From positions 3,420,595-3,484,594 of the forward strand of contig NC_006177.1 in the NCBI RefSeq assembly GCF_000009905.1: a DNA stretch of 64,000 nucleotides. The letters are read 5' to 3'. Shown piece after piece: positions 1 through 64,000 of this stretch. Within the stretch, counting starts at the first letter, position 1; each line of letters begins with the position of its first letter. The notes beneath the pieces are model-generated. The model was given only the letters and a program-made list of their open reading frames with translations. It did not search any database and was not told the origin of the DNA. Made by a program: the position numbers and the translations under genes. The DNA comes from Symbiobacterium thermophilum IAM 14863. GTDB lineage: Bacteria; Bacillota; Sulfobacillia; Symbiobacteriales; Symbiobacteriaceae.

Positions 1-1
1 C

Positions 2-745
2 AAGGTGTTTGCCGTGGCCGGCAACGTGATGAACACCGGCCTGGTTGAGGTGCCCATCGGCACCACCCTCCGGGAGATCGTCTACGGCATGGCCGGCGGC
101 ATCCCGAAGGGGCGGCCGTTCAAGGCGGCCCAGACCGGCGGCCCCTCCGGCGGGTGCATTCCCGCCCACCTGCTGGATATCCCCATGGATTACGAGCCGC
201 TCAACGAGGTCGGCTCCATGATGGGGTCCGGCGGGCTCATCGTGATGGACGACCAGTCCTGCATGGTCGACGTGGCACGCTTCTACCTGCAGTTCACCCA
301 GGACGAGTCCTGCGGGAAGTGCCCGCCCTGCCGCATCGGCACCAAGCGGATGCTGGAGATCCTGGACCGCATCGTCGAGGGCGAGGGCACGATGGAGGAC
401 CTGGACGAGCTGGAGCGGCTGGCCAACGGGATCAAGGCCACGGCGCTGTGCGGCCTCGGCCAGACCGCGCCGAACCCGGTCCTGTCCACCCTGCGCTACT
501 TCCGTGAGGAGTACGAGGCGCACGTGCGGGACAAGCACTGCCCGGCGGGGCGCTGCAAGGCCCTGACGGACTTCCGGATCGACCAGGAGCGGTGCAAGGC
601 GTGCAACGTCTGCGCCCGGAACTGCCCGGTGGACGCCGTCCACGGCGAGGTGCGCAAGCCGGAGACGTTCTACATCGACGCCGAGGCGTGCATCAAGTGC
701 GGGACGTGCGCCACCGTCTGCAAGTTCAACGCCGTTGTATGGTAA
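2..745 (+). CDS. hndC: NuoF/HndC-like NADH-binding subunit of a bifurcating [FeFe] hydrogenase (5' partial)
   Basis: The window opens inside this gene; the frame is open to base 2. The 247 visible residues begin just after the FMN/NADH-binding part of a NuoF fold. They contain the SLBB-like segment, then the 4Fe-4S motif [13 protein letters not shown] that shuttles electrons, then CALCGLG-type cysteine spacing (here [13 protein letters not shown]). A C-terminal two-cluster ferredoxin domain has [11 protein letters not shown] and [11 protein letters not shown]. That extra ferredoxin tail is typical of HndC/HydB rather than of respiratory NuoF. The downstream gene is the catalytic hydrogenase subunit, so the pair probably couples NAD(P)H and ferredoxin to H2 in the cytoplasm. 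A NuoE-like subunit would be expected upstream, outside the window. NAD versus NADP preference cannot be read from this part. Confidence 0.9.
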
Positions 746-758
746 GGGGGTGCGGTGC

Positions 759-2525
759 GTGATCCATCTGACGATCGACCGGCGCCCCGTCTCGGTCGAA
801 CCCGGAACCACAGTCCTGGAGGCGGCGCGCCAGAACGGTATCCACATTCCCACGCTCTGCTATCTGAAGGACATCAACAAGATCGGAGCCTGCCGCATGT
901 GCCTGGTGGAGGTCGAGGGGGCCCGCGGCCTCCAGACCGCCTGCACCACCCCCTGCACCGAGGGGATGGTCGTCCACACCAACTCCCCCGCAGTCCGCGA
1001 GGCCCGCAAGCTGGTGCTGGAACTGCTGCTCTCCGACCACAACATCGAGTGCCCGACGTGCCTGCGCGCGGGCAACTGCGAGCTGATGCAACTGGCCCAG
1101 GAAATGGGCGTGCGCACGGTCCCGCTGAAGGGCGCCCACCATCAGGTGCATCGGGACGTGGAGTCCGGCGCTATCGCCGTGGACAGTTCCAAGTGCGTGC
1201 TCTGCCAGCGCTGTGTCGCCGTCTGCCGTGAGGTGCAGGGCGTCTCGGCCATCTCGGTCACCGGCCGCGGCTTCGAGTCCCGGGTCGCGCCGTTCTTCGG
1301 CGTGTCGCTCAACGACGCGGCCTGCGCCCTCTGCGGCCAGTGCACCGTGGTCTGCCCCACCGGTGCGCTCACCGAGTACGACGAGACCGAGGCCGTCTGG
1401 CGGGCCCTGCTGGATCCCACCAAGCACGTGGTGGTACAGACCGCCCCGGCCGTCCGGGTCCAGATCGGCGAGCCGTTCGGCCTGCCGCCCGGCGCGGTCT
1501 CCACCGGCAAGATGGTGGCGGGGCTGCGTCGGCTGGGCTTCGACCAGGTGTTCGACACCGTGTTCTCCGCCGACCTGACGATCATGGAGGAAGCGACGGA
1601 GCTCATCCAGCGGCTCCAGAAGGGCGGTCCGCTACCCCTCATCACCTCCTGCTCGCCGGGCTGGGTCAAGTTCGCCGAGCACTTCTTCCCCAACATGCTG
1701 GAGAACCTCTCCACCTGCAAGTCGCCGCAGCAGATGTTCGGCGCCCTGGCCAAGACCTACTACGCCGAGAAGGCCGGCATCGACCCTGCGGACATGGTCG
1801 TGGTGTCGGTCATGCCCTGCACGGCCAAGAAGTACGAGGCCAACCGACCCGAGATGCGGGACTCCGGGTACCAGGATGTCGACTACGTCCTGACCACCCG
1901 CGAGCTCGCCCGCATGTTCCGCCAGGCGGGGATCGACCTGCCCTCCCTGCCGGACGAGGAGTTCGACAACCCGCTCGGCATCGGTACCGGCGCCGGCACC
2001 ATCTTCGGCACCACGGGCGGCGTCATGGAGGCGGCTCTGCGCACCGCGGCCGCCTGGCTGGAGCCCGGCAGCCCCTCCCCGAAGATCGAGTTCCAGGAGG
2101 TGCGGGGCATTCCGTTCCAGGTGCGTGAGGCTACCGTCACCCTGGACGGCGTCACCCTCAACGTCGCTGTGGCCAATGGCCTCGGCGCCGCCGGCTGGCT
2201 GATGGAAGAGGTCTCCGCGGGCCGGAAGAACTACCACTTCATCGAGATCATGGGCTGCCCGGGCGGCTGCATCGGCGGCGGCGGCCAGCCGATCCCCGCG
2301 AAGGGCCCCGACGCCCTCGACGAGGTCCGCCTCGCCCGGATCGCCTCGCTCTACACCATCGACGAGCGCATGACGATCCGCCGCTCCCACGAGAACCCGG
2401 CGATCCAGCAGGTGTACGCCGAGTACCTGGGCAAGCCGGGCAGCGAGCGGGCACACCACCTGCTGCACACCCACTACCAGGCACGGGTTCCGGCCGGCAT
2501 TCGCCGCCGGCAGCCCGGCAGATAA
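759..2525 (+). CDS. hndD: [FeFe] hydrogenase catalytic subunit (HndD/HydA-like)
   Basis: 588 residues from GTG 759. This start is chosen because AAGGGGG lies eight bases upstream; an in-frame TTG at 735 would overlap hndC. Domains in order: 2Fe-2S ferredoxin (Cys34, 45, 48, 62); the His-Cys 4Fe-4S site (His94, Cys98, 101, 107); two 4Fe-4S clusters (Cys146-156 and Cys189-199); then the H-cluster domain with L1 TSCSPGWVKF (Cys298), L2 MPCTAKKYE (Cys354) and L3 MGCPGGCIGGGGQ (Cys500, 504). All H-cluster ligands are present, followed by the small-subunit-like tail. It reduces protons or oxidises H2 and, with the HndC-like partner, probably works by electron bifurcation with ferredoxin. The maturases HydEFG are not in this window. 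Confidence 0.96.
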   Translation: MIHLTIDRRPVSVEPGTTVLEAARQNGIHIPTLCYLKDINKIGACRMCLVEVEGARGLQTACTTPCTEGMVVHTNSPAVREARKLVLELLLSDHNIECPTCLRAGNCELMQLAQEMGVRTVPLKGAHHQVHRDVESGAIAVDSSKCVLCQRCVAVCREVQGVSAISVTGRGFESRVAPFFGVSLNDAACALCGQCTVVCPTGALTEYDETEAVWRALLDPTKHVVVQTAPAVRVQIGEPFGLPPGAVSTGKMVAGLRRLGFDQVFDTVFSADLTIMEEATELIQRLQKGGPLPLITSCSPGWVKFAEHFFPNMLENLSTCKSPQQMFGALAKTYYAEKAGIDPADMVVVSVMPCTAKKYEANRPEMRDSGYQDVDYVLTTRELARMFRQAGIDLPSLPDEEFDNPLGIGTGAGTIFGTTGGVMEAALRTAAAWLEPGSPSPKIEFQEVRGIPFQVREATVTLDGVTLNVAVANGLGAAGWLMEEVSAGRKNYHFIEIMGCPGGCIGGGGQPIPAKGPDALDEVRLARIASLYTIDERMTIRRSHENPAIQQVYAEYLGKPGSERAHHLLHTHYQARVPAGIRRRQPGR

Positions 2526-2907
2526 CCAGGCCAGCTGCCTTCCTGACGCCCGACCCATCCCGCGGCCGGACATGTGACGGACATCCCGGCGCCAGACAGC
2601 CCGTTGGACGCAGATTCGACGCCGTACTTCCCTGCACCAGACGCCCCAGCCAACACATGGAACCTACGCCGCGTGGCTTACCATGCAACACCCCATCCAA
2701 CGCAGCGACCTACGCCGCACGGTCCTACACGAGATGAGGTACCAACGCCGGAAACGACGCCGCCCATCCTTGGACGAGTCGGCCCGCACGACGCCGCACC
2801 CAACACTGCGCAGACATGCACCAGACAACCCTCGGACATACAGCCCCCGGGCATCATACCGCAACCACACGTCCCAGGAGACTTGCAACACGTCAGGCAG
2901 GCGTGCG
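2526..2907. other. gene-poor stretch rich in A and C on the plus strand
   Basis: About 380 bases between the hydrogenase stop and the hairpin that precedes the CPBP gene. Reading frames run through it, but none has a ribosome site or a recognisable protein; the translations are Pro/Thr-rich on plus and Arg-rich on minus. The plus strand is visibly poor in G and T. The word ACGCCG recurs six times (starts 2619, 2666, 2712, 2745, 2757, 2791), twice inside CCTACGCCGC. I cannot assign a function; it could be a long 3' untranslated region or a decayed gene. Confidence 0.5.
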
Positions 2908-2947
2908 AGGAGGCCCTCCCCGCGGGAAACCGCAGGGAGGGCCTCCT
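2908..2947. terminator. hairpin between convergent hydrogenase and CPBP genes
   Basis: Perfect 13-bp inverted repeat (AGGAGGCCCTCCC at 2908-2920 and its complement at 2935-2947) around a 14-base loop. It begins four bases after the CPBP stop on the minus strand. It is followed by only a weak T-run on either strand, so it could serve both convergent units. Confidence 0.65.
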
Positions 2948-2951
2948 GTTC

Positions 2952-3761
2952 TCATGCTGCGGACCGGGCCGCCCGCCCGGTGCGCCGGCCGCTCCGGTGC
3001 AGGAGCCACAAAGCCGCCGCCAGGTAGATGAGGAGCGTGACGATCCCGGTCTCACCCGCCAGATACGGCCCGAGCGGCGCCGTCATGCGGACCTGGCTGC
3101 CGACGACCTCGTCGAAGGCGTTGTGGGCGGAGTGCATCAGGGAGGCCACCCACAGGCTGTCCGTGCGCAGCCGCAGTTCGCCGATGACGACGCTCAGGGG
3201 CAGCACCATCAGGGTGAACAGCCCGGCGCCGAGCAGCCGGTTGCCATCAGGCAGGTAGAGGTCGGACAGGAAGATGACCGGGTAGTGGAATGCCGCCCAC
3301 GCCAGGCCGCAGATCAGGTGTCCCCGCCGGTGGCCGAACGCCATGAGCCGGGGGAGCAGGTAGCCCCGCCAGCCCACCTCCTCGCCCAGGGAGAACGTGA
3401 AGGTGTAGAAGGCGACCAGGAGGAGGTAGTTCAGGGCCCGCGCGGCGCCGGGAGCGCCCGGCAGAGGTTCAGGGGCGGCAGCCCCGGCGGCGGTGGCGGC
3501 CAGGTAGCCCCCGCCCAGGGCGGCGGCCGGCAGCAGCAGGGCCGCTGGCCACCGCCGGACGCCGGCCCGGCCGAGGCCCAGCCGGCGCCATCCGTCACGG
3601 GTGTACCCGTCCCGGCCGATGACCAGCATCATCACCAGAGCGGTCAGGGCGGGGACGAACATCAGGAGCTGGTGCCACCCGAGCGCGACCACGGCCGCCG
3701 ACCCGGCCATGACCAACAGGATGTAGAGGATCGATTGCGTTTTGTCGCTCAGCGTCAGCAT
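2952..3761 (-). CDS. CPBP family intramembrane metalloprotease (Abi/CAAX-like)
   Basis: 269 residues, polytopic, with about seven hydrophobic segments. The family motif EEVGWRGYLLPRL supplies the glutamates and arginine, a second motif is FHYP, and the metal-binding H-N pair is in HSAHNAF. CPBP proteins are zinc-dependent membrane proteases involved in CAAX processing, bacteriocin maturation or self-immunity. The gene starts 13 bases after the ABC permease stop with a GAGGGGG site, so it is the last gene of the Bce operon. The context suggests a role in peptide-antibiotic defence or signalling rather than prenyl processing. The substrate is unknown. Confidence 0.85.
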   Translation of the reverse strand: MLTLSDKTQSILYILLVMAGSAAVVALGWHQLLMFVPALTALVMMLVIGRDGYTRDGWRRLGLGRAGVRRWPAALLLPAAALGGGYLAATAAGAAAPEPLPGAPGAARALNYLLLVAFYTFTFSLGEEVGWRGYLLPRLMAFGHRRGHLICGLAWAAFHYPVIFLSDLYLPDGNRLLGAGLFTLMVLPLSVVIGELRLRTDSLWVASLMHSAHNAFDEVVGSQVRMTAPLGPYLAGETGIVTLLIYLAAALWLLHRSGRRTGRAARSAA

Positions 3762-3774
3762 CGTCGGATCCCCC

Positions 3775-5706
3775 TCACGCGATCCGGGCGTTGCCGCCCG
3801 ACAGGGTGCGCCAGTACACCGCGTAGGTCACCGCGTAGTACAGCACGTACAGCCCCAGGTAGCCGAGGGCGATGAGCCACCCGTAGTGCAGCACCGGCCG
3901 CTGGGCCAGCGTCCCCAGGGCCTTCATGGCGAAGGTGCAGTGCATGAGACCGACGAGGAAGGGGACGAAGAAGATGATCTGCGTCTGCTGCAGCAGGACC
4001 CGGCGCATTTCGGCCTGGCTCACGCCCAGGTGCTGCAGCCGGCGGAAGTAGCGGCGATCCTCGTCGATCTCCGTAAAGAGCCTGAAGTAGAGCACGCTGC
4101 AGCTGGTGACGAAGAAGACGAGGGAGACGAACACGCCGACGAACAGGGTGAGACCCCAGCCCGAGACAGAGGCCTGGTACGCCGGGATAATGGACGTGAA
4201 ATGCCTGTCGGCCGCGGCGTCGTCCGGGAACTGCAGGCTGAGCGCCTGGGCCGCGGCGGACGCCTCCCGGGTGCGCCAGGCGGCCACATCCCACATCGTC
4301 ACCCGCAGCCGCCGGTCCGCCGCAGCTTCGGCGACGATCTGCTCCAGCTGGGCATCCGACACCACCAGGACGGTCCGCAGCTCCCCGGACGCGTTGACGG
4401 GCAGGCCGTTCCATTCGGGGAGGACGGAGACCGTATAGGTCCGGTCGCCCACGGTCAGCTGCTTCGGCACGGGATCCCGCTCCTCCGCCTCGGGATCCAG
4501 GTTCGTGTACGGGTAGATCAGCAGGGCGCCGCCCGTGGCGTCGGGCAGCGGCCGCACCGCATCGGGCGTGCGCCTCACGCCCGCATACAGGGAGTAAGGA
4601 GCGAGGATGACCGGGGTCTCCTCCTGCACGTACCCCCACACGGTCACCAGCTCATGCCGCGCCCAGTCGGCCACCCCGTGCCGGTGCAGCTCGGCTTCCA
4701 CCACGCCGGCGGCCGAATCGGCTTGCGCCGGCTCGACCAGCTGGAACGCGTGCGGGTTGCGCATCTGCGCTTCGTGCGCGAAGACCACCAGGAGCGTGTA
4801 GATGGTGGACACCGCGGTGAGGATCACGGCGATGGCCACGGCGGTGTTGGCCAGCACCCGGGCGTTCTCCTGCAACTTGAAGCGCAGGTGGCTGATGGTG
4901 AGCAAGGGCGACGTGCGGTAGTAGAACCCCTCCCGCCGCCGCAGCCAGTTGAGCAGGGCGACGCTGCCCTCCCGCATGAGGAAGACCGTCCCCAGCGAGA
5001 CCATCACCGTCACCGGGACCACCCCGAGGATGATGGCGGTGGGCCAGGGAACGCTGGCCCAGGCGTACCCGCCGACCACCAGCACCAGCCCCAGCAGGGC
5101 CTTCCACCACCGGAAGGTGGGCTCGGCCTTCGGCTTGCGTTCGGCCCGGATCAGCTCGATGACGGTGCTCCGCAGAATATCCACCATCGAGTAGAGCGAA
5201 ACGAAGAGGAAGAAGCCCCCGAAGACGGACAGCGTGTGCAGCCAGACCGGAAGGCCCGCGTACACCGGCAGCGCCTCGGACCGCCCCAGGAGGACGCTGA
5301 TGGCCATGAAGAACAGCCGCAGAAAGACCAGGCCGAAACCGAGGCCGATCGCCAGGGCAGCGGCTGCGATGAAAAAGCTCTCCCAGAGCACGACCGCGAT
5401 CAGCTGCCCCCGTGTCACGCCCATCAGGCTCCAGAGGCCGAACTCCTTCTTGCGGGACCGGGTAAACGCCGCATTCGACGTCATCAGGAACTGAAACGTG
5501 ATGCCGGCGATGACCAGCGAGGCGGCTTTGATGCCGTCCTTGACGCCCACGAGCACACCGGGGTCCCCCGCCTGCAGGTCCGGATGCAGGGCCAGGGCCG
5601 TGTAGATGAAGTAGATCATGACCGCGAAGGCGGCGCTGCCCAGGTAGGCCAGGTACCTCCCCCGGTTCCGCCAGACGTTCCTAGCCGCGATTTGCCAGAG
5701 GCTCAT
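3775..5706 (-). CDS. BceB-type ABC transporter permease (FtsX domain)
   Basis: 643 residues from ATG 5706, chosen because GGGAGG lies eight bases upstream; an in-frame GTG at 5715 is an alternative. The N-terminal motif [18 protein letters not shown] is typical of BceB permeases. About ten membrane helices are visible, with two FtsX-like blocks and a large hydrophilic, presumably extracellular domain at roughly residues 310-505 between them. In the family this domain recognises peptide antibiotics such as bacitracin and transmits flux to the BceS kinase. The gene overlaps the ATPase gene by 26 bases, indicating translational coupling. The ligand is not predictable from sequence. Confidence 0.92.
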   Translation of the reverse strand: MSLWQIAARNVWRNRGRYLAYLGSAAFAVMIYFIYTALALHPDLQAGDPGVLVGVKDGIKAASLVIAGITFQFLMTSNAAFTRSRKKEFGLWSLMGVTRGQLIAVVLWESFFIAAAALAIGLGFGLVFLRLFFMAISVLLGRSEALPVYAGLPVWLHTLSVFGGFFLFVSLYSMVDILRSTVIELIRAERKPKAEPTFRWWKALLGLVLVVGGYAWASVPWPTAIILGVVPVTVMVSLGTVFLMREGSVALLNWLRRREGFYYRTSPLLTISHLRFKLQENARVLANTAVAIAVILTAVSTIYTLLVVFAHEAQMRNPHAFQLVEPAQADSAAGVVEAELHRHGVADWARHELVTVWGYVQEETPVILAPYSLYAGVRRTPDAVRPLPDATGGALLIYPYTNLDPEAEERDPVPKQLTVGDRTYTVSVLPEWNGLPVNASGELRTVLVVSDAQLEQIVAEAAADRRLRVTMWDVAAWRTREASAAAQALSLQFPDDAAADRHFTSIIPAYQASVSGWGLTLFVGVFVSLVFFVTSCSVLYFRLFTEIDEDRRYFRRLQHLGVSQAEMRRVLLQQTQIIFFVPFLVGLMHCTFAMKALGTLAQRPVLHYGWLIALGYLGLYVLYYAVTYAVYWRTLSGGNARIA

Positions 5707-6457
5707 CCCGGCCACCTCCCATCAGCGCCAGCACGTCCAGGATCTGCTGGAAGAACGCCTCGCGGCTGTCGCCCCGGCGGATTTCGGTGTAGATCTGTCC
5801 ATCGCGGATGAACTGGATCCGCCGGCAGTAGCTGGCGGCGAAGGCGTCGTGCGTGACCATCACGATGGTCACCCCGGCCATGTTGTTGAGCATCACCAGC
5901 GTCTCCATCAGGTCCTTGGCCGACCGGGAATCCAGGTTTCCGGTCGGCTCGTCGGCCAGGATGACCGCCGGCTCGTGGATGATCGCCCGGGCCGCGGCCG
6001 CCCGCTGCTGCTGGCCGCCCGAGACCTCGTACGGGTACTTGTGGAGGATGTCGCCGATCCCCAGCTGACCCGCCAGCATCCGGAGCCGCTCCTTGATGAT
6101 CCGGACCGGCACCCGGTCCAGCACCAGCGGGAGGGCGATGTTTTCTCCGAGGGTCAGGCTGTCCAGCAGGTTGTAATCCTGGAAGACGAAGCCCAGCCGC
6201 CGGCGGCGGAACAGGGCCAGCTGCTCGCCCCTGAGCTGGCTCACGTCGGTGCCCTCGATCGCCACGGTTCCCGACGTCGGCCGGTCGATGGTCGCCAGCA
6301 GGTTGAGAAGGGTGGTCTTGCCGCTGCCGGAAGGTCCCATGATGCCCAGGAACTCGCCCTTCTGCACCTGGAGGGAGAGGTTGTTGAGGGCGCGGGTGGC
6401 CACCTTGCCCCTGCCCCCGTAAACCTTGGTGAGATTCTTCGCTTCGAGTACGATCAC
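5681..6457 (-). CDS. BceA-type ABC transporter ATP-binding protein
   Basis: 258 residues from GTG 6457, with GGAGG about ten bases upstream; an ATG at 6478 would overlap that ribosome site. Walker A is GPSGSGKT at residues 41-48, the Q-loop is in FVFQDYNLL, the signature is VSGGQQQR, and Walker B is [13 protein letters not shown]. These match the MacB/LolD/BceA class that powers FtsX-type permeases by mechanotransmission rather than classical import. It sits between the sensor kinase and the permease, the canonical bceRS-bceAB order. Confidence 0.94.
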
Positions 6458-6602
6458 TGGAACGCAACCTCCCTGCACGGTGTGCGTCGGCGCCGCCGCC
6501 CCCGCAGGCGATGAACGGCGAGGCCGGCGCCTTGCGCTTCCCAGTGTAGCGGCGCCGGCCGGCGGTTCCCATCGATCTGGCTTGCAGGCCGCGGGACGAA
6601 GC

Positions 6603-7718
6603 TTACGGTTCCGTCACGTTGGCTGTAAGGCTGTCCCGCAGCCCCGCGAAGAGGGTCTGCGGCGCTGCGAAGCGCAGCCGTACCGTGGTGCCCTCCCCCG
6701 GGGCCGAGTCGAGGCTGATCCCGTGTCCCAGTTGGCTGCACACCTCCCGGGCCAGGTACAGCCCCATCCCGGTCGCCTGCGGAAAGGCCCGGCCGTTCAG
6801 CCCCGTGAAGAAGGGGTCGAAGACGCGCCCCAGGTCCTCCGGCGGGATGCCGACGCCGTTGTCGGCGATCTCCAGGACCACGTCGCCACCCTCCCGGCGC
6901 AGCCGGAAGAGCACCCGCCCCTGCTCGTCCGCCTCCGGGGGCCGGGAGGCGTACTTCAGGGCGTTGCTCACCACCTGCTCCAGCACAAGGCGCAGCCACT
7001 TGGCGTCGCTCTCCACCAGCCAGGGCCGGTCTCCCTCATCCTCCGCAACCACCTGAGGGTAGACCCGCCGCGCGATGAAGGCCCGCTTCTCGTCATTGAT
7101 GACCTCCCGGACCAGCGCCAGCAGGTCGAGCCGCTCCGCGCGGAAGTCCTGTGCGAAGTCCTGCAGCCGGACGGTGTTGAGCAGCATCTGCAGCGAGTGC
7201 TGCAGCCGCTGATTCTCCTCGGCCACGCCGGCTGCCAGGGCCCGCGCCTCCTCCGGCCACTCCTCCGTGTCGGCCCGCTGCAGCAGCAGGTCGATGACGG
7301 CGACGGGGGTCTTCATGTGGTGCGCCCACTGGGTGACCAGGCTCACGTTCCGCTGCCCCCGCTCCCTCTCGGCCGCCAGCTCGCCGCTCAGCCGCCCGTA
7401 CATGCGGCTCCAGGCCTCGGCCAGCAACTCCCCCTCCGCCGTCTGCGGCACCGGCAGTAGGGCCAGCTGTGCGATGGGCTCCCGACCCGTCAGCCCGGCC
7501 AGGTGGCGGTAGAAGGGGACTATCCGCTGGTATTCCCACCAGAGGTAGACGACGAGCCCCACCAGCCCCAGGAGGAAGATGTAGAGGAGGTTGACCACCT
7601 GCAGACTCGCCCCGGTGAGCATGAGGTCCAGGTGGACCACCACGAGGGACAGCGCAGCGAAGGCCACGTAGACGGCGATGTAGTTGATCCGGTCCCACAG
7701 AAACTGCCAGAAGCGCAC
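6603..7718 (-). CDS. BceS-like intramembrane-sensing histidine kinase
   Basis: 371 residues starting at GTG 7718, one base after the response-regulator stop. Two membrane helices (about 12-31 and 41-60) are joined by a loop of only about nine residues. There is therefore no extracellular sensor domain, the hallmark of kinases that read the flux state of a BceAB transporter. The phosphoacceptor is His133 in QWAHHMKTPVA, followed by an ATPase domain with an N-box (NALKY), DNGVGIP and GMGLYLA. It probably phosphorylates the adjacent regulator in response to a cell-wall-active peptide. Confidence 0.93.
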   Translation of the reverse strand: MRFWQFLWDRINYIAVYVAFAALSLVVVHLDLMLTGASLQVVNLLYIFLLGLVGLVVYLWWEYQRIVPFYRHLAGLTGREPIAQLALLPVPQTAEGELLAEAWSRMYGRLSGELAAERERGQRNVSLVTQWAHHMKTPVAVIDLLLQRADTEEWPEEARALAAGVAEENQRLQHSLQMLLNTVRLQDFAQDFRAERLDLLALVREVINDEKRAFIARRVYPQVVAEDEGDRPWLVESDAKWLRLVLEQVVSNALKYASRPPEADEQGRVLFRLRREGGDVVLEIADNGVGIPPEDLGRVFDPFFTGLNGRAFPQATGMGLYLAREVCSQLGHGISLDSAPGEGTTVRLRFAAPQTLFAGLRDSLTANVTEP

Positions 7719-7719
7719 G

Positions 7720-8430
7720 TCACTCCCCCCAGCCGGCGTTCAGCCGATAGCCCTGGCCCCGCTTGGTCTCGATCACCCCGGTAAGGCCCAGCTCCTCCAG
7801 CCGACGCCGGACCCGGGTCACGTTCACAGTGAGAGTATTGTCGTCCACGAACTCGGTGTCGTCCCACAGCTCCTCCAGCAGCGTCTCCCGGCCGACGATC
7901 TCCCCCGCCCGGCGCGCCAGGCACCACAGCAGCCGGAACTCCTTGGGGCTCAGCTCCACCGTCCGGTCGCCGCAGCTCACCCGGTTGGTCGCGCGGTCCA
8001 GAACCAGGGGCCCGACCCTGAGCAGGTCGGCCTCACCGGCGGCGGCATACTCGCCGTAGGCCCGGCGGATGGCCGCCTTCACCTTGGCCCGGGCCAGCTC
8101 CAGGTTGAACGGCTTGGTGATGTAGTCGTCCGCGCCGTGGTCAATCGCCCGCACCTGGTCCATCTGGTCCGAGCGGGCGGAGATGAAGAGGATCGGCACC
8201 CGGGACACGGTGCGGATCTGCCGGCACCAGTAGTAGCCGTCGTACCGGGGCAGGTTGATGTCCATGAGCACGACGTCCGGTCGGGCCGCCACAAATTCTC
8301 CCTTGATGTTGGCGTAGTCGCGCGCGAGGACGACGTCATACCCGTAGCGGACGAACTCGTCGGCCAGGATCGACGCGATCTTCTCGTCGTCCTCGACGAT
8401 CAGGATGCGGAAGCGGCGTCCCTCCGTCAC
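7720..8430 (-). CDS. BceR-like OmpR/PhoB-family response regulator
   Basis: 236 residues. The receiver domain has acidic residues VEDD near the N-terminus, phosphoacceptor Asp57 in LMDINLP, and the conserved Thr/Ser and Lys positions in SAR and KPF. A C-terminal winged-helix domain ends in [12 protein letters not shown]. Its start overlaps the upstream dehydrogenase stop as GTGA, so it has no separate promoter of the usual bceA kind. It probably activates this operon or another transporter operon in response to peptide antibiotics. Confidence 0.94.
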
Positions 8431-9425
8431 GGCTGCCTCTCCTCCCGCCGGAGCACCTCAGGGTTCACGGGGGTGGGCGGCTGCTTCCCCGTGAGGGCGG
8501 CCACCAGGTTCTCGGCGGCCAGGGTCGCCATCCGGGTCCGGGTCCGCACGGTCGCGGAGCCGATGTGAGGCACGGCCGTCACGTTGGGGAGCGACAGCAG
8601 CGGGTGATCGGCGGGAATGGGCTCCCGGTCGAAGACGTCCAGCCCCGCGGCGTAGATGCGCCGGTCCCGCAGGGCCTCGTACAGGGCCCGTTCGTCCACC
8701 ACGGGACCCCGGGCGGCGTTGACCAGCACCGCGGTGGGCTTCATCAGGGCAAGCTCCCGGGCCCCGATAAGCCCCCGGGTCTCGGGCGTCAACGGCACCA
8801 GCACGACGACGAAGTCAGACTCCCGCAACAGGTCGTCGAGCAGCCGATAGGAAGCCCCGACCTCGGCCTCGAAGGCCGGGTTAGGCCGCCGGTTGTGGTA
8901 CAGAATCCGCATGTCGAAGCCCCGGGCCCGCCGGGCCACCGCCTGGCCGATGCGGCCGGCGCCGACGATGCCCAGGGTTGCGCCGTACACGTCCTGACCG
9001 GTCATGAACATCGGCGACCAGCCCTTCCACCGCCCTTCCACGATGGTCCGCTGCCCCTCGTACAGCCGGCGGGCAGCGGCGATCATCAGGCCGAAGGCCA
9101 GGTCAGCGGTGGTCTCGGTCAGCACGCCCGGCGTGTTGGTGATCAGGATCCCGCGCGCCGTGGCCGCCGCCACGTCGATGTTGTCATAGCCCACCGCCAT
9201 GTTGGCGTACACGCGGCAGCGGGGGGCCGCGTCCATGAGCGCCGCGTCGATCCGGTGGGGACCCACGACGAGGGCGCCGTCCGCCTCCTGGAGCCCACGG
9301 ACCAGTTCGTCCTGCGGGACCGGCTCGTCCTCGTGGTCCCAGGTGTGCACCTCGCATGCGGTGCGCAAGATACTTAGCGCCTCGTCGGGAATCCGCCGGG
9401 TGACGAAGACACGCGGTTTCGCCAT
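8427..9425 (-). CDS. D-2-hydroxyacid dehydrogenase (glyoxylate/hydroxypyruvate reductase type)
   Basis: 332 residues from ATG 9425, which has GGGGAGG upstream; an ATG 45 bases earlier lacks one. The Rossmann motif is GIVGAGRIG (152-160). The catalytic triad is Arg239 in [10 protein letters not shown], Glu268 in FDREPIP and His287 in PHIGSAT. This is the GyaR/GhrB/D-LDH superfamily, reducing 2-oxoacids with NAD(P)H. Its stop overlaps the bceR-like start by four bases, so it heads the antimicrobial-peptide operon. A link to VanH-type D-lactate production is possible, since VanH belongs to this superfamily, but no VanA ligase or VanX is present; a housekeeping role is equally likely. Confidence 0.9.
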
Positions 9426-9477
9426 CGCTTGTGCCTCCCCGTGAGGTAGTCTCGACGGTTTATTCGCCATACCTCGC

Positions 9478-9511
9478 CTGGTTCCCGCCTCTGGAACTCG
9501 CAGGGAACCAG
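9478..9511. promoter_or_regulatory. 9-bp inverted repeat in divergent promoter region
   Basis: CTGGTTCCC at 9478-9486 and GGGAACCAG at 9503-9511, perfectly complementary, 16 bases apart. It lies between the dehydrogenase-bce operon (minus) and the histidine phosphatase (plus). The size and position suit an operator for a dimeric regulator, for example the BceR-like protein, or a leader hairpin. No clear sigma-A boxes were picked out around it. Confidence 0.4.
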
Positions 9512-9531
9512 CGTCTTCAAGCGAACGTCCT

Positions 9532-10113
9532 ATGCGAGTCCAATGGAAACACGTCCGGGAAGCGGTGAATTCGACTGTGAAGATTGGCCTGGTGAGACAC
9601 TTCCGCGTAAAGCATGCCTATCCTGCGAAGCTGCTGGTGACGCCCGACGAGGTCGCCGAGTGGTTCGCGGGCTACGACAACGCCGACATTGAATACGGCC
9701 ACGTCGACCTCAGCGGCGGCGACTGGCAGCACTGCTTCTGCAGCGACCTCCCCAGGGCCGTCAAGACCGCCCGGGCGATCTTCCCCGGTGAGATCATCAT
9801 CCTGAAGGACCTGCGCGAGATCGAGCCGTACCCCTTCCGCGGCAACCGCATCAAGCTCCCGTTCCTGGTCTGGGCGGTGCTGGTGCGGCTGGTCTGGTAC
9901 TTTAAGTCCCACCCCAACGTCGAAAGCCGGCGGGCGGTGCGGGAGCGGGTCAGGCGGGTGGTCGACCGGGTGCTGCAGTCCGACAGCGACGCCCTGGTCG
10001 TCAGCCACGCGGCCCTGATGCCGTTCCTGCGCAGCGAGCTGAAGCGGCGCGGCTTCCGGGGGCCCTGGTTCGGCCACGCAGCCAACGGACTGCTGTACGT
10101 CTTCGAACGGTAA
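9532..10113 (+). CDS. histidine phosphatase superfamily protein
   Basis: 193 residues. The phosphohistidine motif is LVRHFRVKH, an RHG variant with Phe in place of Gly, and the second catalytic histidine is in VSHAALM. A third conserved block is [10 protein letters not shown]. The central segment around [13 protein letters not shown] is unusually hydrophobic. The start is uncertain: ATG 9532 lacks a ribosome site, and GTG 9577, just before KIGLVRH, would give 148-residue-plus homologous core (178 residues). Monocistronic, followed by a strong terminator. The substrate is unknown. Confidence 0.8.
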
Positions 10114-10175
10114 GACGCTCCGGCGGTCGGCTGTTACGCCATGCCACGGAGCAGGGGAGGCCCCGAACGGATCAA

Positions 10176-10210
10176 AGCGGCTCTCCCGGCATGTAGCCGG
10201 GAGAGCCGCT
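10176..10210. terminator. bidirectional terminator
   Basis: Perfect 15-bp stem (10176-10190 with 10196-10210) and a five-base loop, followed on plus by AATTGCTTCGTTT. It separates the convergent histidine phosphatase and ABC importer genes. Confidence 0.85.
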
Positions 10211-10233
10211 AATTGCTTCGTTTGGACTTCGGA

Positions 10234-11280
10234 TCACCGGGCAAGCGCCAGCGGCGCCCCGGCGTTGAAGTTGAAGGTCGTCTCCGCGCCCTCCGGCATC
10301 CGGCGGTGCTGCCCGTGCATCACCGCCACCAGCCGCTGGTCCCCGACCTGGATCACGTACTCGGTCACCCGGCCCAGGAACACGGCCCGCCGAACCGTCC
10401 CGGTGAAGGGGCCGTCGCCCAGCGTGACCTCCTCCGGCCGGACCGCCACCTTCACCTCCTGGCCCGCTGCAATCCCGTACGGATTGCGGACCTGCACCTT
10501 CCGGCCCAGGAGCTCGGCCTCGTCGGGACCGGTCATGCGCCCGGGGATGAGGTTCACCCCGCCGATGAAGTCCGCCACGAAGCTGTTGCGGGGCTGGAAG
10601 TAGATCTCCTCGGGCGAGCCCGCCTGCTCCACCTGGCCGCCGTTCATGATCACCACGTAATCGGAGATGGCCATCGCCTCCTCCTGGTCGTGGGTGACGT
10701 AGACGGTGGTGACGCCCAGGTTCCGCTGCAGCTCACGGATGTCCTGCCGCACCTGGATGCGCAGCTTCGCATCCAGGTTGGAGAGCGGCTCGTCGAAGAG
10801 CAGGATCTTCGGCGACATCACCAGCGCCCGGGCGAGTGCGACCCGCTGCTGCTGGCCGCCGGAGAGCTGGTTGGGCTGCCTGTCCGCCATGTTGCTGAGG
10901 CCCATCATCTCCAACTTCTCGTGAACCGCCCGCTTCAGCTCCGCCTCGGGCACCTTCCGGAGCCGCAGGCCGTAGGCGACGTTCTCAAAGACGGTAAGGT
11001 GCGGGAAGAGGGCGTAGTTCTGGAAGACCATCGCCGTTTCGCGCTTGTTGGGCGGCACATGGGTGATGGGCTTGTCGTCCAGGTAGATCTCCCCGGAGGT
11101 GGGGGTCTCCAGGCCCGCGATCATCCGGAGGATCGTCGTCTTGCCGCAGCCGGAAGGGCCGAGCAGGGTGACGAAGGCGCCCGCCGGGAAGTCCAGCGAG
11201 ACATCGTTCACCGCCCGCACGGTCCGCTTCTGGGATTCGAACTCTTTCACCAGGTTCGCCAATCGCAGAGTCGAGCGCAT
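10234..11280 (-). CDS. ABC importer ATP-binding protein (FbpC/PotA-like)
   Basis: 348 residues. Walker A GPSGCGKT, Q-loop FQNYALFPH, signature LSGGQQQR and Walker B ILLFDEPLSNLD are followed by a C-terminal TOBE region (from about residue 240). This is the CUT1/Fe3+/polyamine importer type. It starts 12 bases after the permease stop with a GGAGG site, so it is the last gene of the binding protein-permease-ATPase operon. The substrate is shared with the partners: ferric iron, 2-aminoethylphosphonate or a similar small anion. Confidence 0.93.
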   Translation of the reverse strand: MRSTLRLANLVKEFESQKRTVRAVNDVSLDFPAGAFVTLLGPSGCGKTTILRMIAGLETPTSGEIYLDDKPITHVPPNKRETAMVFQNYALFPHLTVFENVAYGLRLRKVPEAELKRAVHEKLEMMGLSNMADRQPNQLSGGQQQRVALARALVMSPKILLFDEPLSNLDAKLRIQVRQDIRELQRNLGVTTVYVTHDQEEAMAISDYVVIMNGGQVEQAGSPEEIYFQPRNSFVADFIGGVNLIPGRMTGPDEAELLGRKVQVRNPYGIAAGQEVKVAVRPEEVTLGDGPFTGTVRRAVFLGRVTEYVIQVGDQRLVAVMHGQHRRMPEGAETTFNFNAGAPLALAR

Positions 11281-11292
11281 GCCAGGCCCCTC

Positions 11293-12963
11293 CTACAGGT
11301 CCGTAATGCTGGTCTTAATGCCGAACAGCCGCAGGATCATGGACAGCAGGACCGTCACCGCCAGGACGATGAGGATCAGCACCACCGAGTAGGCCGAGGC
11401 GTAACCCCAACGCCCCACGTCCACCTGGTTGAGGATGGCGGTGGTCAGCAGGTTGTACTTGGCAGAGACCAGGAAGATCACCTGGGAGACCGCCGTCATC
11501 GCCCGCACGAAGCTGTACAGGAGGCCGGAGAAGAAGGCGGAGCCCATGAGCGGAAGCATCACCTTCATGAAGGTCTGCGTCGTCGTGGCGCCCATGTTGA
11601 TGGAGGCCTCCTCCATCGACGGGTCGATCTGCTGCAGCGCGGCGATGCCCGAACGAATGCCGACCGGCATGTTGCGGAAGATGAAGGCGATGACCAGGAT
11701 GGTCCCGGTTCCCGTCAGGACGATCGGCGGCTTGTTGAAGGCCAGGATGTAACCGATACCGATGACCGTGCCGGGGATCGCCAGGGAGAGCATCGAGACG
11801 AACTCGATGACGCTGCGGCCGAAGAACCGCTTCTTCGTCACCAGGTAGGCGATGATCATGCCCAGGAAGCCGGCGATCGGGGCCGAAATCAGGGCGAGCC
11901 GGGTGGTGTCGTAGATGGGCTTCATGCCCAGGCCCAGCACGTACTTGAAGTTGTCCAGGGTGAACGTCCAGTTGATGCCCCAGAGCTTGATGAAGGCGTT
12001 AATGGGAATCAGGGCGTACATGCCGATGACCACCAGCGTGATCAGGCTCAGCACCGTGAAGAGCGGCCAGACGACCCACGGATCCGTGATCTGCGAGCGC
12101 TCCCGGGCCGGCTTCCCGGTGACGGTCACGTACGAACGGCCTGCCAGCCAGTAGCGCTGAATCGTGAAGACCGCTACGGTGATGAAGAGCAGCAGCACGG
12201 CCACGGCAGAACCGCCCTGCAGGTCGTACCCGCCGATGGCCTGCTGGTAGATCTGCACGGCGAGCACCATGAAGTTGCCGCCGATCACCATCGGGTTGCT
12301 GAAGTCCGCCAGGGCCTGGATGAAGACCAGCAGGAACGCGTTGGCCAGTCCGGGCAGCAGCAGCGGCAGCGTGACGGTGCGGAAGACCTGCCAGCGGGAG
12401 GCCCCGGCGTTGCGGGACGCCTCCTCCAGGCTGACATCGATGTTCTGGAGAAGCCCGATCAGGGTCAGGAAGGTGACCGGGAACTCGCTGAGCACCATGA
12501 CGAGCACGAGGCCGCCGAACCCGTAGATGTTGGCGTTCTCAATCCCCAGGAGAGTCCGGGTGATAAGTCCGGTCCGGCCGAACAGCAGGATGGCCGACAG
12601 AGAGACCACGAAGGGCGGGGAGACGACCGGCAGAATCGCCAGCGTCCGGAAGAGGCCCTTCAGGGGGATCTTCACGTAGGCCACGGCGTAGGCGAACAGG
12701 AAGCCGATGGCGGTGGCGATAAGGCTTACGGTGGTACAGAGTAGCAGCGTGTTGCCGAAGATCTTCACGATCCGCTCGCTGCTGATGACGTCCCAGTAGG
12801 CCTGCAAGGAGATGCCGCTGGGCGTCATGACGCTTTGCTTCAGCACCTGGAAGATCGGGTTGACGATGAAGAGCCAGAGGGCACCGGCGACCAGCAGGAT
12901 GGTGACCAGCACCACGGGCTCCAAGGAGGCGCTGCGCTTGCGGCGGGCGGCGATAGAGGCCAC
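11293..12963 (-). CDS. ABC importer permease with two fused transmembrane domains (FbpB-like)
   Basis: 556 residues from a GTG start preceded by GAGGAGGG. About twelve membrane helices form two halves. Each half has an EAA-type loop that contacts the ATPase (SLEEASRNAGAS and SMEEASINMGAT). A single-chain double permease is the FbpB/ThiP architecture. It lies downstream of the binding protein, separated by a hairpin that may reduce its expression. Confidence 0.93.
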   Translation of the reverse strand: MASIAARRKRSASLEPVVLVTILLVAGALWLFIVNPIFQVLKQSVMTPSGISLQAYWDVISSERIVKIFGNTLLLCTTVSLIATAIGFLFAYAVAYVKIPLKGLFRTLAILPVVSPPFVVSLSAILLFGRTGLITRTLLGIENANIYGFGGLVLVMVLSEFPVTFLTLIGLLQNIDVSLEEASRNAGASRWQVFRTVTLPLLLPGLANAFLLVFIQALADFSNPMVIGGNFMVLAVQIYQQAIGGYDLQGGSAVAVLLLFITVAVFTIQRYWLAGRSYVTVTGKPARERSQITDPWVVWPLFTVLSLITLVVIGMYALIPINAFIKLWGINWTFTLDNFKYVLGLGMKPIYDTTRLALISAPIAGFLGMIIAYLVTKKRFFGRSVIEFVSMLSLAIPGTVIGIGYILAFNKPPIVLTGTGTILVIAFIFRNMPVGIRSGIAALQQIDPSMEEASINMGATTTQTFMKVMLPLMGSAFFSGLLYSFVRAMTAVSQVIFLVSAKYNLLTTAILNQVDVGRWGYASAYSVVLILIVLAVTVLLSMILRLFGIKTSITDL

Positions 12964-12987
12964 GTGTTACACCCTCCTCGATACGTC

Positions 12988-13015
12988 AAGGGCCGGGCTG
13001 GAGAGCCCGGCCCTT
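12988..13015 (-). terminator. intercistronic attenuator hairpin
   Basis: A 12-bp perfect stem (12988-12999 with 13004-13015) and four-base loop between the binding-protein stop and the permease start. The position is typical of partial termination or mRNA stabilisation that keeps binding protein in excess over the membrane components. Confidence 0.7.
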
Positions 13016-13025
13016 CCGTACTGTG

Positions 13026-14105
13026 CTACTGCATATTGACGGCCTTGGACCACTTCTCGACGAGCTGGGTCCGGTTGGCGCCCGCCCACTGCAGGTCGTA
13101 GTCGATGATCGTGACCTCGTCCAGCGAGAACGCCTCGGGCGGATTGGTCGCCTCCACGTTGGTCAGCGACTGGTAGGAGCCGTACTTCTGGCCGAGCTCC
13201 TGCGCCTCCTTGGTCAGGGCCCAGTCGATGAAGATCTTGGCCGCCTCCTCGTCGGGAGCGCCGTTGATCAGGGCGATGCCGCCAATCTCGTAGCCGGTGC
13301 CCTCCTTCGGGAAGGTGACGTCGAGGGGCATGCCCTCCTTGGCGTACTTCACGATGTCGTGAGCGAACGAGATCCCGATGAGCACCTCGCCGCGGCCGGC
13401 CATCTGGCCCGGGGCGGTACCCGACTTGGGATACTGGGCGACCTGCTCGTGCAGCTTGGTCATGTACTCCAGGCCCTTCTCCTCACCCATCAGCTGGACG
13501 ATGGTGGCCAGCAGGGTGTAGGAGGTGCCCGACGAACCGGGGTTGGCCAGGGCGATCTGGCCCTTGAACTCGGGCTTCAGCAGGTCCTCCCACGACTCAG
13601 GCGGGGTGAGCCCCTTCTCTTCCATCATCTTCGTGTTGTAGCCGAAGCCCAGGAGGCCGACGTAAATGCCGGTCCAGTAGCCCTCGGGATCCTTGAACTG
13701 ATCGGGAATCTTAGCGGCGTTGGGCGAGACGTACTGCGCCAGGAGCCCCTCCTCCTTGGCCGCCACGTAGGCGTCCGCCGGACCGCCGTACCAGACGCTG
13801 GCCTGCGGGTTCTCCTTCTCGGCCCGGATCCGGGTCAGCGTCTCGCCGGAGGACATGCGCACCCATTCCACCTTGATGCCGGTCTGGGCCTCAAACTCGG
13901 CCACGGCACCCTTCACATGGTCCTCCATCATGCCGGCGTAGATCACCAGCTTCTTGGGTTCGTTCGACTTCGGGGCCTCGGATGACGCGGGCGGGTTCGA
14001 AGTCGAAGGCGTGGTCGACGGGGCCGGAGTCTGCTTCGAGCCGCAGCCGGCGAGAACCAGGAGGCTCGCGGCCAGGGTGAGAGCCAGAGTCCGCTTCCAC
14101 ATCAT
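13026..14105 (-). CDS. extracellular solute-binding lipoprotein (FbpA/PhnS-like)
   Basis: 359 residues from ATG 14105, with GGAGGG upstream. A lipoprotein signal peptide ends in the lipobox LAGC, then a Pro/Ser/Thr-rich linker. The mature domain begins KKLVIYAGMM and contains VWYGGPADAY and ANPGSSGTSY, as in binding-protein families for Fe3+ and 2-aminoethylphosphonate. It is anchored outside the membrane and feeds the adjacent double permease. The iron-ligand tyrosines of FbpA cannot be assigned with confidence, so the substrate stays open. Confidence 0.88.
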   Translation of the reverse strand: MMWKRTLALTLAASLLVLAGCGSKQTPAPSTTPSTSNPPASSEAPKSNEPKKLVIYAGMMEDHVKGAVAEFEAQTGIKVEWVRMSSGETLTRIRAEKENPQASVWYGGPADAYVAAKEEGLLAQYVSPNAAKIPDQFKDPEGYWTGIYVGLLGFGYNTKMMEEKGLTPPESWEDLLKPEFKGQIALANPGSSGTSYTLLATIVQLMGEEKGLEYMTKLHEQVAQYPKSGTAPGQMAGRGEVLIGISFAHDIVKYAKEGMPLDVTFPKEGTGYEIGGIALINGAPDEEAAKIFIDWALTKEAQELGQKYGSYQSLTNVEATNPPEAFSLDEVTIIDYDLQWAGANRTQLVEKWSKAVNMQ

Positions 14106-14204
14106 GCTTCCCTCCGTATGCGTGAGAGAGATCCTCCAAAAGTAGGAGACAGTGTAATCGTACATTCGAACGACCTTTCCGTGTATCCGTAGCCTCGCGT
14201 ACAC

Positions 14205-14228
14205 CGTGTCCGGGAATTCCCGGACACG
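14205..14228. promoter_or_regulatory. 24-bp perfect palindrome upstream of the importer operon
   Basis: The half-site CGTGTCCGGGAA is followed directly by its exact complement. It lies about 100 bases before the binding-protein start and 17 bases after the LuxR-type regulator stop. It could be a terminator for the regulator gene, but no T-run follows. The alternative is a binding site for that regulator. The importer promoter has a plausible -10 TACACT near 14152 but no good -35, which would suit activator-dependent expression. Confidence 0.5.
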
Positions 14229-14245
14229 GCTGCCGATGGTGCGGA

Positions 14246-14857
14246 TCAGGTCAGTTTGTGCTCCAGGGCGTAGCGAACCATCTCCGACCGGGTGTAGACG
14301 CCGAGTTTCTCACAGATCCGGGTCTTGTAAGTTTCAACCGTTCGTACGCTCACGTTCAGCTGCAAAGCAATTTCCTGGTTGGTATGGCCCAGGGCCACCA
14401 GGCGGAGCACCTCCAGCTCCCGGGGGCTGAGCGGCACCGACTTGCGCTCGCCGCCCGCCTTCTCCTCCACGAGCTTGGCGGCCAGGGTGGGATAGATGTA
14501 CGTCTGGCCCGAAAGCACGGCGCGGATGGCCGAGAACAGCTCCACGTCGGCTGCCTCTTTGAGGACGTAACCGCTGCCGCCCGCCTGAATCACCTGCCGC
14601 ACGTAAGCGGGATCGTCGTGCATCGTCAGCACCAGCACCCGGGTCATCTCCGAAAGCTGGCGCAGGTACAGAAGGCCGTTCCCATCGGGCATGGAAAGGT
14701 CCAGGATGACCAGCTCCGGCCGCAACTCCTGCGCCTTCTGCACCGTCTCCGGCCCGCTGGACGCCTCCCCGACCACTTCGAAGTCGGGATGGCTCTCCAG
14801 CAGCATCCGCAGCCCCGTCCTGACGACCCGATGATCATCGGCGATCAAGATGCGCAT
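14246..14857 (-). CDS. NarL/LuxR-family response regulator
   Basis: 203 residues. The receiver domain has ADDH at 6-9 and phosphoacceptor Asp53 in LVILDLSMP; a C-terminal LuxR helix-turn-helix includes LSPRELEVLRLVALGHTNQE and SVRTVETYK. The start overlaps the kinase gene by 23 bases. It is the cognate regulator of the kinase upstream and the likely activator of the neighbouring importer operon. Confidence 0.94.
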   Translation of the reverse strand: MRILIADDHRVVRTGLRMLLESHPDFEVVGEASSGPETVQKAQELRPELVILDLSMPDGNGLLYLRQLSEMTRVLVLTMHDDPAYVRQVIQAGGSGYVLKEAADVELFSAIRAVLSGQTYIYPTLAAKLVEEKAGGERKSVPLSPRELEVLRLVALGHTNQEIALQLNVSVRTVETYKTRICEKLGVYTRSEMVRYALEHKLT

Positions 14858-16274
14858 CCGACTCGTCCTCCTTCTCGCGCGGGACCGCGATAAACAGGGT
14901 GGTGCCGCTTTCCGGACTGGATTCGATGGTCATGCGGCCACTCACCAGCGCCAGCCGCTCGCTGATCCCGGTCAGGCCGGTTCCCTCCCGGGGCGCGCCC
15001 GGATCGAACCCCCGGCCGTCGTCCTCGATCACCAGCCGCACGTCCGGCCCGCGCAGGTCCAGCACGATGCCGAAGTGGCGGGCCTGGCTGTGGCGGGCCA
15101 CGTTGGTGAGCGCCTCCTGCGTGATCCGGTAGAGCGTTGTCTCCACCACCGGAGGGAGGCGGACGGACTCATCGCCCACCACCTGGACCGTCCCCTCGAT
15201 GCCGTGGTAGCGGGCGAAGTCGCCGGCATAGCGCCGGATCGCCGCGACGAGCCCGATGTCGTCCAGCACCGCCGGGCGCAGGTCGCGGGAGAGCCGCCGC
15301 ACCGACTCCAGCGTGCCGGCGGCCAGGTCGCGCAGGTACGTCACCTGACTCTGGCGCTCCGCATCCCCCTCTTCCAGGACCCGCAGACCGACGATCAGGC
15401 CGGTCAGCGCCTGGCCGACCTCGTCGTGCAGTTCCCGGGAGATCCGCGCCCGCTCCTCCTCCTGTGCCGTGAGCACCTTCTGCAGCAAGGCCTTGCGGGC
15501 GGCCTCCTTCCGGACCACCAGGGCGCGGGTGCGGGCCAGGTCCCGAACCATCTGGTTAAAGGCCTCTGCCAGGTGCCCGAACTCGTCGGCCGGGCCGGGC
15601 CGCACCCGCACGGTCAGGTCGCCCCGGCCCACCGCCTGGGCGGCGCGGACCAGCTGCGGCACCCGGACGGTCACCTTCCAGATGCCCAGGTAGCCGAGCA
15701 GGACCGCCAGCACGCAGGCCAGCGCCAGCGTCAGCATCTGCCGGCGCCGCATGTCCCGGAGCATCGCCATCAGATGCGCCTCGGACAGCCCGACCCGCAC
15801 GTGCCCGGCCAGTCCGTCCACGATCAGGGCGGTCGCGTCGTGGATCACCCCTTCCTCCGAGAGGAGCCACTGCACGTCCTCGGTCCGGTCAGGAGCGGCC
15901 GGGCGCTGGGTCAGCAGATCCCGGGGAAAGCCCCCGGCAAACGTGTGGGCCACCAGCCGCCCCCGGCTGTCCAGCACGAACGCGTACCGGACGTCGGGGT
16001 TGGTGGCCTGCACGTCGGCCAGGATCTCCCGTACCTCCAACGGATTGGCCGTCAGGAGCGGGTCGGTCACCCGCAGGGCGACGTTGCGGGCGATGGAGAG
16101 CGCCCGCTTGTCCAGCTCCTCCCGCAACGTCCGGGGCAGGGTCGCCTGCAGCTGGAGAATGGAGACAAGCCCCAGCGCAATGGTGAGCGCCAGAAGCACG
16201 GAGATCAGCTTGGCCCGGATGCCGAAAACGCGCAGCCTCGGCCGGCCTGACGCCTCCTGCCGCCGCATCCTCAC
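14835..16274 (-). CDS. membrane histidine kinase (HisKA_3/NarX-like, HAMP)
   Basis: 479 residues. A first membrane helix (about 22-42), an extracytoplasmic domain of about 135 residues, a second helix and a HAMP linker (VGRGDLTVRVRPGPADEFG) lead to a HisKA_3 dimerisation helix with the phosphohistidine in RISRELHDEVGQALT near residue 280. The ATPase domain follows (NVARHSQA, DDGRGF, GTGLTGI). The start overlaps the upstream binding-protein stop as GTGA. The periplasm-type domain probably senses the PhnD-like lipoprotein encoded next to it. Confidence 0.93.
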   Translation of the reverse strand: MRMRRQEASGRPRLRVFGIRAKLISVLLALTIALGLVSILQLQATLPRTLREELDKRALSIARNVALRVTDPLLTANPLEVREILADVQATNPDVRYAFVLDSRGRLVAHTFAGGFPRDLLTQRPAAPDRTEDVQWLLSEEGVIHDATALIVDGLAGHVRVGLSEAHLMAMLRDMRRRQMLTLALACVLAVLLGYLGIWKVTVRVPQLVRAAQAVGRGDLTVRVRPGPADEFGHLAEAFNQMVRDLARTRALVVRKEAARKALLQKVLTAQEEERARISRELHDEVGQALTGLIVGLRVLEEGDAERQSQVTYLRDLAAGTLESVRRLSRDLRPAVLDDIGLVAAIRRYAGDFARYHGIEGTVQVVGDESVRLPPVVETTLYRITQEALTNVARHSQARHFGIVLDLRGPDVRLVIEDDGRGFDPGAPREGTGLTGISERLALVSGRMTIESSPESGTTLFIAVPREKEDESDAHLDRR

Positions 16275-17200
16275 TTGCTCGCCTCCACCTCTTCCAGCAT
16301 GAGCCTGATCGGTTCGTACCAGGCGGGATCCGGAGCGACGAAACGGTCCAGGCGCAAGCTCTGCAGCACCGCCCGTCCCTCCTCATCCTCGCCCATCTGA
16401 AGGAAGACAGACTCCAGCTGTGCGACCAGCTCGGAACCGACCGTCGGGGAGACGACCACCGGCGGCGATCCGAGCGGCTCCGATGAGCCGATGGCACGCA
16501 GCCGCCGGGCCAGGTCGGGGTCCTCAGCGACCGCCATGTCGTAGATCACGCTGTTGACGGCGGCGCCGTCCACCAGCCCGTGGTCCAGGGCCTGAATCGC
16601 CTTGTCGTCGGTGCCGGTGAAGAGCGCCCGGTCGAAGAAGCGTTCCACCGCCTCATTCAGCTCAAGCACCAGCGTCTGCGGATAAAGCCAGCCGGTGGCG
16701 GAAACCGGGTCGGTGTAGGCAAACGTGTGTCCCTTCAGGTGGGCGAATTCTTCCAGGCCGCTGTAGCGGCGCACCAGGATCAGCGAGCGGTGCGTCGGTT
16801 CGCCCTGGTACTCGGGCACCGCCAGCGCCTTCAGGCCGAAGCCGTCGGCGCCCTGCACGTACGCGAGGCTGCCCACCAGCCCGAGCTGCACCCCGCCGGT
16901 GCGCAGGAGCTCAAGCATCTCCGTCTGTGAGGAGGCGAGGACCACCTCGACGTGCCGTTCCAGCTTGCTGTTCAGGTAGTCCAGCAGCGGCCCGTAACGG
17001 AGCAGGCTCTCCCGGGGCGACATCATGGTGGCCAGGCCGACCTTCAGGACCGGTCGCGGCGAGATGCCGACTGACCCGGCCGCCAGGGTGCGGTCGAGTT
17101 GGTTCAGTCGCACCTCGGGCAACTGGGGAGCCGAAGCGCAGCCCCACAGGCTCACCACCGCTGCCAGCAACAGGACAGACAGGGGGCGCCGCACGCGCAT
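16271..17200 (-). CDS. PhnD-like phosphate/phosphonate-family binding lipoprotein, probable sensor partner
   Basis: 309 residues from ATG 17200, directly after GGTGGAGGTGG. The signal peptide ends in lipobox LWGC. The mature protein matches the phosphonate-binding (PhnD) fold: VGLATMMSPRESLLRYGPLL near the start, GLVGSLAYV, and the TDPVSATGWLYP hinge block. No PhnC or PhnE permease genes follow; instead the gene is coupled to a histidine kinase. Three-gene binding protein-kinase-regulator units are known (PgtC-PgtB-PgtA logic), so I infer ligand sensing rather than transport. Confidence 0.85.
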   Translation of the reverse strand: MRVRRPLSVLLLAAVVSLWGCASAPQLPEVRLNQLDRTLAAGSVGISPRPVLKVGLATMMSPRESLLRYGPLLDYLNSKLERHVEVVLASSQTEMLELLRTGGVQLGLVGSLAYVQGADGFGLKALAVPEYQGEPTHRSLILVRRYSGLEEFAHLKGHTFAYTDPVSATGWLYPQTLVLELNEAVERFFDRALFTGTDDKAIQALDHGLVDGAAVNSVIYDMAVAEDPDLARRLRAIGSSEPLGSPPVVVSPTVGSELVAQLESVFLQMGEDEEGRAVLQSLRLDRFVAPDPAWYEPIRLMLEEVEASK

Positions 17201-17344
17201 CCACCTCCACCTACTTCGAGCCAACGGCTGATACTTCTCGTCTGGATTCTTTCGTACCTGCCGCGAATGCGGCATCAGCCGCCCGTTCAGGGCGGCAAAT
17301 GGTTGGCACGTCAGGAAGAGACATGAACAGGCCCCGCAAGCAGG

Positions 17345-17375
17345 AAGGCCACCACGCTCGGTGCGCGGTGGCCTT
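17345..17375 (-). terminator. hairpin terminator after the Mrr-fold gene
   Basis: 13-bp stem with one G-U pair (17345-17357 with 17363-17375), 22 bases downstream of the stop codon of the minus-strand Mrr-like gene. Confidence 0.65.
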
Positions 17376-17396
17376 GTGCCACATCCGGTCTCCCCT

Positions 17397-17975
17397 TCAC
17401 AAGGTCAGACCCTGGTGGCCGCTGAACCCAAACAGCGCCGTGTGGGGTGCGGACGTCAGGACCATCATCTCCTGCAGCCGGGTGCGGTCCACCAGGATCA
17501 CGTTGGCGGCCTCTCCCTGCTCGCGGGCCTCCTCGGTGAACTCGCCGCTGGTCACCACCATCGCCCGCTCGCAGCCGTACAGCAGCCGGGACGACTCCAC
17601 GGTCATGACGGGGATCGGGTCCACCGGATCGTCGGCCCGGTGCGCCCGCACCGCGATCCGCTGCTCCGTGGTCGGATGGGTCAGCACCAGGTCGACGCCG
17701 TAGTTGCCGACCGGCGGAGTGAACTGGACGGTGAAGCCGGCGGACCGGAAGAGGTAGGCGAGGTACTGCAGGAACTCCTGACCGCTCATCTGGTCGACGG
17801 CGGCCAGGTCAGCCCCGCGAAATCGCGCCTCGGCCTTCTCCCGGCGCCATTCGCCGATCCAGTACCGGATGGAGTCGATCACCTTGTAGCAGACGAGCAG
17901 TCCGCCGAAGTAAAGAAGCAACGCCCAACGCAGTTCCCACAGCACCCGGCCGACCGGTTCGAGCCAGGCCCACAC
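17397..17975 (-). CDS. membrane-anchored Mrr-like restriction-endonuclease-fold protein
   Basis: 192 residues from GTG 17975, chosen for the GGGAGG site upstream. One membrane helix lies at about 11-35; an Mrr-type domain follows from MSGQEFLQYLAYLF with Asp95 in NYGVDLVL. In active Mrr proteins the next strand carries Q-x-K; here that position reads R110-A-H112, so the catalytic lysine appears to be lost. The C-terminal AMVVTSGEFTEEAREQ block is typical of the family. It is transcribed away from an adjacent DNA methyltransferase. It may bind rather than cut DNA; nuclease activity should not be assumed. Confidence 0.8.
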   Translation of the reverse strand: MWAWLEPVGRVLWELRWALLLYFGGLLVCYKVIDSIRYWIGEWRREKAEARFRGADLAAVDQMSGQEFLQYLAYLFRSAGFTVQFTPPVGNYGVDLVLTHPTTEQRIAVRAHRADDPVDPIPVMTVESSRLLYGCERAMVVTSGEFTEEAREQGEAANVILVDRTRLQEMMVLTSAPHTALFGFSGHQGLTL

Positions 17976-18312
17976 GCGCTTTCCCTCCCTACAGGCAACA
18001 AGTTTCAGCCTGTTCCATTCTAGGCATACCAATTTTGGGTTCGCTTAACTTGCCGTCAACTCCTGCTGCCGCGGGCAGGGTCGTGGCAGCACCGCCCTTC
18101 GGAGCCGCCCAGGAGATCGCTGGACGCGCGCCGAAGAGAACGCCACGGCCCCGCCGAACCCGCGGCCCGGCGGCGAGGAGGACACCCCACCGCCCGCGGG
18201 ATCCCGACCGGCGGCCAGGCGATCGCCACGACGAGATCCCCACGGCGCCTGCGGGATCCACGGCCGTGCGGCACAGGAAAGGTGGGAACCCCCGATGAAA
18301 GGAGGCGGGTGG
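17976..18312. other. divergent intergenic region
   Basis: About 340 very GC-rich bases between the Mrr-like gene and the methyltransferase gene. A plus-strand frame of 87 codons runs through it, but its Arg/Pro-rich translation and poor start make it unlikely to be real. It contains two CGGGATCC-type words, near 18196 and 18250. Promoters for both genes must lie here; I could not pick convincing -35/-10 pairs. Confidence 0.5.
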
Positions 18313-19911
18313 TTGGCCGGCAGTCAGTTCCTCCAGAAGGCCCGCGGAGCCTTCTACACCACCCATACCGCGGCGGAGTACATGGTGCGGTGGGCGGTAC
18401 GCAGCCCCGGCGACCTCATTCTGGAACCGTGCTTCGGGGCCGGGGCCTTCCTGGGACCACTGTCGGAAGCCCTGGGGCCGGAGCGGGTGTACGGCGCCGA
18501 GATCGACGAGGCCGCATACCGCAGGGTGCTCGACCGGAGACTGCTGTGGACTGACCGGGCCTACCTGGGGGACTTCCTCCGGGCGGATCCGGGGAAACCG
18601 CCCTTCCCCCGCGCGTTTACCGCCGTCGTCGGCAACCCGCCCTACATCCGGCTCCGTAGACTGCCCAGGCAGGCGGTGGCCCGGGCGCTGCAGATCGCGG
18701 CCGCGGTCATGGGAGAGCCCATGAGCCCGAGCGGCAGCCTCTGGATGCCTTTCGTCCTGCAGTCCTGCCGGTTCCTGGCGCCCGGCGGCCGGATCGCGTT
18801 CGTCCTGCCCTATGAGCTGACCTATGTGCAGTACGCCAAGCCCCTGTGGCGGTACCTGAAGGGGCACTTCGGCGAGATGCGCTGCGTGCGGGTACACGAT
18901 CGGCTCTTTCCCGACCTGTCGCAGGACGTGGTGCTGCTCCTCGCCGATCGCTTCGGGGGCGCCACCGATGTCGTCACCTTCGAGACCTACGCGGATCTGG
19001 ACGCTTTGCTGGACGGCCGCCCGGACACGGCGGTCGACATTGCGGTAGACGACGTGGTGGCCGGCGGCCGCCCCTTCGTGGAGGCGCTGCTGCCGCCGGC
19101 GCTGCGGGAGCTGCTTTCGTCGCCGCGGCTGGCGGGCCGCCTCAGCCGGCTGGGGCAGCTTAGCCGCTTCGGCATCGGTTACGTGGCCGGCGACAAGCGG
19201 TTCTTCCACCTGTCTGCGGAGCAGGCCCGGGCCCGGGAAATTCCGCCGGCCCATCTGCAGCCCACCCTCACCAGCGGACGCGAACTCCGGGGAATCGGCA
19301 TCTCCACCCGCTCGATCCCCCGGGAACGGCGGCTCTACCTGTACGATCCGCCGGCGGACCCGGAACACCTGACCGCAGCCGACCTGCGCTACCTGGCAGA
19401 GGGCGAGGCTGCGGGGGTCCACCTGCGCTACAAGTGCCGTATCCGCGAGCCCTGGTACAGGGTGCCCGGCCTGCACCGGCCGGACCTGCTGCTCTCCGTC
19501 TTCAGCGAGCGCCCCGTCATGGTGATGAACGAGGGCGGCTTCCTGGCCTCCAACAGCCTGCTCTGTGGTTTCGTGGCCCCCGGGATCGGCCCGGAGCAGG
19601 TGGTCGCCGCGTGGTACAACAGCCTGACCTTGCTCTCCTGCGAGACCGAGGTCCACTCCCTGGGCGGCGGCGTCCTGATCCTCATCCCCGGCGAGGCCAA
19701 TAAGGTGCGGGTTCCCCGGCTGGACCGGGTACCCTCCGCTTACCTGGCTGAACTGGACCGGCTGCTGCGCCGGGCCGGCGGCTTGGACGACGCCTTCGCG
19801 CTGGGGGACGAGGTCATCCTTCAGAGTGAACTGGAACTGACCCGGAGCGAGGTCAATCTGATTCGCGATGGCGTGGAGACGCTGCGCCGGTGGCGGAGAA
19901 ACAGGTGCTAG
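18313..19911 (+). CDS. Eco57I/TaqI-type N6-adenine DNA methyltransferase
   Basis: 532 residues from TTG 18313, preferred because AAAGGAGG lies seven bases upstream; ATG 18295 is the alternative start. The SAM-binding motif is EPCFGAGAFLGP (38-49) and the catalytic motif is NPPYIRLR (108-115), diagnostic of gamma-class N6-adenine methylases. The C-terminal half resembles the TaqI-type target-recognition domain. There is no nuclease domain in the chain, unlike Eco57I itself. The divergent neighbour is an Mrr-fold protein, so this is either an orphan methylase or half of an unusual modification system. TAG stop, then a strong terminator. Confidence 0.88.
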   Translation: MAGSQFLQKARGAFYTTHTAAEYMVRWAVRSPGDLILEPCFGAGAFLGPLSEALGPERVYGAEIDEAAYRRVLDRRLLWTDRAYLGDFLRADPGKPPFPRAFTAVVGNPPYIRLRRLPRQAVARALQIAAAVMGEPMSPSGSLWMPFVLQSCRFLAPGGRIAFVLPYELTYVQYAKPLWRYLKGHFGEMRCVRVHDRLFPDLSQDVVLLLADRFGGATDVVTFETYADLDALLDGRPDTAVDIAVDDVVAGGRPFVEALLPPALRELLSSPRLAGRLSRLGQLSRFGIGYVAGDKRFFHLSAEQARAREIPPAHLQPTLTSGRELRGIGISTRSIPRERRLYLYDPPADPEHLTAADLRYLAEGEAAGVHLRYKCRIREPWYRVPGLHRPDLLLSVFSERPVMVMNEGGFLASNSLLCGFVAPGIGPEQVVAAWYNSLTLLSCETEVHSLGGGVLILIPGEANKVRVPRLDRVPSAYLAELDRLLRRAGGLDDAFALGDEVILQSELELTRSEVNLIRDGVETLRRWRRNRC

Positions 19912-19920
19912 AAGAGAGGA

Positions 19921-19953
19921 CCGTCCCCGTCCGGGACGGCCTTCTACTTTTTA
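19921..19953 (+). terminator. intrinsic terminator of the methyltransferase gene
   Basis: CCGTCCC/GGGACGG stem (19921-19927 with 19933-19939), five-base loop, followed by CTTCTACTTTTTA. Confidence 0.85.
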
Positions 19954-19999
19954 CTCGACCGCCTGTGAACTCGAACATCGTGATCCAGGCGTCCGATTC

Positions 20000-20048
20000 G
20001 AGGCGGAATGTGCACCCCACAGCCTCAGCCCACCGCACATTCCGCCTC
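20000..20048. repeat. 14-bp inverted repeat with a third partial copy
   Basis: GAGGCGGAATGTGC (20000-20013) is exactly complementary to 20035-20048. A third related copy, TTCGAGGCGGAA, recurs at 20083-20094. It lies in a gene-free stretch of about 235 bases (19954-20188) between the methyltransferase terminator and the tRNA-Leu terminator, in which I see no convincing gene. Confidence 0.6.
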
Positions 20049-20188
20049 CAACTGAAGCGTGACCTGACCAGGCTCAGAGGTTTCGAGGCGGAACGCATCT
20101 CGCCGGAGGGCCGGAGCGGCCATACGGAAAGACCTGCCGCGTCTCGGCGACAGGTGGAAACAAGGCCACAGAAACCCGAGAACACATC

Positions 20189-20221
20189 AAGGGCTGCAGG
20201 GTCCAGAACCCTGCAGCCCTT
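20189..20221 (-). terminator. terminator downstream of tRNA-Leu
   Basis: Perfect 13-bp stem (20189-20201 with 20209-20221) and seven-base loop, eight bases beyond the tRNA 3' end on the minus strand. Confidence 0.8.
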
Positions 20222-20229
20222 GTCTCATC

Positions 20230-20316
20230 TGGTGCCCGAGGCGGGACTCGAACCCGCACGGCCTCTGCGGCCCCAAGATTTTAAGTCTCGTGCGTCTGCC
20301 ATTCCGCCACTCGGGC
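20230..20316 (-). tRNA. tRNA-Leu (anticodon UAA)
   Basis: 87 bases including an encoded CCA. The acceptor stem GCCCGAG pairs with CTCGGGC. The anticodon loop carries TAA. It has a long class II variable arm (GGGGCCGCAGAGGCC region) and a T-arm GGGTTCGAGTCCC. Monocistronic, with its own terminator. Confidence 0.97.
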
Positions 20317-20407
20317 CCGATCGCGTTAGTTCATCTTAGCACGCGCCGGCGGCGGATTTCAACCGACCAGGGCCTGCCAGTGTGCCGGCAGGGCGCCCTT
20401 CCCGCGC

Positions 20408-20767
20408 TCAGTGCCCGCGCGGCACGATTGTCTGATAGACCTGCTCATCGGGCCACGTGAAGCCCAGTTGCTTCGCCTTCAGCTCCATCGACTCGTCGCT
20501 GGTGACCCGCTCCAACGTCTCGGACAGCCGCCGGTTTTTCTCCTGGAGCGCCCGCAGCTCCGACTCCACCTGCGCCTGCGCCTGCAGGGCGTGCTCCAGC
20601 TGCATCCTCGCCTCGTAGAGCTCCAGCGCCGCAAACGAGAGGACGGCGCCGACCGCGGCAATCAGCGCGCCGGTCAGCCAGTGCCGCCGCAGGGGATCTC
20701 CCCTGGCGCGCCGGCCTGGCTCGGGCGCGGTGGCCGCGGTGTCTGCCCTCCTATAGGGAGTTCTCAT
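20408..20767 (-). CDS. divIC: septum formation initiator (DivIC/FtsB-like)
   Basis: 119 residues: an Arg-rich cytoplasmic N-terminus, one membrane helix at about 31-50, then a coiled coil (about 52-95) rich in Glu, Gln and Leu. The C-terminal KAKQLGFTWPDEQVYQTI block is typical of DivIC, a divisome protein partnering FtsL and FtsQ/DivIB. It follows yabP-yabQ as in B. subtilis. Its ATG overlaps the stop of a small HTH gene as ATGA, so translation is probably coupled to that gene. Confidence 0.92.
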   Translation of the reverse strand: MRTPYRRADTAATAPEPGRRARGDPLRRHWLTGALIAAVGAVLSFAALELYEARMQLEHALQAQAQVESELRALQEKNRRLSETLERVTSDESMELKAKQLGFTWPDEQVYQTIVPRGH

Positions 20768-20996
20768 TCTTCATCCTCCCTGTCGGCGCTGTCAAACAGC
20801 CCCAGACTGTCGCCCGGCAGGACGATCACGACCTGGTAGCCCTTGGACTTGGCCCGGTTGTACAGGGTCGCGACGGTGCTGGGCGCGAGCGACAGGCGCT
20901 TGGCGACCTGCTCTTGCTCCAGCCCATTTCCTTCAGCACAACCACCTGGCGCTCCCGGAAGCTCAGCCGTTCGGCGCCGCGGATTTCGATGTTCAC
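20764..20996 (-). pseudogene. small sigma-70 region 4-like HTH protein, frameshifted
   Basis: GTG 20996 begins NIEIRGAERLSFRERQ, continuing to VVVLKEMG. Protein similarity to an HTH then resumes one frame over: LEQEQVAKRLSLAPSTV, then ATLYNRAKSKGYQVVI and a C-terminus ending DREDEE. The restored frame would give about 77 residues and stops exactly in an ATGA overlap with divIC, which supports it as a genuine gene. One base appears missing near 20926 (after the codons for E-M-G), or a -1 frameshift occurs. It could be a real mutation, a sequence error or programmed frameshifting. The likely role is DNA binding; the target is unknown. Confidence 0.75.
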
Positions 20997-21053
20997 TGCA
21001 CCGTCAGCCCCTGGCTACCGGATATGCACAACCTGTGGATAGGCTGTGTACAT

Positions 21054-21075
21054 CCTGAGTACAACCTGAGTACAA
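21054..21075. repeat. 11-bp tandem repeat in leader region
   Basis: CCTGAGTACAA occurs twice back to back, near a TGTGGATAG word (21034-21042) that is one base from a DnaA box. It lies upstream of the frameshifted HTH gene and may be an operator for it. Confidence 0.45.
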
Positions 21076-21138
21076 GCTGTGTATGTTCTTATTACGTTCT
21101 TCTGCAGCCGTGAAACTCCTTCTGCCCGTCCAGAAACT

Positions 21139-21666
21139 TCACGTCTTCGGCCCGCGGAACCAGTGGCGCCACGCGCGCCGCAGGCGGCGTCTGGCCAACA
21201 GGTATCGCAGCCGGAGCCACCGGTAAGGTCCCCGCAGCCGACGCCCCAGCCACGTGCCCAGCCCGCGGCCCAGCCGCCACAGGACCGCCGCCACCGCCTG
21301 CAGGGGAAACCAGACCAGCCGCATCGCCAGCTCCCAGAGCACCTTTAGCACCCAGGCCACCGCGTGCAGCAACCGGTCCGCCAGCCAGAGCACAGCCGGG
21401 CTCGCCAGCGCGAAGTGCAGAACCAGGCCGGTCAGGAGCCCGACCAGCACGTAGAACCGGTACTCCCCCCAGTTGCCCAGGAACAGCCCGGTGCCCACCA
21501 TGGCCGTCGCGGCGCCCCAGAAAAGAAGATCCCCCAGGGCCGCCAGCAGCGGCCCTGGGCGCAGGAACCGCCTGACCGCCCGGAGCAGGTCGAACAGCAG
21601 GCCGACCCCGATGCCGCTGAGCACCGTCATAAACAGCGCGTAGAACTGCAGCTCCATCCGCAGCAC
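21139..21666 (-). CDS. yabQ: spore cortex biosynthesis protein YabQ
   Basis: 175 residues from GTG 21666 (GGGGAGG seven bases upstream). Five hydrophobic helices are followed by a very Arg/Trp-rich basic tail. The N-terminus ELQFYALFMTVLSGIGVGLLFD is characteristic of YabQ. In B. subtilis YabQ sits in the membranes around the forespore and is needed for cortex assembly; it is made under sigma-E. It follows yabP, as in Bacilli. Confidence 0.9.
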   Translation of the reverse strand: MLRMELQFYALFMTVLSGIGVGLLFDLLRAVRRFLRPGPLLAALGDLLFWGAATAMVGTGLFLGNWGEYRFYVLVGLLTGLVLHFALASPAVLWLADRLLHAVAWVLKVLWELAMRLVWFPLQAVAAVLWRLGRGLGTWLGRRLRGPYRWLRLRYLLARRRLRRAWRHWFRGPKT

Positions 21667-21705
21667 CGGACCGCCTCCCCGCCCCCGACTCGCTCTGCGC
21701 GCCCG

Positions 21706-22002
21706 CTACCGGAGCAGCCGCTCCAGGAACGACCGGCCCCGCTGCTGCCGGCCGGTCCGCTGCCTCGGGCTGGCGTACTGCAGCGCCGACACGAAGCCCG
21801 AAATCTCGAACTGGCCCTTCTCCAGGTCGAGCTGCTTGATCTGCAGTTCCTCTCCCCGGATGGTCAGCAGCCCCATCTCGGTCTCCAGGTTGACCTCTGC
21901 ATCGTCGAAGCTGTCCACGGCCACCACGCCGGTGATCTGTACCCGCTCCCGATTGGCGATGCTGAGGGAGTGGGTGGCGCCCTCGTGCGTCCTCTCCTCC
22001 AC
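21706..22002 (-). CDS. yabP: sporulation protein YabP
   Basis: 98 residues with the YabP/YqfC fold. NRERVQITGVVAVDSFDDAEV near the N-terminus and the LLTIRGEELQIKQLDLEKG block define the family; the tail is Arg-rich. It is the mother-cell partner of YabQ and probably the first gene of a sigma-E-type operon, because a strong terminator separates it from rqcP upstream. Confidence 0.9.
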   Translation of the reverse strand: MEERTHEGATHSLSIANRERVQITGVVAVDSFDDAEVNLETEMGLLTIRGEELQIKQLDLEKGQFEISGFVSALQYASPRQRTGRQQRGRSFLERLLR

Positions 22003-22079
22003 CCGGATCGACCTCCTCTGCGCCCCTTGGATCTGGGGGACCCTGTCCCATCCCTATGCCGCCACCCGGGGCGTTATGT

Positions 22080-22109
22080 AAGAAAACGGACCGCCGGTCC
22101 GCGGTCCGT
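22080..22109 (-). terminator. intrinsic terminator after rqcP
   Basis: Nine-bp stem (22086-22094 with 22101-22109), six-base loop, followed on the minus strand by TTTTCTTAC. It isolates rqcP from yabP. Confidence 0.85.
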
Positions 22110-22116
22110 GCATTCG

Positions 22117-22410
22117 CTATTCGGGATCATCCTCCAGCTCCGCCAGCAGAGGGTCGGCCTTGAACTCCTCCGCGATCACCTCGTAGAGCTCCCGCGCCTC
22201 GGCGGCGCGCACGTGCTCGCGCACGGCCAGAACCCGCACCGTCAGCTGACGACGGCCGAAGTCGATGGAGATCGTGTCGCCGGGCTTCACCTCGGTGCCG
22301 GCCTTCGCCACCTTGCCGCCCACCTGCACCCGCCCGGCGTCGCAGACCTCCTTCGCCAGGGTGCGCCGCTTGATGATACGCGAGACCTTCAGGAACTTGT
22401 CGATGCGCAT
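22117..22410 (-). CDS. rqcP: S4-domain RNA-binding protein RqcP (YabO)
   Basis: 97 residues, with an S4 domain from residue 1: MRIDKFLKVSRIIKRRT, then AKEVCDAGRVQVGG. RqcP works with RqcH in ribosome-associated quality control, helping add alanine tails on stalled 50S subunits. An acidic C-terminus ends the protein. It lies between hup and yabP, as in B. subtilis. Confidence 0.93.
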   Translation of the reverse strand: MRIDKFLKVSRIIKRRTLAKEVCDAGRVQVGGKVAKAGTEVKPGDTISIDFGRRQLTVRVLAVREHVRAAEARELYEVIAEEFKADPLLAELEDDPE

Positions 22411-22432
22411 GCAACCGCTCCTTGCACGAAGA

Positions 22433-22454
22433 CCGGACCCCCTTCAGGGTCCGG
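22433..22454 (-). terminator. hairpin after hup
   Basis: Eight-bp stem CCGGACCC/GGGTCCGG with a six-base loop, 16 bases after the hup stop on the minus strand, followed by TCTTCGTG. Confidence 0.65.
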
Positions 22455-22470
22455 CCCTTACCGTCTTGAC

Positions 22471-22740
22471 TTATACGCTCTCCTTCAGCTCCTTGCCCGG
22501 ACGGAAGGCAGGCACCTTGCCCGCAGGGATCTTGATCGGCTCGCCGGTCTGCGGATTGCGCCCCGAACGGGCAGCCCGGTTCCGGACCTCGAACGTGCCG
22601 AAGCCGACGAGCGAGACCTTGTCGCCCTTCTTCAGGGCTTCCTTGATCGACTCCACAACGGCGTTCAGGGCCTTCTCCGCGTCCTTCTTGGTCAGACCGG
22701 ACTTCTCGGCAACACTCGCGACCAGATCCTGCTTGTTCAA
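22471..22740 (-). CDS. hup: HU-family DNA-binding protein
   Basis: 89 residues, full length for [22 protein letters not shown] at the N-terminus, the [20 protein letters not shown] saddle-arm start and the [12 protein letters not shown] beta-arm are all present. It packs and bends chromosomal DNA. HU lies next to mazG in many clostridial genomes. Confidence 0.97.
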
Positions 22741-22845
22741 GAATCGGTCTCCCCTTTCGAGGTCAGAATTGGGTGGGTATGATTCCCGCTGAGCCGTATT
22801 CGGCGCAGGTTTCCAGAACTCCTTCCATGTCCTTTACGGCTCTCG

Positions 22846-23943
22846 TTATTTTCCCCCATATTTTTTCCGAAGTTCGACCCGTTTACCCTCTTCCCACAGT
22901 GCGTCCATCTCCGCCAGGCTCACGTCGGCAGGGCGAAGCCCCTTCTCCGCGAGCCTTCTTTCCACATACCGGAATCGCTGTTCGAACTTGGCGCTGGCCC
23001 GCGTCAGGGCCAGCTCGGGGTCGACCCCCAGCTTCCGGGCCAGGTTGACGGCCGCGAAGAGCAGGTCGCCCACCTCGGCTTCCCGTTCCCCGGGGGGAGC
23101 CCCCAGCACTTCGGCAAGCTCCTCCCGCACCTTCGCCGCGGGGCCCTCCGCATCCTCCCAGTCGAACCCGACCCCGGCGGCGCGCTTCTGCAGCTCGCAG
23201 GCCCGGGAGAGCGCGGGCAGGGAACGGGACACCCCGCTGAGCAAGGACTCCTCGCCCGTACCGCCCCGCTCCGCCCGCTTGATCGCGTCCCAGCGGCGGG
23301 TGACCTCCTCCGCCGTCTCGGCCGAGGCGTCGCCGAAGACGTGCGGATGGCGACGGATCAGCTTCTCGGTGATGCCGGCGACCACGTCCCGCATGTCGAA
23401 CCGCCCCGCCTCCCGGGCAATCTGGGCGTGGAAGACCACCTGCAGCAGCACGTCGCCCAGCTCCTCGCACAGGTGATCCGGGTCGCCGTCGTCAATGGCC
23501 TCCACCGCCTCGTAGGCCTCTTCCAGCATGTAGCGCCTGAGCGTTTCGTGGGTCTGCTCCCGGTCCCAGGGGCAGCCGTCCGGGCCGCGCAGCCGGTCCA
23601 TCACCTCCACCAGCGGGTCCAGCGGCCACCGTTCCCGCTGCGCCCGGGCCGGGGGAGCCAGGAACAGGTCTATCCGGTATTCTCCCCAGTTCTGGCCCGC
23701 CAAACCATCCAGCGGCACCTCGTGCACGCGGCCCTCGGCGCGCACCCGCACCGGGTGATCCGCCGGGTAGTACGGAAGCAGGGCCCGCTGCACCGCGCCC
23801 AGATCGCCGGGGAGGACGCCGGGGATCAGGAGCGGGAGCTCCGCCGGTCCCGCCCAGCTGCGCAGCCGGGCGGCCGGCCGCACCTCAAGCCCGTCGGCCA
23901 GATGGATGTCAAACGCACGCAGAAGATCCTCCATGTCTGCCAT
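22846..23943 (-). CDS. mazG: YabN-like MazG NTP pyrophosphohydrolase with a shortened methylase-like N-terminus
   Basis: 365 residues. Two MazG repeats hydrolyse NTPs to NMP and PPi. The first has CPWDREQTHETLRRYMLEE, then YEAVEA and the acidic EELGDVLLQ; the second has EVGDLLFAAVN. Residues 1-110 align with only the C-terminal part of the tetrapyrrole-methylase domain of YabN (PLLIPGVLPGDLG, YYPADHPVRV). The SAM-binding first half, about 130 residues, is absent, and the preceding gene ends four bases upstream, so the frame cannot extend. It is a naturally truncated fusion retaining pyrophosphohydrolase function. It lies between spoVB-like genes and hup. Confidence 0.88.
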   Translation of the reverse strand: MADMEDLLRAFDIHLADGLEVRPAARLRSWAGPAELPLLIPGVLPGDLGAVQRALLPYYPADHPVRVRAEGRVHEVPLDGLAGQNWGEYRIDLFLAPPARAQRERWPLDPLVEVMDRLRGPDGCPWDREQTHETLRRYMLEEAYEAVEAIDDGDPDHLCEELGDVLLQVVFHAQIAREAGRFDMRDVVAGITEKLIRRHPHVFGDASAETAEEVTRRWDAIKRAERGGTGEESLLSGVSRSLPALSRACELQKRAAGVGFDWEDAEGPAAKVREELAEVLGAPPGEREAEVGDLLFAAVNLARKLGVDPELALTRASAKFEQRFRYVERRLAEKGLRPADVSLAEMDALWEEGKRVELRKKYGGK

Positions 23944-23947
23944 CCCC

Positions 23948-25558
23948 CTAGCTGTCTCGCAGCAGTCTGAGCCGCCTGAGCCGGTCGATCACGGCCGGCG
24001 GAACGCCGGGCACCAGCTCCAGGTCCGCCCGCCGGATGCCGCCCAGGACCAGCAGGGCAGCTCCGTACACCAGGATGCCCACCGCGATCACCGCGACCCC
24101 GGAGAGCCGTGCCCAGCCAATGGCAGACCTGAGCAGCGGGCTGATCCAGAGCAGCGCGGCGGCCATCACGGCGGAGGCGGCCAGCGGCCGCAGGATGTTG
24201 GTCCGCACGCCGATACCGAGCCCGAACCGGCGGCGCAGGACCCACAGGTTCAGGCCGGCCGACAGCAGGAAGCCCACCGTCGTCGACCAGGCCGCCCCGC
24301 TGGCGCCCAGGGCCGGCATGCCCGTCCACCACCACGTCAGGACGATCTTGACCACGACGCCCAGAAGCTGGTTCCACACCGAGAGCCAGATCAGCCCCAA
24401 CCCCTGCAGGATGCCCGACGACGTCTGCTGGAGCATGAGGAAGATCGTCGACCAGCCCAGCGGCGCCATCACGTACCAGCCGGGTCCGGTGAACAGCACA
24501 CCGTAGGCGTCGCGGGCGGCGGCCACCAACCCGATGGTCGCCGGAAGGCCGATCAGCCAGGTGAGCCGCATGGCGGCCGCGGACCTGTGCCGCGCCTGCT
24601 CCTCCCGCCCCAGCGCCATCGACTCGCTGATCGCCGGGATCAGCGAGACGTAGAGCGCCTGCGCGAAGATGATGGGCAGGTCCCGGAGCTGCGTGGCGTT
24701 GGTGATGTAGCTCAGGGCTCGCTTGGCCTCCGCGACGTCGGTGCCGGCGGCGATGAGCCGGTTGGTGATCAGCGCCGTGTCCGCCAGCTGCGTGAGCGGC
24801 AGCACCGCCCCCAGGAAGGAAAGCGGCATCGCGATCGCCAGGATCTCCCGCATGAGCCGCCAGGTGCTCATCTTCTCCCACGACTCGACCCCCGGGGCCA
24901 CCGTCGTCCAGTCCCGCATGGGCCGGTCGCGCAGGTAGATGTAGGCCACGTACACCAGGCCGAGGAACACGCCGACGGTGTTGCCCGCGTTGAAGGCCGC
25001 CGCGCCCAGGTTCAGCGCGATCGGGGTCAGCAGGAAGACGCCGGTCAGGCCCACGACCACCCGGCCGACCTGCTCGATCACCATCGTCATCGCCGCAGGC
25101 CGCATCTGCTGCATGCCCTGGTAGAGGCCGCGCAGGGAGACCTCCAGCGTCACCATCAGGATCGCCGGCGCCAGGGCCAGAAAACCCGGCGTTGCCTCCG
25201 GGAAGCCCTGCACCCGCGCCATCCACGGCGCCGCCAGGGCGAACAGCACGCTGAAGATCAGCCCGAGGACGCCCAGCACGGTCGCGGAGAGCCGCACCAC
25301 CCGCCGTGCCCCGCGCAGGTCGCCCACCGCCAGCCGCTGCGACACCAGGCGGGAAACGGCGACGTTGAGCCCGGTGGACGAAACGGCCAGGATGAGCATG
25401 TAGGGCGCGTTCGGCGGCGACACCAGGGCGAGCCCGTCCTCGCCCAGGGGGATCTGGGCGACGGGGCGGTAGAAGACGCCGAGTATGCGAGAGATCAGGG
25501 AGCCTGCCGTGATCAGCAGGGCGCCCCGCACGAATCCCTCGGATCTGGACTGTTGCAA
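23948..25558 (-). CDS. SpoVB/MurJ-like polysaccharide flippase, copy 2
   Basis: 536 residues from TTG 25558, chosen for the GGGGGG site upstream and because the paralog starts at the same point of the alignment. About fourteen membrane helices of the MOP/MATE-like exporter fold. The N-terminal block SEGFVRGALLITAGSLISRI and an internal QQTSSGILQGLGL are typical of SpoVB/YabM. These proteins flip lipid-linked wall or cortex precursors across the membrane. In B. subtilis the gene at this position is yabM. Confidence 0.88.
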   Translation of the reverse strand: MQQSRSEGFVRGALLITAGSLISRILGVFYRPVAQIPLGEDGLALVSPPNAPYMLILAVSSTGLNVAVSRLVSQRLAVGDLRGARRVVRLSATVLGVLGLIFSVLFALAAPWMARVQGFPEATPGFLALAPAILMVTLEVSLRGLYQGMQQMRPAAMTMVIEQVGRVVVGLTGVFLLTPIALNLGAAAFNAGNTVGVFLGLVYVAYIYLRDRPMRDWTTVAPGVESWEKMSTWRLMREILAIAMPLSFLGAVLPLTQLADTALITNRLIAAGTDVAEAKRALSYITNATQLRDLPIIFAQALYVSLIPAISESMALGREEQARHRSAAAMRLTWLIGLPATIGLVAAARDAYGVLFTGPGWYVMAPLGWSTIFLMLQQTSSGILQGLGLIWLSVWNQLLGVVVKIVLTWWWTGMPALGASGAAWSTTVGFLLSAGLNLWVLRRRFGLGIGVRTNILRPLAASAVMAAALLWISPLLRSAIGWARLSGVAVIAVGILVYGAALLVLGGIRRADLELVPGVPPAVIDRLRRLRLLRDS

Positions 25559-25617
25559 CCCATAACCCCCCTGTTCCCCGCGGCGCGGGGCAGCGAGCCC
25601 GCCCACCTTCGGCTGCG

Positions 25618-27267
25618 CTACCGGAGCAGCCGGGTGCGGTCGAGCATGGCGGCAAGGCGCGGCCCGAACCGGGGAATGGCCGCCACGTCCCGGCGGTACA
25701 CGCCGCCGGCCGCCAGGAGCGCCAGCCCGTAGACGGCGGCGCCGGCGGCGATGGCCAGGAGCACCCCCCCGTTGCCCGGCGGCAGGTACGGCTGGAGGAG
25801 GCGCAGCACGCCCACCATGGCGAGTGCGGCGCCCAGCGGCTTCCAGAGCATGCTGCGGGTGAGCATGGTCCGCCCCAGGAGCCGCTCCACCTCCACCAGG
25901 TTAAGCAGGGCGGCCACGCCGAAGCCGACGGCGGTGGCCCAGGCGGCCCCGGCGATGCCGTAAGGGCCTGTCCACCACGCGGTCAGCCCAATTTTGACTG
26001 CTGCGCCCAGGACGAAGTTGCGCACCGGCGCGCCGATGCGCCCCATGCCCTGCAGCACGCCCGAGGTCGTCTGCTGCAGCATGATCGGCAGCACGGACCA
26101 GGCCATCGCCTCCAGCGCCGGCCCGCCGGCCGGGAAACCGTAGATCAACCGGTAAATGCCCGGTGCCAGGGCCCAGATGCCCGCCTGCGCCGGGATGCCC
26201 AGCAGGAAGGTGATGCGGTACGCCTGCCGGGCCTTCAAGCGGGCCTCGGCGGTACGGCCCAGGGCGGCCGAGCCGGCCAGGGCGGGCAGCACGGCGGTGT
26301 ACACCGCGGTGGAGACGATGGCCGGCAGGTTGACGATCATGAACACATTGGTCAGCAACCCATACTGCTCCTGGGCATCCACGCCGGTGACGCCTGTGGC
26401 GGCGAGCGTGCGGAAGACGAACAGCGCGTCGGCCATCATCATCAGCGGCACGACCGCCCCGACCACGGTGATGGGCGCGGCCACGGCGAAGATGCGGCCG
26501 TACAGCCGCAGGCCCCGGGGCAGCCGGCGTTTCACGGCGCGGTCAGGGGCAGGCCCGGCCAGGACACCCGGCCCCTGCGCGGCCGCCTGCTCAGCCTGCC
26601 ACAGCGCCCCGCCCCGGCGGGCGGCCAGGATAAGCATGTAGATCAGGGCCGCGGCGGCCCCGAACACGTCCCCCAGGTTGAACCCCGCAGCCCCCAGCGG
26701 CACCGACACCCGGACCAGCGCCCAGGTGAGCGCGGCGCCTGCGCCGACGCGCACCACCTGCTCCACGATCTGCGAGACGGCGGTGGGGGTCATCTCCTGG
26801 AACCCCTGGAAGAGTCCGCGATAAGCGGCCAGCACGGAGGTGAGCAGGAGGGCGGGGGCCATCGCCCGGAACCCGTGGGCGGCCTCCAGCACCTCCGGCG
26901 AGATCGCCCGGGCGATCCACGGCGCCCCGAAGTAGAAGCCCAGGGCCCCGACCAGGCCCAGGCCGGTCATCAACGCCAGGGAGGATCGGAACACCCGCCG
27001 GGCGCCATGGGCATCGCCCAGGGCCATCTGCTCGGCCACCAACCGGGCGATGCCCACGTTCAGGCCGACGGACGTGAACGAGAGGACGATCTGGTAGGCC
27101 GTGACCGGCACCTGAGTCAGTCCCAGGCCCACCGCCCCGCCGCGCCCGTCGAAGGGGGCGAAGATGCGGGCGACGACCGGCTTGTACAGGAGGCCGAGCA
27201 GCCGGGTGATCAGCGTAGCCAGGGTGAGAACGAACGCACCCCGCAGAAACGACTCGCCTTCGCGCAC
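25618..27267 (-). CDS. SpoVB/MurJ-like polysaccharide flippase, copy 1
   Basis: 549 residues from GTG 27267, seven bases after GGGGGAGG; the nearby ATG 27273 is too close to that site. The fold is the same as the following gene, with EGESFLRGAFVLTLATLITRL at the start and QQTTSGVLQGMGR near the C-terminal third. A tandem duplication is evident from the shared motifs and equal length. Either copy could be the sporulation-specific flippase; the other may serve vegetative wall synthesis. Confidence 0.87.
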   Translation of the reverse strand: MREGESFLRGAFVLTLATLITRLLGLLYKPVVARIFAPFDGRGGAVGLGLTQVPVTAYQIVLSFTSVGLNVGIARLVAEQMALGDAHGARRVFRSSLALMTGLGLVGALGFYFGAPWIARAISPEVLEAAHGFRAMAPALLLTSVLAAYRGLFQGFQEMTPTAVSQIVEQVVRVGAGAALTWALVRVSVPLGAAGFNLGDVFGAAAALIYMLILAARRGGALWQAEQAAAQGPGVLAGPAPDRAVKRRLPRGLRLYGRIFAVAAPITVVGAVVPLMMMADALFVFRTLAATGVTGVDAQEQYGLLTNVFMIVNLPAIVSTAVYTAVLPALAGSAALGRTAEARLKARQAYRITFLLGIPAQAGIWALAPGIYRLIYGFPAGGPALEAMAWSVLPIMLQQTTSGVLQGMGRIGAPVRNFVLGAAVKIGLTAWWTGPYGIAGAAWATAVGFGVAALLNLVEVERLLGRTMLTRSMLWKPLGAALAMVGVLRLLQPYLPPGNGGVLLAIAAGAAVYGLALLAAGGVYRRDVAAIPRFGPRLAAMLDRTRLLR

Positions 27268-27364
27268 CTGCATGCCTCCCCCTGTTCTGCCGGTGAGACT
27301 GATCAATCTTACCTATGGTATCTCACCGAATTGCCGCCGTAAAGGGCAGCGGCGCAAGAGAAAG

Positions 27365-27397
27365 GCGTTCAGGAGCAGCCGGACTGCTCCTGAACGC
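27365..27397 (-). terminator. intrinsic terminator of spoVT
   Basis: Perfect 13-bp stem (27365-27377 with 27385-27397), seven-base loop, followed on the minus strand by CTTTCTCTTG. Confidence 0.88.
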
Positions 27398-27411
27398 GCT
27401 CGGGATTCCTG

Positions 27412-27972
27412 CTATTGCTCCATCTGTTTAGCGAGAAAACCAGCGGCAGTCTCCGCAAGTTTGATCTCGGTCTCCGTCATGACCGCATCGGCCTCCCGCG
27501 AGCAGATGATCACGGCGCCGATGGGGTCACCTCCGGCCACGATGGGAGCGACTACGTACACCGGGATGCGGTTCTCGTCCTCGTCGTCGCCGATGATGGT
27601 TCCCCGCTGCCTGGTCTCGCCCGCACGGGAGACCACGATCGACCGGCGCTCCTCCATGGCACGTTCCACAATCGAACCGATGGGCTTGTTGAGGAATTCC
27701 TTCTTCGGCGCTCCGGCTACGGCGATAATCGTGTCCCGGTCGGCGATCAGTGCAGTATGCCCGATAGCCTCGTAGAGAGAGTCGGCGTACTCCTTGGCGA
27801 ACTCCCCCAGCTCCCCGATCGGCGAGTACTTCTTGAGGATCACTTCGCCATCCCGGTCGACGAAGATCTCGAGGGGGTCGCCTTCCCGGATCCGAAGGGT
27901 TCTACGGATCTCCTTGGGGATGACAACCCGGCCCAGGTCATCGATTCGTCGGACTATGCCTGTGGCCTTCAA
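27412..27972 (-). CDS. spoVT: stage V sporulation protein T (AbrB-family regulator)
   Basis: 186 residues from TTG 27972, with GGAGGG six to seven bases upstream, so the protein begins KATGIVRRIDDLGRVVIP as in known SpoVT. An N-terminal AbrB swapped-hairpin DNA-binding domain is followed by a GAF-like ligand domain (about residues 55-180). SpoVT is the forespore regulator that modulates sigma-G genes. It lies between mfd and the flippases, as in B. subtilis. Confidence 0.95.
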   Translation of the reverse strand: MKATGIVRRIDDLGRVVIPKEIRRTLRIREGDPLEIFVDRDGEVILKKYSPIGELGEFAKEYADSLYEAIGHTALIADRDTIIAVAGAPKKEFLNKPIGSIVERAMEERRSIVVSRAGETRQRGTIIGDDEDENRIPVYVVAPIVAGGDPIGAVIICSREADAVMTETEIKLAETAAGFLAKQMEQ

Positions 27973-28016
27973 GTACAACCCTCCTCTGTAGGCAGCGACT
28001 TCGGCTCGACTGCCGA

Positions 28017-28048
28017 TAGTATACGGCACCCCTTCCAACCCCTATTCA
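28017..28048 (-). promoter_or_regulatory. candidate sigma-G promoter of spoVT
   Basis: On the minus strand TGAATA (28043-28048) is followed, after 19 bases, by TATACTA (28017-28023). This resembles the sigma-G consensus but with a spacer one base longer than usual. spoVT is sigma-G controlled in B. subtilis. Confidence 0.4.
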
Positions 28049-28133
28049 CATTTTGGCAGCCCGCCCCCTCGGGGCGTTCCGGTGACAGTATATGCAAGAA
28101 GTGGAATCACAGGCATCTCCTGCGCAGACAAGA

Positions 28134-28164
28134 GCGGCACCCACCGGGTACCGGCGGGTGCCGC
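28134..28164 (-). terminator. hairpin after mfd
   Basis: Nine-bp outer stem GCGGCACCC/GGGTGCCGC, one mismatch, then a four-bp inner stem, 22 bases beyond the mfd stop; followed on minus by TCTTGTC. Confidence 0.75.
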
Positions 28165-28185
28165 AAGGTCTGGGAAAAACCCGCG

Positions 28186-31100
28186 TCACCGGGCTGCGGT
28201 CTGCGCGACCTCCGCGTGCAGCTGCTCCAAAAGCAGCAGCAGCGTACGCAGCAGCGACCGGGCGTCCAGGCCGCCCACCTTGACCGTGAAGCTGGTCCCG
28301 CCGCGGGTGCGCGGGGTCTCGATGCGCCCCCGGAACTCCGGCCTGCGGTTCAGCAGGGCCAGCCGGTCGAAGGGCACCGCGCGGGCCGCGGAGGGCAGGA
28401 ACTTCACCGTCACCCGGTCCCGCATCTGCGCGATGGAGGTGATGCCCAGCCGGTTGCAGTGGACCCGCAGCCGGGCGATGTCCAGCAGGTTCTTCACCGG
28501 GTCCGGCAGCGAGCCGAAGCGGTCCACCAGCTCGTCCGCGACGTCCTCGACGTCGGCCATGGAGCGGATGGCGATGATCCGCTTGTAGGCGTCGATCTTC
28601 TGCCGGGCGTCGGGCACGTACTGGTCCGAGATGAAGGCGTCCACCTGCAGCTCGATGTTGGGCTGGATCTCGGGCTCGGGCGCCGGCTCTCCCTTCAGCT
28701 CCCGTACGGCCTCTTCCAGGAGCTGGCAGTAGAGGTCGAAGCCGACGCTGACGATGAAACCGTGCTGCTCCGGCCCGAGGATGTTGCCTGCGCCGCGGAT
28801 CTCCAGGTCCCGCATCGCGATCTTGAACCCCGAGCCCAGCTCGGTGAAGTCCTTGATCGCCCGCAGCCGCTTCTCCGAGGCCTCGGTGAGAACCTTGTCC
28901 CGCCGGTAGAGGAAGTAAGCGTACGCCAGCCGGTTGGAGCGGCCCACGCGGCCCCGGAGCTGGTACAGCTGGCTCAGCCCCAGGTGATCGGCGTCCTCGA
29001 CGATGATGGTGTTCACCTGCGGCATGTCGATGCCGTTCTCGATGATGGTCGTGGCCACCAGCACGTCGTACTCGCCGTCCATGAAGTCCAGCACGATCTT
29101 CTCGAGCCGATCCTCCGACATCTGCCCGTGGGCCACCGCGATGCGCGCCTCGGGGACCAGCCGGTGCAGCCGGGCGGCCACGTCGTCGAGCGTCTGGATG
29201 CGGTTGTGGACGTAGAAGACCTGCCCGCCCCGGGACAGCTCCCGCCCGATCGCGTCCTGCACCAGGGCGTCGTCGTACTCCGCGACAAAGGTTTCCACCG
29301 GATACCGGTCCTCCGGCGGCGTCGTGATGATCGACATGTCCCGCAGCCCCACCATCGCCATGTGCAGGGTGCGGGGAATGGGCGTGGCGGAGAGCGTGAG
29401 CACGTCGACGTTGGCCCGAAGCTGCTTGATGCGCTCCTTGTGCGCCACGCCGAAGCGCTGCTCCTCGTCCACGATCAGCAGGCCCAGGTCCTTGAACTTC
29501 ACGTCGTCCGAGAGCAGCCGGTGCGTCCCGATCACCACGTCGATGGTGCCTTCGGCCAGCCCGCGGATGATCTCGGCCTGCTCCTTCGGGCTCTTGAACC
29601 GGTTGAGCACCGCCAGGTTGATAGGAAAGCCCTCCATGCGGCTCTTGCAGGTGGCGTAGTGCTGCTGCGCCAGGATCGTCGTCGGCACCAGGATGGCCAC
29701 CTGCTTGCCGGCCGTCGCAGCCTTGAACGCCGCCCGCAGGGCCACCTCGGTCTTGCCGTAGCCCACATCGCCCAGGAGCAGCCGGTCCATGGGCCGCGCC
29801 TTCTCCATATCCGCCTTGATCTCGGCGATGGCGGTGAGCTGGTCCGGCGTCTCCTCGTAGGGGAAGGCGTCCTCAAATTCCCGCTGCCACGGGGTGTCGG
29901 GCGGGAAGGCCGTGCCCGGCAGCGTCTCCCGCAGGGCGGCCAGCCGGAGCAGCTCCGCGGCCATCTCCCGGATTGACTCCTTGACCCGGCTCTTGACCTT
30001 CGCCCACTCGCCGCCGCCCAACCGGTTGAGCCTCGGCTCGTGGCCCTCGGCGCCGATGTACTTCTGGATCTGGTCGACCTGCTCCGTGGGGATCTTCAGC
30101 CGGTCGGAACCCTCGTACTGGATGACCAGGTAGTCCCGGGTCACGCCCAGAATTGTCTCGGAGCGGACCCCCAGGTACCGCCCGATGCCATGGGTGGCGT
30201 GGACCACGTAGTCGCCCACCTGCAGGTCCTGGTAGCTGGCGATGCGCGCGCCCTGCCGCCCGGTCGCCCCGGCGGTCCCGTGGACCCCGCCCCGGCGGCG
30301 CCGCCGCTGGCGGCCCTGGATCTCCCGGTCGGTGACCACCACCAGCCGCTGCCCCGGCCACTGGAAGCCTCCCTCCAGGCTCCCCAGGCCCACCCAGACT
30401 CCGCCGGGCGGCGGCACGGCCACCGGCGAACCGGCGGCGCCGGCGCCGCTCTCCATCTCTGCCTCCTGCAGCAACTCCCGGATGCGCCGCTGCCGGTCTT
30501 CCGTGCCAACGAGGATCACGATGCGGAAGCCCTGCTTCTTCCAGCGCCGCAGCTCCTCCGCAAAGAGCGGCCACTGGCCGTGGAACTCCTGGACGGTGGT
30601 GGCCGACAGGCCCACCTCGTTGGCGGGCCGGATGCCGGGGATGCCCCGGCCCAGGGCGCTGAAGTAGATGGCGCTCCCCTGGCGGCACCGCTGGAAGAGC
30701 TCCTGGTAGCCGATGTACAGCCCGAGCTGGCCCGGCAGCAGGTGTCCGCGCTCCATCATCGCCGCCTGCCGGTCGGCCTCCCGGCCTTCGGCCTCCACGC
30801 TCGCGTCGCGGATGCGGGCCGGCTCGTCCACGAGGATCAGCGGACGCTCCGGGAAATAGTCGATCAGGGTCTCCAGCTGGTCGTAGAAGAAGGTGGCGTA
30901 CTGCTCCAGCCCGGGGAAGTAAATCTGCTCCTGCAGCCTGGCCAGGTGGCCCTCGACGCGCTCCTCCAGCTTCTGCGCCGCGTCCACCGCGTCCAGCGGC
31001 AGGCTGGGAACATCCTTGCGCCGGCGGCGCCCGCGCCCTGCCCGTCCCTTTCCTACCTCGCCGTCCGCCGCGCCGCCCGCCTCCGCTCCGGCGGCCTCCA

Positions 31101-31917
31101 CCCGGGCCTCCCCGGCCCGGGCTGCCGCCTCGCGCACCTGGATGCGCCGGAGCCGGGCGACGGTCTCCGCGAGGTCCCTGCGGATGCGCGCGATGGCCGG
31201 CTCGAGCCCGTCCTCGGGCAGGATGAACTCCCGGGCCGGGCCCACCGAGAGCGCGTCCACCTGCTCCACCGTCCGCTGGGTCGCCGGGTCGAAGCGCCGG
31301 ATCTCCTCGATCTCGTCCCCCCAGAAGGCCACGCGCAGGGGGTACTCAGCGGCCAGGGGGAAGAGGTCGACGATCTCGCCGCGCACGGCAACGTGCCCTT
31401 TCGACTCGACCATGTCCACCCGTTCGTACCCCTGCCGCACGAGGCGCGCGACCAGCTCGTCCCGCCCAATCGCCTGCCCGGGCCTGAGCGTGAGCAGCGA
31501 CCGGCGGAACACCGCGGAAGGCGTCAGCCCCCGGTAGAGCGCCGCGGCCGGCGCCACCACGATGAGGCTCTCGCCCCGGGCCAGCCGCTCCAGCACCGAC
31601 AGCCGCTGGCCGATCACCTCGGGCGAATGCGCCATCACCTCAAAGGGCAGGTATTCCATCGGCGGGAAGAGCGCCACGTCCTGACCCGGAAGCCAGGTCT
31701 CCAGGTCCTCGCGGAACTGCTCCGCCTGCTGGATTGTCGCGGTGATCACCAGCGCGGGCCGGCCCGTCCGCTCGCGCAGCGCCGCCAGGAACGCGCTCTT
31801 CAGCGAGCCGGCCACGCCGTATACCATCTGTTCCGCAAAGCCTCGCCTCATCCCGTCGTAGAGCGAGCTGAACTCCGCCGAGGCCTGAAGAACCTGAAGC
31901 AGCGTCTCACTGGACAT
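28186..31917 (-). CDS. mfd: transcription-repair coupling factor Mfd
   Basis: 1243 residues from ATG 31917, with GGGAGG upstream; the frame stays open further upstream but only that start fits the family. Order: UvrB-homology N-terminus (FPPMEYLPFE), a variable region containing a Lys/Arg-rich KGRAGRGRRRRKD loop at about residues 290-310, the RNA-polymerase-interacting domain (VGDYVVHATHGIGRYLGV), RecG-like helicase motifs (LLLGDVGYGKTEVALRAAF, DEEQRFGV, SATPIPRTL) and a C-terminal TRCF domain. It removes stalled RNA polymerase and recruits UvrA to lesions. Basic insertion in the N-terminal half is more pronounced than I expect for the family. Confidence 0.97.
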   Translation of the reverse strand: MSSETLLQVLQASAEFSSLYDGMRRGFAEQMVYGVAGSLKSAFLAALRERTGRPALVITATIQQAEQFREDLETWLPGQDVALFPPMEYLPFEVMAHSPEVIGQRLSVLERLARGESLIVVAPAAALYRGLTPSAVFRRSLLTLRPGQAIGRDELVARLVRQGYERVDMVESKGHVAVRGEIVDLFPLAAEYPLRVAFWGDEIEEIRRFDPATQRTVEQVDALSVGPAREFILPEDGLEPAIARIRRDLAETVARLRRIQVREAAARAGEARVEAAGAEAGGAADGEVGKGRAGRGRRRRKDVPSLPLDAVDAAQKLEERVEGHLARLQEQIYFPGLEQYATFFYDQLETLIDYFPERPLILVDEPARIRDASVEAEGREADRQAAMMERGHLLPGQLGLYIGYQELFQRCRQGSAIYFSALGRGIPGIRPANEVGLSATTVQEFHGQWPLFAEELRRWKKQGFRIVILVGTEDRQRRIRELLQEAEMESGAGAAGSPVAVPPPGGVWVGLGSLEGGFQWPGQRLVVVTDREIQGRQRRRRRGGVHGTAGATGRQGARIASYQDLQVGDYVVHATHGIGRYLGVRSETILGVTRDYLVIQYEGSDRLKIPTEQVDQIQKYIGAEGHEPRLNRLGGGEWAKVKSRVKESIREMAAELLRLAALRETLPGTAFPPDTPWQREFEDAFPYEETPDQLTAIAEIKADMEKARPMDRLLLGDVGYGKTEVALRAAFKAATAGKQVAILVPTTILAQQHYATCKSRMEGFPINLAVLNRFKSPKEQAEIIRGLAEGTIDVVIGTHRLLSDDVKFKDLGLLIVDEEQRFGVAHKERIKQLRANVDVLTLSATPIPRTLHMAMVGLRDMSIITTPPEDRYPVETFVAEYDDALVQDAIGRELSRGGQVFYVHNRIQTLDDVAARLHRLVPEARIAVAHGQMSEDRLEKIVLDFMDGEYDVLVATTIIENGIDMPQVNTIIVEDADHLGLSQLYQLRGRVGRSNRLAYAYFLYRRDKVLTEASEKRLRAIKDFTELGSGFKIAMRDLEIRGAGNILGPEQHGFIVSVGFDLYCQLLEEAVRELKGEPAPEPEIQPNIELQVDAFISDQYVPDARQKIDAYKRIIAIRSMADVEDVADELVDRFGSLPDPVKNLLDIARLRVHCNRLGITSIAQMRDRVTVKFLPSAARAVPFDRLALLNRRPEFRGRIETPRTRGGTSFTVKVGGLDARSLLRTLLLLLEQLHAEVAQTAAR

Positions 31918-32077
31918 AGGGAAACCTCCCGTGAACGGCCGCCCGCGCTCACCCGGCTTCCGCCCTGCAGCATGCGGGTGCACGGCGCGGCCGATGAGGG
32001 CTTCGGCCCCGCGCAGGGGGCTGAAGCCCGGATCACACTGTGCGGAAGTCTGGCCCCCGGCACAGCACGGTATGCGT

Positions 32078-32557
32078 CTAACGCGTCCGGACCTCGTCCG
32101 GCACCGGCGAGGCCTGCTCTGTCGGTCGCAGCCAGGCGCGCGCCGCCAACCAGCCGAACAGGGCAGCCGCGGCCAGCCGGATGGCCAGGAGCAGGAGGCC
32201 GTTGGCCCCCGCGGCGGCAAACAGCACCGTCTCCTCAAAGATGGCGTGGCAGATGCCCAGGAAGACGCACATCACCGTCAGCTCGTCCCGGGTCAGCCGG
32301 CCCTCCCGCGCGGTCTGGATCAGGACGCCGGCTCCGTAGGTGAGGCCGATCCCCAGCCCGGCGGCCATGGGCACGCCGGCCTCTCCCGGCAGCCTGAGGG
32401 GCCGCAGCACCGGGGCCATGTACCGGGAGGCGCGGCCGAGCCAGCCGGCGTCCTTCAGGATCTGGATGCCGATGAACAGCAGGATCAGCCACCAGAGCCC
32501 GGCCACCTGCCGGACGCCGGTGAGCAGCCCTTCCCAAAGCCACCACAGCCACATCAT
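32078..32557 (-). CDS. nucleoside-recognition (Gate) domain membrane protein, SpmB-like
   Basis: 159 residues from ATG 32557, overlapping the preceding gene by four bases. Four hydrophobic helices with Gate-domain motifs: LKDAGWLG, MAAGLGIGLTYGAGVLIQ and CHAIFEETVLF. The paired Gate proteins resemble SpmA/SpmB, needed for spore core dehydration in Bacilli, but also other two-part nucleoside-recognition transporters. Located between mfd and pth, where B. subtilis has fin. Confidence 0.75.
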   Translation of the reverse strand: MMWLWWLWEGLLTGVRQVAGLWWLILLFIGIQILKDAGWLGRASRYMAPVLRPLRLPGEAGVPMAAGLGIGLTYGAGVLIQTAREGRLTRDELTVMCVFLGICHAIFEETVLFAAAGANGLLLLAIRLAAAALFGWLAARAWLRPTEQASPVPDEVRTR

Positions 32558-32991
32558 GACGCTCCCGCCCCCGGCAGCAGCCAGTTCAGCAGGAGCGCGA
32601 CGACCACCATGGCGACGGTGCGGGCCAGGAGCACCCATCCGGCCCGGGCCCCGGTCTTCGCCACGAGGGCGGTCTCCGATATGGCTGCGTGGTTGATCAT
32701 CATCATCGCGGCGAGGATCGTCGTCTCCCGGGCCGGCAGCCCCAGGGCTACCGTCACGCCCAGGCCGGCGTAAATGGTGGAGAGGTTGGCCGAGACGAGG
32801 GCGAGGGCGGCCTCGCCGGGCAGGCCGAAGATCCCCATCACCGGCCCGAGCCAGTCCGAGATGCGGTCCAACCAGCCGCTCTGCTCCAGCACGTGAATGA
32901 GCATGACGGCGGGCACGATCACCTTGGCCAGCTCCCACAGCACCAGGAGGCCGGCCCGGGTTCCCTGCTTGACCGATGCCGCCAGATCCAC
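32554..32991 (-). CDS. nucleoside-recognition (Gate) domain membrane protein, SpmA-like
   Basis: 145 residues from GTG 32991, after GAGAGGG. Helices contain VIVPAVMLIHVLEQSGW, GEAALALVSANLSTIYAG and MMMINHAAISETALV, matching the Gate fold. Its stop overlaps the start of the SpmB-like gene, so the two are probably made together and form a heteromeric membrane complex. Sporulation function is inferred from the paired arrangement, not demonstrated. Confidence 0.75.
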   Translation of the reverse strand: MDLAASVKQGTRAGLLVLWELAKVIVPAVMLIHVLEQSGWLDRISDWLGPVMGIFGLPGEAALALVSANLSTIYAGLGVTVALGLPARETTILAAMMMINHAAISETALVAKTGARAGWVLLARTVAMVVVALLLNWLLPGAGAS

Positions 32992-33018
32992 CGCGAATCC
33001 CTCTCTCGCTATGCCTCA

Positions 33019-33588
33019 CTATGTATTGTAACGGTTCATCGCCGCCAGGATGCCCTCGGTGAGGAAGCACTCCACCGCCTCCACCGCCCGCGGCAGCGCG
33101 GCGGCCACCGCCGCGGCGTCGTCGGGGCCGAACGGCGCCAGTACCCAGTCGATAACCTCCCAGCCGGGCGCCGGCCGGCCGATCCCGATCCGGAGGCGGG
33201 GAAACTCCGCCGTGCCCAGCTCCGCGATGACCGATTTCACGCCGTTGTGGCCGCCCGCGCTCCCTTTCGCGCGCAGCCGCAGCCGCCCCGGTTCCAGATC
33301 CAGATCGTCGAACAGGACCAGGATGTCGGCGGGGGCAATGCGATAGAAGCGGGCGGCCTGGGCCACCGACCGTCCGCTGAGGTTCATGTAGGTGAGCGGT
33401 TTGAGCAGGATCACCTTCTCGGCCTCCGCTCCCCACCGCAGTTCGCCGTACAGCCCTTCAAAGCCGCGCTGCTCGATCGCCACCCCGTGTTTGCGGGCGA
33501 ACGCGTCCAGCAGCATCCAGCCGGCGTTGTGGCGGGTGGCGGCGTACCGGGGCCCGGGGTTGCCGAGGCCGACGATGAGCTTGGCCAT
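33019..33588 (-). CDS. pth: peptidyl-tRNA hydrolase
   Basis: 189 residues from ATG 33588. GLGNPGPRYAATRHNAGW contains the catalytic histidine (HNAG); the substrate-binding YMNLSG and GSAGGHNG motifs are intact. It cleaves peptidyl-tRNA that falls off ribosomes. It lies between prs and mfd, as in B. subtilis. Confidence 0.97.
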   Translation of the reverse strand: MAKLIVGLGNPGPRYAATRHNAGWMLLDAFARKHGVAIEQRGFEGLYGELRWGAEAEKVILLKPLTYMNLSGRSVAQAARFYRIAPADILVLFDDLDLEPGRLRLRAKGSAGGHNGVKSVIAELGTAEFPRLRIGIGRPAPGWEVIDWVLAPFGPDDAAAVAAALPRAVEAVECFLTEGILAAMNRYNT

Positions 33589-33673
33589 TGCGCACACGAT
33601 CTCCTTGTGCAGGGGTCGACAGGGTCTACTTTACCATAGTCCCGGACCGCGGAAAACGGCGGACCAGAACGCA

Positions 33674-33703
33674 GCGGCACCCCGGAACGCGCCGGGATGC
33701 CGC
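33674..33703 (-). terminator. hairpin after prs
   Basis: 12-bp stem with one non-canonical pair (33674-33685 with 33692-33703), 14 bases after the prs stop on the minus strand. Confidence 0.7.
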
Positions 33704-33716
33704 GGAGGGCCGGGTC

Positions 33717-34682
33717 TCAGAGCCTGGGCTCCTCTTCAAAGATCTTTGAGACGGAGAGGTCTTCGTGAATGCGGATGATGGCCTTGCCGAGGAGCGGCGC
33801 CACCGACACCACGCGCAGCTTGCCGCCCATCTTGTCGGCGTCCACCGGGATGGTATCGGTCACGACAATCTCCTTGATGGGGCTGGCCGCCAGCCGCTCG
33901 TACGCCGGCCCGCTGAACACGGGGTGCGTACAGGCGGCGTAGACCTCGGTGGCCCCCCGTTCCAGCAGCGCCTCGGCGCCCTTCACGATCGTTCCGGCGG
34001 TGTCGATGAGGTCGTCCACCAGGATCGCCGTCTTTCCCTCCACGTCACCGATGATGTTCATCACCTCGGCGACATTGGGCTCCGGCCGCCGCTTGTCGAT
34101 GATCGCCAGCCCGACCCCCAGCCGCTCCGCCAGGTCCCGGGCGCGGGGCACGCCGCCCGTATCCGGCGACACGACCACCGCGTTCTGCAGCCCCTTCTGC
34201 CGGAAGTAGTTCGCGATCAGGGGGCCGGCGTGCAGGTGGTCCACCGGCGTGTCGAAGAAGCCCTGGATCTGCGCCGCGTGCAGGTCGATGGTGAGGAGGC
34301 GCCGGAAGCCGGCGGTCGTGATCAGGTTCGCCAGCAGCTTGGCCGTGATGGGCTCGCGCCCCCTGGCCTTGCGATCCTGCCGGGCGTAGGGAAAATGAGG
34401 CACCACCGCGGTGATCCGGCGGGCGCTCGCCCGCCGGAGAGCGTCGCCGATGACCAGCAGCTCCATGACGTTCTCGTTGACCGGATGGACCCCCGACTGG
34501 ATGACAAAGCAGTCGGTGCCCCGCACCGATTCGTTGATGTCGACCCGGATCTCCCCGTTGGAGAAGCGGCCGACGTTCATGTTGCCGAGGCTGATCCCCA
34601 TGTGGTCCGCAATCGCCCTGGCCAGGGGGAGGTTCGCGTTCCCGGAAAAGATTTTCAGCTTGCGATCCTGGTAAGGTACCAC
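33717..34682 (-). CDS. prs: ribose-phosphate pyrophosphokinase
   Basis: 321 residues from GTG 34682, whose ribosome site GGAGGG lies inside the end of glmU. Motifs: [12 protein letters not shown] near the N-terminus, the ATP-binding [16 protein letters not shown], and the PRPP loop [10 protein letters not shown]. It makes PRPP for purine, pyrimidine, His and Trp synthesis. Starts two bases after the glmU TAG stop, so the pair is coupled. Confidence 0.97.
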
Positions 34683-34684
34683 GG

Positions 34685-36100
34685 CTAGGTGCCCTCCCTG
34701 TTCATCTTGCGCTGACGCCATGCCTCTTTGAGGCTGGCGGCACGGCCTTCCTTGATGACCGCCTGCGCCCGTTCCACCACCAGCGCGTCAGCCGGGATCT
34801 CGAGCCTGGGGCCCACGGTGGAGCCGGCGGCGATCAGGGCGCCGTCCCCGACGGTGATGGGCGCGATCAGGTTGACGTTGGTGCCGATGAAGGCACCGCT
34901 GCCGATCTCGGTCCTGAACTTCTCCACGCCGTTGTAGTTGGCGGTTATCGTGCCGGCACCGATGTTGGCTCCGGCGCCGATGGTGGCATCTCCCAGATAG
35001 GAATGGTGGTGGCACTTCACGCCGCGTCCCACCTTCGCCTTCTTGAGCTCGGCGTAGTTGCCGATCTCTGCGGCGCCCTCCAGTTCGCAGCCCGGGCGCA
35101 GGTGGGCCATGGGCCCGATGCGGCACCCGGGGCCGACATACGACTCCTCGACCACCGACTGCTCCACGACGCAGCCCTCGGCCACCGTGGACGAGACGAT
35201 GGTGGTCATCGGCCCGATCTTGCAGTGAGGGCCGATCACCGTCTTGCCGTGGATGAAGGTGAAGGGCCAGATCACCGTGTCGCGCCCGATCTCCACGTCC
35301 TCATCGATGTAGGTCGCGTCCGGGTTGATGATGGTGACGCCGTTCCTCATGTGACGCTCGTTGATCTGCCGGCGCAGCCGCGCCTCGGCCCGGGCCAGTT
35401 CCACCCGATCGTTGGGCGCCAGCGCGTCCTCCTCGGAGGCCAGCAGCAGCGCCTGCACCTTCTCGCCCCGCTGGAGCAGGATCTCCCACACCTGGGGGAG
35501 GTAGTACTCGCCCTGGGCGTTGTTCCGGTCGAGCCGGTTCAGGAGCGCGGTGAAGCCCGCCCGCCGGAACACCGCCACCCCGGTCCAGATCTCCCGGATG
35601 CGCCGCTGCTCGGGGGTCGCGTCCTTGTACTCGACGCTGCCCAGGAAGGCGCCCGTCGCCGGATCCCGCAGGATCCGCCCGAGGGCCCCGGGGTCGGCGA
35701 GCTCCGCCGTGAGCAGGCTCGCGGCGGCATCCGCCTCGACGTGGGCCCGGATCAGCCGTTCAATCAACTCCGGACCGATGAAGGGGTTGTCGCCGTACAT
35801 CACCAGCACGTGGCCGCCCTCGGTCTCGTCGATCAGGCCGGCCGCCTGAAGCACCGCGTGGCCCGTCCCCAGTTGCTCGGACTGCACGGCATAACGCACG
35901 CGGTCGCCGAGGTATTCCCGGATCCGCTCCTGCTGATACCCCACCACGACCACGATGTCCTCCAGGCCTGCCCGCCGCACGTTGTCCACGATGTGACCGA
36001 TCATCGGCTTCCCGGCAAGGGGATGCATGACTTTGATCAGGTCCGATTTCATGCGGGTTCCGTGGCCGGCAGCGAGCAGAACGGCCGTGATGTCCGACAT
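34685..36100 (-). CDS. glmU: bifunctional UDP-GlcNAc pyrophosphorylase / GlcN-1-P acetyltransferase
   Basis: 471 residues from ATG 36100, with GGGGAGGG upstream. The N-terminal pyrophosphorylase domain has [20 protein letters not shown] and [11 protein letters not shown]-terminal left-handed beta-helix (from about residue 250) has repeated hexapeptides, with catalytic residues in [17 protein letters not shown]. It supplies UDP-GlcNAc for peptidoglycan. In the conserved spoVG-glmU-prs order. Confidence 0.97.
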
Positions 36101-36131
36101 GGGTTTCCCTCCCCGGTCTTGATCCGGAGCC

Positions 36132-36159
36132 ATTATACCACAGGACAGACGCGAAACAA
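36132..36159 (-). promoter_or_regulatory. sigma-A promoter of glmU-prs
   Basis: TTGTTT (36154-36159), 16-base spacer, TATAAT (36132-36137) on the minus strand, about 30 bases before the glmU start. Confidence 0.7.
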
Positions 36160-36208
36160 GGAAAATTGGCCCGGCACAGCCCCGTGCGCCGGGCCCGGGC
36201 AGACAGGC

Positions 36209-36631
36209 CTAGTCCGCGGCGACCGCCCCCGCCACCGCAGCCAGCTCTCGCGCCCCCTCGCCGTCGTCGCCGGGCTCCCAGGGCAACTCGCTCTCATCCT
36301 GCAGTTGCGGTGCCGGCTCGACGGCCGTCGGCTCCTCCGCCCCCTGCAGGCCGCCCGCCTGCGGGGCGACGCCGCTGCGGGTCATGGCGTCGTACGCGCC
36401 GAGAACCGCGTTCTGAATCGCCTGCCGCATCTCCGCGGTGCAGGGGTAGACGACGTCGCGGAACTTGCCGTCCTTGTTCTTGCGGCTGGGCATGGACACG
36501 AAGAGTCCCTTCGAGCCTTCGACCACCTTCAGATCCGTCACGGTCAGCACCCCGTCGAACACCACCGACACCAGGGCCTTGACCTTGCCTTCCCCCACGA
36601 GCTGGTTGATCCGGACGTTCGTGATCTTCAT
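36209..36631 (-). CDS. spoVG: septation protein / RNA-binding regulator SpoVG with extended tail
   Basis: 140 residues from ATG 36631. The first 85 are a standard SpoVG domain (MKITNVRINQLVGEGKVKAL, LFVSMPSRKNKDG, YPCTAEMRQ). The final 50 or so are Glu/Ala/Pro-rich and probably disordered; B. subtilis SpoVG is 97 residues. SpoVG binds RNA and DNA and affects septation and sporulation. It sits upstream of glmU, as in Bacilli. Confidence 0.95.
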   Translation of the reverse strand: MKITNVRINQLVGEGKVKALVSVVFDGVLTVTDLKVVEGSKGLFVSMPSRKNKDGKFRDVVYPCTAEMRQAIQNAVLGAYDAMTRSGVAPQAGGLQGAEEPTAVEPAPQLQDESELPWEPGDDGEGARELAAVAGAVAAD

Positions 36632-36666
36632 CCTTCCGTACCTCCCCGGCGAGACTGTGGGGAAGT

Positions 36667-36694
36667 AGTTCTCTTTTCTTCCAGGGAATTCCTT
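36667..36694 (-). promoter_or_regulatory. candidate sigma-H promoter of spoVG
   Basis: AAGGAATTCC (complement of 36685-36694) followed after about 12 bases by AGAACT (complement of 36667-36672). It resembles AGGAWWT-N12/14-GAAT; spoVG is a classic sigma-H gene in B. subtilis. Confidence 0.45.
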
Positions 36695-36766
36695 CTCCAA
36701 GAGACCGCGAATACCGTGCAAATGTTCGCAGACCCGACCGGGAGTTCCCATACCTGACAGATGCGC

Positions 36767-36795
36767 GAAGAAGGGGGGCCGAAGCCCCCTTCTTC
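36767..36795 (-). terminator. hairpin upstream of spoVG
   Basis: Perfect 11-bp stem (36767-36777 with 36785-36795), seven-base loop, five bases after the stop of the small membrane protein gene. It separates that operon from spoVG. Confidence 0.75.
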
Positions 36796-36799
36796 CCGG

Positions 36800-37030
36800 C
36801 TACTCCCCACTCTTCGCCGGCTGCTGGCGCTGCCGGAACTCCACCGCCGCAACCCCCGCCGCCGCGGAGCCCAGTGCCAGCAGCGACAGGGCCAGCACCG
36901 TCAGCGGGATGTGGAGCCAGAGCGGCAGGGCGCCGTGCAGGAGCGCCGCGATCGCCGGAACCATGGCCAGCGCGACCACCAGGCCGGCGACCGCCACATT
37001 CCGGAACCACGAGGCAGGCCGATGCGCCAT
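36800..37030 (-). CDS. small two-helix membrane protein of unknown function
   Basis: 76 residues from ATG 37030 with TAGGAGGTG upstream. Two hydrophobic helices (about 9-31 and 37-62) are separated by a short loop, and the tail is charged (EFRQRQQPAKSGE). I do not recognise a family. It starts 13 bases after the threonine dehydratase stop and ends at a terminator, so it is the last gene of that operon. Confidence 0.7.
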   Translation of the reverse strand: MAHRPASWFRNVAVAGLVVALAMVPAIAALLHGALPLWLHIPLTVLALSLLALGSAAAGVAAVEFRQRQQPAKSGE

Positions 37031-37042
37031 CGCTCACACCTC

Positions 37043-38275
37043 CTACCAGTCGTTGGGACGATACGGCGGAATGATCCAGACATGATACCCCTTCGCCTTG
37101 AGGGTGGCGAGAATCTCATCGACATGGCGGGCGTTGCGAGTCTCCAGCGCCAGGGTGATCTCCACCTCGCCGATGGTCACCTTGTTCAGCCAGCGCTCAT
37201 GACGCACGTCGATCACGTTGGCCCCGGCCTGGGCCACGGTCGCGAGGAGCTGCTGCAGCCCGCCGGGCCGGTCGGGCACGAACGTGGAGATCCGGATGTA
37301 CCGCCCCGCCTTCACCAGACCGCGCTCGATGATGCGGGAGATGATGTTCACGTCAATGTTGCCGCCCGAGAGCACGACGCAGACCGGTCCCTGCAGATCC
37401 GGGATCTTGTCGCCGAGGAGCGCGGCCATGCCCACGGCGCCGGCGCCCTCGACGATGACCTTCGCACGCTCCAGCAGGAAGAGGATCGACTGTGCGATCT
37501 CCTCCTCGTCCACCAGCACGATGTCGTCCACGTGTTCCCGGATAATCTCCCAGCACAGCGCCCCCGGCTTCTTGATGGCAATGCCGTCCGCGATGGTGTG
37601 GACCGAGTCGGTCGCCACCAGCTTGCCCTGCTGCCGGCTGAGGAAGACCGCCGGCGCGCCCGCGGCCTGGACCCCCACCACCCGTACGCCGGGCTTCAGG
37701 GACTTGACCGCCAGGGCAACGCCCGCCATGAGGCCGCCGCCGCCGATCGGCACCACCACCGTCGCGATGTCGGGCAGGTCCTCCACGATCTCCAGCCCGA
37801 CCGTCCCCTGGCCGGCGATGGTGTACGGGTCATCGAAGCCGTGGATGAACGTGTACCCGTGCTCCGCCTGCAGCGCCCGCGCCTTCTGGTAGGCGTCGTC
37901 GTAGGTCTCGCCGTGCAGGACCACCTGGGCGCCGTAGCCCTGGGTCGCCTCCAGCTTGGCGATCGGGGCGCCCTCCGGCATGCAGATGACCGACCGGATG
38001 CCGAGACTGGACGCCGCCAGGGCCACGCCCTGCGCGTGGTTGCCGGCCGACGCCGCGATGACGCCGCGCGCCTTCTCTTCCTCAGTCAGCGAGTGGATCT
38101 TGTTGAGCGCTCCCCGCACCTTGAACGACCCGGCCCGCTGCAGGTTCTCGGCCTTCAGGTAGACCGGAAGTCCCAGGTGCTCGGTGATGCCAGGGCTCTG
38201 AAGCATGGGTGTCCGCTTGATGTGTCCGCTCAGCAGAATGCGCGCCTTCTCGATGTCCGCAAAGGTTACCGTCAC
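37043..38275 (-). CDS. ilvA: threonine ammonia-lyase with C-terminal ACT domain
   Basis: 410 residues. The PLP lysine is in RAGSFKVRGALNK, the phosphate-binding loop is VVVPIGGGGLMAG, and SAGNHAQGVA is the substrate loop. The last 75 residues form an ACT domain (RISTFVPDRPGGLQQLL). It deaminates threonine to 2-oxobutyrate, either for isoleucine synthesis (IlvA) or catabolism (TdcB); the short single-ACT form is typical of both in Firmicutes. It lies seven bases after purR on the same strand; no isoleucine genes are nearby. Confidence 0.93.
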   Translation of the reverse strand: MTVTFADIEKARILLSGHIKRTPMLQSPGITEHLGLPVYLKAENLQRAGSFKVRGALNKIHSLTEEEKARGVIAASAGNHAQGVALAASSLGIRSVICMPEGAPIAKLEATQGYGAQVVLHGETYDDAYQKARALQAEHGYTFIHGFDDPYTIAGQGTVGLEIVEDLPDIATVVVPIGGGGLMAGVALAVKSLKPGVRVVGVQAAGAPAVFLSRQQGKLVATDSVHTIADGIAIKKPGALCWEIIREHVDDIVLVDEEEIAQSILFLLERAKVIVEGAGAVGMAALLGDKIPDLQGPVCVVLSGGNIDVNIISRIIERGLVKAGRYIRISTFVPDRPGGLQQLLATVAQAGANVIDVRHERWLNKVTIGEVEITLALETRNARHVDEILATLKAKGYHVWIIPPYRPNDW

Positions 38276-38282
38276 CCACGGT

Positions 38283-39113
38283 TCACTCCTTCGTCAGTCG
38301 GTCGGCCGGAACCACCCGGACCGTGCGGGCCACCTCGTCCACCTGCTCCAGCGTGAGCAGCGACACGTAGCGCTGCACCTGCTTCCTGGCCGGTTCCGCG
38401 GTGGAGACAAAGACTCCCACGCCGGCCACGGAGGCGCCCATCTCGCCGGCCACATCCACCATGGCGCGGGCGGTCGCGCCCGCCTTCATGAAGTCGTCGA
38501 CCACCAGGACCCGGGCGCCGCGCCACAGGGCCCGGAGGCCGACCGTCATGGTGTGGATGCGGCGGGATCCGGAGATGTAGTGGAGCGTGACGGAGGGCCC
38601 CTCCGTCACCCGGCCCTCGCGCCGGGCGACCACCATGGGCAGCCCCAGGGCGCGGGCGACCATCAGGGCCAGGGGGATCCCCTTGGTCTCTACGGTGAGC
38701 ACGACGTCGGGTTCGGCGTCGATGAACCGCGCGGCCATGATCGCCCCGATGCGGGCGCTCCAGATCGGGTGGGTGATGAGATCGGTCATGTAGACGAACC
38801 CGCCGGGCAGGATCCGCCCCGGATCGCTCAGGAGCCGGCAGAGCTCCAGCAGGGTTTCCTGCTCCTCCTCCCGGGAGGGCAGCGGCCAGTACTGCACCCC
38901 GCCCGCCGCCCCGGCGTGCGTGCGCAGGCGGCCTGAACCGTCGGCCTCCAGGGCCTCCTTCACCAGGGCCAGGTCCTCGGAAATGGTGGACTTGGCGGCA
39001 CCGAACCGCTCGGTGAAGAAGCTCAGCGGCAGGAGCTCTCCCGGCCGCTCGGAGAGCAGTTTCATGATGGCCACCAGTCGCTGGCTCCGATTCATCCGAT
39101 CGATCGCTGCCAC
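38283..39113 (-). CDS. purR: purine operon repressor PurR (PRPP-binding)
   Basis: 276 residues. An N-terminal winged helix (NRSQRLVAIMKLL, KSTISEDLALVK) is followed by a phosphoribosyltransferase-like domain whose PRPP motif is VLVVDDFMKAGATARAM. In B. subtilis it represses purine genes unless PRPP is high; prs lies nearby. The start is ambiguous: GTG 39113 or ATG 39095, neither with an ideal ribosome site. Confidence 0.95.
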   Translation of the reverse strand: MAAIDRMNRSQRLVAIMKLLSERPGELLPLSFFTERFGAAKSTISEDLALVKEALEADGSGRLRTHAGAAGGVQYWPLPSREEEQETLLELCRLLSDPGRILPGGFVYMTDLITHPIWSARIGAIMAARFIDAEPDVVLTVETKGIPLALMVARALGLPMVVARREGRVTEGPSVTLHYISGSRRIHTMTVGLRALWRGARVLVVDDFMKAGATARAMVDVAGEMGASVAGVGVFVSTAEPARKQVQRYVSLLTLEQVDEVARTVRVVPADRLTKE

Positions 39114-39137
39114 CCCCTGTCCGCCCCGGACGGCCCG

Positions 39138-39893
39138 CTATTTCAGAAGGGACTCCACCAGGCCCAGGTCGCTCGGCTTGTCCACGTCGATGCCCACCTC
39201 AGGCCACGGGCAGACCACCACGGCCCCGTTGATGTCCAGCATGCGCGAGACCTTCTCCTCCAACTCCCTGAGGCTCAGGTTGCGCAGGAGCAGGTATCGC
39301 AGGGTGAACCCCCACCCCAGCAGGCTGACCATCTTGAGCGGGCTCTTGCGGTAGTCCAGGAACGCCCGGACCTTCGGCGCCACCCGGTCAACGATGGAGG
39401 GGTGGACGAGGAACACGTTCCCGCCCGTGAAGGTTCCCTCCCGCAGCCTGACGTACGTGCGCTGGACGCCCGGGTACCGCTCCTCGGCGACCTTGCGCTC
39501 CACGATCGGATAGTACAGGTCGGCCGGCCGCTGCGCGCACAGGGCGATCAGGTCGTCTACGATCTGGCCCGTGATCAGGGGCACATCGCTGCTGATCACC
39601 AGGAACCGGTCCTCCGGCTGCAGGACTTTCAGCGCCTCCAGGATGTTGTCGACAATGTGGTCTCGGCTGGGCACGAACTCGAGGTTGCGGCCGGACACGT
39701 GGGGCTCCAGCTGCCCGGGCGGGGCGACGATCACGATCCGCCCGATCGACCTGGCCTCCTGCAGTGCATCGATGACGTACTGAATCATGGGCTTGCCATT
39801 GATCTCGACGAGCGCCTCGTTGGGTGCGGAGCTGACCTCCCGCAGCGGACCGCCGTTGGCGGCCCCGGCCAGGACGATGACGTGTACGGCCAT
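39138..39893 (-). CDS. MobA/GlmU-like nucleotidyltransferase family protein
   Basis: 251 residues from ATG 39893, with GAGGAGA upstream. The N-terminus HVIVLAGAANGG is a loosened form of the sugar-nucleotidyltransferase glycine-rich loop, with NGKPMIQYVIDAL and the metal-site ISSDVPLI following. The fold is that of NTP transferases, but the usual GxGxRM signature is altered. It lies between ispE and purR, an arrangement common in clostridia. The substrate is unknown. Confidence 0.82.
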   Translation of the reverse strand: MAVHVIVLAGAANGGPLREVSSAPNEALVEINGKPMIQYVIDALQEARSIGRIVIVAPPGQLEPHVSGRNLEFVPSRDHIVDNILEALKVLQPEDRFLVISSDVPLITGQIVDDLIALCAQRPADLYYPIVERKVAEERYPGVQRTYVRLREGTFTGGNVFLVHPSIVDRVAPKVRAFLDYRKSPLKMVSLLGWGFTLRYLLLRNLSLRELEEKVSRMLDINGAVVVCPWPEVGIDVDKPSDLGLVESLLK

Positions 39894-39990
39894 GCCCGAT
39901 CTCTCCTCGATGCCCAGAAGTTTATGGACGAAACAAACAGTTTGCTTCTCGGCGCGCCGACGGAGTTCCTGCCGGCGTCGCCCAGAACCC

Positions 39991-40839
39991 TCAGACCAGG
40001 GTACGGACCACCCAGGCGTCCCGGGAAAGCGGCCGGATGCGCTCCAGCAGCCTACCGCCCGCCTCCCGGTCCGGAACCACGCCCAGCACCGAGGGACCCG
40101 CCCCCGACATGACCGCCCCCAGCGCGCCGGCGGCCAGCATCGCCTCCTTGAGCCGGGCGATCTCCGGGTGGCGCGGCAGCATGACCTGTTCGAACACGTT
40201 GCAGAGGGCGCGGCCCACCGCCGCGGCGTCCCCCCGGGCCAGGGCCGCTTCCATCGCCCCGGCGTCGGGGCGCGGCCCCACGTCCGCCAGCTCATCGAAC
40301 CACCGGTACACCTGGCCGGTGGACTTGGGGACGTCCGGCGTGGCCACCACCATCCAGAGCGGCCCGGCCACGGGGAGCGGGGTGACCCGCTCGCCGATCC
40401 CCTCCACCCGGGCGGGGCGGGACCAGATGAAGAACGGCACGTCGGAACCGAGCCGGATGGCCAGGTCCGCCAGCTCCCCGTCGGAGAGCCCCGTCCCCCA
40501 CAGACGGTTGAGCCCCGTCAGGACGCCCGCCGCGTCGGTGGAGCCGCCGGCCAGGCCGGCAGCCACCGGGATGGTTTTCTGCAGCCGGATGACCGCGCCC
40601 CGGCTGCATCCCGTCGCCTCCCGGAGCAGCGCCGCGGCCCGGTAGGCCAGGTTCTCCTCCAACCGGTCGGTTGCGGGGGGCCGGCTTTCCAGGACGATCT
40701 CCTCCTCCGCCGGCTCGAGGACCAGGCGGTCGTGGAGAGAAACGGGTACCATGACGGAGCGGATCTCGTGGTATCCGTCCGGCCGCCGACCCAGCACGTC
40801 CAGCGTGAGGTTCACCTTTGCGTGGCATTCGATTTCCAT
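39991..40839 (-). CDS. ispE: 4-diphosphocytidyl-2-C-methyl-D-erythritol kinase
   Basis: 282 residues from ATG 40839 with GGAGGG upstream. GHMP-kinase motifs: AKVNLTLDVLGRRPDGYHE, the ATP loop PVAAGLAGGSTDAA and the C-terminal MSGAGPSVLG. Fourth step of the MEP isoprenoid pathway. It lies between veg and purR, as in B. subtilis. Confidence 0.96.
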   Translation of the reverse strand: MEIECHAKVNLTLDVLGRRPDGYHEIRSVMVPVSLHDRLVLEPAEEEIVLESRPPATDRLEENLAYRAAALLREATGCSRGAVIRLQKTIPVAAGLAGGSTDAAGVLTGLNRLWGTGLSDGELADLAIRLGSDVPFFIWSRPARVEGIGERVTPLPVAGPLWMVVATPDVPKSTGQVYRWFDELADVGPRPDAGAMEAALARGDAAAVGRALCNVFEQVMLPRHPEIARLKEAMLAAGALGAVMSGAGPSVLGVVPDREAGGRLLERIRPLSRDAWVVRTLV

Positions 40840-40860
40840 CCGGATTTCCCTCCACACACC

Positions 40861-40886
40861 GAAAAAGCCAGGGATTCTCCCTGGCT
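40861..40886 (-). terminator. intrinsic terminator of veg
   Basis: Nine-bp stem AGCCAGGGA/TCCCTGGCT with three-base loop, followed on the minus strand by TTTTC. Confidence 0.9.
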
Positions 40887-40901
40887 CTTGTCTCGGGTCG
40901 C

Positions 40902-41159
40902 CTAGCGGGAATGCGCCTCGAACTTGGTCTCCGTGCCGCTCGCGGAGCAGACCACCAGCTCCACCGTCTCCGTAAGCAGGTCCGCGTAGCTGTAGCTGAC
41001 GCGGCGCACCGAGTCTGCTTCGGAAAGCCTGACGGTGAAGATGTTCGGGTATGTACCTTCCAGTACCCCTTCGCGCTCGACGATCTTCTTGCGGCCCTTA
41101 TTGGCTCTCAGGCGGATCTTTGACCCCACGTACGCCTCGAGGTCCCGCTTGATGTCCAC
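40902..41159 (-). CDS. veg: Veg protein
   Basis: 85 residues from GTG 41159, with AGGAG seven bases upstream, giving the normal family length. The sequence VDIKRDLEAYVGSKIRLRAN, GRKKIVEREGVLEGTYP and VSYSYADLLTETVEL is diagnostic. Veg is abundant and promotes biofilm matrix expression by opposing SinR in B. subtilis; no sinR is seen here. It has a strong sigma-A promoter and its own terminator. Confidence 0.95.
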   Translation of the reverse strand: MDIKRDLEAYVGSKIRLRANKGRKKIVEREGVLEGTYPNIFTVRLSEADSVRRVSYSYADLLTETVELVVCSASGTETKFEAHSR

Positions 41160-41238
41160 TAGAACGCTCCTGGAAGCCAACTGCCACCACACCTTCCCGC
41201 TCGTCGCCGCGTCGGCTGGCGAAATCGTTCACGATCTT

Positions 41239-41267
41239 AGTATAGCAGGCCAGGCTCCCAGAGTCAA
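41239..41267 (-). promoter_or_regulatory. veg: sigma-A promoter of veg
   Basis: TTGACT (41262-41267), 17-base spacer, TATACT (41239-41244) on the minus strand. Pveg is likewise one of the strongest sigma-A promoters in B. subtilis. Confidence 0.85.
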
Positions 41268-41376
41268 GGAAAACAGTATTTTACTTTCCCGCACGTCTCG
41301 TGTCAAGTACTTCTGGTGAATGAACGCGGCTCCTGTGCAGGCTGATCCGGCGTTACGGGGCCGTCCCGCCGCGCGG

Positions 41377-41856
41377 TCACTTCGTGTAGCGGTCGGCCAC
41401 CTTGGAGGCGCCGTAGGAGTTGGGCTTGATCTCGGCGTGGAAGCCGCTGCCTGCGATCATCCCCACGACGTCGCGGATCAGCTCCCGGGTCTCGCCATGC
41501 TCGCCGACGTCCAGGTGGATCTCCACGTTGAGTCCGGTCGCACCACAGTTGGAAAGGCATTGGGCGAGCCGCTCCGCGGTCGCCAGGGACAGCGCAGCCT
41601 CGTAGAAGATCCGCTGCCGCAGGCTGCGCATCTTGCTCTGCCGGCGCCGCCGGTAGTAGAACCGCGCCCCCTTCCCCTTCCGGTGCACGATGATGGCCGT
41701 TACGAAGCAAAGGTCCGTGCGGGTCTGCGAGTCCGTGCCGACGATCAGCCGGTACGACCCGTGGGGATCGTCGGCCATGAACGCCAGCAGGTCCTCGACC
41801 ACCTGATCCAACGTCAGCGGTCCCCTGGTCGGGCTGTAGAATCTACCATCCTCCAC
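41377..41856 (-). CDS. YkuK-like ribonuclease H-fold protein (DUF458)
   Basis: 159 residues from GTG 41856, with GGAGGG upstream. LIVGTDSQTRTD carries the first acidic residues of an RNase H-like fold; VEIHLDVGEHGETRELI and ADRYTK complete the DUF458 pattern. The biochemical role is unproven in the family. It starts 19 bases after the rsmA stop, at the locus where Bacilli carry the sporulation protease gene yabG. Confidence 0.85.
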   Translation of the reverse strand: MEDGRFYSPTRGPLTLDQVVEDLLAFMADDPHGSYRLIVGTDSQTRTDLCFVTAIIVHRKGKGARFYYRRRRQSKMRSLRQRIFYEAALSLATAERLAQCLSNCGATGLNVEIHLDVGEHGETRELIRDVVGMIAGSGFHAEIKPNSYGASKVADRYTK

Positions 41857-41875
41857 AGGTGCTCCCTCCAACCGG

Positions 41876-42733
41876 TCAGGTGCGCTGCCACAGGGTTCGG
41901 GCCACCGCCGCAAACTCCTCCAGCGACAGGCTCTCGCCCCGTCGGCCGGGGTCGATGCCCGCCGCCTCCAGGGCCGCATGCACCGCGGCCTTTTCCACCC
42001 CCAGGGACGTCAGCGCGTTCACCAGACTCTTGCGCCGCTGGCCGAAGGCGGCCCGGACCACCCGGAAAAACGCCTCAGGCGGCGCATCCACGGGCGGCCG
42101 TTCCCGATACCGCAGGCTGACGACGGCCGAGTCCACCTCCGGCTGCGGCATGAAGGACGCCCGGCTCACCCGGAGCACGATCCGCGGCTCCGTGTAATAT
42201 TGTACCGCGACGCTGAGGGCCCCATAGGCCTTGGAGCCCGGCGGCGACACCATGCGGTCGGCCACTTCCTTCTGAACCATCACCACCACGTGGGAAAGCG
42301 GCAGCTCCTCCTCCAGGAGCCGCATGACCAGCGGCGTCGTGATGTAGTAGGGGAGGTTCGCCACCACCTTGGCCTTCTGCCCCGGCGCCAGCCGTTCCCC
42401 GAGCAGTTTATGTAAATCGATCCGGCCCGCGTCACCGTGGATGACCTCGACGTTGTCGTAAGCCTTCTGCACGGTATCGTGCAGGACCTGCACCAGCCCG
42501 CGGTCCAACTCGACGCAGACCACGCGCCCCGCCTTCGCGGCCAGGCGCTGCGTCAGCGTGCCCAGCCCTGGACCGATCTCCAACACGACGTCGGTCGGTT
42601 CCAGTCCGGCGGCCGACACGATGCCGTCCAGTACCCTACCGTCAATGAGGAAGTTCTGCCCCAGCCGGTGCTGCGGCCGCAGGCCGTATTGGGCCATCAG
42701 CGCCTTCAGCGCGCCCGGGTTCGCCAAGTCCAT
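41876..42733 (-). CDS. rsmA: 16S rRNA (A1518/A1519-N6) dimethyltransferase
   Basis: 285 residues. [16 protein letters not shown] at the N-terminus, SAM motif [15 protein letters not shown] and catalytic [10 protein letters not shown] are intact. It dimethylates two adjacent adenines near the 16S 3' end during 30S maturation. It follows yabE directly; the rnmV gene that separates them in B. subtilis is missing. Confidence 0.97.
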
Positions 42734-42764
42734 GGAATCGTCTCCTTACCAGGGATTGCAAGAA

Positions 42765-42791
42765 GCCAGGGGCCGGACGACGGCCCCTGGC
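42765..42791 (-). terminator. hairpin between yabE and rsmA
   Basis: Perfect 11-bp stem (42765-42775 with 42781-42791), five-base loop, followed on minus by TTCTTGC. Possibly an attenuator for rsmA. Confidence 0.75.
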
Positions 42792-42797
42792 CCGTGT

Positions 42798-43682
42798 TCA
42801 GTCTCCCAGGACATAGACCGTGACCGGCCGCACGCCCCAGGCCAGCGCCTCCTCCACGGTGTCGAAGCAGAGGTCGATGCGGTTTCCCTTGATCGCTCCG
42901 CCCGTGTCGGCGGCCAGGGCCGGACCGTACCCTTCGATGTAGAGGCGGGTGTAGAGCGGAATGACCTGCGGGTCGACGGCCACGATGCCGCGCGCCGCGG
43001 GAATGCCCGTGTAGGTTAACCCAACGCCGCCCGGATTACTCTCCGGTCCCGGGGTATAGCCGGTCGCGACCATCTCCAGGACCTCGGTGTAGCGGAACCG
43101 CTCGCCGCCGCGGGAGACCACGCCGCCCGTACCGTAGGCCACAATCTGCGGGGTGGGTTCCTGGACGACCCTCTCCGTCACGACCTCGCTGGACACCACA
43201 ACGCCGTCCTCGTAGCGCACCAGCCGCTCTACCAGCTTCAGACCGGGCGCGCCCGGCTGGACGACCTCTTCGGCGCCCACGACCAGGCTGCCGTCCGGCC
43301 GATCCACCGTGTCAAACGGGATCTCCTCTTCCTCCGTCACCAGCTCCTCGGTCCGGCGGACAATCCGCACCTCCAGGCCCGCGGTGACGGCCGCGCTCTC
43401 GGGCACCGACAGCGAGTCGAGCTCGCCCAGGGTAACCCGTTGCTCCTTCAGCAGCTCGCCGACGGTGTGCGCGGCGGTCTGCACCGTGCGGCGCTCGCCG
43501 CCGTCGATCAGCATGACAGGCACTGTCGCGGCCGCTGCCAGGACCTCGCCCGCCGGCGCGGACTCGGTGGCGGTCGTGACCGTGTGCTGAGCGGGCCGGC
43601 CCAGCTGGCCCAGCGCCCCCGCCAGCAGTACGGCGGCCGCGGCGATCGCCAGCGCTCGGCCTCGCAAAGACTTCAGGTGCAT
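42798..43682 (-). CDS. yabE: YabE-like secreted wall protein (DUF348, G5, 3D domains)
   Basis: 294 residues. An N-terminal signal/anchor helix (about 8-28) is followed by a DUF348 repeat (ERRTVQTAAHTVGELLKEQ), a G5 domain (about 110-195) and a C-terminal 3D domain with MVATGYTP and the three aspartates, including AADTGGAIKGNRIDLCFD. It resembles resuscitation-promoting factor/Sps proteins that cut peptidoglycan, although the lytic Rpf domain is replaced by the 3D domain. Located outside the membrane. Confidence 0.9.
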   Translation of the reverse strand: MHLKSLRGRALAIAAAAVLLAGALGQLGRPAQHTVTTATESAPAGEVLAAAATVPVMLIDGGERRTVQTAAHTVGELLKEQRVTLGELDSLSVPESAAVTAGLEVRIVRRTEELVTEEEEIPFDTVDRPDGSLVVGAEEVVQPGAPGLKLVERLVRYEDGVVVSSEVVTERVVQEPTPQIVAYGTGGVVSRGGERFRYTEVLEMVATGYTPGPESNPGGVGLTYTGIPAARGIVAVDPQVIPLYTRLYIEGYGPALAADTGGAIKGNRIDLCFDTVEEALAWGVRPVTVYVLGD

Positions 43683-43829
43683 GCCCGCCCCCTCCCGTCT
43701 GGTCTTTGTGCAGCAGTTCCCATAATAGTTCGCCCCGGGGCCTTTCTATGCCTCCCAGGGGCGGCTGGCAACTTCTGCACCGCCGTGATGTGGCAAAGCC
43801 CGGTGACGAACGTTCACCGGGCTTTGCAC

Positions 43830-43905
43830 TGGCGTGCCTACCAGGATTCGAACCTGGGACCTCTTGCTCCGGAGGCAAGCGCTCTGTCCACTGAGCTATA
43901 GGCAC
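43830..43905 (-). tRNA. tRNA-Arg (anticodon CCG)
   Basis: 76 bases with encoded CCA. Acceptor GTGCCTA pairs with TAGGCAC; anticodon loop CTCCGGA gives CCG; T-arm GGTTCGAATCC. Third tRNA after the 5S gene. Confidence 0.96.
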
Positions 43906-43988
43906 ATTCGCTTGGCGGGGTGTGGGAATCGCGCTGTGCGCACGACCCGTCAGGGCGCCGGGGACACAGGAACCGGGGGAACAAAAAA

Positions 43989-44064
43989 TGGTGACCCCAA
44001 CGGGATTCGAACCCGTGCCGCCACCGTGAAAGGGTGGTGTCCTAGGCCTCTAGACGATGGGGCC
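43989..44064 (-). tRNA. tRNA-Glu (anticodon UUC)
   Basis: 76 bases with encoded CCA. Acceptor GGCCCCA pairs with TGGGGTC (one G-U); anticodon loop CTTTCAC gives TTC; T-arm GGTTCGAATCC. Confidence 0.97.
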
Positions 44065-44069
44065 GTCGT

Positions 44070-44144
44070 TGGTGGGCGGTACTGGGATCGAACCAGTGAC
44101 CCCTTGCGTGTGAAGCAAGTGCTCTCCCGCTGAGCTAACCGCCC
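44070..44144 (-). tRNA. tRNA-Val (anticodon CAC)
   Basis: 75 bases with encoded CCA. Acceptor GGGCGGT pairs with ACCGCCC; anticodon loop TTCACAC gives CAC; T-arm GGTTCGATCCC. First tRNA after 5S. Confidence 0.96.
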
Positions 44145-44166
44145 GTGTCAACGGGATCGGCCTTCC

Positions 44167-44190
44167 CCGGCGGCTCATACCGCCGGGGGA
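44167..44190 (-). terminator. hairpin between 5S rRNA and tRNA-Val
   Basis: Nine-bp GC stem (44167-44175 with 44182-44190), six-base loop. It has no T-run; it may be a partial terminator or a processing signal. Confidence 0.5.
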
Positions 44191-44207
44191 GGCTTCCCGT
44201 CAAATGA

Positions 44208-44318
<111 letters not shown>

Positions 44319-44326
44319 CCTTCGAG

Positions 44327-44351
44327 GTCTTACCCTCAAAACCACACAGTG
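44327..44351 (-). other. 23S rRNA processing stem, 3' strand
   Basis: The transcript of this segment is complementary, with a few mismatches, to the 23S leader segment at 47339-47364. Together they form the long stem cut by RNase III or Mini-III during 23S maturation. Confidence 0.7.
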
Positions 44352-44365
44352 AACACACACCAGCG

Positions 44366-47308
<2,943 letters not shown>

Positions 47309-47338
47309 TTCGCTGTCAGCGCTTCTTGCGCTGTGTGT

Positions 47339-47364
47339 CCACTGTGCAGTTTTCAAGGTACGAC
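47339..47364 (-). other. 23S rRNA processing stem, 5' strand
   Basis: Minus-strand GTCGTACCTTGAAAACTGCA begins the segment that pairs with 44327-44351. It shares the core CCTTGAAAACTG with the 16S leader stem. The 16S-23S spacer (47309-47530) contains no tRNA. Confidence 0.7.
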
Positions 47365-47402
47365 CTTGGGGATTCAAGCGACCGCCTCACAGAGGCGGCC
47401 CT

Positions 47403-47428
47403 CTCGAACCCTCAAAACCAGACAGTGC
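47403..47428 (-). other. 16S rRNA processing stem, 3' strand
   Basis: The transcript of this segment pairs with 49147-49172 across the whole 16S gene, forming the RNase III-type maturation stem. Confidence 0.7.
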
Positions 47429-47525
47429 AGATCGGTCGCCTTGCAAGCCGTCAGCTTGCCTCGACCCGCTTCCGCAGGCCGAGGATCGACCTAGGAGTCC
47501 TTCCCCCTTTCCGGGGAAGCTGTCT

Positions 47526-49094
<1,569 letters not shown>

Positions 49095-49146
49095 GAAAGC
49101 TTGATGTTGGCTCCTTGGAATACCGGCTCGCTCGGCTTCCCTCTCT

Positions 49147-49172
49147 GCACTGTCCAGTTTTCAAGGTTCGAG
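49147..49172 (-). other. 16S rRNA processing stem, 5' strand
   Basis: Minus-strand CTCGAACCTTGAAAACTGGA begins this leader segment, complementary to the segment at 47403-47428 beyond the 16S 3' end. Confidence 0.7.
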
Positions 49173-49201
49173 ATCCGCTGCCGTCAGGCGACAGCTTCAC
49201 C

Positions 49202-49230
49202 AGTTTAGCAATCTCCCGGCTTCGTGTCAA
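49202..49230 (-). promoter_or_regulatory. rRNA operon promoter P3
   Basis: TTGACA (49225-49230), 17-base spacer, TAAACT (49202-49207). Closest to the 16S gene. Confidence 0.85.
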
Positions 49231-49296
49231 CAGGCCAGTTCGTTCCAGTCAGCCGTTTCCGCCGTGAGCTGCGCCGCCGGTGGGCGGCAAGACTGC

Positions 49297-49325
49297 ATCT
49301 TACCATGTACACGGGCCCGCGTCAA
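49297..49325 (-). promoter_or_regulatory. rRNA operon promoter P2
   Basis: TTGACG (49320-49325), 17-base spacer, TAAGAT (49297-49302). Confidence 0.8.
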
Positions 49326-49366
49326 TCGCCCAGTTGCTGGGGATCCGCGCCGCCCGGCAAGATGTT

Positions 49367-49395
49367 AGTATAGCCACTGCCGGGCGGTCCGTCAA
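49367..49395 (-). promoter_or_regulatory. rRNA operon promoter P1
   Basis: TTGACG (49390-49395), 17-base spacer, TATACT (49367-49372). It lies about 25 bases beyond the tatD stop. Confidence 0.85.
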
Positions 49396-49417
49396 CACAG
49401 AGCAATGTTCCGACCCT

Positions 49418-50194
49418 TTACGCATCCAGGCGGAGCGCACGGCGCGCGTTGGCCATCGTCGCCTCGGCGATCGCCTCCAGCGTGAGGCCGCGCAGCTCGG
49501 CCACGAACTCCGCCACGATGCGCACGTACCCGGGCTCGTTCCGCTTGCCCCGGTACGGCACCGGCGCGAGGTACGGATCGTCGGTCTCCAGCACGATGCG
49601 ATCCAGCGGCAGCCGCTGCGCCACCTCGCGGCCGACCGGGTTGTTCTTGTACGTCACCGTGCCGCCGATCCCGATGTAGAAGTTCAGCGCAAGACACCGC
49701 TCTGCCATCTCCCAGTCGCCGGAAAAGCAGTGCATGATGCCGCCGACCTCGTCCGCGCCCTCCTCCTCGAGGATCCGCACCACGTCCTCGTGCGCGTCGC
49801 GGTTATGAATGACCAGCGGCAGCCCCAGATCCCGGGCCAGACGAATCTGCTGCCGGAAGACATCCCTCTGCACCTCGAAGGGCGCCTTGTCCTTCCAGTA
49901 GTAGTCGAGGCCCACCTCGCCGATGGCCCTTACCTTGGGACTCCTCGCCGCTTCGCGCAGCTCACGCTCGGCATCGGGGCCCCATTCCAGCGCACTGGTG
50001 GGATGGATGCCCACCGCCGCCCACACCCAGTCATGCCGCTCGGCAAAGGCCAGCGTCACCGGAATCAGCGCCCGCTCAAACCCGATCACCATCAGCTGGC
50101 TGACGCCCATCTCCCGCGCCCGAGCGACCACCTCGTCGCGGTCTACAGCGAACTGGCGCCCCGTGTCCACGTGCGAATGCGTGTTGAACAACAT
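49418..50194 (-). CDS. tatD: TatD-family metal-dependent hydrolase
   Basis: 258 residues. Metal ligands are in FNTHSHVD at the N-terminus, GEVGLDYY, VIHNRDAHEDV, GGIMHCFSGD and ETDDPYLAP. The family includes 3'-5' DNA exonucleases. It follows metG, as in B. subtilis, after a hairpin. Confidence 0.95.
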   Translation of the reverse strand: MLFNTHSHVDTGRQFAVDRDEVVARAREMGVSQLMVIGFERALIPVTLAFAERHDWVWAAVGIHPTSALEWGPDAERELREAARSPKVRAIGEVGLDYYWKDKAPFEVQRDVFRQQIRLARDLGLPLVIHNRDAHEDVVRILEEEGADEVGGIMHCFSGDWEMAERCLALNFYIGIGGTVTYKNNPVGREVAQRLPLDRIVLETDDPYLAPVPYRGKRNEPGYVRIVAEFVAELRGLTLEAIAEATMANARRALRLDA

Positions 50195-50216
50195 GCCGCG
50201 TCCCTCTCTCAGTTCA

Positions 50217-50251
50217 TCTCCCCGGGCGCCGCTGCGAGGCGCCCGGGGAGA
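50217..50251 (-). terminator. hairpin between metG and tatD
   Basis: Perfect 14-bp stem (50217-50230 with 50238-50251), seven-base loop, no T-run. Probable intercistronic attenuator. Confidence 0.6.
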
Positions 50252-50262
50252 CTGGATTTGAC

Positions 50263-52218
50263 CTACTTCACGCGCATCCCGGTGGGGAAGTCCGGCTTGT
50301 CGAGCGTGACCAGGCTGAGGCTTCCGTCCTCCGCGGTGGCGGCCAGCAGCATGCCGTGGGATTCGACCCCGCGAAGCTTCTTCGGCTTCAGGTTGGCCAC
50401 CAGGATGATCCGCTTGCCGACCAGCTCCTCCGGCGCGTAGTGCTGCGCGATGCCGGAGACGATCTGCCGGCGCTCCTCGCCCACCTGGAGGACGAGGCGG
50501 AGCAGCCGGTCGGCCTTGGGAATCCGTTCGGCCTCCACGACCTCCGCGACCTTCAGCTCCACCTTGGCGAAGTCGTCGTATTCGATCTCCGCCACGCCCT
50601 CCGTCGGCTGAGCGGCCCCGGCGGCGGGCTCGCCGGACTGCGCCTTGCCCTCCTTCGCAACCGAGTCGCCGTTCTCCTTCGGCAGCTCGATGCGCGGGAA
50701 CAGCGGGCTGCCCCGGCGGATCACGGTGCCGGGCTTCAGGCCGCCCCAGGCGACCGCCTCCTCCCAGGGGAGCGTCCGCACCTGTGCGGGCTCCAGGCCG
50801 AGCTGGTCCCAGATCCGCTCCGGCGTCTGGACCAGGAACGGCGTGAGCGCCACCCCGAGCAGGCGCAGCGTCTCGGCAAGGTTGTACAGCACCGTGCGGA
50901 GCTGGCCGGCCCTGCCGGGATCCCGCGCCAGGGCCCAGGGCGCCTGCTCGTCAATATACTTGTTTGCCCGATCCACCAGCTTCCACAGGGCAACCAGCGC
51001 CGAGGAGATCTCCAGCCGATCCATGGCCTCCTGGAACTCCCGGAGCACCTGGGCGGCCAGGTCGGACAGGATCCGGTCGTCGCTCGCCGGATCGGGCTCG
51101 GGGACCCGGCCGTCGCTGAACTTGTTGATCATCTGCGTCGTGCGGGAAAGCAGGTTGCCCAGGTCGTTGGCCAGGTCGTTGTTGGTGCGCAGGATGAACG
51201 CCTCTTCGGTGTAGGTGCCGTCCGCGCCGAAGGGCACCTCCCGCAGCAGGTAGTACCGGACGGCGTCCACACCGTACCGGTCGATGAGGACGAAGGGATC
51301 CACCACGTTGCCCTTGGACTTGGACATCTTCTCGGCCTGGGTGCCGAACAGCAGCCAGCCGTGGCCGAAGACCTTCTTGGGCAGCGGCAGGCCCAGCGCC
51401 ATCAGGATGCACGGCCAGATGATGGTGTGGAACCGCACGATCTCCTTACCCACCAGGTGCACGTCGGCCGGCCAGAACTTCCGGTACAGTTCGTCGTTCT
51501 CCGTGCCCCAGCCCAGGGCGGAGATGTAGTTGGAGAGGGCGTCGATCCAGACGTAGATCGTCTGCTTCTCATCGAAGGGCACCGGAATGCCCCAACGCAC
51601 CGTGCTGCGGGAGACGCAGAGGTCCTCCAGCCCCTGGTTGATGAACGAGATCATCTCGTTCTTGCGGGACGCGGGCTGGATGAAGTCGGTCTCCTCAATG
51701 TACCGCAGCAGCCGGTCCGCGTACTTGGAGAGGCGGAAGAAATAGCTCTCGTCCTTGGTCCACTCCACCGGACGGCCGCAGTCCGGGCAGAGGTTGCCCT
51801 CCTTCAGCTTGCTCTCGATCCAGAACGTCTCACACGGCGTACAGTACCAGCCCTCGTACGAGGACTTGTAGATGTCGCCCTGGTCGTACAGCTGCTTGAA
51901 GATCTTCTGCACGACCTTCTTGTGCCGCTCCTCGGTGGTGCGGATGAAGTCGTCGTAGGAGATGTGCAGGGCTGCCCAGAGTTCCTTGATGCCGGCCACA
52001 ATCTCGTCCACGAACTGGATCGGGGTCTTCCCCTCGGCAAGGGCCGCCCGCTCGATCTTCTGACCGTGCTCGTCCGTGCCGGTCAGGAAGTACGTCTCAT
52101 GCCCCAGCCGGCGGTGGTAGCGCGCCAGCGCGTCCGCGGCCACGGTCGTGTAAGAGTGGCCGATGTGCAGCTTGCTGCTGGGGTAGTAGATGGGCGTCGT
52201 GATGTAGAACCTGGTCAT
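50263..52218 (-). CDS. metG: methionyl-tRNA synthetase with C-terminal tRNA-binding domain
   Basis: 651 residues from ATG 52218 with GGAGGGG upstream. HIGH is at 18-21 (KLHIGHSYTT) and KMSKSKGN near residue 300. The zinc knuckle has CTPCETF and CPDCGRP. The last 105 residues form an EMAP-II-like tRNA-binding domain (VELKVAEV, GMLLAA). It charges initiator and elongator tRNA-Met. Controlled by the T-box leader upstream. Confidence 0.97.
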   Translation of the reverse strand: MTRFYITTPIYYPSSKLHIGHSYTTVAADALARYHRRLGHETYFLTGTDEHGQKIERAALAEGKTPIQFVDEIVAGIKELWAALHISYDDFIRTTEERHKKVVQKIFKQLYDQGDIYKSSYEGWYCTPCETFWIESKLKEGNLCPDCGRPVEWTKDESYFFRLSKYADRLLRYIEETDFIQPASRKNEMISFINQGLEDLCVSRSTVRWGIPVPFDEKQTIYVWIDALSNYISALGWGTENDELYRKFWPADVHLVGKEIVRFHTIIWPCILMALGLPLPKKVFGHGWLLFGTQAEKMSKSKGNVVDPFVLIDRYGVDAVRYYLLREVPFGADGTYTEEAFILRTNNDLANDLGNLLSRTTQMINKFSDGRVPEPDPASDDRILSDLAAQVLREFQEAMDRLEISSALVALWKLVDRANKYIDEQAPWALARDPGRAGQLRTVLYNLAETLRLLGVALTPFLVQTPERIWDQLGLEPAQVRTLPWEEAVAWGGLKPGTVIRRGSPLFPRIELPKENGDSVAKEGKAQSGEPAAGAAQPTEGVAEIEYDDFAKVELKVAEVVEAERIPKADRLLRLVLQVGEERRQIVSGIAQHYAPEELVGKRIILVANLKPKKLRGVESHGMLLAATAEDGSLSLVTLDKPDFPTGMRVK

Positions 52219-52249
52219 GCGGAACCCCTCCTCGACAAAGCTTGCCCCG

Positions 52250-52540
52250 TAAACGCAAGAAGCCTCGTCCCCCTGTGCAAGGGACGAGGCATGCACCCCG
52301 TGGTACCACCCTTATTCGTCCGGCCCACGCCGGACCTCGTGCGGATACAGGCCATGCTGCACGGCCGATATCCTGGCCCTGTAACGGGAGCCCCCCGTCC
52401 CAGCCTACGCAGTTCGGACGAACCTTCGGCCGGCCGCTCCAGAGCCATGTTCAGGCCGTCTCGGTCGCCGCCGGCTTCCACCGCCCCCGGCTCGCTGTGG
52501 GGACCTCAGACCCTACTCATCTCTTTCATCGCGTTTGAAT
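52250..52540 (-). ncRNA. T-box riboswitch (tRNA-Met-sensing leader of metG)
   Basis: The minus-strand leader carries GATGAGTAGGG (the AGUA element of stem I) near its start, the T-box AGGGTGGTACCACGG (complement of about 52299-52313), and a terminator whose arms are 52262-52271 and 52281-52290, followed by TTCTTGCGTTT. Uncharged tRNA-Met should stabilise the antiterminator and allow metG expression. An ATG in GAACATGG at 52446-52448 is a candidate specifier codon. Confidence 0.93.
52262..52290 (-). terminator. T-box terminator hairpin
   Basis: Ten-bp perfect stem GCCTCGTCCC/GGGACGAGGC, with a nine-base loop, then a T-rich tail on the minus strand. It is mutually exclusive with the T-box antiterminator. 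Confidence 0.88.
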
Positions 52541-52546
52541 GGCCAT

Positions 52547-52575
52547 AGTATAGGCGACTGCCAGAACGCTGTCAA
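52547..52575 (-). promoter_or_regulatory. sigma-A promoter of the metG T-box leader
   Basis: TTGACA (52570-52575), 17-base spacer, TATACT (52547-52552) on the minus strand. Confidence 0.88.
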
Positions 52576-52738
52576 GAGCCCCCCTCGCCTCGCTGCTAAC
52601 TGCTGTATCCGCTGGAGAAAATGTCCAATCGCCCCTTGACTTGGGACGCTCCCTCCGGTTATGGTTGTCATAAGCGGGCTGACAGCCCTTGATTCTGTAA
52701 CCGTCCGAATGTGCCCTGGGTCACGTTAGAGCATTGGC

Positions 52739-52767
52739 TTGACTATTTCTGCCATAACTGTTATCAT
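52739..52767 (+). promoter_or_regulatory. sigma-A promoter of abrB
   Basis: TTGACT (52739-52744), 17-base spacer, TATCAT (52762-52767), about 50 bases before the start codon. The surrounding 60 bases are AT-richer than the rest of the window. Confidence 0.75.
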
Positions 52768-52815
52768 CGGTGATGAGCTTTCGCAGCCCCTGGACGCAAG
52801 GAGGGAATGCGCCAT

Positions 52816-53076
52816 ATGATGAAGTCCACGGGAATTGTCCGGAAGGTAGACGAACTCGGCCGGGTCGTGATTCCGATCGAACTCCGCCGTACGTTGAATA
52901 TCGAGGAGAAGGACTCCCTCGAGATCTACGTGGACGGGGATAAGATCATCCTGCGCAAGTATGAGCCGGCGTGCGTCTTCTGCGGTAACGCTGCCAATGT
53001 GGAAAACTTCAAGGGGAAAAACGTGTGCCAGTCCTGCCTTGCCTCCATGGCTGAGCGTGCCCATCAGGTCGGTTAG
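52816..53076 (+). CDS. abrB: transition-state regulator AbrB with C-terminal four-cysteine motif
   Basis: 86 residues from ATG 52816, about ten bases after GGAGGG. The N-terminal 50 residues (MMKSTGIVRKVDELGRVVIP onward) are almost the AbrB DNA-binding domain of B. subtilis. The C-terminus differs: Cys53, Cys56, Cys71 and Cys74 form a CxxC-x14-CxxC pair that probably binds zinc in place of the usual multimerisation domain. It is convergent with rsmI and divergent from metG, as in B. subtilis. Confidence 0.93.
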   Translation: MMKSTGIVRKVDELGRVVIPIELRRTLNIEEKDSLEIYVDGDKIILRKYEPACVFCGNAANVENFKGKNVCQSCLASMAERAHQVG

Positions 53077-53131
53077 ACCACTCGCAGGGAAAGCTAAAGC
53101 ACTCCGCGCGGCGGAGTGCTTTTGTTATTTC

Positions 53132-53977
53132 TTACTTCTCATCCTTCGCATCCAGCAGGGCCTGGTAGACGGCCTTGCGGGAGACCCCGAACCGCTGGGC
53201 CACCTCCTTCATGGCCAGCTTGCGGTCCATCCCCTGCGCCACGAAGGCCGCAACCTCTCCGGCAAGAAGCGCCGGATCCGGGGCTCCGGCGACGGGGGCT
53301 TCCGCCTCGGCCCCCTGCACCACGAGGACGAACTCGCCGCGCGGGGCGTTGCGGTTGAAATGGTCGATCACCTGCGAGACAGTGCCCCGCACGTACTCCT
53401 CGTGGAGTTTCGTCAACTCACGTGCGGCGGTCATCGGCCGGTCGCCCAGCGTCTCCCGCAGGTCATGGAGCGTCTCCAGCAGCCGGTGCGGGGCCTCGTA
53501 GAGGATCAGGGTGCGCTCCTCGTCCTTGAGCCGCTCCAGGGCGCGCCTGCGCTCTCGGCCCTTATGGGGCAGGAACCCCTCGAACGCAAAGCGGCCGGTA
53601 GGCAGGCCCGACGCGACCAGGGCCGTCACCAACGCGGTGGGGCCCGGAACGGGCACGACCGGAATCCCGGCGTCCAGGGCGCTGCGCACCAGCTCCTCCC
53701 CGGGGTCGGAGATGGCCGGCATCCCGGCGTCGGACACCAGTGCAACGTCCTCGCCGTCCAGCAGCCGGCGGATCAGGGCCGGTCCCGCCTTGCGCTTGTT
53801 GTGTTCGTGGTAGCTGGTGGTCGGCGTGTCGATCTGGAAGTGCTGCAGCAGCTTGCGGGTCTCCCGCGTGTCCTCGCAGGCGATCACGGAGACCGACCGC
53901 AGGATGCGCAGGGCCCGGTGCGTGACGTCCTCCAGGTTCCCGATCGGCGTGCCGACGATCTAGAGCGTGCCCGCCAC
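53132..53977 (-). pseudogene. rsmI: 16S rRNA 2'-O-methyltransferase RsmI, interrupted by amber codon 6
   Basis: A GTG at 53977 with GGGAGG ten bases upstream begins V-A-G-T-L, then TAG (53960-53962), then IVGTPIGNLEDVTHRALR and the rest of an intact RsmI. The expected residue at the TAG is Tyr (LYIVGTPIGN in the family), so TAC to TAG is the likely change. The next in-frame start, GTG 53887, would make 251 residues lacking the GTPIGN SAM loop. Downstream motifs are normal (ACEDTRETRKLLQHF, DAGMPAISDPGE, PGPTALVTAL). TAG serves as an ordinary stop for glmU and the methyltransferase here, so recoding is unlikely. Confidence 0.8.
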
Positions 53978-53998
53978 GTCCTGCCGTCCTCCCGTAGG

Positions 53999-55279
53999 TT
54001 AGCCGCCGGCCTCGCCGGCCGCGGGCGCACCGCCGTCTGATGCCGTCCCGCCTGCGGCGCCGCCCACCGCCGCGGCCGGTCTCCGCCTGCGGCGACGCCG
54101 GTGCGCGCTGCGCGCGGGACGTTCGGCGCTTGCTGCCTCACCGTGCGGCTCGCCGCCCTCCCGGGCGCCGTGGCCGCGCCGACGGGACTGCTCCCCGGCC
54201 TGGCTGCCGTCCCGCCGGCCATGGTCACCCCGGCCGGCTTCGGCCCGGCCCTGCTCTTCCCGGTTGCCCCCGGCCTGGCTACGCTCTTGGCGGCTGTCGT
54301 CCACCCGCGGCTGCTGCCGCTTCGACCGCCGCCTCGCCCGCCGCCGGCTCTTGCGCTCGCCACCGGCGCTGCCGGCCTCGGCGGTCTCATCCTGGGCGAC
54401 AGCGTTACCTTCCTGCGTTCCCTCGCCACGGTTACGGCCGCGCTCCCGCCTCGAGGGCCTCTCGTCCTCCCGGGCCCCGGCGATCCGCGCCCGGTCGCCG
54501 GCGCCCGGCTGGACCGCCTCGGCCGGCACCGGAGCGGCCGGCTCCGTCAGCCACTCGACCTCAGGCATCTCCTCCGGCTCAGGGTCAGGCAGCGGCGGCG
54601 GTACGTACGCAGGAGCAAGGGTTGGGTCCTTCTTGGCCGCCTCGTAGGTTTCCTGCTCGAACCGCAGGCAGCACATCAGCCTCCCGCAGAGCCCGGAGAT
54701 CTTCGACGGGTTCAGCGAGAGGTTCTGATCCTTGGCCATCCGGATGGAGACCGGCGCGAACTCGCCGAGGAAGCTGGTGCAGCAGAGCACCCGGCCGCAG
54801 GGGCCGATGCCCCCCAGCAGTTTGGCTTCGTCGCGCACACCGATCTGCCGCATCTCGATGCGGGTGCGGAATACCGAGGCCAGGTCCCGCACCAGTTCAC
54901 GGAAGTCAACCCGCCCCTCGGCGGTGAAGTAGAAGATGATCTTCGAGCCATCAAATGTATATTCAACGTCGACCAGGTACATGTCCAGATTGTGGGCCTC
55001 GATCTTCTGGAGGGCGATCGCAAAGGCGTCCTTCTCCTTGCGCTTGTTCGCCTCCGCGATCTGCGCATCCCGGTCGTTCCCGATGCGAATCACCTTTTTC
55101 AGGGGCTGCACGACCTCGTCCTCCGGCACCATCTTGGGCCCGACGACGACCTCGCCGTACTCCACCCCCCTGACCGTCTCCACAATGACCCGATCTCCCT
55201 GGGCGACGGGCAGCTCACCGGGATCGAAGTAGTATACCTTCCCGGCCAGCTTGAAACGCACGCCTACAACACAGACCAC
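53999..55279 (-). CDS. ricT: RicT/YaaT PSP1-domain protein with a long disordered tail
   Basis: 426 residues from GTG 55279 with GAGGAGGTG upstream. The PSP1 core (about 1-235) has VGVRFKLAGKVYYFDPG, GPCGRVLCCTSFLGEF and SGLCGRLMCCLRFE, whose cysteines bind 4Fe-4S in the RicAFT complex that activates RNase Y. Residues from about 250 on are Arg/Glu/Gly/Ala-rich low complexity with several RRRR runs, absent from the 275-residue B. subtilis protein. It lies directly after holB, as in Bacilli. Confidence 0.94.
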   Translation of the reverse strand: MVCVVGVRFKLAGKVYYFDPGELPVAQGDRVIVETVRGVEYGEVVVGPKMVPEDEVVQPLKKVIRIGNDRDAQIAEANKRKEKDAFAIALQKIEAHNLDMYLVDVEYTFDGSKIIFYFTAEGRVDFRELVRDLASVFRTRIEMRQIGVRDEAKLLGGIGPCGRVLCCTSFLGEFAPVSIRMAKDQNLSLNPSKISGLCGRLMCCLRFEQETYEAAKKDPTLAPAYVPPPLPDPEPEEMPEVEWLTEPAAPVPAEAVQPGAGDRARIAGAREDERPSRRERGRNRGEGTQEGNAVAQDETAEAGSAGGERKSRRRARRRSKRQQPRVDDSRQERSQAGGNREEQGRAEAGRGDHGRRDGSQAGEQSRRRGHGAREGGEPHGEAASAERPARSAHRRRRRRRPAAAVGGAAGGTASDGGAPAAGEAGG

Positions 55280-55353
55280 CCCGTCACCTCCTCGCTGCCC
55301 GCGGCAGCGTCCATCATGCGCTCGTGGGGCCTCTCCGTTATGATCTCCTGGGA

Positions 55354-55385
55354 ATGAATCCTGCTCAGAATGAATCCTGCTCAGA
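55354..55385. repeat. 16-bp perfect tandem duplication at the holB stop
   Basis: ATGAATCCTGCTCAGA occurs twice in succession; the holB TGA (complement of 55381-55383) lies in the second copy. It looks like a recent slippage duplication. Confidence 0.85.
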
Positions 55386-56379
55386 ATCGGGCCGCGCCGT
55401 GCAGATCCAGCATCAGCACGTCCAGCACGAGCCGCGCGTTGCCGTTTCTGAGAAGGGCGTCCCGCGCACGGGAAAGGCTCTCCAGGGCCGCCACCAGCCC
55501 CTCGCCACCGTACCGGCCGGCCAGGGTGCGCACCTCCGGCAGCCGGTCTGCGTTGACAACCAGCCGTTCCGGGGCCTCCCGGGCGACCAGGAGGGCATCC
55601 CGCAGCCAGAAGGCAGCCATCTCCAGCCGCTCCTCCAGGTGATCTTTCTCCTTTTCCCACGCCGCCGCCTGCTCCAGCAGGTCGGCGTCGTCCATCTCCC
55701 CGAGGCGCAACAGCAGGCTGAGCGCCTCGTCGCGACGCCGGCCGACCTCCGGGTTGGCGGCCATCGCGAGGGCCGCCCCCACCGACCCACCCGAGAGCGA
55801 GGCGAACAGGCGGGCCTCGCCGGGGCCGATGCCGGCCTTTTCCTGCAGCACGGCCGCGATCGCCTCCGCGGGCAGGGGCGAGAAGTGGACGATCTGGCAC
55901 CGGGACACGATGGTCGGCAGTACGCCGGCCGCGTTGGTCGTCAGCAGGACGAAACAGGCGTAAGGCGGGGGCTCCTCCAGGACCTTCAGGAGCCGGTTGC
56001 CGGACTCGGCGTTCATGCGCTCGGCCCCGTCGATGATGACGACTTTGTAGCGCCCTTCCGTCGGGCGGGCGTACACCTCGTTCTGCACCTGCCGCATCTG
56101 CTCGGTGCGGATCATCCGGCCCTCGGGTTCGACCACCGTCACGTCCGGATGGACCGGTGGCTCCGCCGACAGCTTCAGACATGACCGGCAGGCGCCGCAG
56201 GCCTCCCCCGCCCGCGGTTCGAGACAGTTGAGACTGCGGGCCAGCTCAAGGGCGACGAGCCGCTTGCCCACCCCCGCCGGGCCCGCGAACAGGTAGGCGT
56301 GAGCCACTCTGCCGCCAGCCACTGCCCGGCGCAGCAGGTCCACGGCCATGCGCTGACCCCGAATCGCAGACCAGGTCAC
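55381..56379 (-). CDS. holB: DNA polymerase III delta' subunit
   Basis: 332 residues from GTG 56379 with TAGGAGG upstream. Walker A GPAGVGKR, the zinc site beginning CLEPRAGEACGACRSC, and the sensor block STIVSRCQ-like TIVSRCQIV. It is a clamp-loader subunit of the replisome. It lies between darA and ricT. Confidence 0.95.
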   Translation of the reverse strand: MTWSAIRGQRMAVDLLRRAVAGGRVAHAYLFAGPAGVGKRLVALELARSLNCLEPRAGEACGACRSCLKLSAEPPVHPDVTVVEPEGRMIRTEQMRQVQNEVYARPTEGRYKVVIIDGAERMNAESGNRLLKVLEEPPPYACFVLLTTNAAGVLPTIVSRCQIVHFSPLPAEAIAAVLQEKAGIGPGEARLFASLSGGSVGAALAMAANPEVGRRRDEALSLLLRLGEMDDADLLEQAAAWEKEKDHLEERLEMAAFWLRDALLVAREAPERLVVNADRLPEVRTLAGRYGGEGLVAALESLSRARDALLRNGNARLVLDVLMLDLHGAARF

Positions 56380-56391
56380 GCCTGTGTCCTC

Positions 56392-56721
56392 CTAGAACTG
56401 CTCGAAGCGCTCCACCTGGAGCACGAAGATGATGGCGCCGCCCACGGTGATCTCCACCGGATACGGAATGTACGAGTCCGCGGGCCCGCCCATGGGCGAC
56501 AGCGGCGTGACCAGCTGCTCACGCGCACGGCAGGTGCTCTTGATGATGCGCAGGATGTCCTCCACCTTTTCATCGTCCACGCCCATCAGAAGCGTCGTGT
56601 TGCCCTCCCGCAGAAAGCCGCCGGTCGAGCTGAGCTTGGTGGCGCGGAAGCCCTCCTGGGTCAGGGCCGACAGCAGCCGGTGCGTATCCTTGTCCTGAAC
56701 GATCGCGATGATCAGTTTCAC
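56392..56721 (-). CDS. darA: cyclic-di-AMP receptor DarA (PstA/YaaQ)
   Basis: 109 residues, PII-like. MKLIIAIVQDKDTHRLLSAL, FRATKLSSTGGFLREGNTTL and GGAIIFVLQVERFEQF are near-identical in form to known DarA. It is a trimeric cytoplasmic c-di-AMP binder of unclear output. Followed by holB with a 12-base gap. Confidence 0.96.
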   Translation of the reverse strand: MKLIIAIVQDKDTHRLLSALTQEGFRATKLSSTGGFLREGNTTLLMGVDDEKVEDILRIIKSTCRAREQLVTPLSPMGGPADSYIPYPVEITVGGAIIFVLQVERFEQF

Positions 56722-56742
56722 CCGGGTTCGCCCCCCTTTCGC

Positions 56743-57387
56743 TCACGGTCTGGTCCCGGCCCCGCGAAACCGGCGGGGCAGCACCTCCTCCACCAGCCGC
56801 CGAATATCCTTCTGTACTTCTTCTACGCTCCTGGACGCATCGACCACCTTCACCCGCCGGGGCTCTGCCCGGGCCAGATCCAGGTAGCCCTCCCGGACCA
56901 GCTGGTGGTACTCCCGGGACTGGCGCTCGATCCGGTCGGCCTCCTCCCCGGTCCGCCTGGCCAGGGCCACCTCGGGGGCCAGGTCGAGCACGATGGTGCG
57001 ATGCGGGCGCAGGGCGCCAGTAGCCATCTCGTTGATCTGCGTCAGGAACTCCACGGGCAGCCCCCCGGCCACCCCCTGGTACACCAGGGACGAGTCGACA
57101 AAGCGGTCGCAGATGACCACCTTTCCCTCCTCCAGGGCCGGCCGGATCGTACGGCTCACGTGCTCGGCACGGGCCGCCGCGAACAGGAGGGCCTCCGTGA
57201 TCACCGACATCCCCCGGTTCGCCGGGTCGAGGAGGACCCTGCGGATCTGCTCCGCGATCGGGGTGCCGCCGGGCTCCCGGGTGAAGACGTACGGCACGCT
57301 CTGCTCGTCGAGGTACTGCAACAGGAGCCGGATCTGGGTCGACTTGCCGGAGCCGTCGACCCCCTCGAAGCTGATGAACACCGACAC
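56743..57387 (-). CDS. tmk: thymidylate kinase
   Basis: 214 residues. P-loop FEGVDGSGKSTQ, the DR(Y/F) block CDRFVDSSLVYQG and the lid region LARRTGEEADRIE. It phosphorylates dTMP to dTDP. Starts six bases after the decarboxylase stop. Confidence 0.97.
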   Translation of the reverse strand: MSVFISFEGVDGSGKSTQIRLLLQYLDEQSVPYVFTREPGGTPIAEQIRRVLLDPANRGMSVITEALLFAAARAEHVSRTIRPALEEGKVVICDRFVDSSLVYQGVAGGLPVEFLTQINEMATGALRPHRTIVLDLAPEVALARRTGEEADRIERQSREYHQLVREGYLDLARAEPRRVKVVDASRSVEEVQKDIRRLVEEVLPRRFRGAGTRP

Positions 57388-57393
57388 CGCGGT

Positions 57394-58803
57394 TCACTCC
57401 TCCACGACCTGGATGCTTCGCAGCGCGGGGTCTGCCGGGCCCTGAAGGTGCCAGCCGGCATCGGCGGCGCGCCGGAGGTAGTCCAGCACGTCAGCCGTCA
57501 GCCGCTCACCCGGGGCCACCACCGGAATGCCCGGCGGGTACGGGGCCACCAGCTCCGCCGCGATGCGCCCCCGGGCCTGGCGAAGCGGAACCGCCTTCTT
57601 ACGGGCTAAGTATGCCTCCCGCGGCGGCAGAACCACCTCGGGCCAGGGCGGCTCCGGCGGAAGGGCCGGGACATCCCCCTCGGAGGACAGCCGCTCCAGC
57701 CCCGCGACCAGGGCGTCGATCTGCTCCCGGGAGTCCCCGGGCGAGAGCACGGCGAGCACGTAGGTCAGCCCGGAGGCCTCGACGGCGACGCCGGCCTCCT
57801 CCCAGAGCCGCTCCGCCGCCCGGAAGCCCGAAATGGACCGTCCCCGCACGTCGATGAGCAGCTTGGTCGGGTCGTCGGTGGGGCGCACCCGGAGCCCGGG
57901 CAGGGCGTCGATGCGCCGTTTCGCCTCGTGGGCCAGCTCCAGGGCCCGCCCCCAGGCCTCCCGGCCCCCGAGGGCCAGCTCGCGCCGGGCCAGGTCCAGG
58001 GAAGCCATGAGCAGGTACGACGGGCTTGTGGACTGCACGAGCCGCAGCATCTCCTGCAGCCGTTCGGGGGCGATGCGGCTGCCGTGCCCCAGGTGGCACA
58101 GGGACGACTGGGTCAGGCTGCCCCCGGTCTTGTGCAGCGACTGCACGACGCCGTCCGCGCCCAGTTCCAGGGCCGAGGGCGGCAGCGCGGGGTGGAACGG
58201 GAAGTGGGCGCCGTGCGCCTCGTCCACCAGGGCCGGGACGGCCGCGCGGTGGATCAGGTCGATCGCGGCGGCCGTGTCTCCGGCGATGCCGTAATACGTG
58301 GGATGGACCAGCACCGCGGCCGCGGCGCCGGAAAGCGCCTCCTCCAGCGACGTGAGGACCGGGCCCGTGGCGATGCCCAGGTCCGGGTCGAAGGCCACCC
58401 TCACCCAGTGAGGACGGACCCCGGCCAGAATCAGGGCGCCCAGCACGGAGCGGTGCGCGTTGCGCGGCACCGCGATCGCCTCTCCCGGATGGCAGGCGGC
58501 GAGGATGAGGGCGTGCAGGCCGGCGGTGGTACCGCCCACCAGAAAATAACTCCGCCACGCGCCGAACGCCCGGGCCGCCAGCTCCTGGGCCTCGGCGATG
58601 ACCCCCTCCGGCGCGTGCAGGTCGTCCAGCCCCGGCGCCTCCGTCAGGTCGATCGCCAGTGCATTCGGCCCCAGGAACTCCCGCCACGCCGAGGGCGCGG
58701 CGCGTCCCATCTTGTGCCCGGGCACGTGCAGCGGCGCCCGGACCCGCGCAACGTACTCCCTCAGCGCCGAAAACAGCGGCGTCCGGGCCTGCTCCTCCGC
58801 CAT
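57394..58803 (-). CDS. Orn/Lys/Arg decarboxylase family PLP enzyme (YaaO/SpeA-like)
   Basis: 469 residues from ATG 58803 with GAGGAGGG upstream. PLP-binding lysine in QSLHKTGGSLTQSS, substrate-side DEAHGAHF and HVPGHKMG at the N-terminus. The C-terminal domain ends with AELVAPYPPGIPVVAPGE. The family includes arginine, lysine and ornithine decarboxylases; the position upstream of tmk matches B. subtilis yaaO. The substrate is not predictable. Confidence 0.92.
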   Translation of the reverse strand: MAEEQARTPLFSALREYVARVRAPLHVPGHKMGRAAPSAWREFLGPNALAIDLTEAPGLDDLHAPEGVIAEAQELAARAFGAWRSYFLVGGTTAGLHALILAACHPGEAIAVPRNAHRSVLGALILAGVRPHWVRVAFDPDLGIATGPVLTSLEEALSGAAAAVLVHPTYYGIAGDTAAAIDLIHRAAVPALVDEAHGAHFPFHPALPPSALELGADGVVQSLHKTGGSLTQSSLCHLGHGSRIAPERLQEMLRLVQSTSPSYLLMASLDLARRELALGGREAWGRALELAHEAKRRIDALPGLRVRPTDDPTKLLIDVRGRSISGFRAAERLWEEAGVAVEASGLTYVLAVLSPGDSREQIDALVAGLERLSSEGDVPALPPEPPWPEVVLPPREAYLARKKAVPLRQARGRIAAELVAPYPPGIPVVAPGERLTADVLDYLRRAADAGWHLQGPADPALRSIQVVEE

Positions 58804-58856
58804 CGGGCCACCCTCCTCACGGCTGTATTCGACGGTGCGCCGCAGTACACCTCCGT

Positions 58857-59870
58857 TCACCGTTCCCCCGCCCGCAGGCGCAGCACCCGCCGCACGTCCT
58901 CTCCCTCCAGCGTGAGCGCCTCAAACCCGTAGAGCAGCCGCGAGGCGATACGCTCCCCGTAGGTGTCGAACAGCTCGCTGGCGCGCAGGTTGGTCGAAAC
59001 CACCATGGGCATCTGCCGGTTCAGCCGCAGGTTGATGAGGTTGAACAGCTCCTGGGCCACGAACTCCGTCACCTTCTCGGCGCCCAGGTCGTCCAGGATG
59101 ACCAGGTCGGCCTCCAGCAGCCACTGGGCGGAGGCCCTGGCGTCCTCCCCGTCTTCAAACTTCTCCGCGCGAATGAGGTCGACGAACTCCGCCAGCGTGA
59201 AGTAGAGCACGCTGCGGCGGGCGGCGATGACGTAGTTGCCGATGGCCGAGGCCAGGAAGGTCTTCCCCAGCCCCACGGCCCCCTGCAGGAGCAGAGAGGT
59301 CCGGCACCGCCCCTCGGCCACCGCCTCGGCGAAGCGGCGGCAGTAGTCGCGCACCCCCGCCATGTGTTTGCGGCACTCCGCAGGGTACACCGTGAGGTCA
59401 AACCGGTCGAAGGTATGCTCCCGGAGCGGACCCGTCAGCCCCGCCACCCGGTAGAGGTCCTCGATCTCCTCCTGGATGAGGCAGCTGCACTTGCGGGGGG
59501 GCGCGACCGTCTCGCCGGCCTCGGTGTCCCGGATCCAGCCGGTGTTCTGGCACTTGGGGCAGTCCCAGTGCACCTCCAGCTCCCGGGGATCGATGCCGTG
59601 CTGCCGGAGCAGCTCCTCCCGTTCCCGGGACAGCCGGAGCGACCAGTCCCGGAGCTCCTCAAAGGTCATCTTGAAGCGGGTCGGCCGCTTCAGGTAGAGC
59701 CGGGCCAGGTCCAGGCCGATCTCCGCCTGCAGCGCCTTGATCTCCGCCAGCCGGGGGATGCGCGCGAAGATGGCCGCCTCCCGCTCGTCCCGCTCCTGCA
59801 CCAGCTGCCGGATGCGGGCCTCCCGGCGCTTGGCCCGCTCAATCGTCAAATCGCTTAAAGACGACCTCAT
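58857..59870 (-). CDS. dnaI: DnaI/DnaC-like helicase loader ATPase
   Basis: 337 residues from ATG 59870; ATG 59882 is an alternative start. The N-terminal part holds a zinc knuckle (CPKCQNTGW then KCSC), a DnaI feature. The AAA+ domain has Walker A GAVGLGKTFLAS and Walker B LVILDDLGAEK. It loads the replicative helicase at origins or restart sites. It overlaps the primosome gene upstream by 32 bases, matching the dnaB-dnaI pair of B. subtilis. Confidence 0.9.
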   Translation of the reverse strand: MRSSLSDLTIERAKRREARIRQLVQERDEREAAIFARIPRLAEIKALQAEIGLDLARLYLKRPTRFKMTFEELRDWSLRLSREREELLRQHGIDPRELEVHWDCPKCQNTGWIRDTEAGETVAPPRKCSCLIQEEIEDLYRVAGLTGPLREHTFDRFDLTVYPAECRKHMAGVRDYCRRFAEAVAEGRCRTSLLLQGAVGLGKTFLASAIGNYVIAARRSVLYFTLAEFVDLIRAEKFEDGEDARASAQWLLEADLVILDDLGAEKVTEFVAQELFNLINLRLNRQMPMVVSTNLRASELFDTYGERIASRLLYGFEALTLEGEDVRRVLRLRAGER

Positions 59871-60870
59871 AGTAGCTATCATCCTTCTTCTCGCGCTTCA
59901 AGATCACATTGGACTGCCCGGACCCCCTGCGGCCGGAGCGGGGGGAACGGCCGGAATCCAACCCGGCGGCCGCGGCCTTCCGCTTCTGCTCCACCATGCG
60001 GTCCAGATCCGCGCGCGTGCGGATGCCTTCCTGCAGCCAGCGCTCCAGCACCTTGTTGGTGTACTGGAGCGGGTTCTTCGCGCCGGCCGCCTGCTCGCAG
60101 GCCTGGAGGATGACCTCGTCGTCGAACCCCCACTCCTCGTACCAGCGCTCGATCATCGCCTGCTCCGCGGCGGTCAGCGACCGCTTGATGCCCAGGGCCT
60201 GCGTCGCCCTCCTGTAGCGGGCGGCGGTCTTCTCATGCTCCTTGATGTACGCCTCTGCCTGCTCGGGGGTCTCGAGCCCGGCCTCGGCCCACTCGCGCGC
60301 GATCGAGTTCAGGTAACTCATGCGGGTGACGCCCTGCCGGAACCCTTCCTTAATGACGGCCTCCACCATCTCCACGGTGAACCCGTACTCATCGACCCAT
60401 TCCAGGATGGACCCCACGTCGCGGGTGGACAGTGACCGGCCCAGCATCCGCTCCGCCAGCGCCACCGCCGGGTGGGGCCCCTTGCGGGCCGTCTCCTTCT
60501 GATGTTCGTGCCAGTACTCCTCCCACACGGCGAACAGCCGGGCGAAGAGCGGGCCGAACGAGAAGGTGATCTCGTTCTCCGTCACGTGGTCGCAGCGGGT
60601 GATCATGTCCTCTTCCATCTGCAGGACCAGCGTGCGGACCTGATCGAAGTCCCGGGGCGTGTTCCGCCGGGTCACCGTGTAGGCGGTGTAGGGGCTTTCT
60701 CCCGGCCCCCCCACGCAGGCCAGCACGGTGAAGATCTTGCCGATCCGGTCGTAGTCCAGACCGAGATCCAGGGTGTAGTCGAAGAGCATCCGGGGGATGC
60801 TGACGAAGCCCCGCTTCATCATCGCCTCCAAAAAGCCGAACTCACCCGGCCCGTCCGGTCCGAGCGCCAT
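59839..60870 (-). CDS. DnaB/DnaD-like primosome protein
   Basis: 343 residues. The N-terminal winged-helix DDBH1-like domain starts GFVSIPRMLFDYTLDLGL. Two DDBH2 modules follow, each with the Y-x3-I/V-x3-W signature: YLNSIAREW and YTNKVLERW. Two DDBH2 copies are the architecture of B. subtilis DnaB rather than DnaD. The C-terminus is basic. It probably recruits the helicase loader encoded next. Confidence 0.87.
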   Translation of the reverse strand: MALGPDGPGEFGFLEAMMKRGFVSIPRMLFDYTLDLGLDYDRIGKIFTVLACVGGPGESPYTAYTVTRRNTPRDFDQVRTLVLQMEEDMITRCDHVTENEITFSFGPLFARLFAVWEEYWHEHQKETARKGPHPAVALAERMLGRSLSTRDVGSILEWVDEYGFTVEMVEAVIKEGFRQGVTRMSYLNSIAREWAEAGLETPEQAEAYIKEHEKTAARYRRATQALGIKRSLTAAEQAMIERWYEEWGFDDEVILQACEQAAGAKNPLQYTNKVLERWLQEGIRTRADLDRMVEQKRKAAAAGLDSGRSPRSGRRGSGQSNVILKREKKDDSYYEVVFKRFDD

Positions 60871-60996
60871 CCGGCATCCCCCCTTCCCCGAAATCGGCCC
60901 GGCCGCGCGCCCGAGCAGGGTGCGCGGTCCTCCGGCCTCGCGAGTTTCTCCGTGGCCCGCGCAAACTCCTGCCCTGTGGGCGCGGCGCCGGGCGTG

Positions 60997-61030
60997 CGAA
61001 AGGCCGCCGGATGCAGCCGGCGGCCTTTCG
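60997..61030 (-). terminator. terminator of the oxidoreductase operon
   Basis: Perfect 14-bp stem (60997-61010 with 61017-61030), six-base loop, ten bases after the alpha-beta subunit stop on the minus strand. Confidence 0.75.
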
Positions 61031-61039
61031 CTGATTGGC

Positions 61040-63307
61040 TTACAGGTCGGGATGTTCGCTCATCGCCTTGATCCGGCGGAAGCGGCGGTCGACCTCCTGC
61101 TTGAACTCCTCCAGCACCTCGGCGAACTCGGGCTTCAGCAGATGGCGGGTCTTGCCCATCATCTTCAGCCACTCTTCCACGGGGATCTTCTTGCCCTTGG
61201 CCTCGGGATCGTACGTGAGCCGGGTCTTGCCCCGCTCCACCTCGTAGAGCGGGAAGAAGTTGCAGTCCACCGCGGCCTGCACGATCTTGCTGCCCATCCG
61301 GTCCTCCGAGAGCCAGTTGAGCGGGCAGGCGATCAGCAGCTTGCCATACGCCAGGCCGACGTTCTTGGCGTACCACTGCGCCTTGGCGGCCTTCTTCCAC
61401 AGATCCTGCGGCTGCGACTCCACGGCCGTGAAGACGTACGGGATGTGGCAGGCGGCCATGATCTGCGGCGTGTCCTTGTGGTGGAAGGTCTTGCCGCCGC
61501 CCAGGCGGCCGACGTTGGACGTCGCGGTCTTGTGGCCGATGGGGGTGGAGTACGACAGCTGCGAGCCGGTGTTCATATAGCCCTCGTTGTCGTACTCCAG
61601 GATGATCATCCGGTGGTTGCGCAGCGCGGCGCCGATCGCCGGGCCCATGCCGATGTCCATGCCGCCGTCGCCGGTGACCATCACGAAGGTGATGTCCTCG
61701 CCGGCGTCGATCTCGCCCCGGCGCTTCTTCTCGTAGAACATCTCCACGACACCCGAGAGGGTGGCGGCGCCGTTCTGGAACAGGTTGTGGATATAGGTGA
61801 CCCGGTGGGCCGAGTAGGGGTAGCCCGTGGTGACCACCATCGCGCACCCGGTCTGGAAGAGCACCACCACGTCACCGGAGAGCGCCCGGAAGAAGTTGTC
61901 GAGGGCCGGGAAGATGCCGCAGCCCGGGCAGGCGCCGTGGCCCGGCGTGATGCGCTTGGGCATCCCCATCATCTGGCGGGGAGGCGGCACGGTGACCTTC
62001 AGCTCGTCACCCACGACCTCGACCTTCACCGGCGACTGCTGCTCCTCGCGGGTCAGCGGCCGCACCACCTCCAGCGGCTGCGTCTCGGTGGCCGCGGTGG
62101 TGCCGTGGTAGTCGAAGGGCACTTCCACCCGGCCGGTGCGGGCCATCTCCAGGGCCAGCTCGTAGAACGCCTCGGCGTCCGCCGGGTAGAAGTCCTTGCC
62201 GCCCAGGCCGTAGATGCGGGTGGCCACGAGGGTGCGGTTGTCCGGGTCGTCCTTCAGCGCGGACTTGATCTCGTGGGAGAGGTTGCCGCCGCCCGAGCCG
62301 TAGGAGTCGGCCCGCTCCCCGATGACCACCGCGGACACGCCACGCAGGACCTGCCGGATCTCCGCCGCCGGGAAGGGCCGCAGCACGTGCAGGGTCACCA
62401 CGCCGGCGCGCACGCCCTGCTCCCGCAGCTTGTCGGCCACCTGCTTGCCGGTGTCCGCCGCGGAGCCCAGGAGCACCAGCGCGACGTCGGCGTCCTCCAT
62501 GCGGTACGCCTCGACCATCTCCAGCCGGCGCCCGGAGATCCGCTCCCACTCGGCGAAGATCTCGGGGATCACCCGGCGGGCGGCCTCCATGGCCAGGTGC
62601 AGCTGGTACTTGTTGTTGATCAGGTCAGGATCGTTCATATACGGGCCGAAGGTCTGCGGGTTGCGGGGATCCAGGGCGTGGGGGAAGCCCTCGGGCTGCG
62701 GCCCCACGAACTCCTGCAGCACCTTCGGATCCTCGAAATAGGAGACCCGCCGCTTCTGGTGGCTGGTGAAGAAGCCGTCGAAGCCGACGATCACGGGCAG
62801 CCGCACGTCGGGGTGCTCGCCGACCCGGACCGCAATGGGATGCAGGTCGTAGACCTCCTGCGGGTTGTTCGCGTACAGGATGATCCAGCCCGTGTTCAGG
62901 GCAAAGTAGAGATCGGAGTGGTCGCCGCGGATGTCCAGCGGCCCGGAGACCGACCGGGTGACCAGATCCATCACCATGGGCATGCGGGTGCCCGACTGTA
63001 CCGGCATCTGCTCCAGGGCGTACAGGTAGCCGTTGGCCGAGGTGGCGTTGAACACCCGGCCGCCGGCCACGGCCGCGCCGTAGCAGATGCCCGCCGCGCC
63101 GTGCTCGCCGTCGCCGGCGATCATCACGATGTTGTTCTCGCCCTCCACCCGCATCTCGTCGATGAACTCGGCGATCTCGGTGGACGGCGTGATGGGATAG
63201 TAGCCCATCAGGTGGAAGTTGATCTGGCTTGCGGCCAGCGCGGCCATCTCATTGCCCGACTTGAACGTGGTCTTCTGAACCCTCAGGTGCTCCTCTTTCA
63301 GTGCCAT
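61040..63307 (-). CDS. pyruvate:ferredoxin oxidoreductase, fused alpha-beta subunit
   Basis: 755 residues from ATG 63307 with GGGGAGG upstream. The alpha part (about 1-390) has GYYPITPSTEIAEF and the transketolase C-terminal domain. The beta part (about 435-755) has the cluster ligand GHGACPGCGIFPAL and the thiamine-diphosphate motif GDGGMDIGMGPAIG with EYDNEGYMNTG. Oxidises a 2-oxoacid, probably pyruvate, to acyl-CoA with reduction of ferredoxin. Separate alpha and beta chains or a full NifJ fusion are commoner; this partial fusion pairs with a gamma-delta fusion gene eight bases upstream. Confidence 0.9.
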   Translation of the reverse strand: MALKEEHLRVQKTTFKSGNEMAALAASQINFHLMGYYPITPSTEIAEFIDEMRVEGENNIVMIAGDGEHGAAGICYGAAVAGGRVFNATSANGYLYALEQMPVQSGTRMPMVMDLVTRSVSGPLDIRGDHSDLYFALNTGWIILYANNPQEVYDLHPIAVRVGEHPDVRLPVIVGFDGFFTSHQKRRVSYFEDPKVLQEFVGPQPEGFPHALDPRNPQTFGPYMNDPDLINNKYQLHLAMEAARRVIPEIFAEWERISGRRLEMVEAYRMEDADVALVLLGSAADTGKQVADKLREQGVRAGVVTLHVLRPFPAAEIRQVLRGVSAVVIGERADSYGSGGGNLSHEIKSALKDDPDNRTLVATRIYGLGGKDFYPADAEAFYELALEMARTGRVEVPFDYHGTTAATETQPLEVVRPLTREEQQSPVKVEVVGDELKVTVPPPRQMMGMPKRITPGHGACPGCGIFPALDNFFRALSGDVVVLFQTGCAMVVTTGYPYSAHRVTYIHNLFQNGAATLSGVVEMFYEKKRRGEIDAGEDITFVMVTGDGGMDIGMGPAIGAALRNHRMIILEYDNEGYMNTGSQLSYSTPIGHKTATSNVGRLGGGKTFHHKDTPQIMAACHIPYVFTAVESQPQDLWKKAAKAQWYAKNVGLAYGKLLIACPLNWLSEDRMGSKIVQAAVDCNFFPLYEVERGKTRLTYDPEAKGKKIPVEEWLKMMGKTRHLLKPEFAEVLEEFKQEVDRRFRRIKAMSEHPDL

Positions 63308-63314
63308 CGGCCGC

Positions 63315-64000
63315 TCACCTCCCCACAACCAGCAGATGGTCGTGCCGCACCGTGTGCGCGTCGGCGTACCCGTCCTGCTCCCGCATCTCCCGCAGGGCGT
63401 CCACCGGGCAGGCCTCCACGCACTTCAGGCAGCCCTTGCAGTACTGGTAGTTGATGCCCTTCAGCACCATGGCCGGCCGGCCCCGCTTGTCGACCCCCTG
63501 CTCCCACACGAAGCAGTAGTCGGGGCAGACCATGTCACACTGGGCGCAGTCAATGCACTTCTCCCGGTCGAACTCCGGCAGGAAGCCCTGGCGCGAGGCG
63601 CTCAGGTCCTTCACCGCCATGTTGCCCGGGTTGGGGATGACGCCGCCGATGGGCATGTTCAGATAGCCGTAGGCGGCCGCCGAGCGCCGCGTGCGGGCGC
63701 TCCCCTCCTCGGCCGACGGGCCGAAGGACTGGAACTCGATCTCCGCGTAGCCGCGGTCGAAGCAGCGCAGGTTCCCCGGGACGGTGTGCGGGTACTTCTT
63801 GGAGAACGTGTCGGTGATCAGCGCCTTGATCGCCTCGGGGTCGAGGAACTCCGCCGCGCGGGCGATGGCCCCGAGCACGGCCATGTTGACCCGGGAACCG
63901 GTCTCCACGGCGATGGTCGTGGCGTCGAAGGTGCCGATGGTGACGTCGTCCACGCCCAGCATCTGCCGGATTTCCTCCGGCCGCTTCCGGGTGTTGACGA
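63315..64000 (-). CDS. pyruvate:ferredoxin oxidoreductase, fused gamma-delta subunit (partial)
   Basis: The frame is open to the window end, so the N-terminus is missing. The visible part is the end of a gamma domain (IGTFDATTIA, GSRVNMAVLGAIARA) followed by a delta ferredoxin domain with CIDCAQCDMVCPDYC and CKGCLKCVEACP, two 4Fe-4S clusters. It passes electrons from the alpha-beta catalytic chain to ferredoxin. First in the operon as seen. Confidence 0.9.
   Translation of the reverse strand, partial: VNTRKRPEEIRQMLGVDDVTIGTFDATTIAVETGSRVNMAVLGAIARAAEFLDPEAIKALITDTFSKKYPHTVPGNLRCFDRGYAEIEFQSFGPSAEEGSARTRRSAAAYGYLNMPIGGVIPNPGNMAVKDLSASRQGFLPEFDREKCIDCAQCDMVCPDYCFVWEQGVDKRGRPAMVLKGINYQYCKGCLKCVEACPVDALREMREQDGYADAHTVRHDHLLVVGR

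Follow-up and report, generated by a model that had tools for sequence, protein, structure and literature searches.

A premature TAG at codon 6 of an otherwise intact rsmI gene in Symbiobacterium thermophilum: very recent mutation or one-base sequencing error

The rsmI gene of Symbiobacterium thermophilum IAM 14863, which encodes an enzyme involved in fine-tuning the ribosome, carries an in-frame TAG five codons after its start, followed by what appears to be a complete RsmI. This raises the question whether the gene has been lost, whether the base is wrong, or whether the gene is read in an unusual way. The perfect preservation of the rest of the gene favours either a loss-of-function mutation of very recent date or a sequencing error at one base, and speaks against an unusual reading of the gene. 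The stretch of DNA analysed, here called the window, is 64,000 nucleotides long and comprises bases 3,420,595-3,484,594 of the single-contig genome of 3,566,135 bases; the GC content of S. thermophilum DNA is 0.688. The features at the locus are as follows, in window coordinates.

53132 to 53977, minus strand: rsmI, encoding 16S rRNA (cytidine-1402-2'-O)-methyltransferase, intact except for codon 6 (TIGR00096, single copy, 77% identity to the congener).
53978 to 53997, minus strand: ribosome-binding region of rsmI, CTACGGGAGGACGGCAGGAC, recognized from the sequence and its anti-Shine-Dalgarno pairing (-11.1 kcal/mol).
53975 to 53977, minus strand: GTG start codon of rsmI, the sole canonical start between an upstream in-frame TAA and the TAG.
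53960 to 53962, minus strand: in-frame TAG, codon 6 of rsmI, at the Tyr position of the family (Tyr in 97 of 109 homologues, stop in none).
53132 to 53887, minus strand: longest frame with a canonical start past the TAG, beginning at GTG codon 31 (251 amino acids, lacking the TPIGN loop).

The 5' end of rsmI reads GTG GCG GGC ACG CTC, then TAG, then ATC GTC GGC ACG CCG ATC GGG AAC, which translates as V-A-G-T-L-TAG-I-V-G-T-P-I-G-N. After the TAG the frame is open to its stop at 53134-53132. The initial annotation described a well-placed GTG with a ribosome-binding site followed by TAG at codon 6, and both its coordinates and its description are correct. The GTG at 53977 is preceded by GGGAGG, and its upstream stretch gave the strongest anti-Shine-Dalgarno pairing of the candidate starts tested. 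No earlier start of rsmI is available, since the upstream frame is closed by the TAA eight codons before the GTG. Thus, the frame running from the start codon is interrupted at codon 6.

When codon 6 was read as Tyr, the product matched the NCBIfam equivalog model TIGR00096 (RsmI, YraL) over residues 5-275 with 301.4 bits against a curated cut-off of 167.9, and it also matched solved structures of RsmI, 9pzg and 5hw4 among them. The annotation of an otherwise perfect RsmI is therefore borne out. The gene is present in one copy only in the 3.57-Mb genome, and a search for a second copy found none there. Among 61 genomes searched, S. thermophilum included, 59 have rsmI. Across 109 homologues, drawn from relatives and from public genomes, the column of the TAG holds Tyr in 97; the other 12 have Phe (8), Ile (2), Val (1) or Trp (1), and a stop occurs in none. 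The position is thus the family's Tyr position, as had been proposed, and S. thermophilum differs from the family in having TAG where the others have Tyr or another hydrophobic residue. In the three nearest relatives with rsmI, codon 6 is TAT (congener G001, G004) or TAC (G003). Early stops flagged in rsmI of four distant relatives were rejected, being natural 3' ends or stops 5' of the start. A literature search, whose reach did not extend to the genome paper (PMC519118), found no discussion of S. thermophilum rsmI.

The rest of the gene bears on the age of the lesion. The dN/dS of rsmI against G001 is 0.229, and twelve neighbouring genes span 0.03-0.26. Lineage-specific residue changes number 14 in S. 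thermophilum and 11 in G001. At the 67 columns where at least 90% of homologues agree, S. thermophilum matches the consensus in 66, including the N-terminal TPIGN loop; the lone deviation, A34C, is common to G001, so that no substitution at these columns is unique to S. thermophilum. There is no further stop beyond codon 6. Neither relaxed constraint nor further lesions, either of which would mark a nonsense pseudogene, were found in rsmI, although the premature stop itself is absent from all orthologues compared. If a fraction f of the branch had passed without selection, about 58f changes would be expected in the 67 conserved codons, and none was observed. With a pairwise dS of 0.77 between rsmI and its G001 copy, the unselected fraction since the split from the congener is likely to be below about 5%, a bound that is a rough inference and not a fitted model. 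The absence of unique changes at conserved residues, together with an ordinary dN/dS, means that the lesion is either very recent or not real.

We consider it somewhat probable that the TAG is a real and very recent nonsense mutation. A single base change would have converted to TAG the Tyr codon that the relatives have here (TAC or TAT). Translation would then start at the GTG at 53977, five residues would be made, and RF1 would release the peptide. Full-length RsmI would arise from ordinary leaky readthrough in trace quantities at most, and the product of a restart at codon 31 would be missing the N-terminal AdoMet-contacting loop. With no decay in the remainder of rsmI, such a mutation can only be very recent. 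Recent single-base nonsense pseudogenes of bacterial strains likewise show a lone stop in an otherwise intact, constrained gene, and the present case differs from them in the choice of gene alone, rsmI being highly conserved and rarely lost outside Patescibacteria (PMC12641178). In this sense the event itself is commonplace, and it is the loss of this particular gene that is rare. That the base is genuine and RsmI activity is lost is what we infer, and three points weigh against it. A single base error would look the same. A real mutation would have to date from the last 5% or so of the time elapsed after the congener split, a tight constraint on timing that does not apply to an error. Nearly all bacteria conserve rsmI, so its loss is uncommon.

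The chief alternative is that the assembly is wrong at this base and that the organism itself has a Tyr codon here and makes functional RsmI; we regard this as a serious possibility, though short of an even chance. A perfect remainder of the gene, with no further decay, is what an error predicts, and the relatives have TAT or TAC at codon 6. TAC is the preferred Tyr codon in S. thermophilum (1030 TAC versus 124 TAT), and a single C-to-G miscall would be enough to turn it into TAG. The change also creates a CTAG tetramer, which makes the base unusual whatever its origin. CTAG occurs 112 times in the window and the sampled stretches together (454 kb), where base composition predicts 1305, a depletion of about 12-fold.

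The quality of the assembly argues in the other direction. We compared 600 kb of the congener with about 694 kb sampled from the S. thermophilum genome, which gave 273 orthologous frames with 95,512 codons. No convincing frameshift was found in these frames. One convincing premature stop other than that of rsmI was found, in a NUDIX gene; the remaining flagged stops were dismissed on reading the alignments as wrong-frame ORFs, stops 5' of the true start or natural C-termini. Assembly errors are thus rare, and the assembly is fairly clean. In older sequencing, frameshift and indel errors were commoner than substitution errors, so a substitution would be the less usual kind of error. The clean assembly leads us to lean, modestly, to a real nonsense mutation over a base error. 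TAG is moreover the likeliest nonsense codon in S. thermophilum: a single base change leads to TAG from 16.6% of codons, to TAA from 3.8% and to TGA from 3.4%. Among the 273 frames, rsmI alone combines a stop with conserved sequence before and after it and no other damage. The NUDIX hydrolase gene (genome positions 2,214,317-2,214,721, minus strand, outside the window; orthologue in the congener at G001:C20:6167-6664) has a TAG within the Nudix box and an in-frame deletion of 27 codons, and is likely a genuine pseudogene.

If the TAG is real, the 16S rRNA would lack the 2'-O-methyl group of C1402, or nearly so. Since rsmH is intact in S. thermophilum, the N4-methyl group would be kept, and C1402 in the ribosomes is expected to be m4C lacking 2'-O-methylation. 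Single and double knockouts of E. coli are viable with slower growth, and show altered initiation efficiency and reduced UGA readthrough (PMC5053481). Because these knockouts live, loss of rsmI is tolerable. The strain would then offer a naturally occurring rsmI mutant that retains an intact RsmH, in which to probe the role of the C1402 2'-O-methyl group in a moderate thermophile. If the TAG is an error, the reference record needs correcting. Either outcome leaves the picture of translation and the genetic code unchanged.

It is also conceivable that a near-cognate tRNA inserts an amino acid at the UAG and that this leaky readthrough supplies RsmI at a low level that is still enough. This would keep the N-terminus and the remainder of the protein intact, and the codon 6 column accepts several residues. 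Nonetheless we find it very unlikely. A family search that gives positives in control genomes found no match to PylS in the S. thermophilum genome, and ARAGORN read no tRNA with a CUA anticodon on the loci covering the 97 tRNA-search matches of the genome. RF1 is present and intact. The 100 bases around codon 6 fold no better than shuffles (z = +0.24), so a candidate RNA recoding element or other stable RNA structure there was rejected. The TAG is absent from relatives and is therefore not a conserved device. TAG is the stop codon of 34 out of the 110 intact genes that were verified by comparison with the congener, in agreement with the initial annotation that several intact genes use it as an ordinary stop. 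The rsmI gene resembles UAG recoding systems, which use pyrrolysine or a suppressor tRNA, in having an in-frame UAG inside a conserved gene. It differs from them in that S. thermophilum has neither PylS nor a CUA-anticodon tRNA and uses TAG as a normal stop, and in that the affected column is a Tyr and not a catalytic site. Taken together, the missing PylS and CUA-anticodon tRNA, the presence of RF1 and the common use of TAG as a stop speak against decoding of the rsmI UAG as an amino acid, which had already been judged improbable, and within the reach of the tools recoding is excluded.

Initiation after the TAG, at ATC (codon 7), CTG (codons 15, 23 and 26) or GTG (codon 31), seems to us very unlikely. 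The rsmI frame is open from codon 7, and initiation efficiency changes in E. coli without C1402 methylation (PMC5053481). However, the ATC and CTG candidates pair weakly with the anti-Shine-Dalgarno sequence (-5.3 to -2.5 kcal/mol, the ATC at -5.3), against -11.1 kcal/mol at the GTG at 53977. The GTG at codon 31 (53887), the next canonical start, pairs moderately (-7.6 kcal/mol) but lies downstream of the GTPIGN loop, so the earlier statement that the next start removes this loop holds; indeed any start at codon 15 or later loses TPIGN. The structure-match alignment, together with the E. coli sequence, places in this loop the residue that we take to correspond to Ile21 of E. coli RsmI. Ile21 contacts the adenine of AdoMet in the E. 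coli enzyme (PMC5053481). The product of the ATC start would drop the first six residues, including the near-invariant Gly3 and Leu5. Of the three options originally offered for the TAG, a null mutation and a sequence error thus both remain, and initiation from ATC is not supported.

We likewise give very little credence to a combination in which the TAG is real and tolerated, low but sufficient RsmI being made by readthrough or from a non-canonical start; since loss of C1402 methylation alters start selection, expression of RsmI could then depend on its own product. Reassignment of TAG to an amino acid throughout S. thermophilum, to which the in-frame TAG in another conserved gene, that of the NUDIX hydrolase, might seem to point, has practically no chance of being correct: normal termination at TAG in the 34 of 110 verified genes refutes it at genome scale, RF1 is present, there is neither a suppressor tRNA nor PylS, and the NUDIX gene also has its 27-codon deletion and the residue replaced there is not Tyr.

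In another congener, G002, rsmI falls in an assembly gap, with contigs C9 and C79 ending on either side. Codon 6 is uninformative there, and a loss of the gene in this congener was rejected. The break lies exactly across rsmI and the 3' end, rich in GC, of the PSP1-domain gene. In S. thermophilum the PSP1-domain gene lies beside rsmI (54000-54600, minus strand). Its first 220 residues are 90% identical to those of the congener, and it has a long C-terminal tail rich in Arg, Gly and Ala that is unalignable with the congener.
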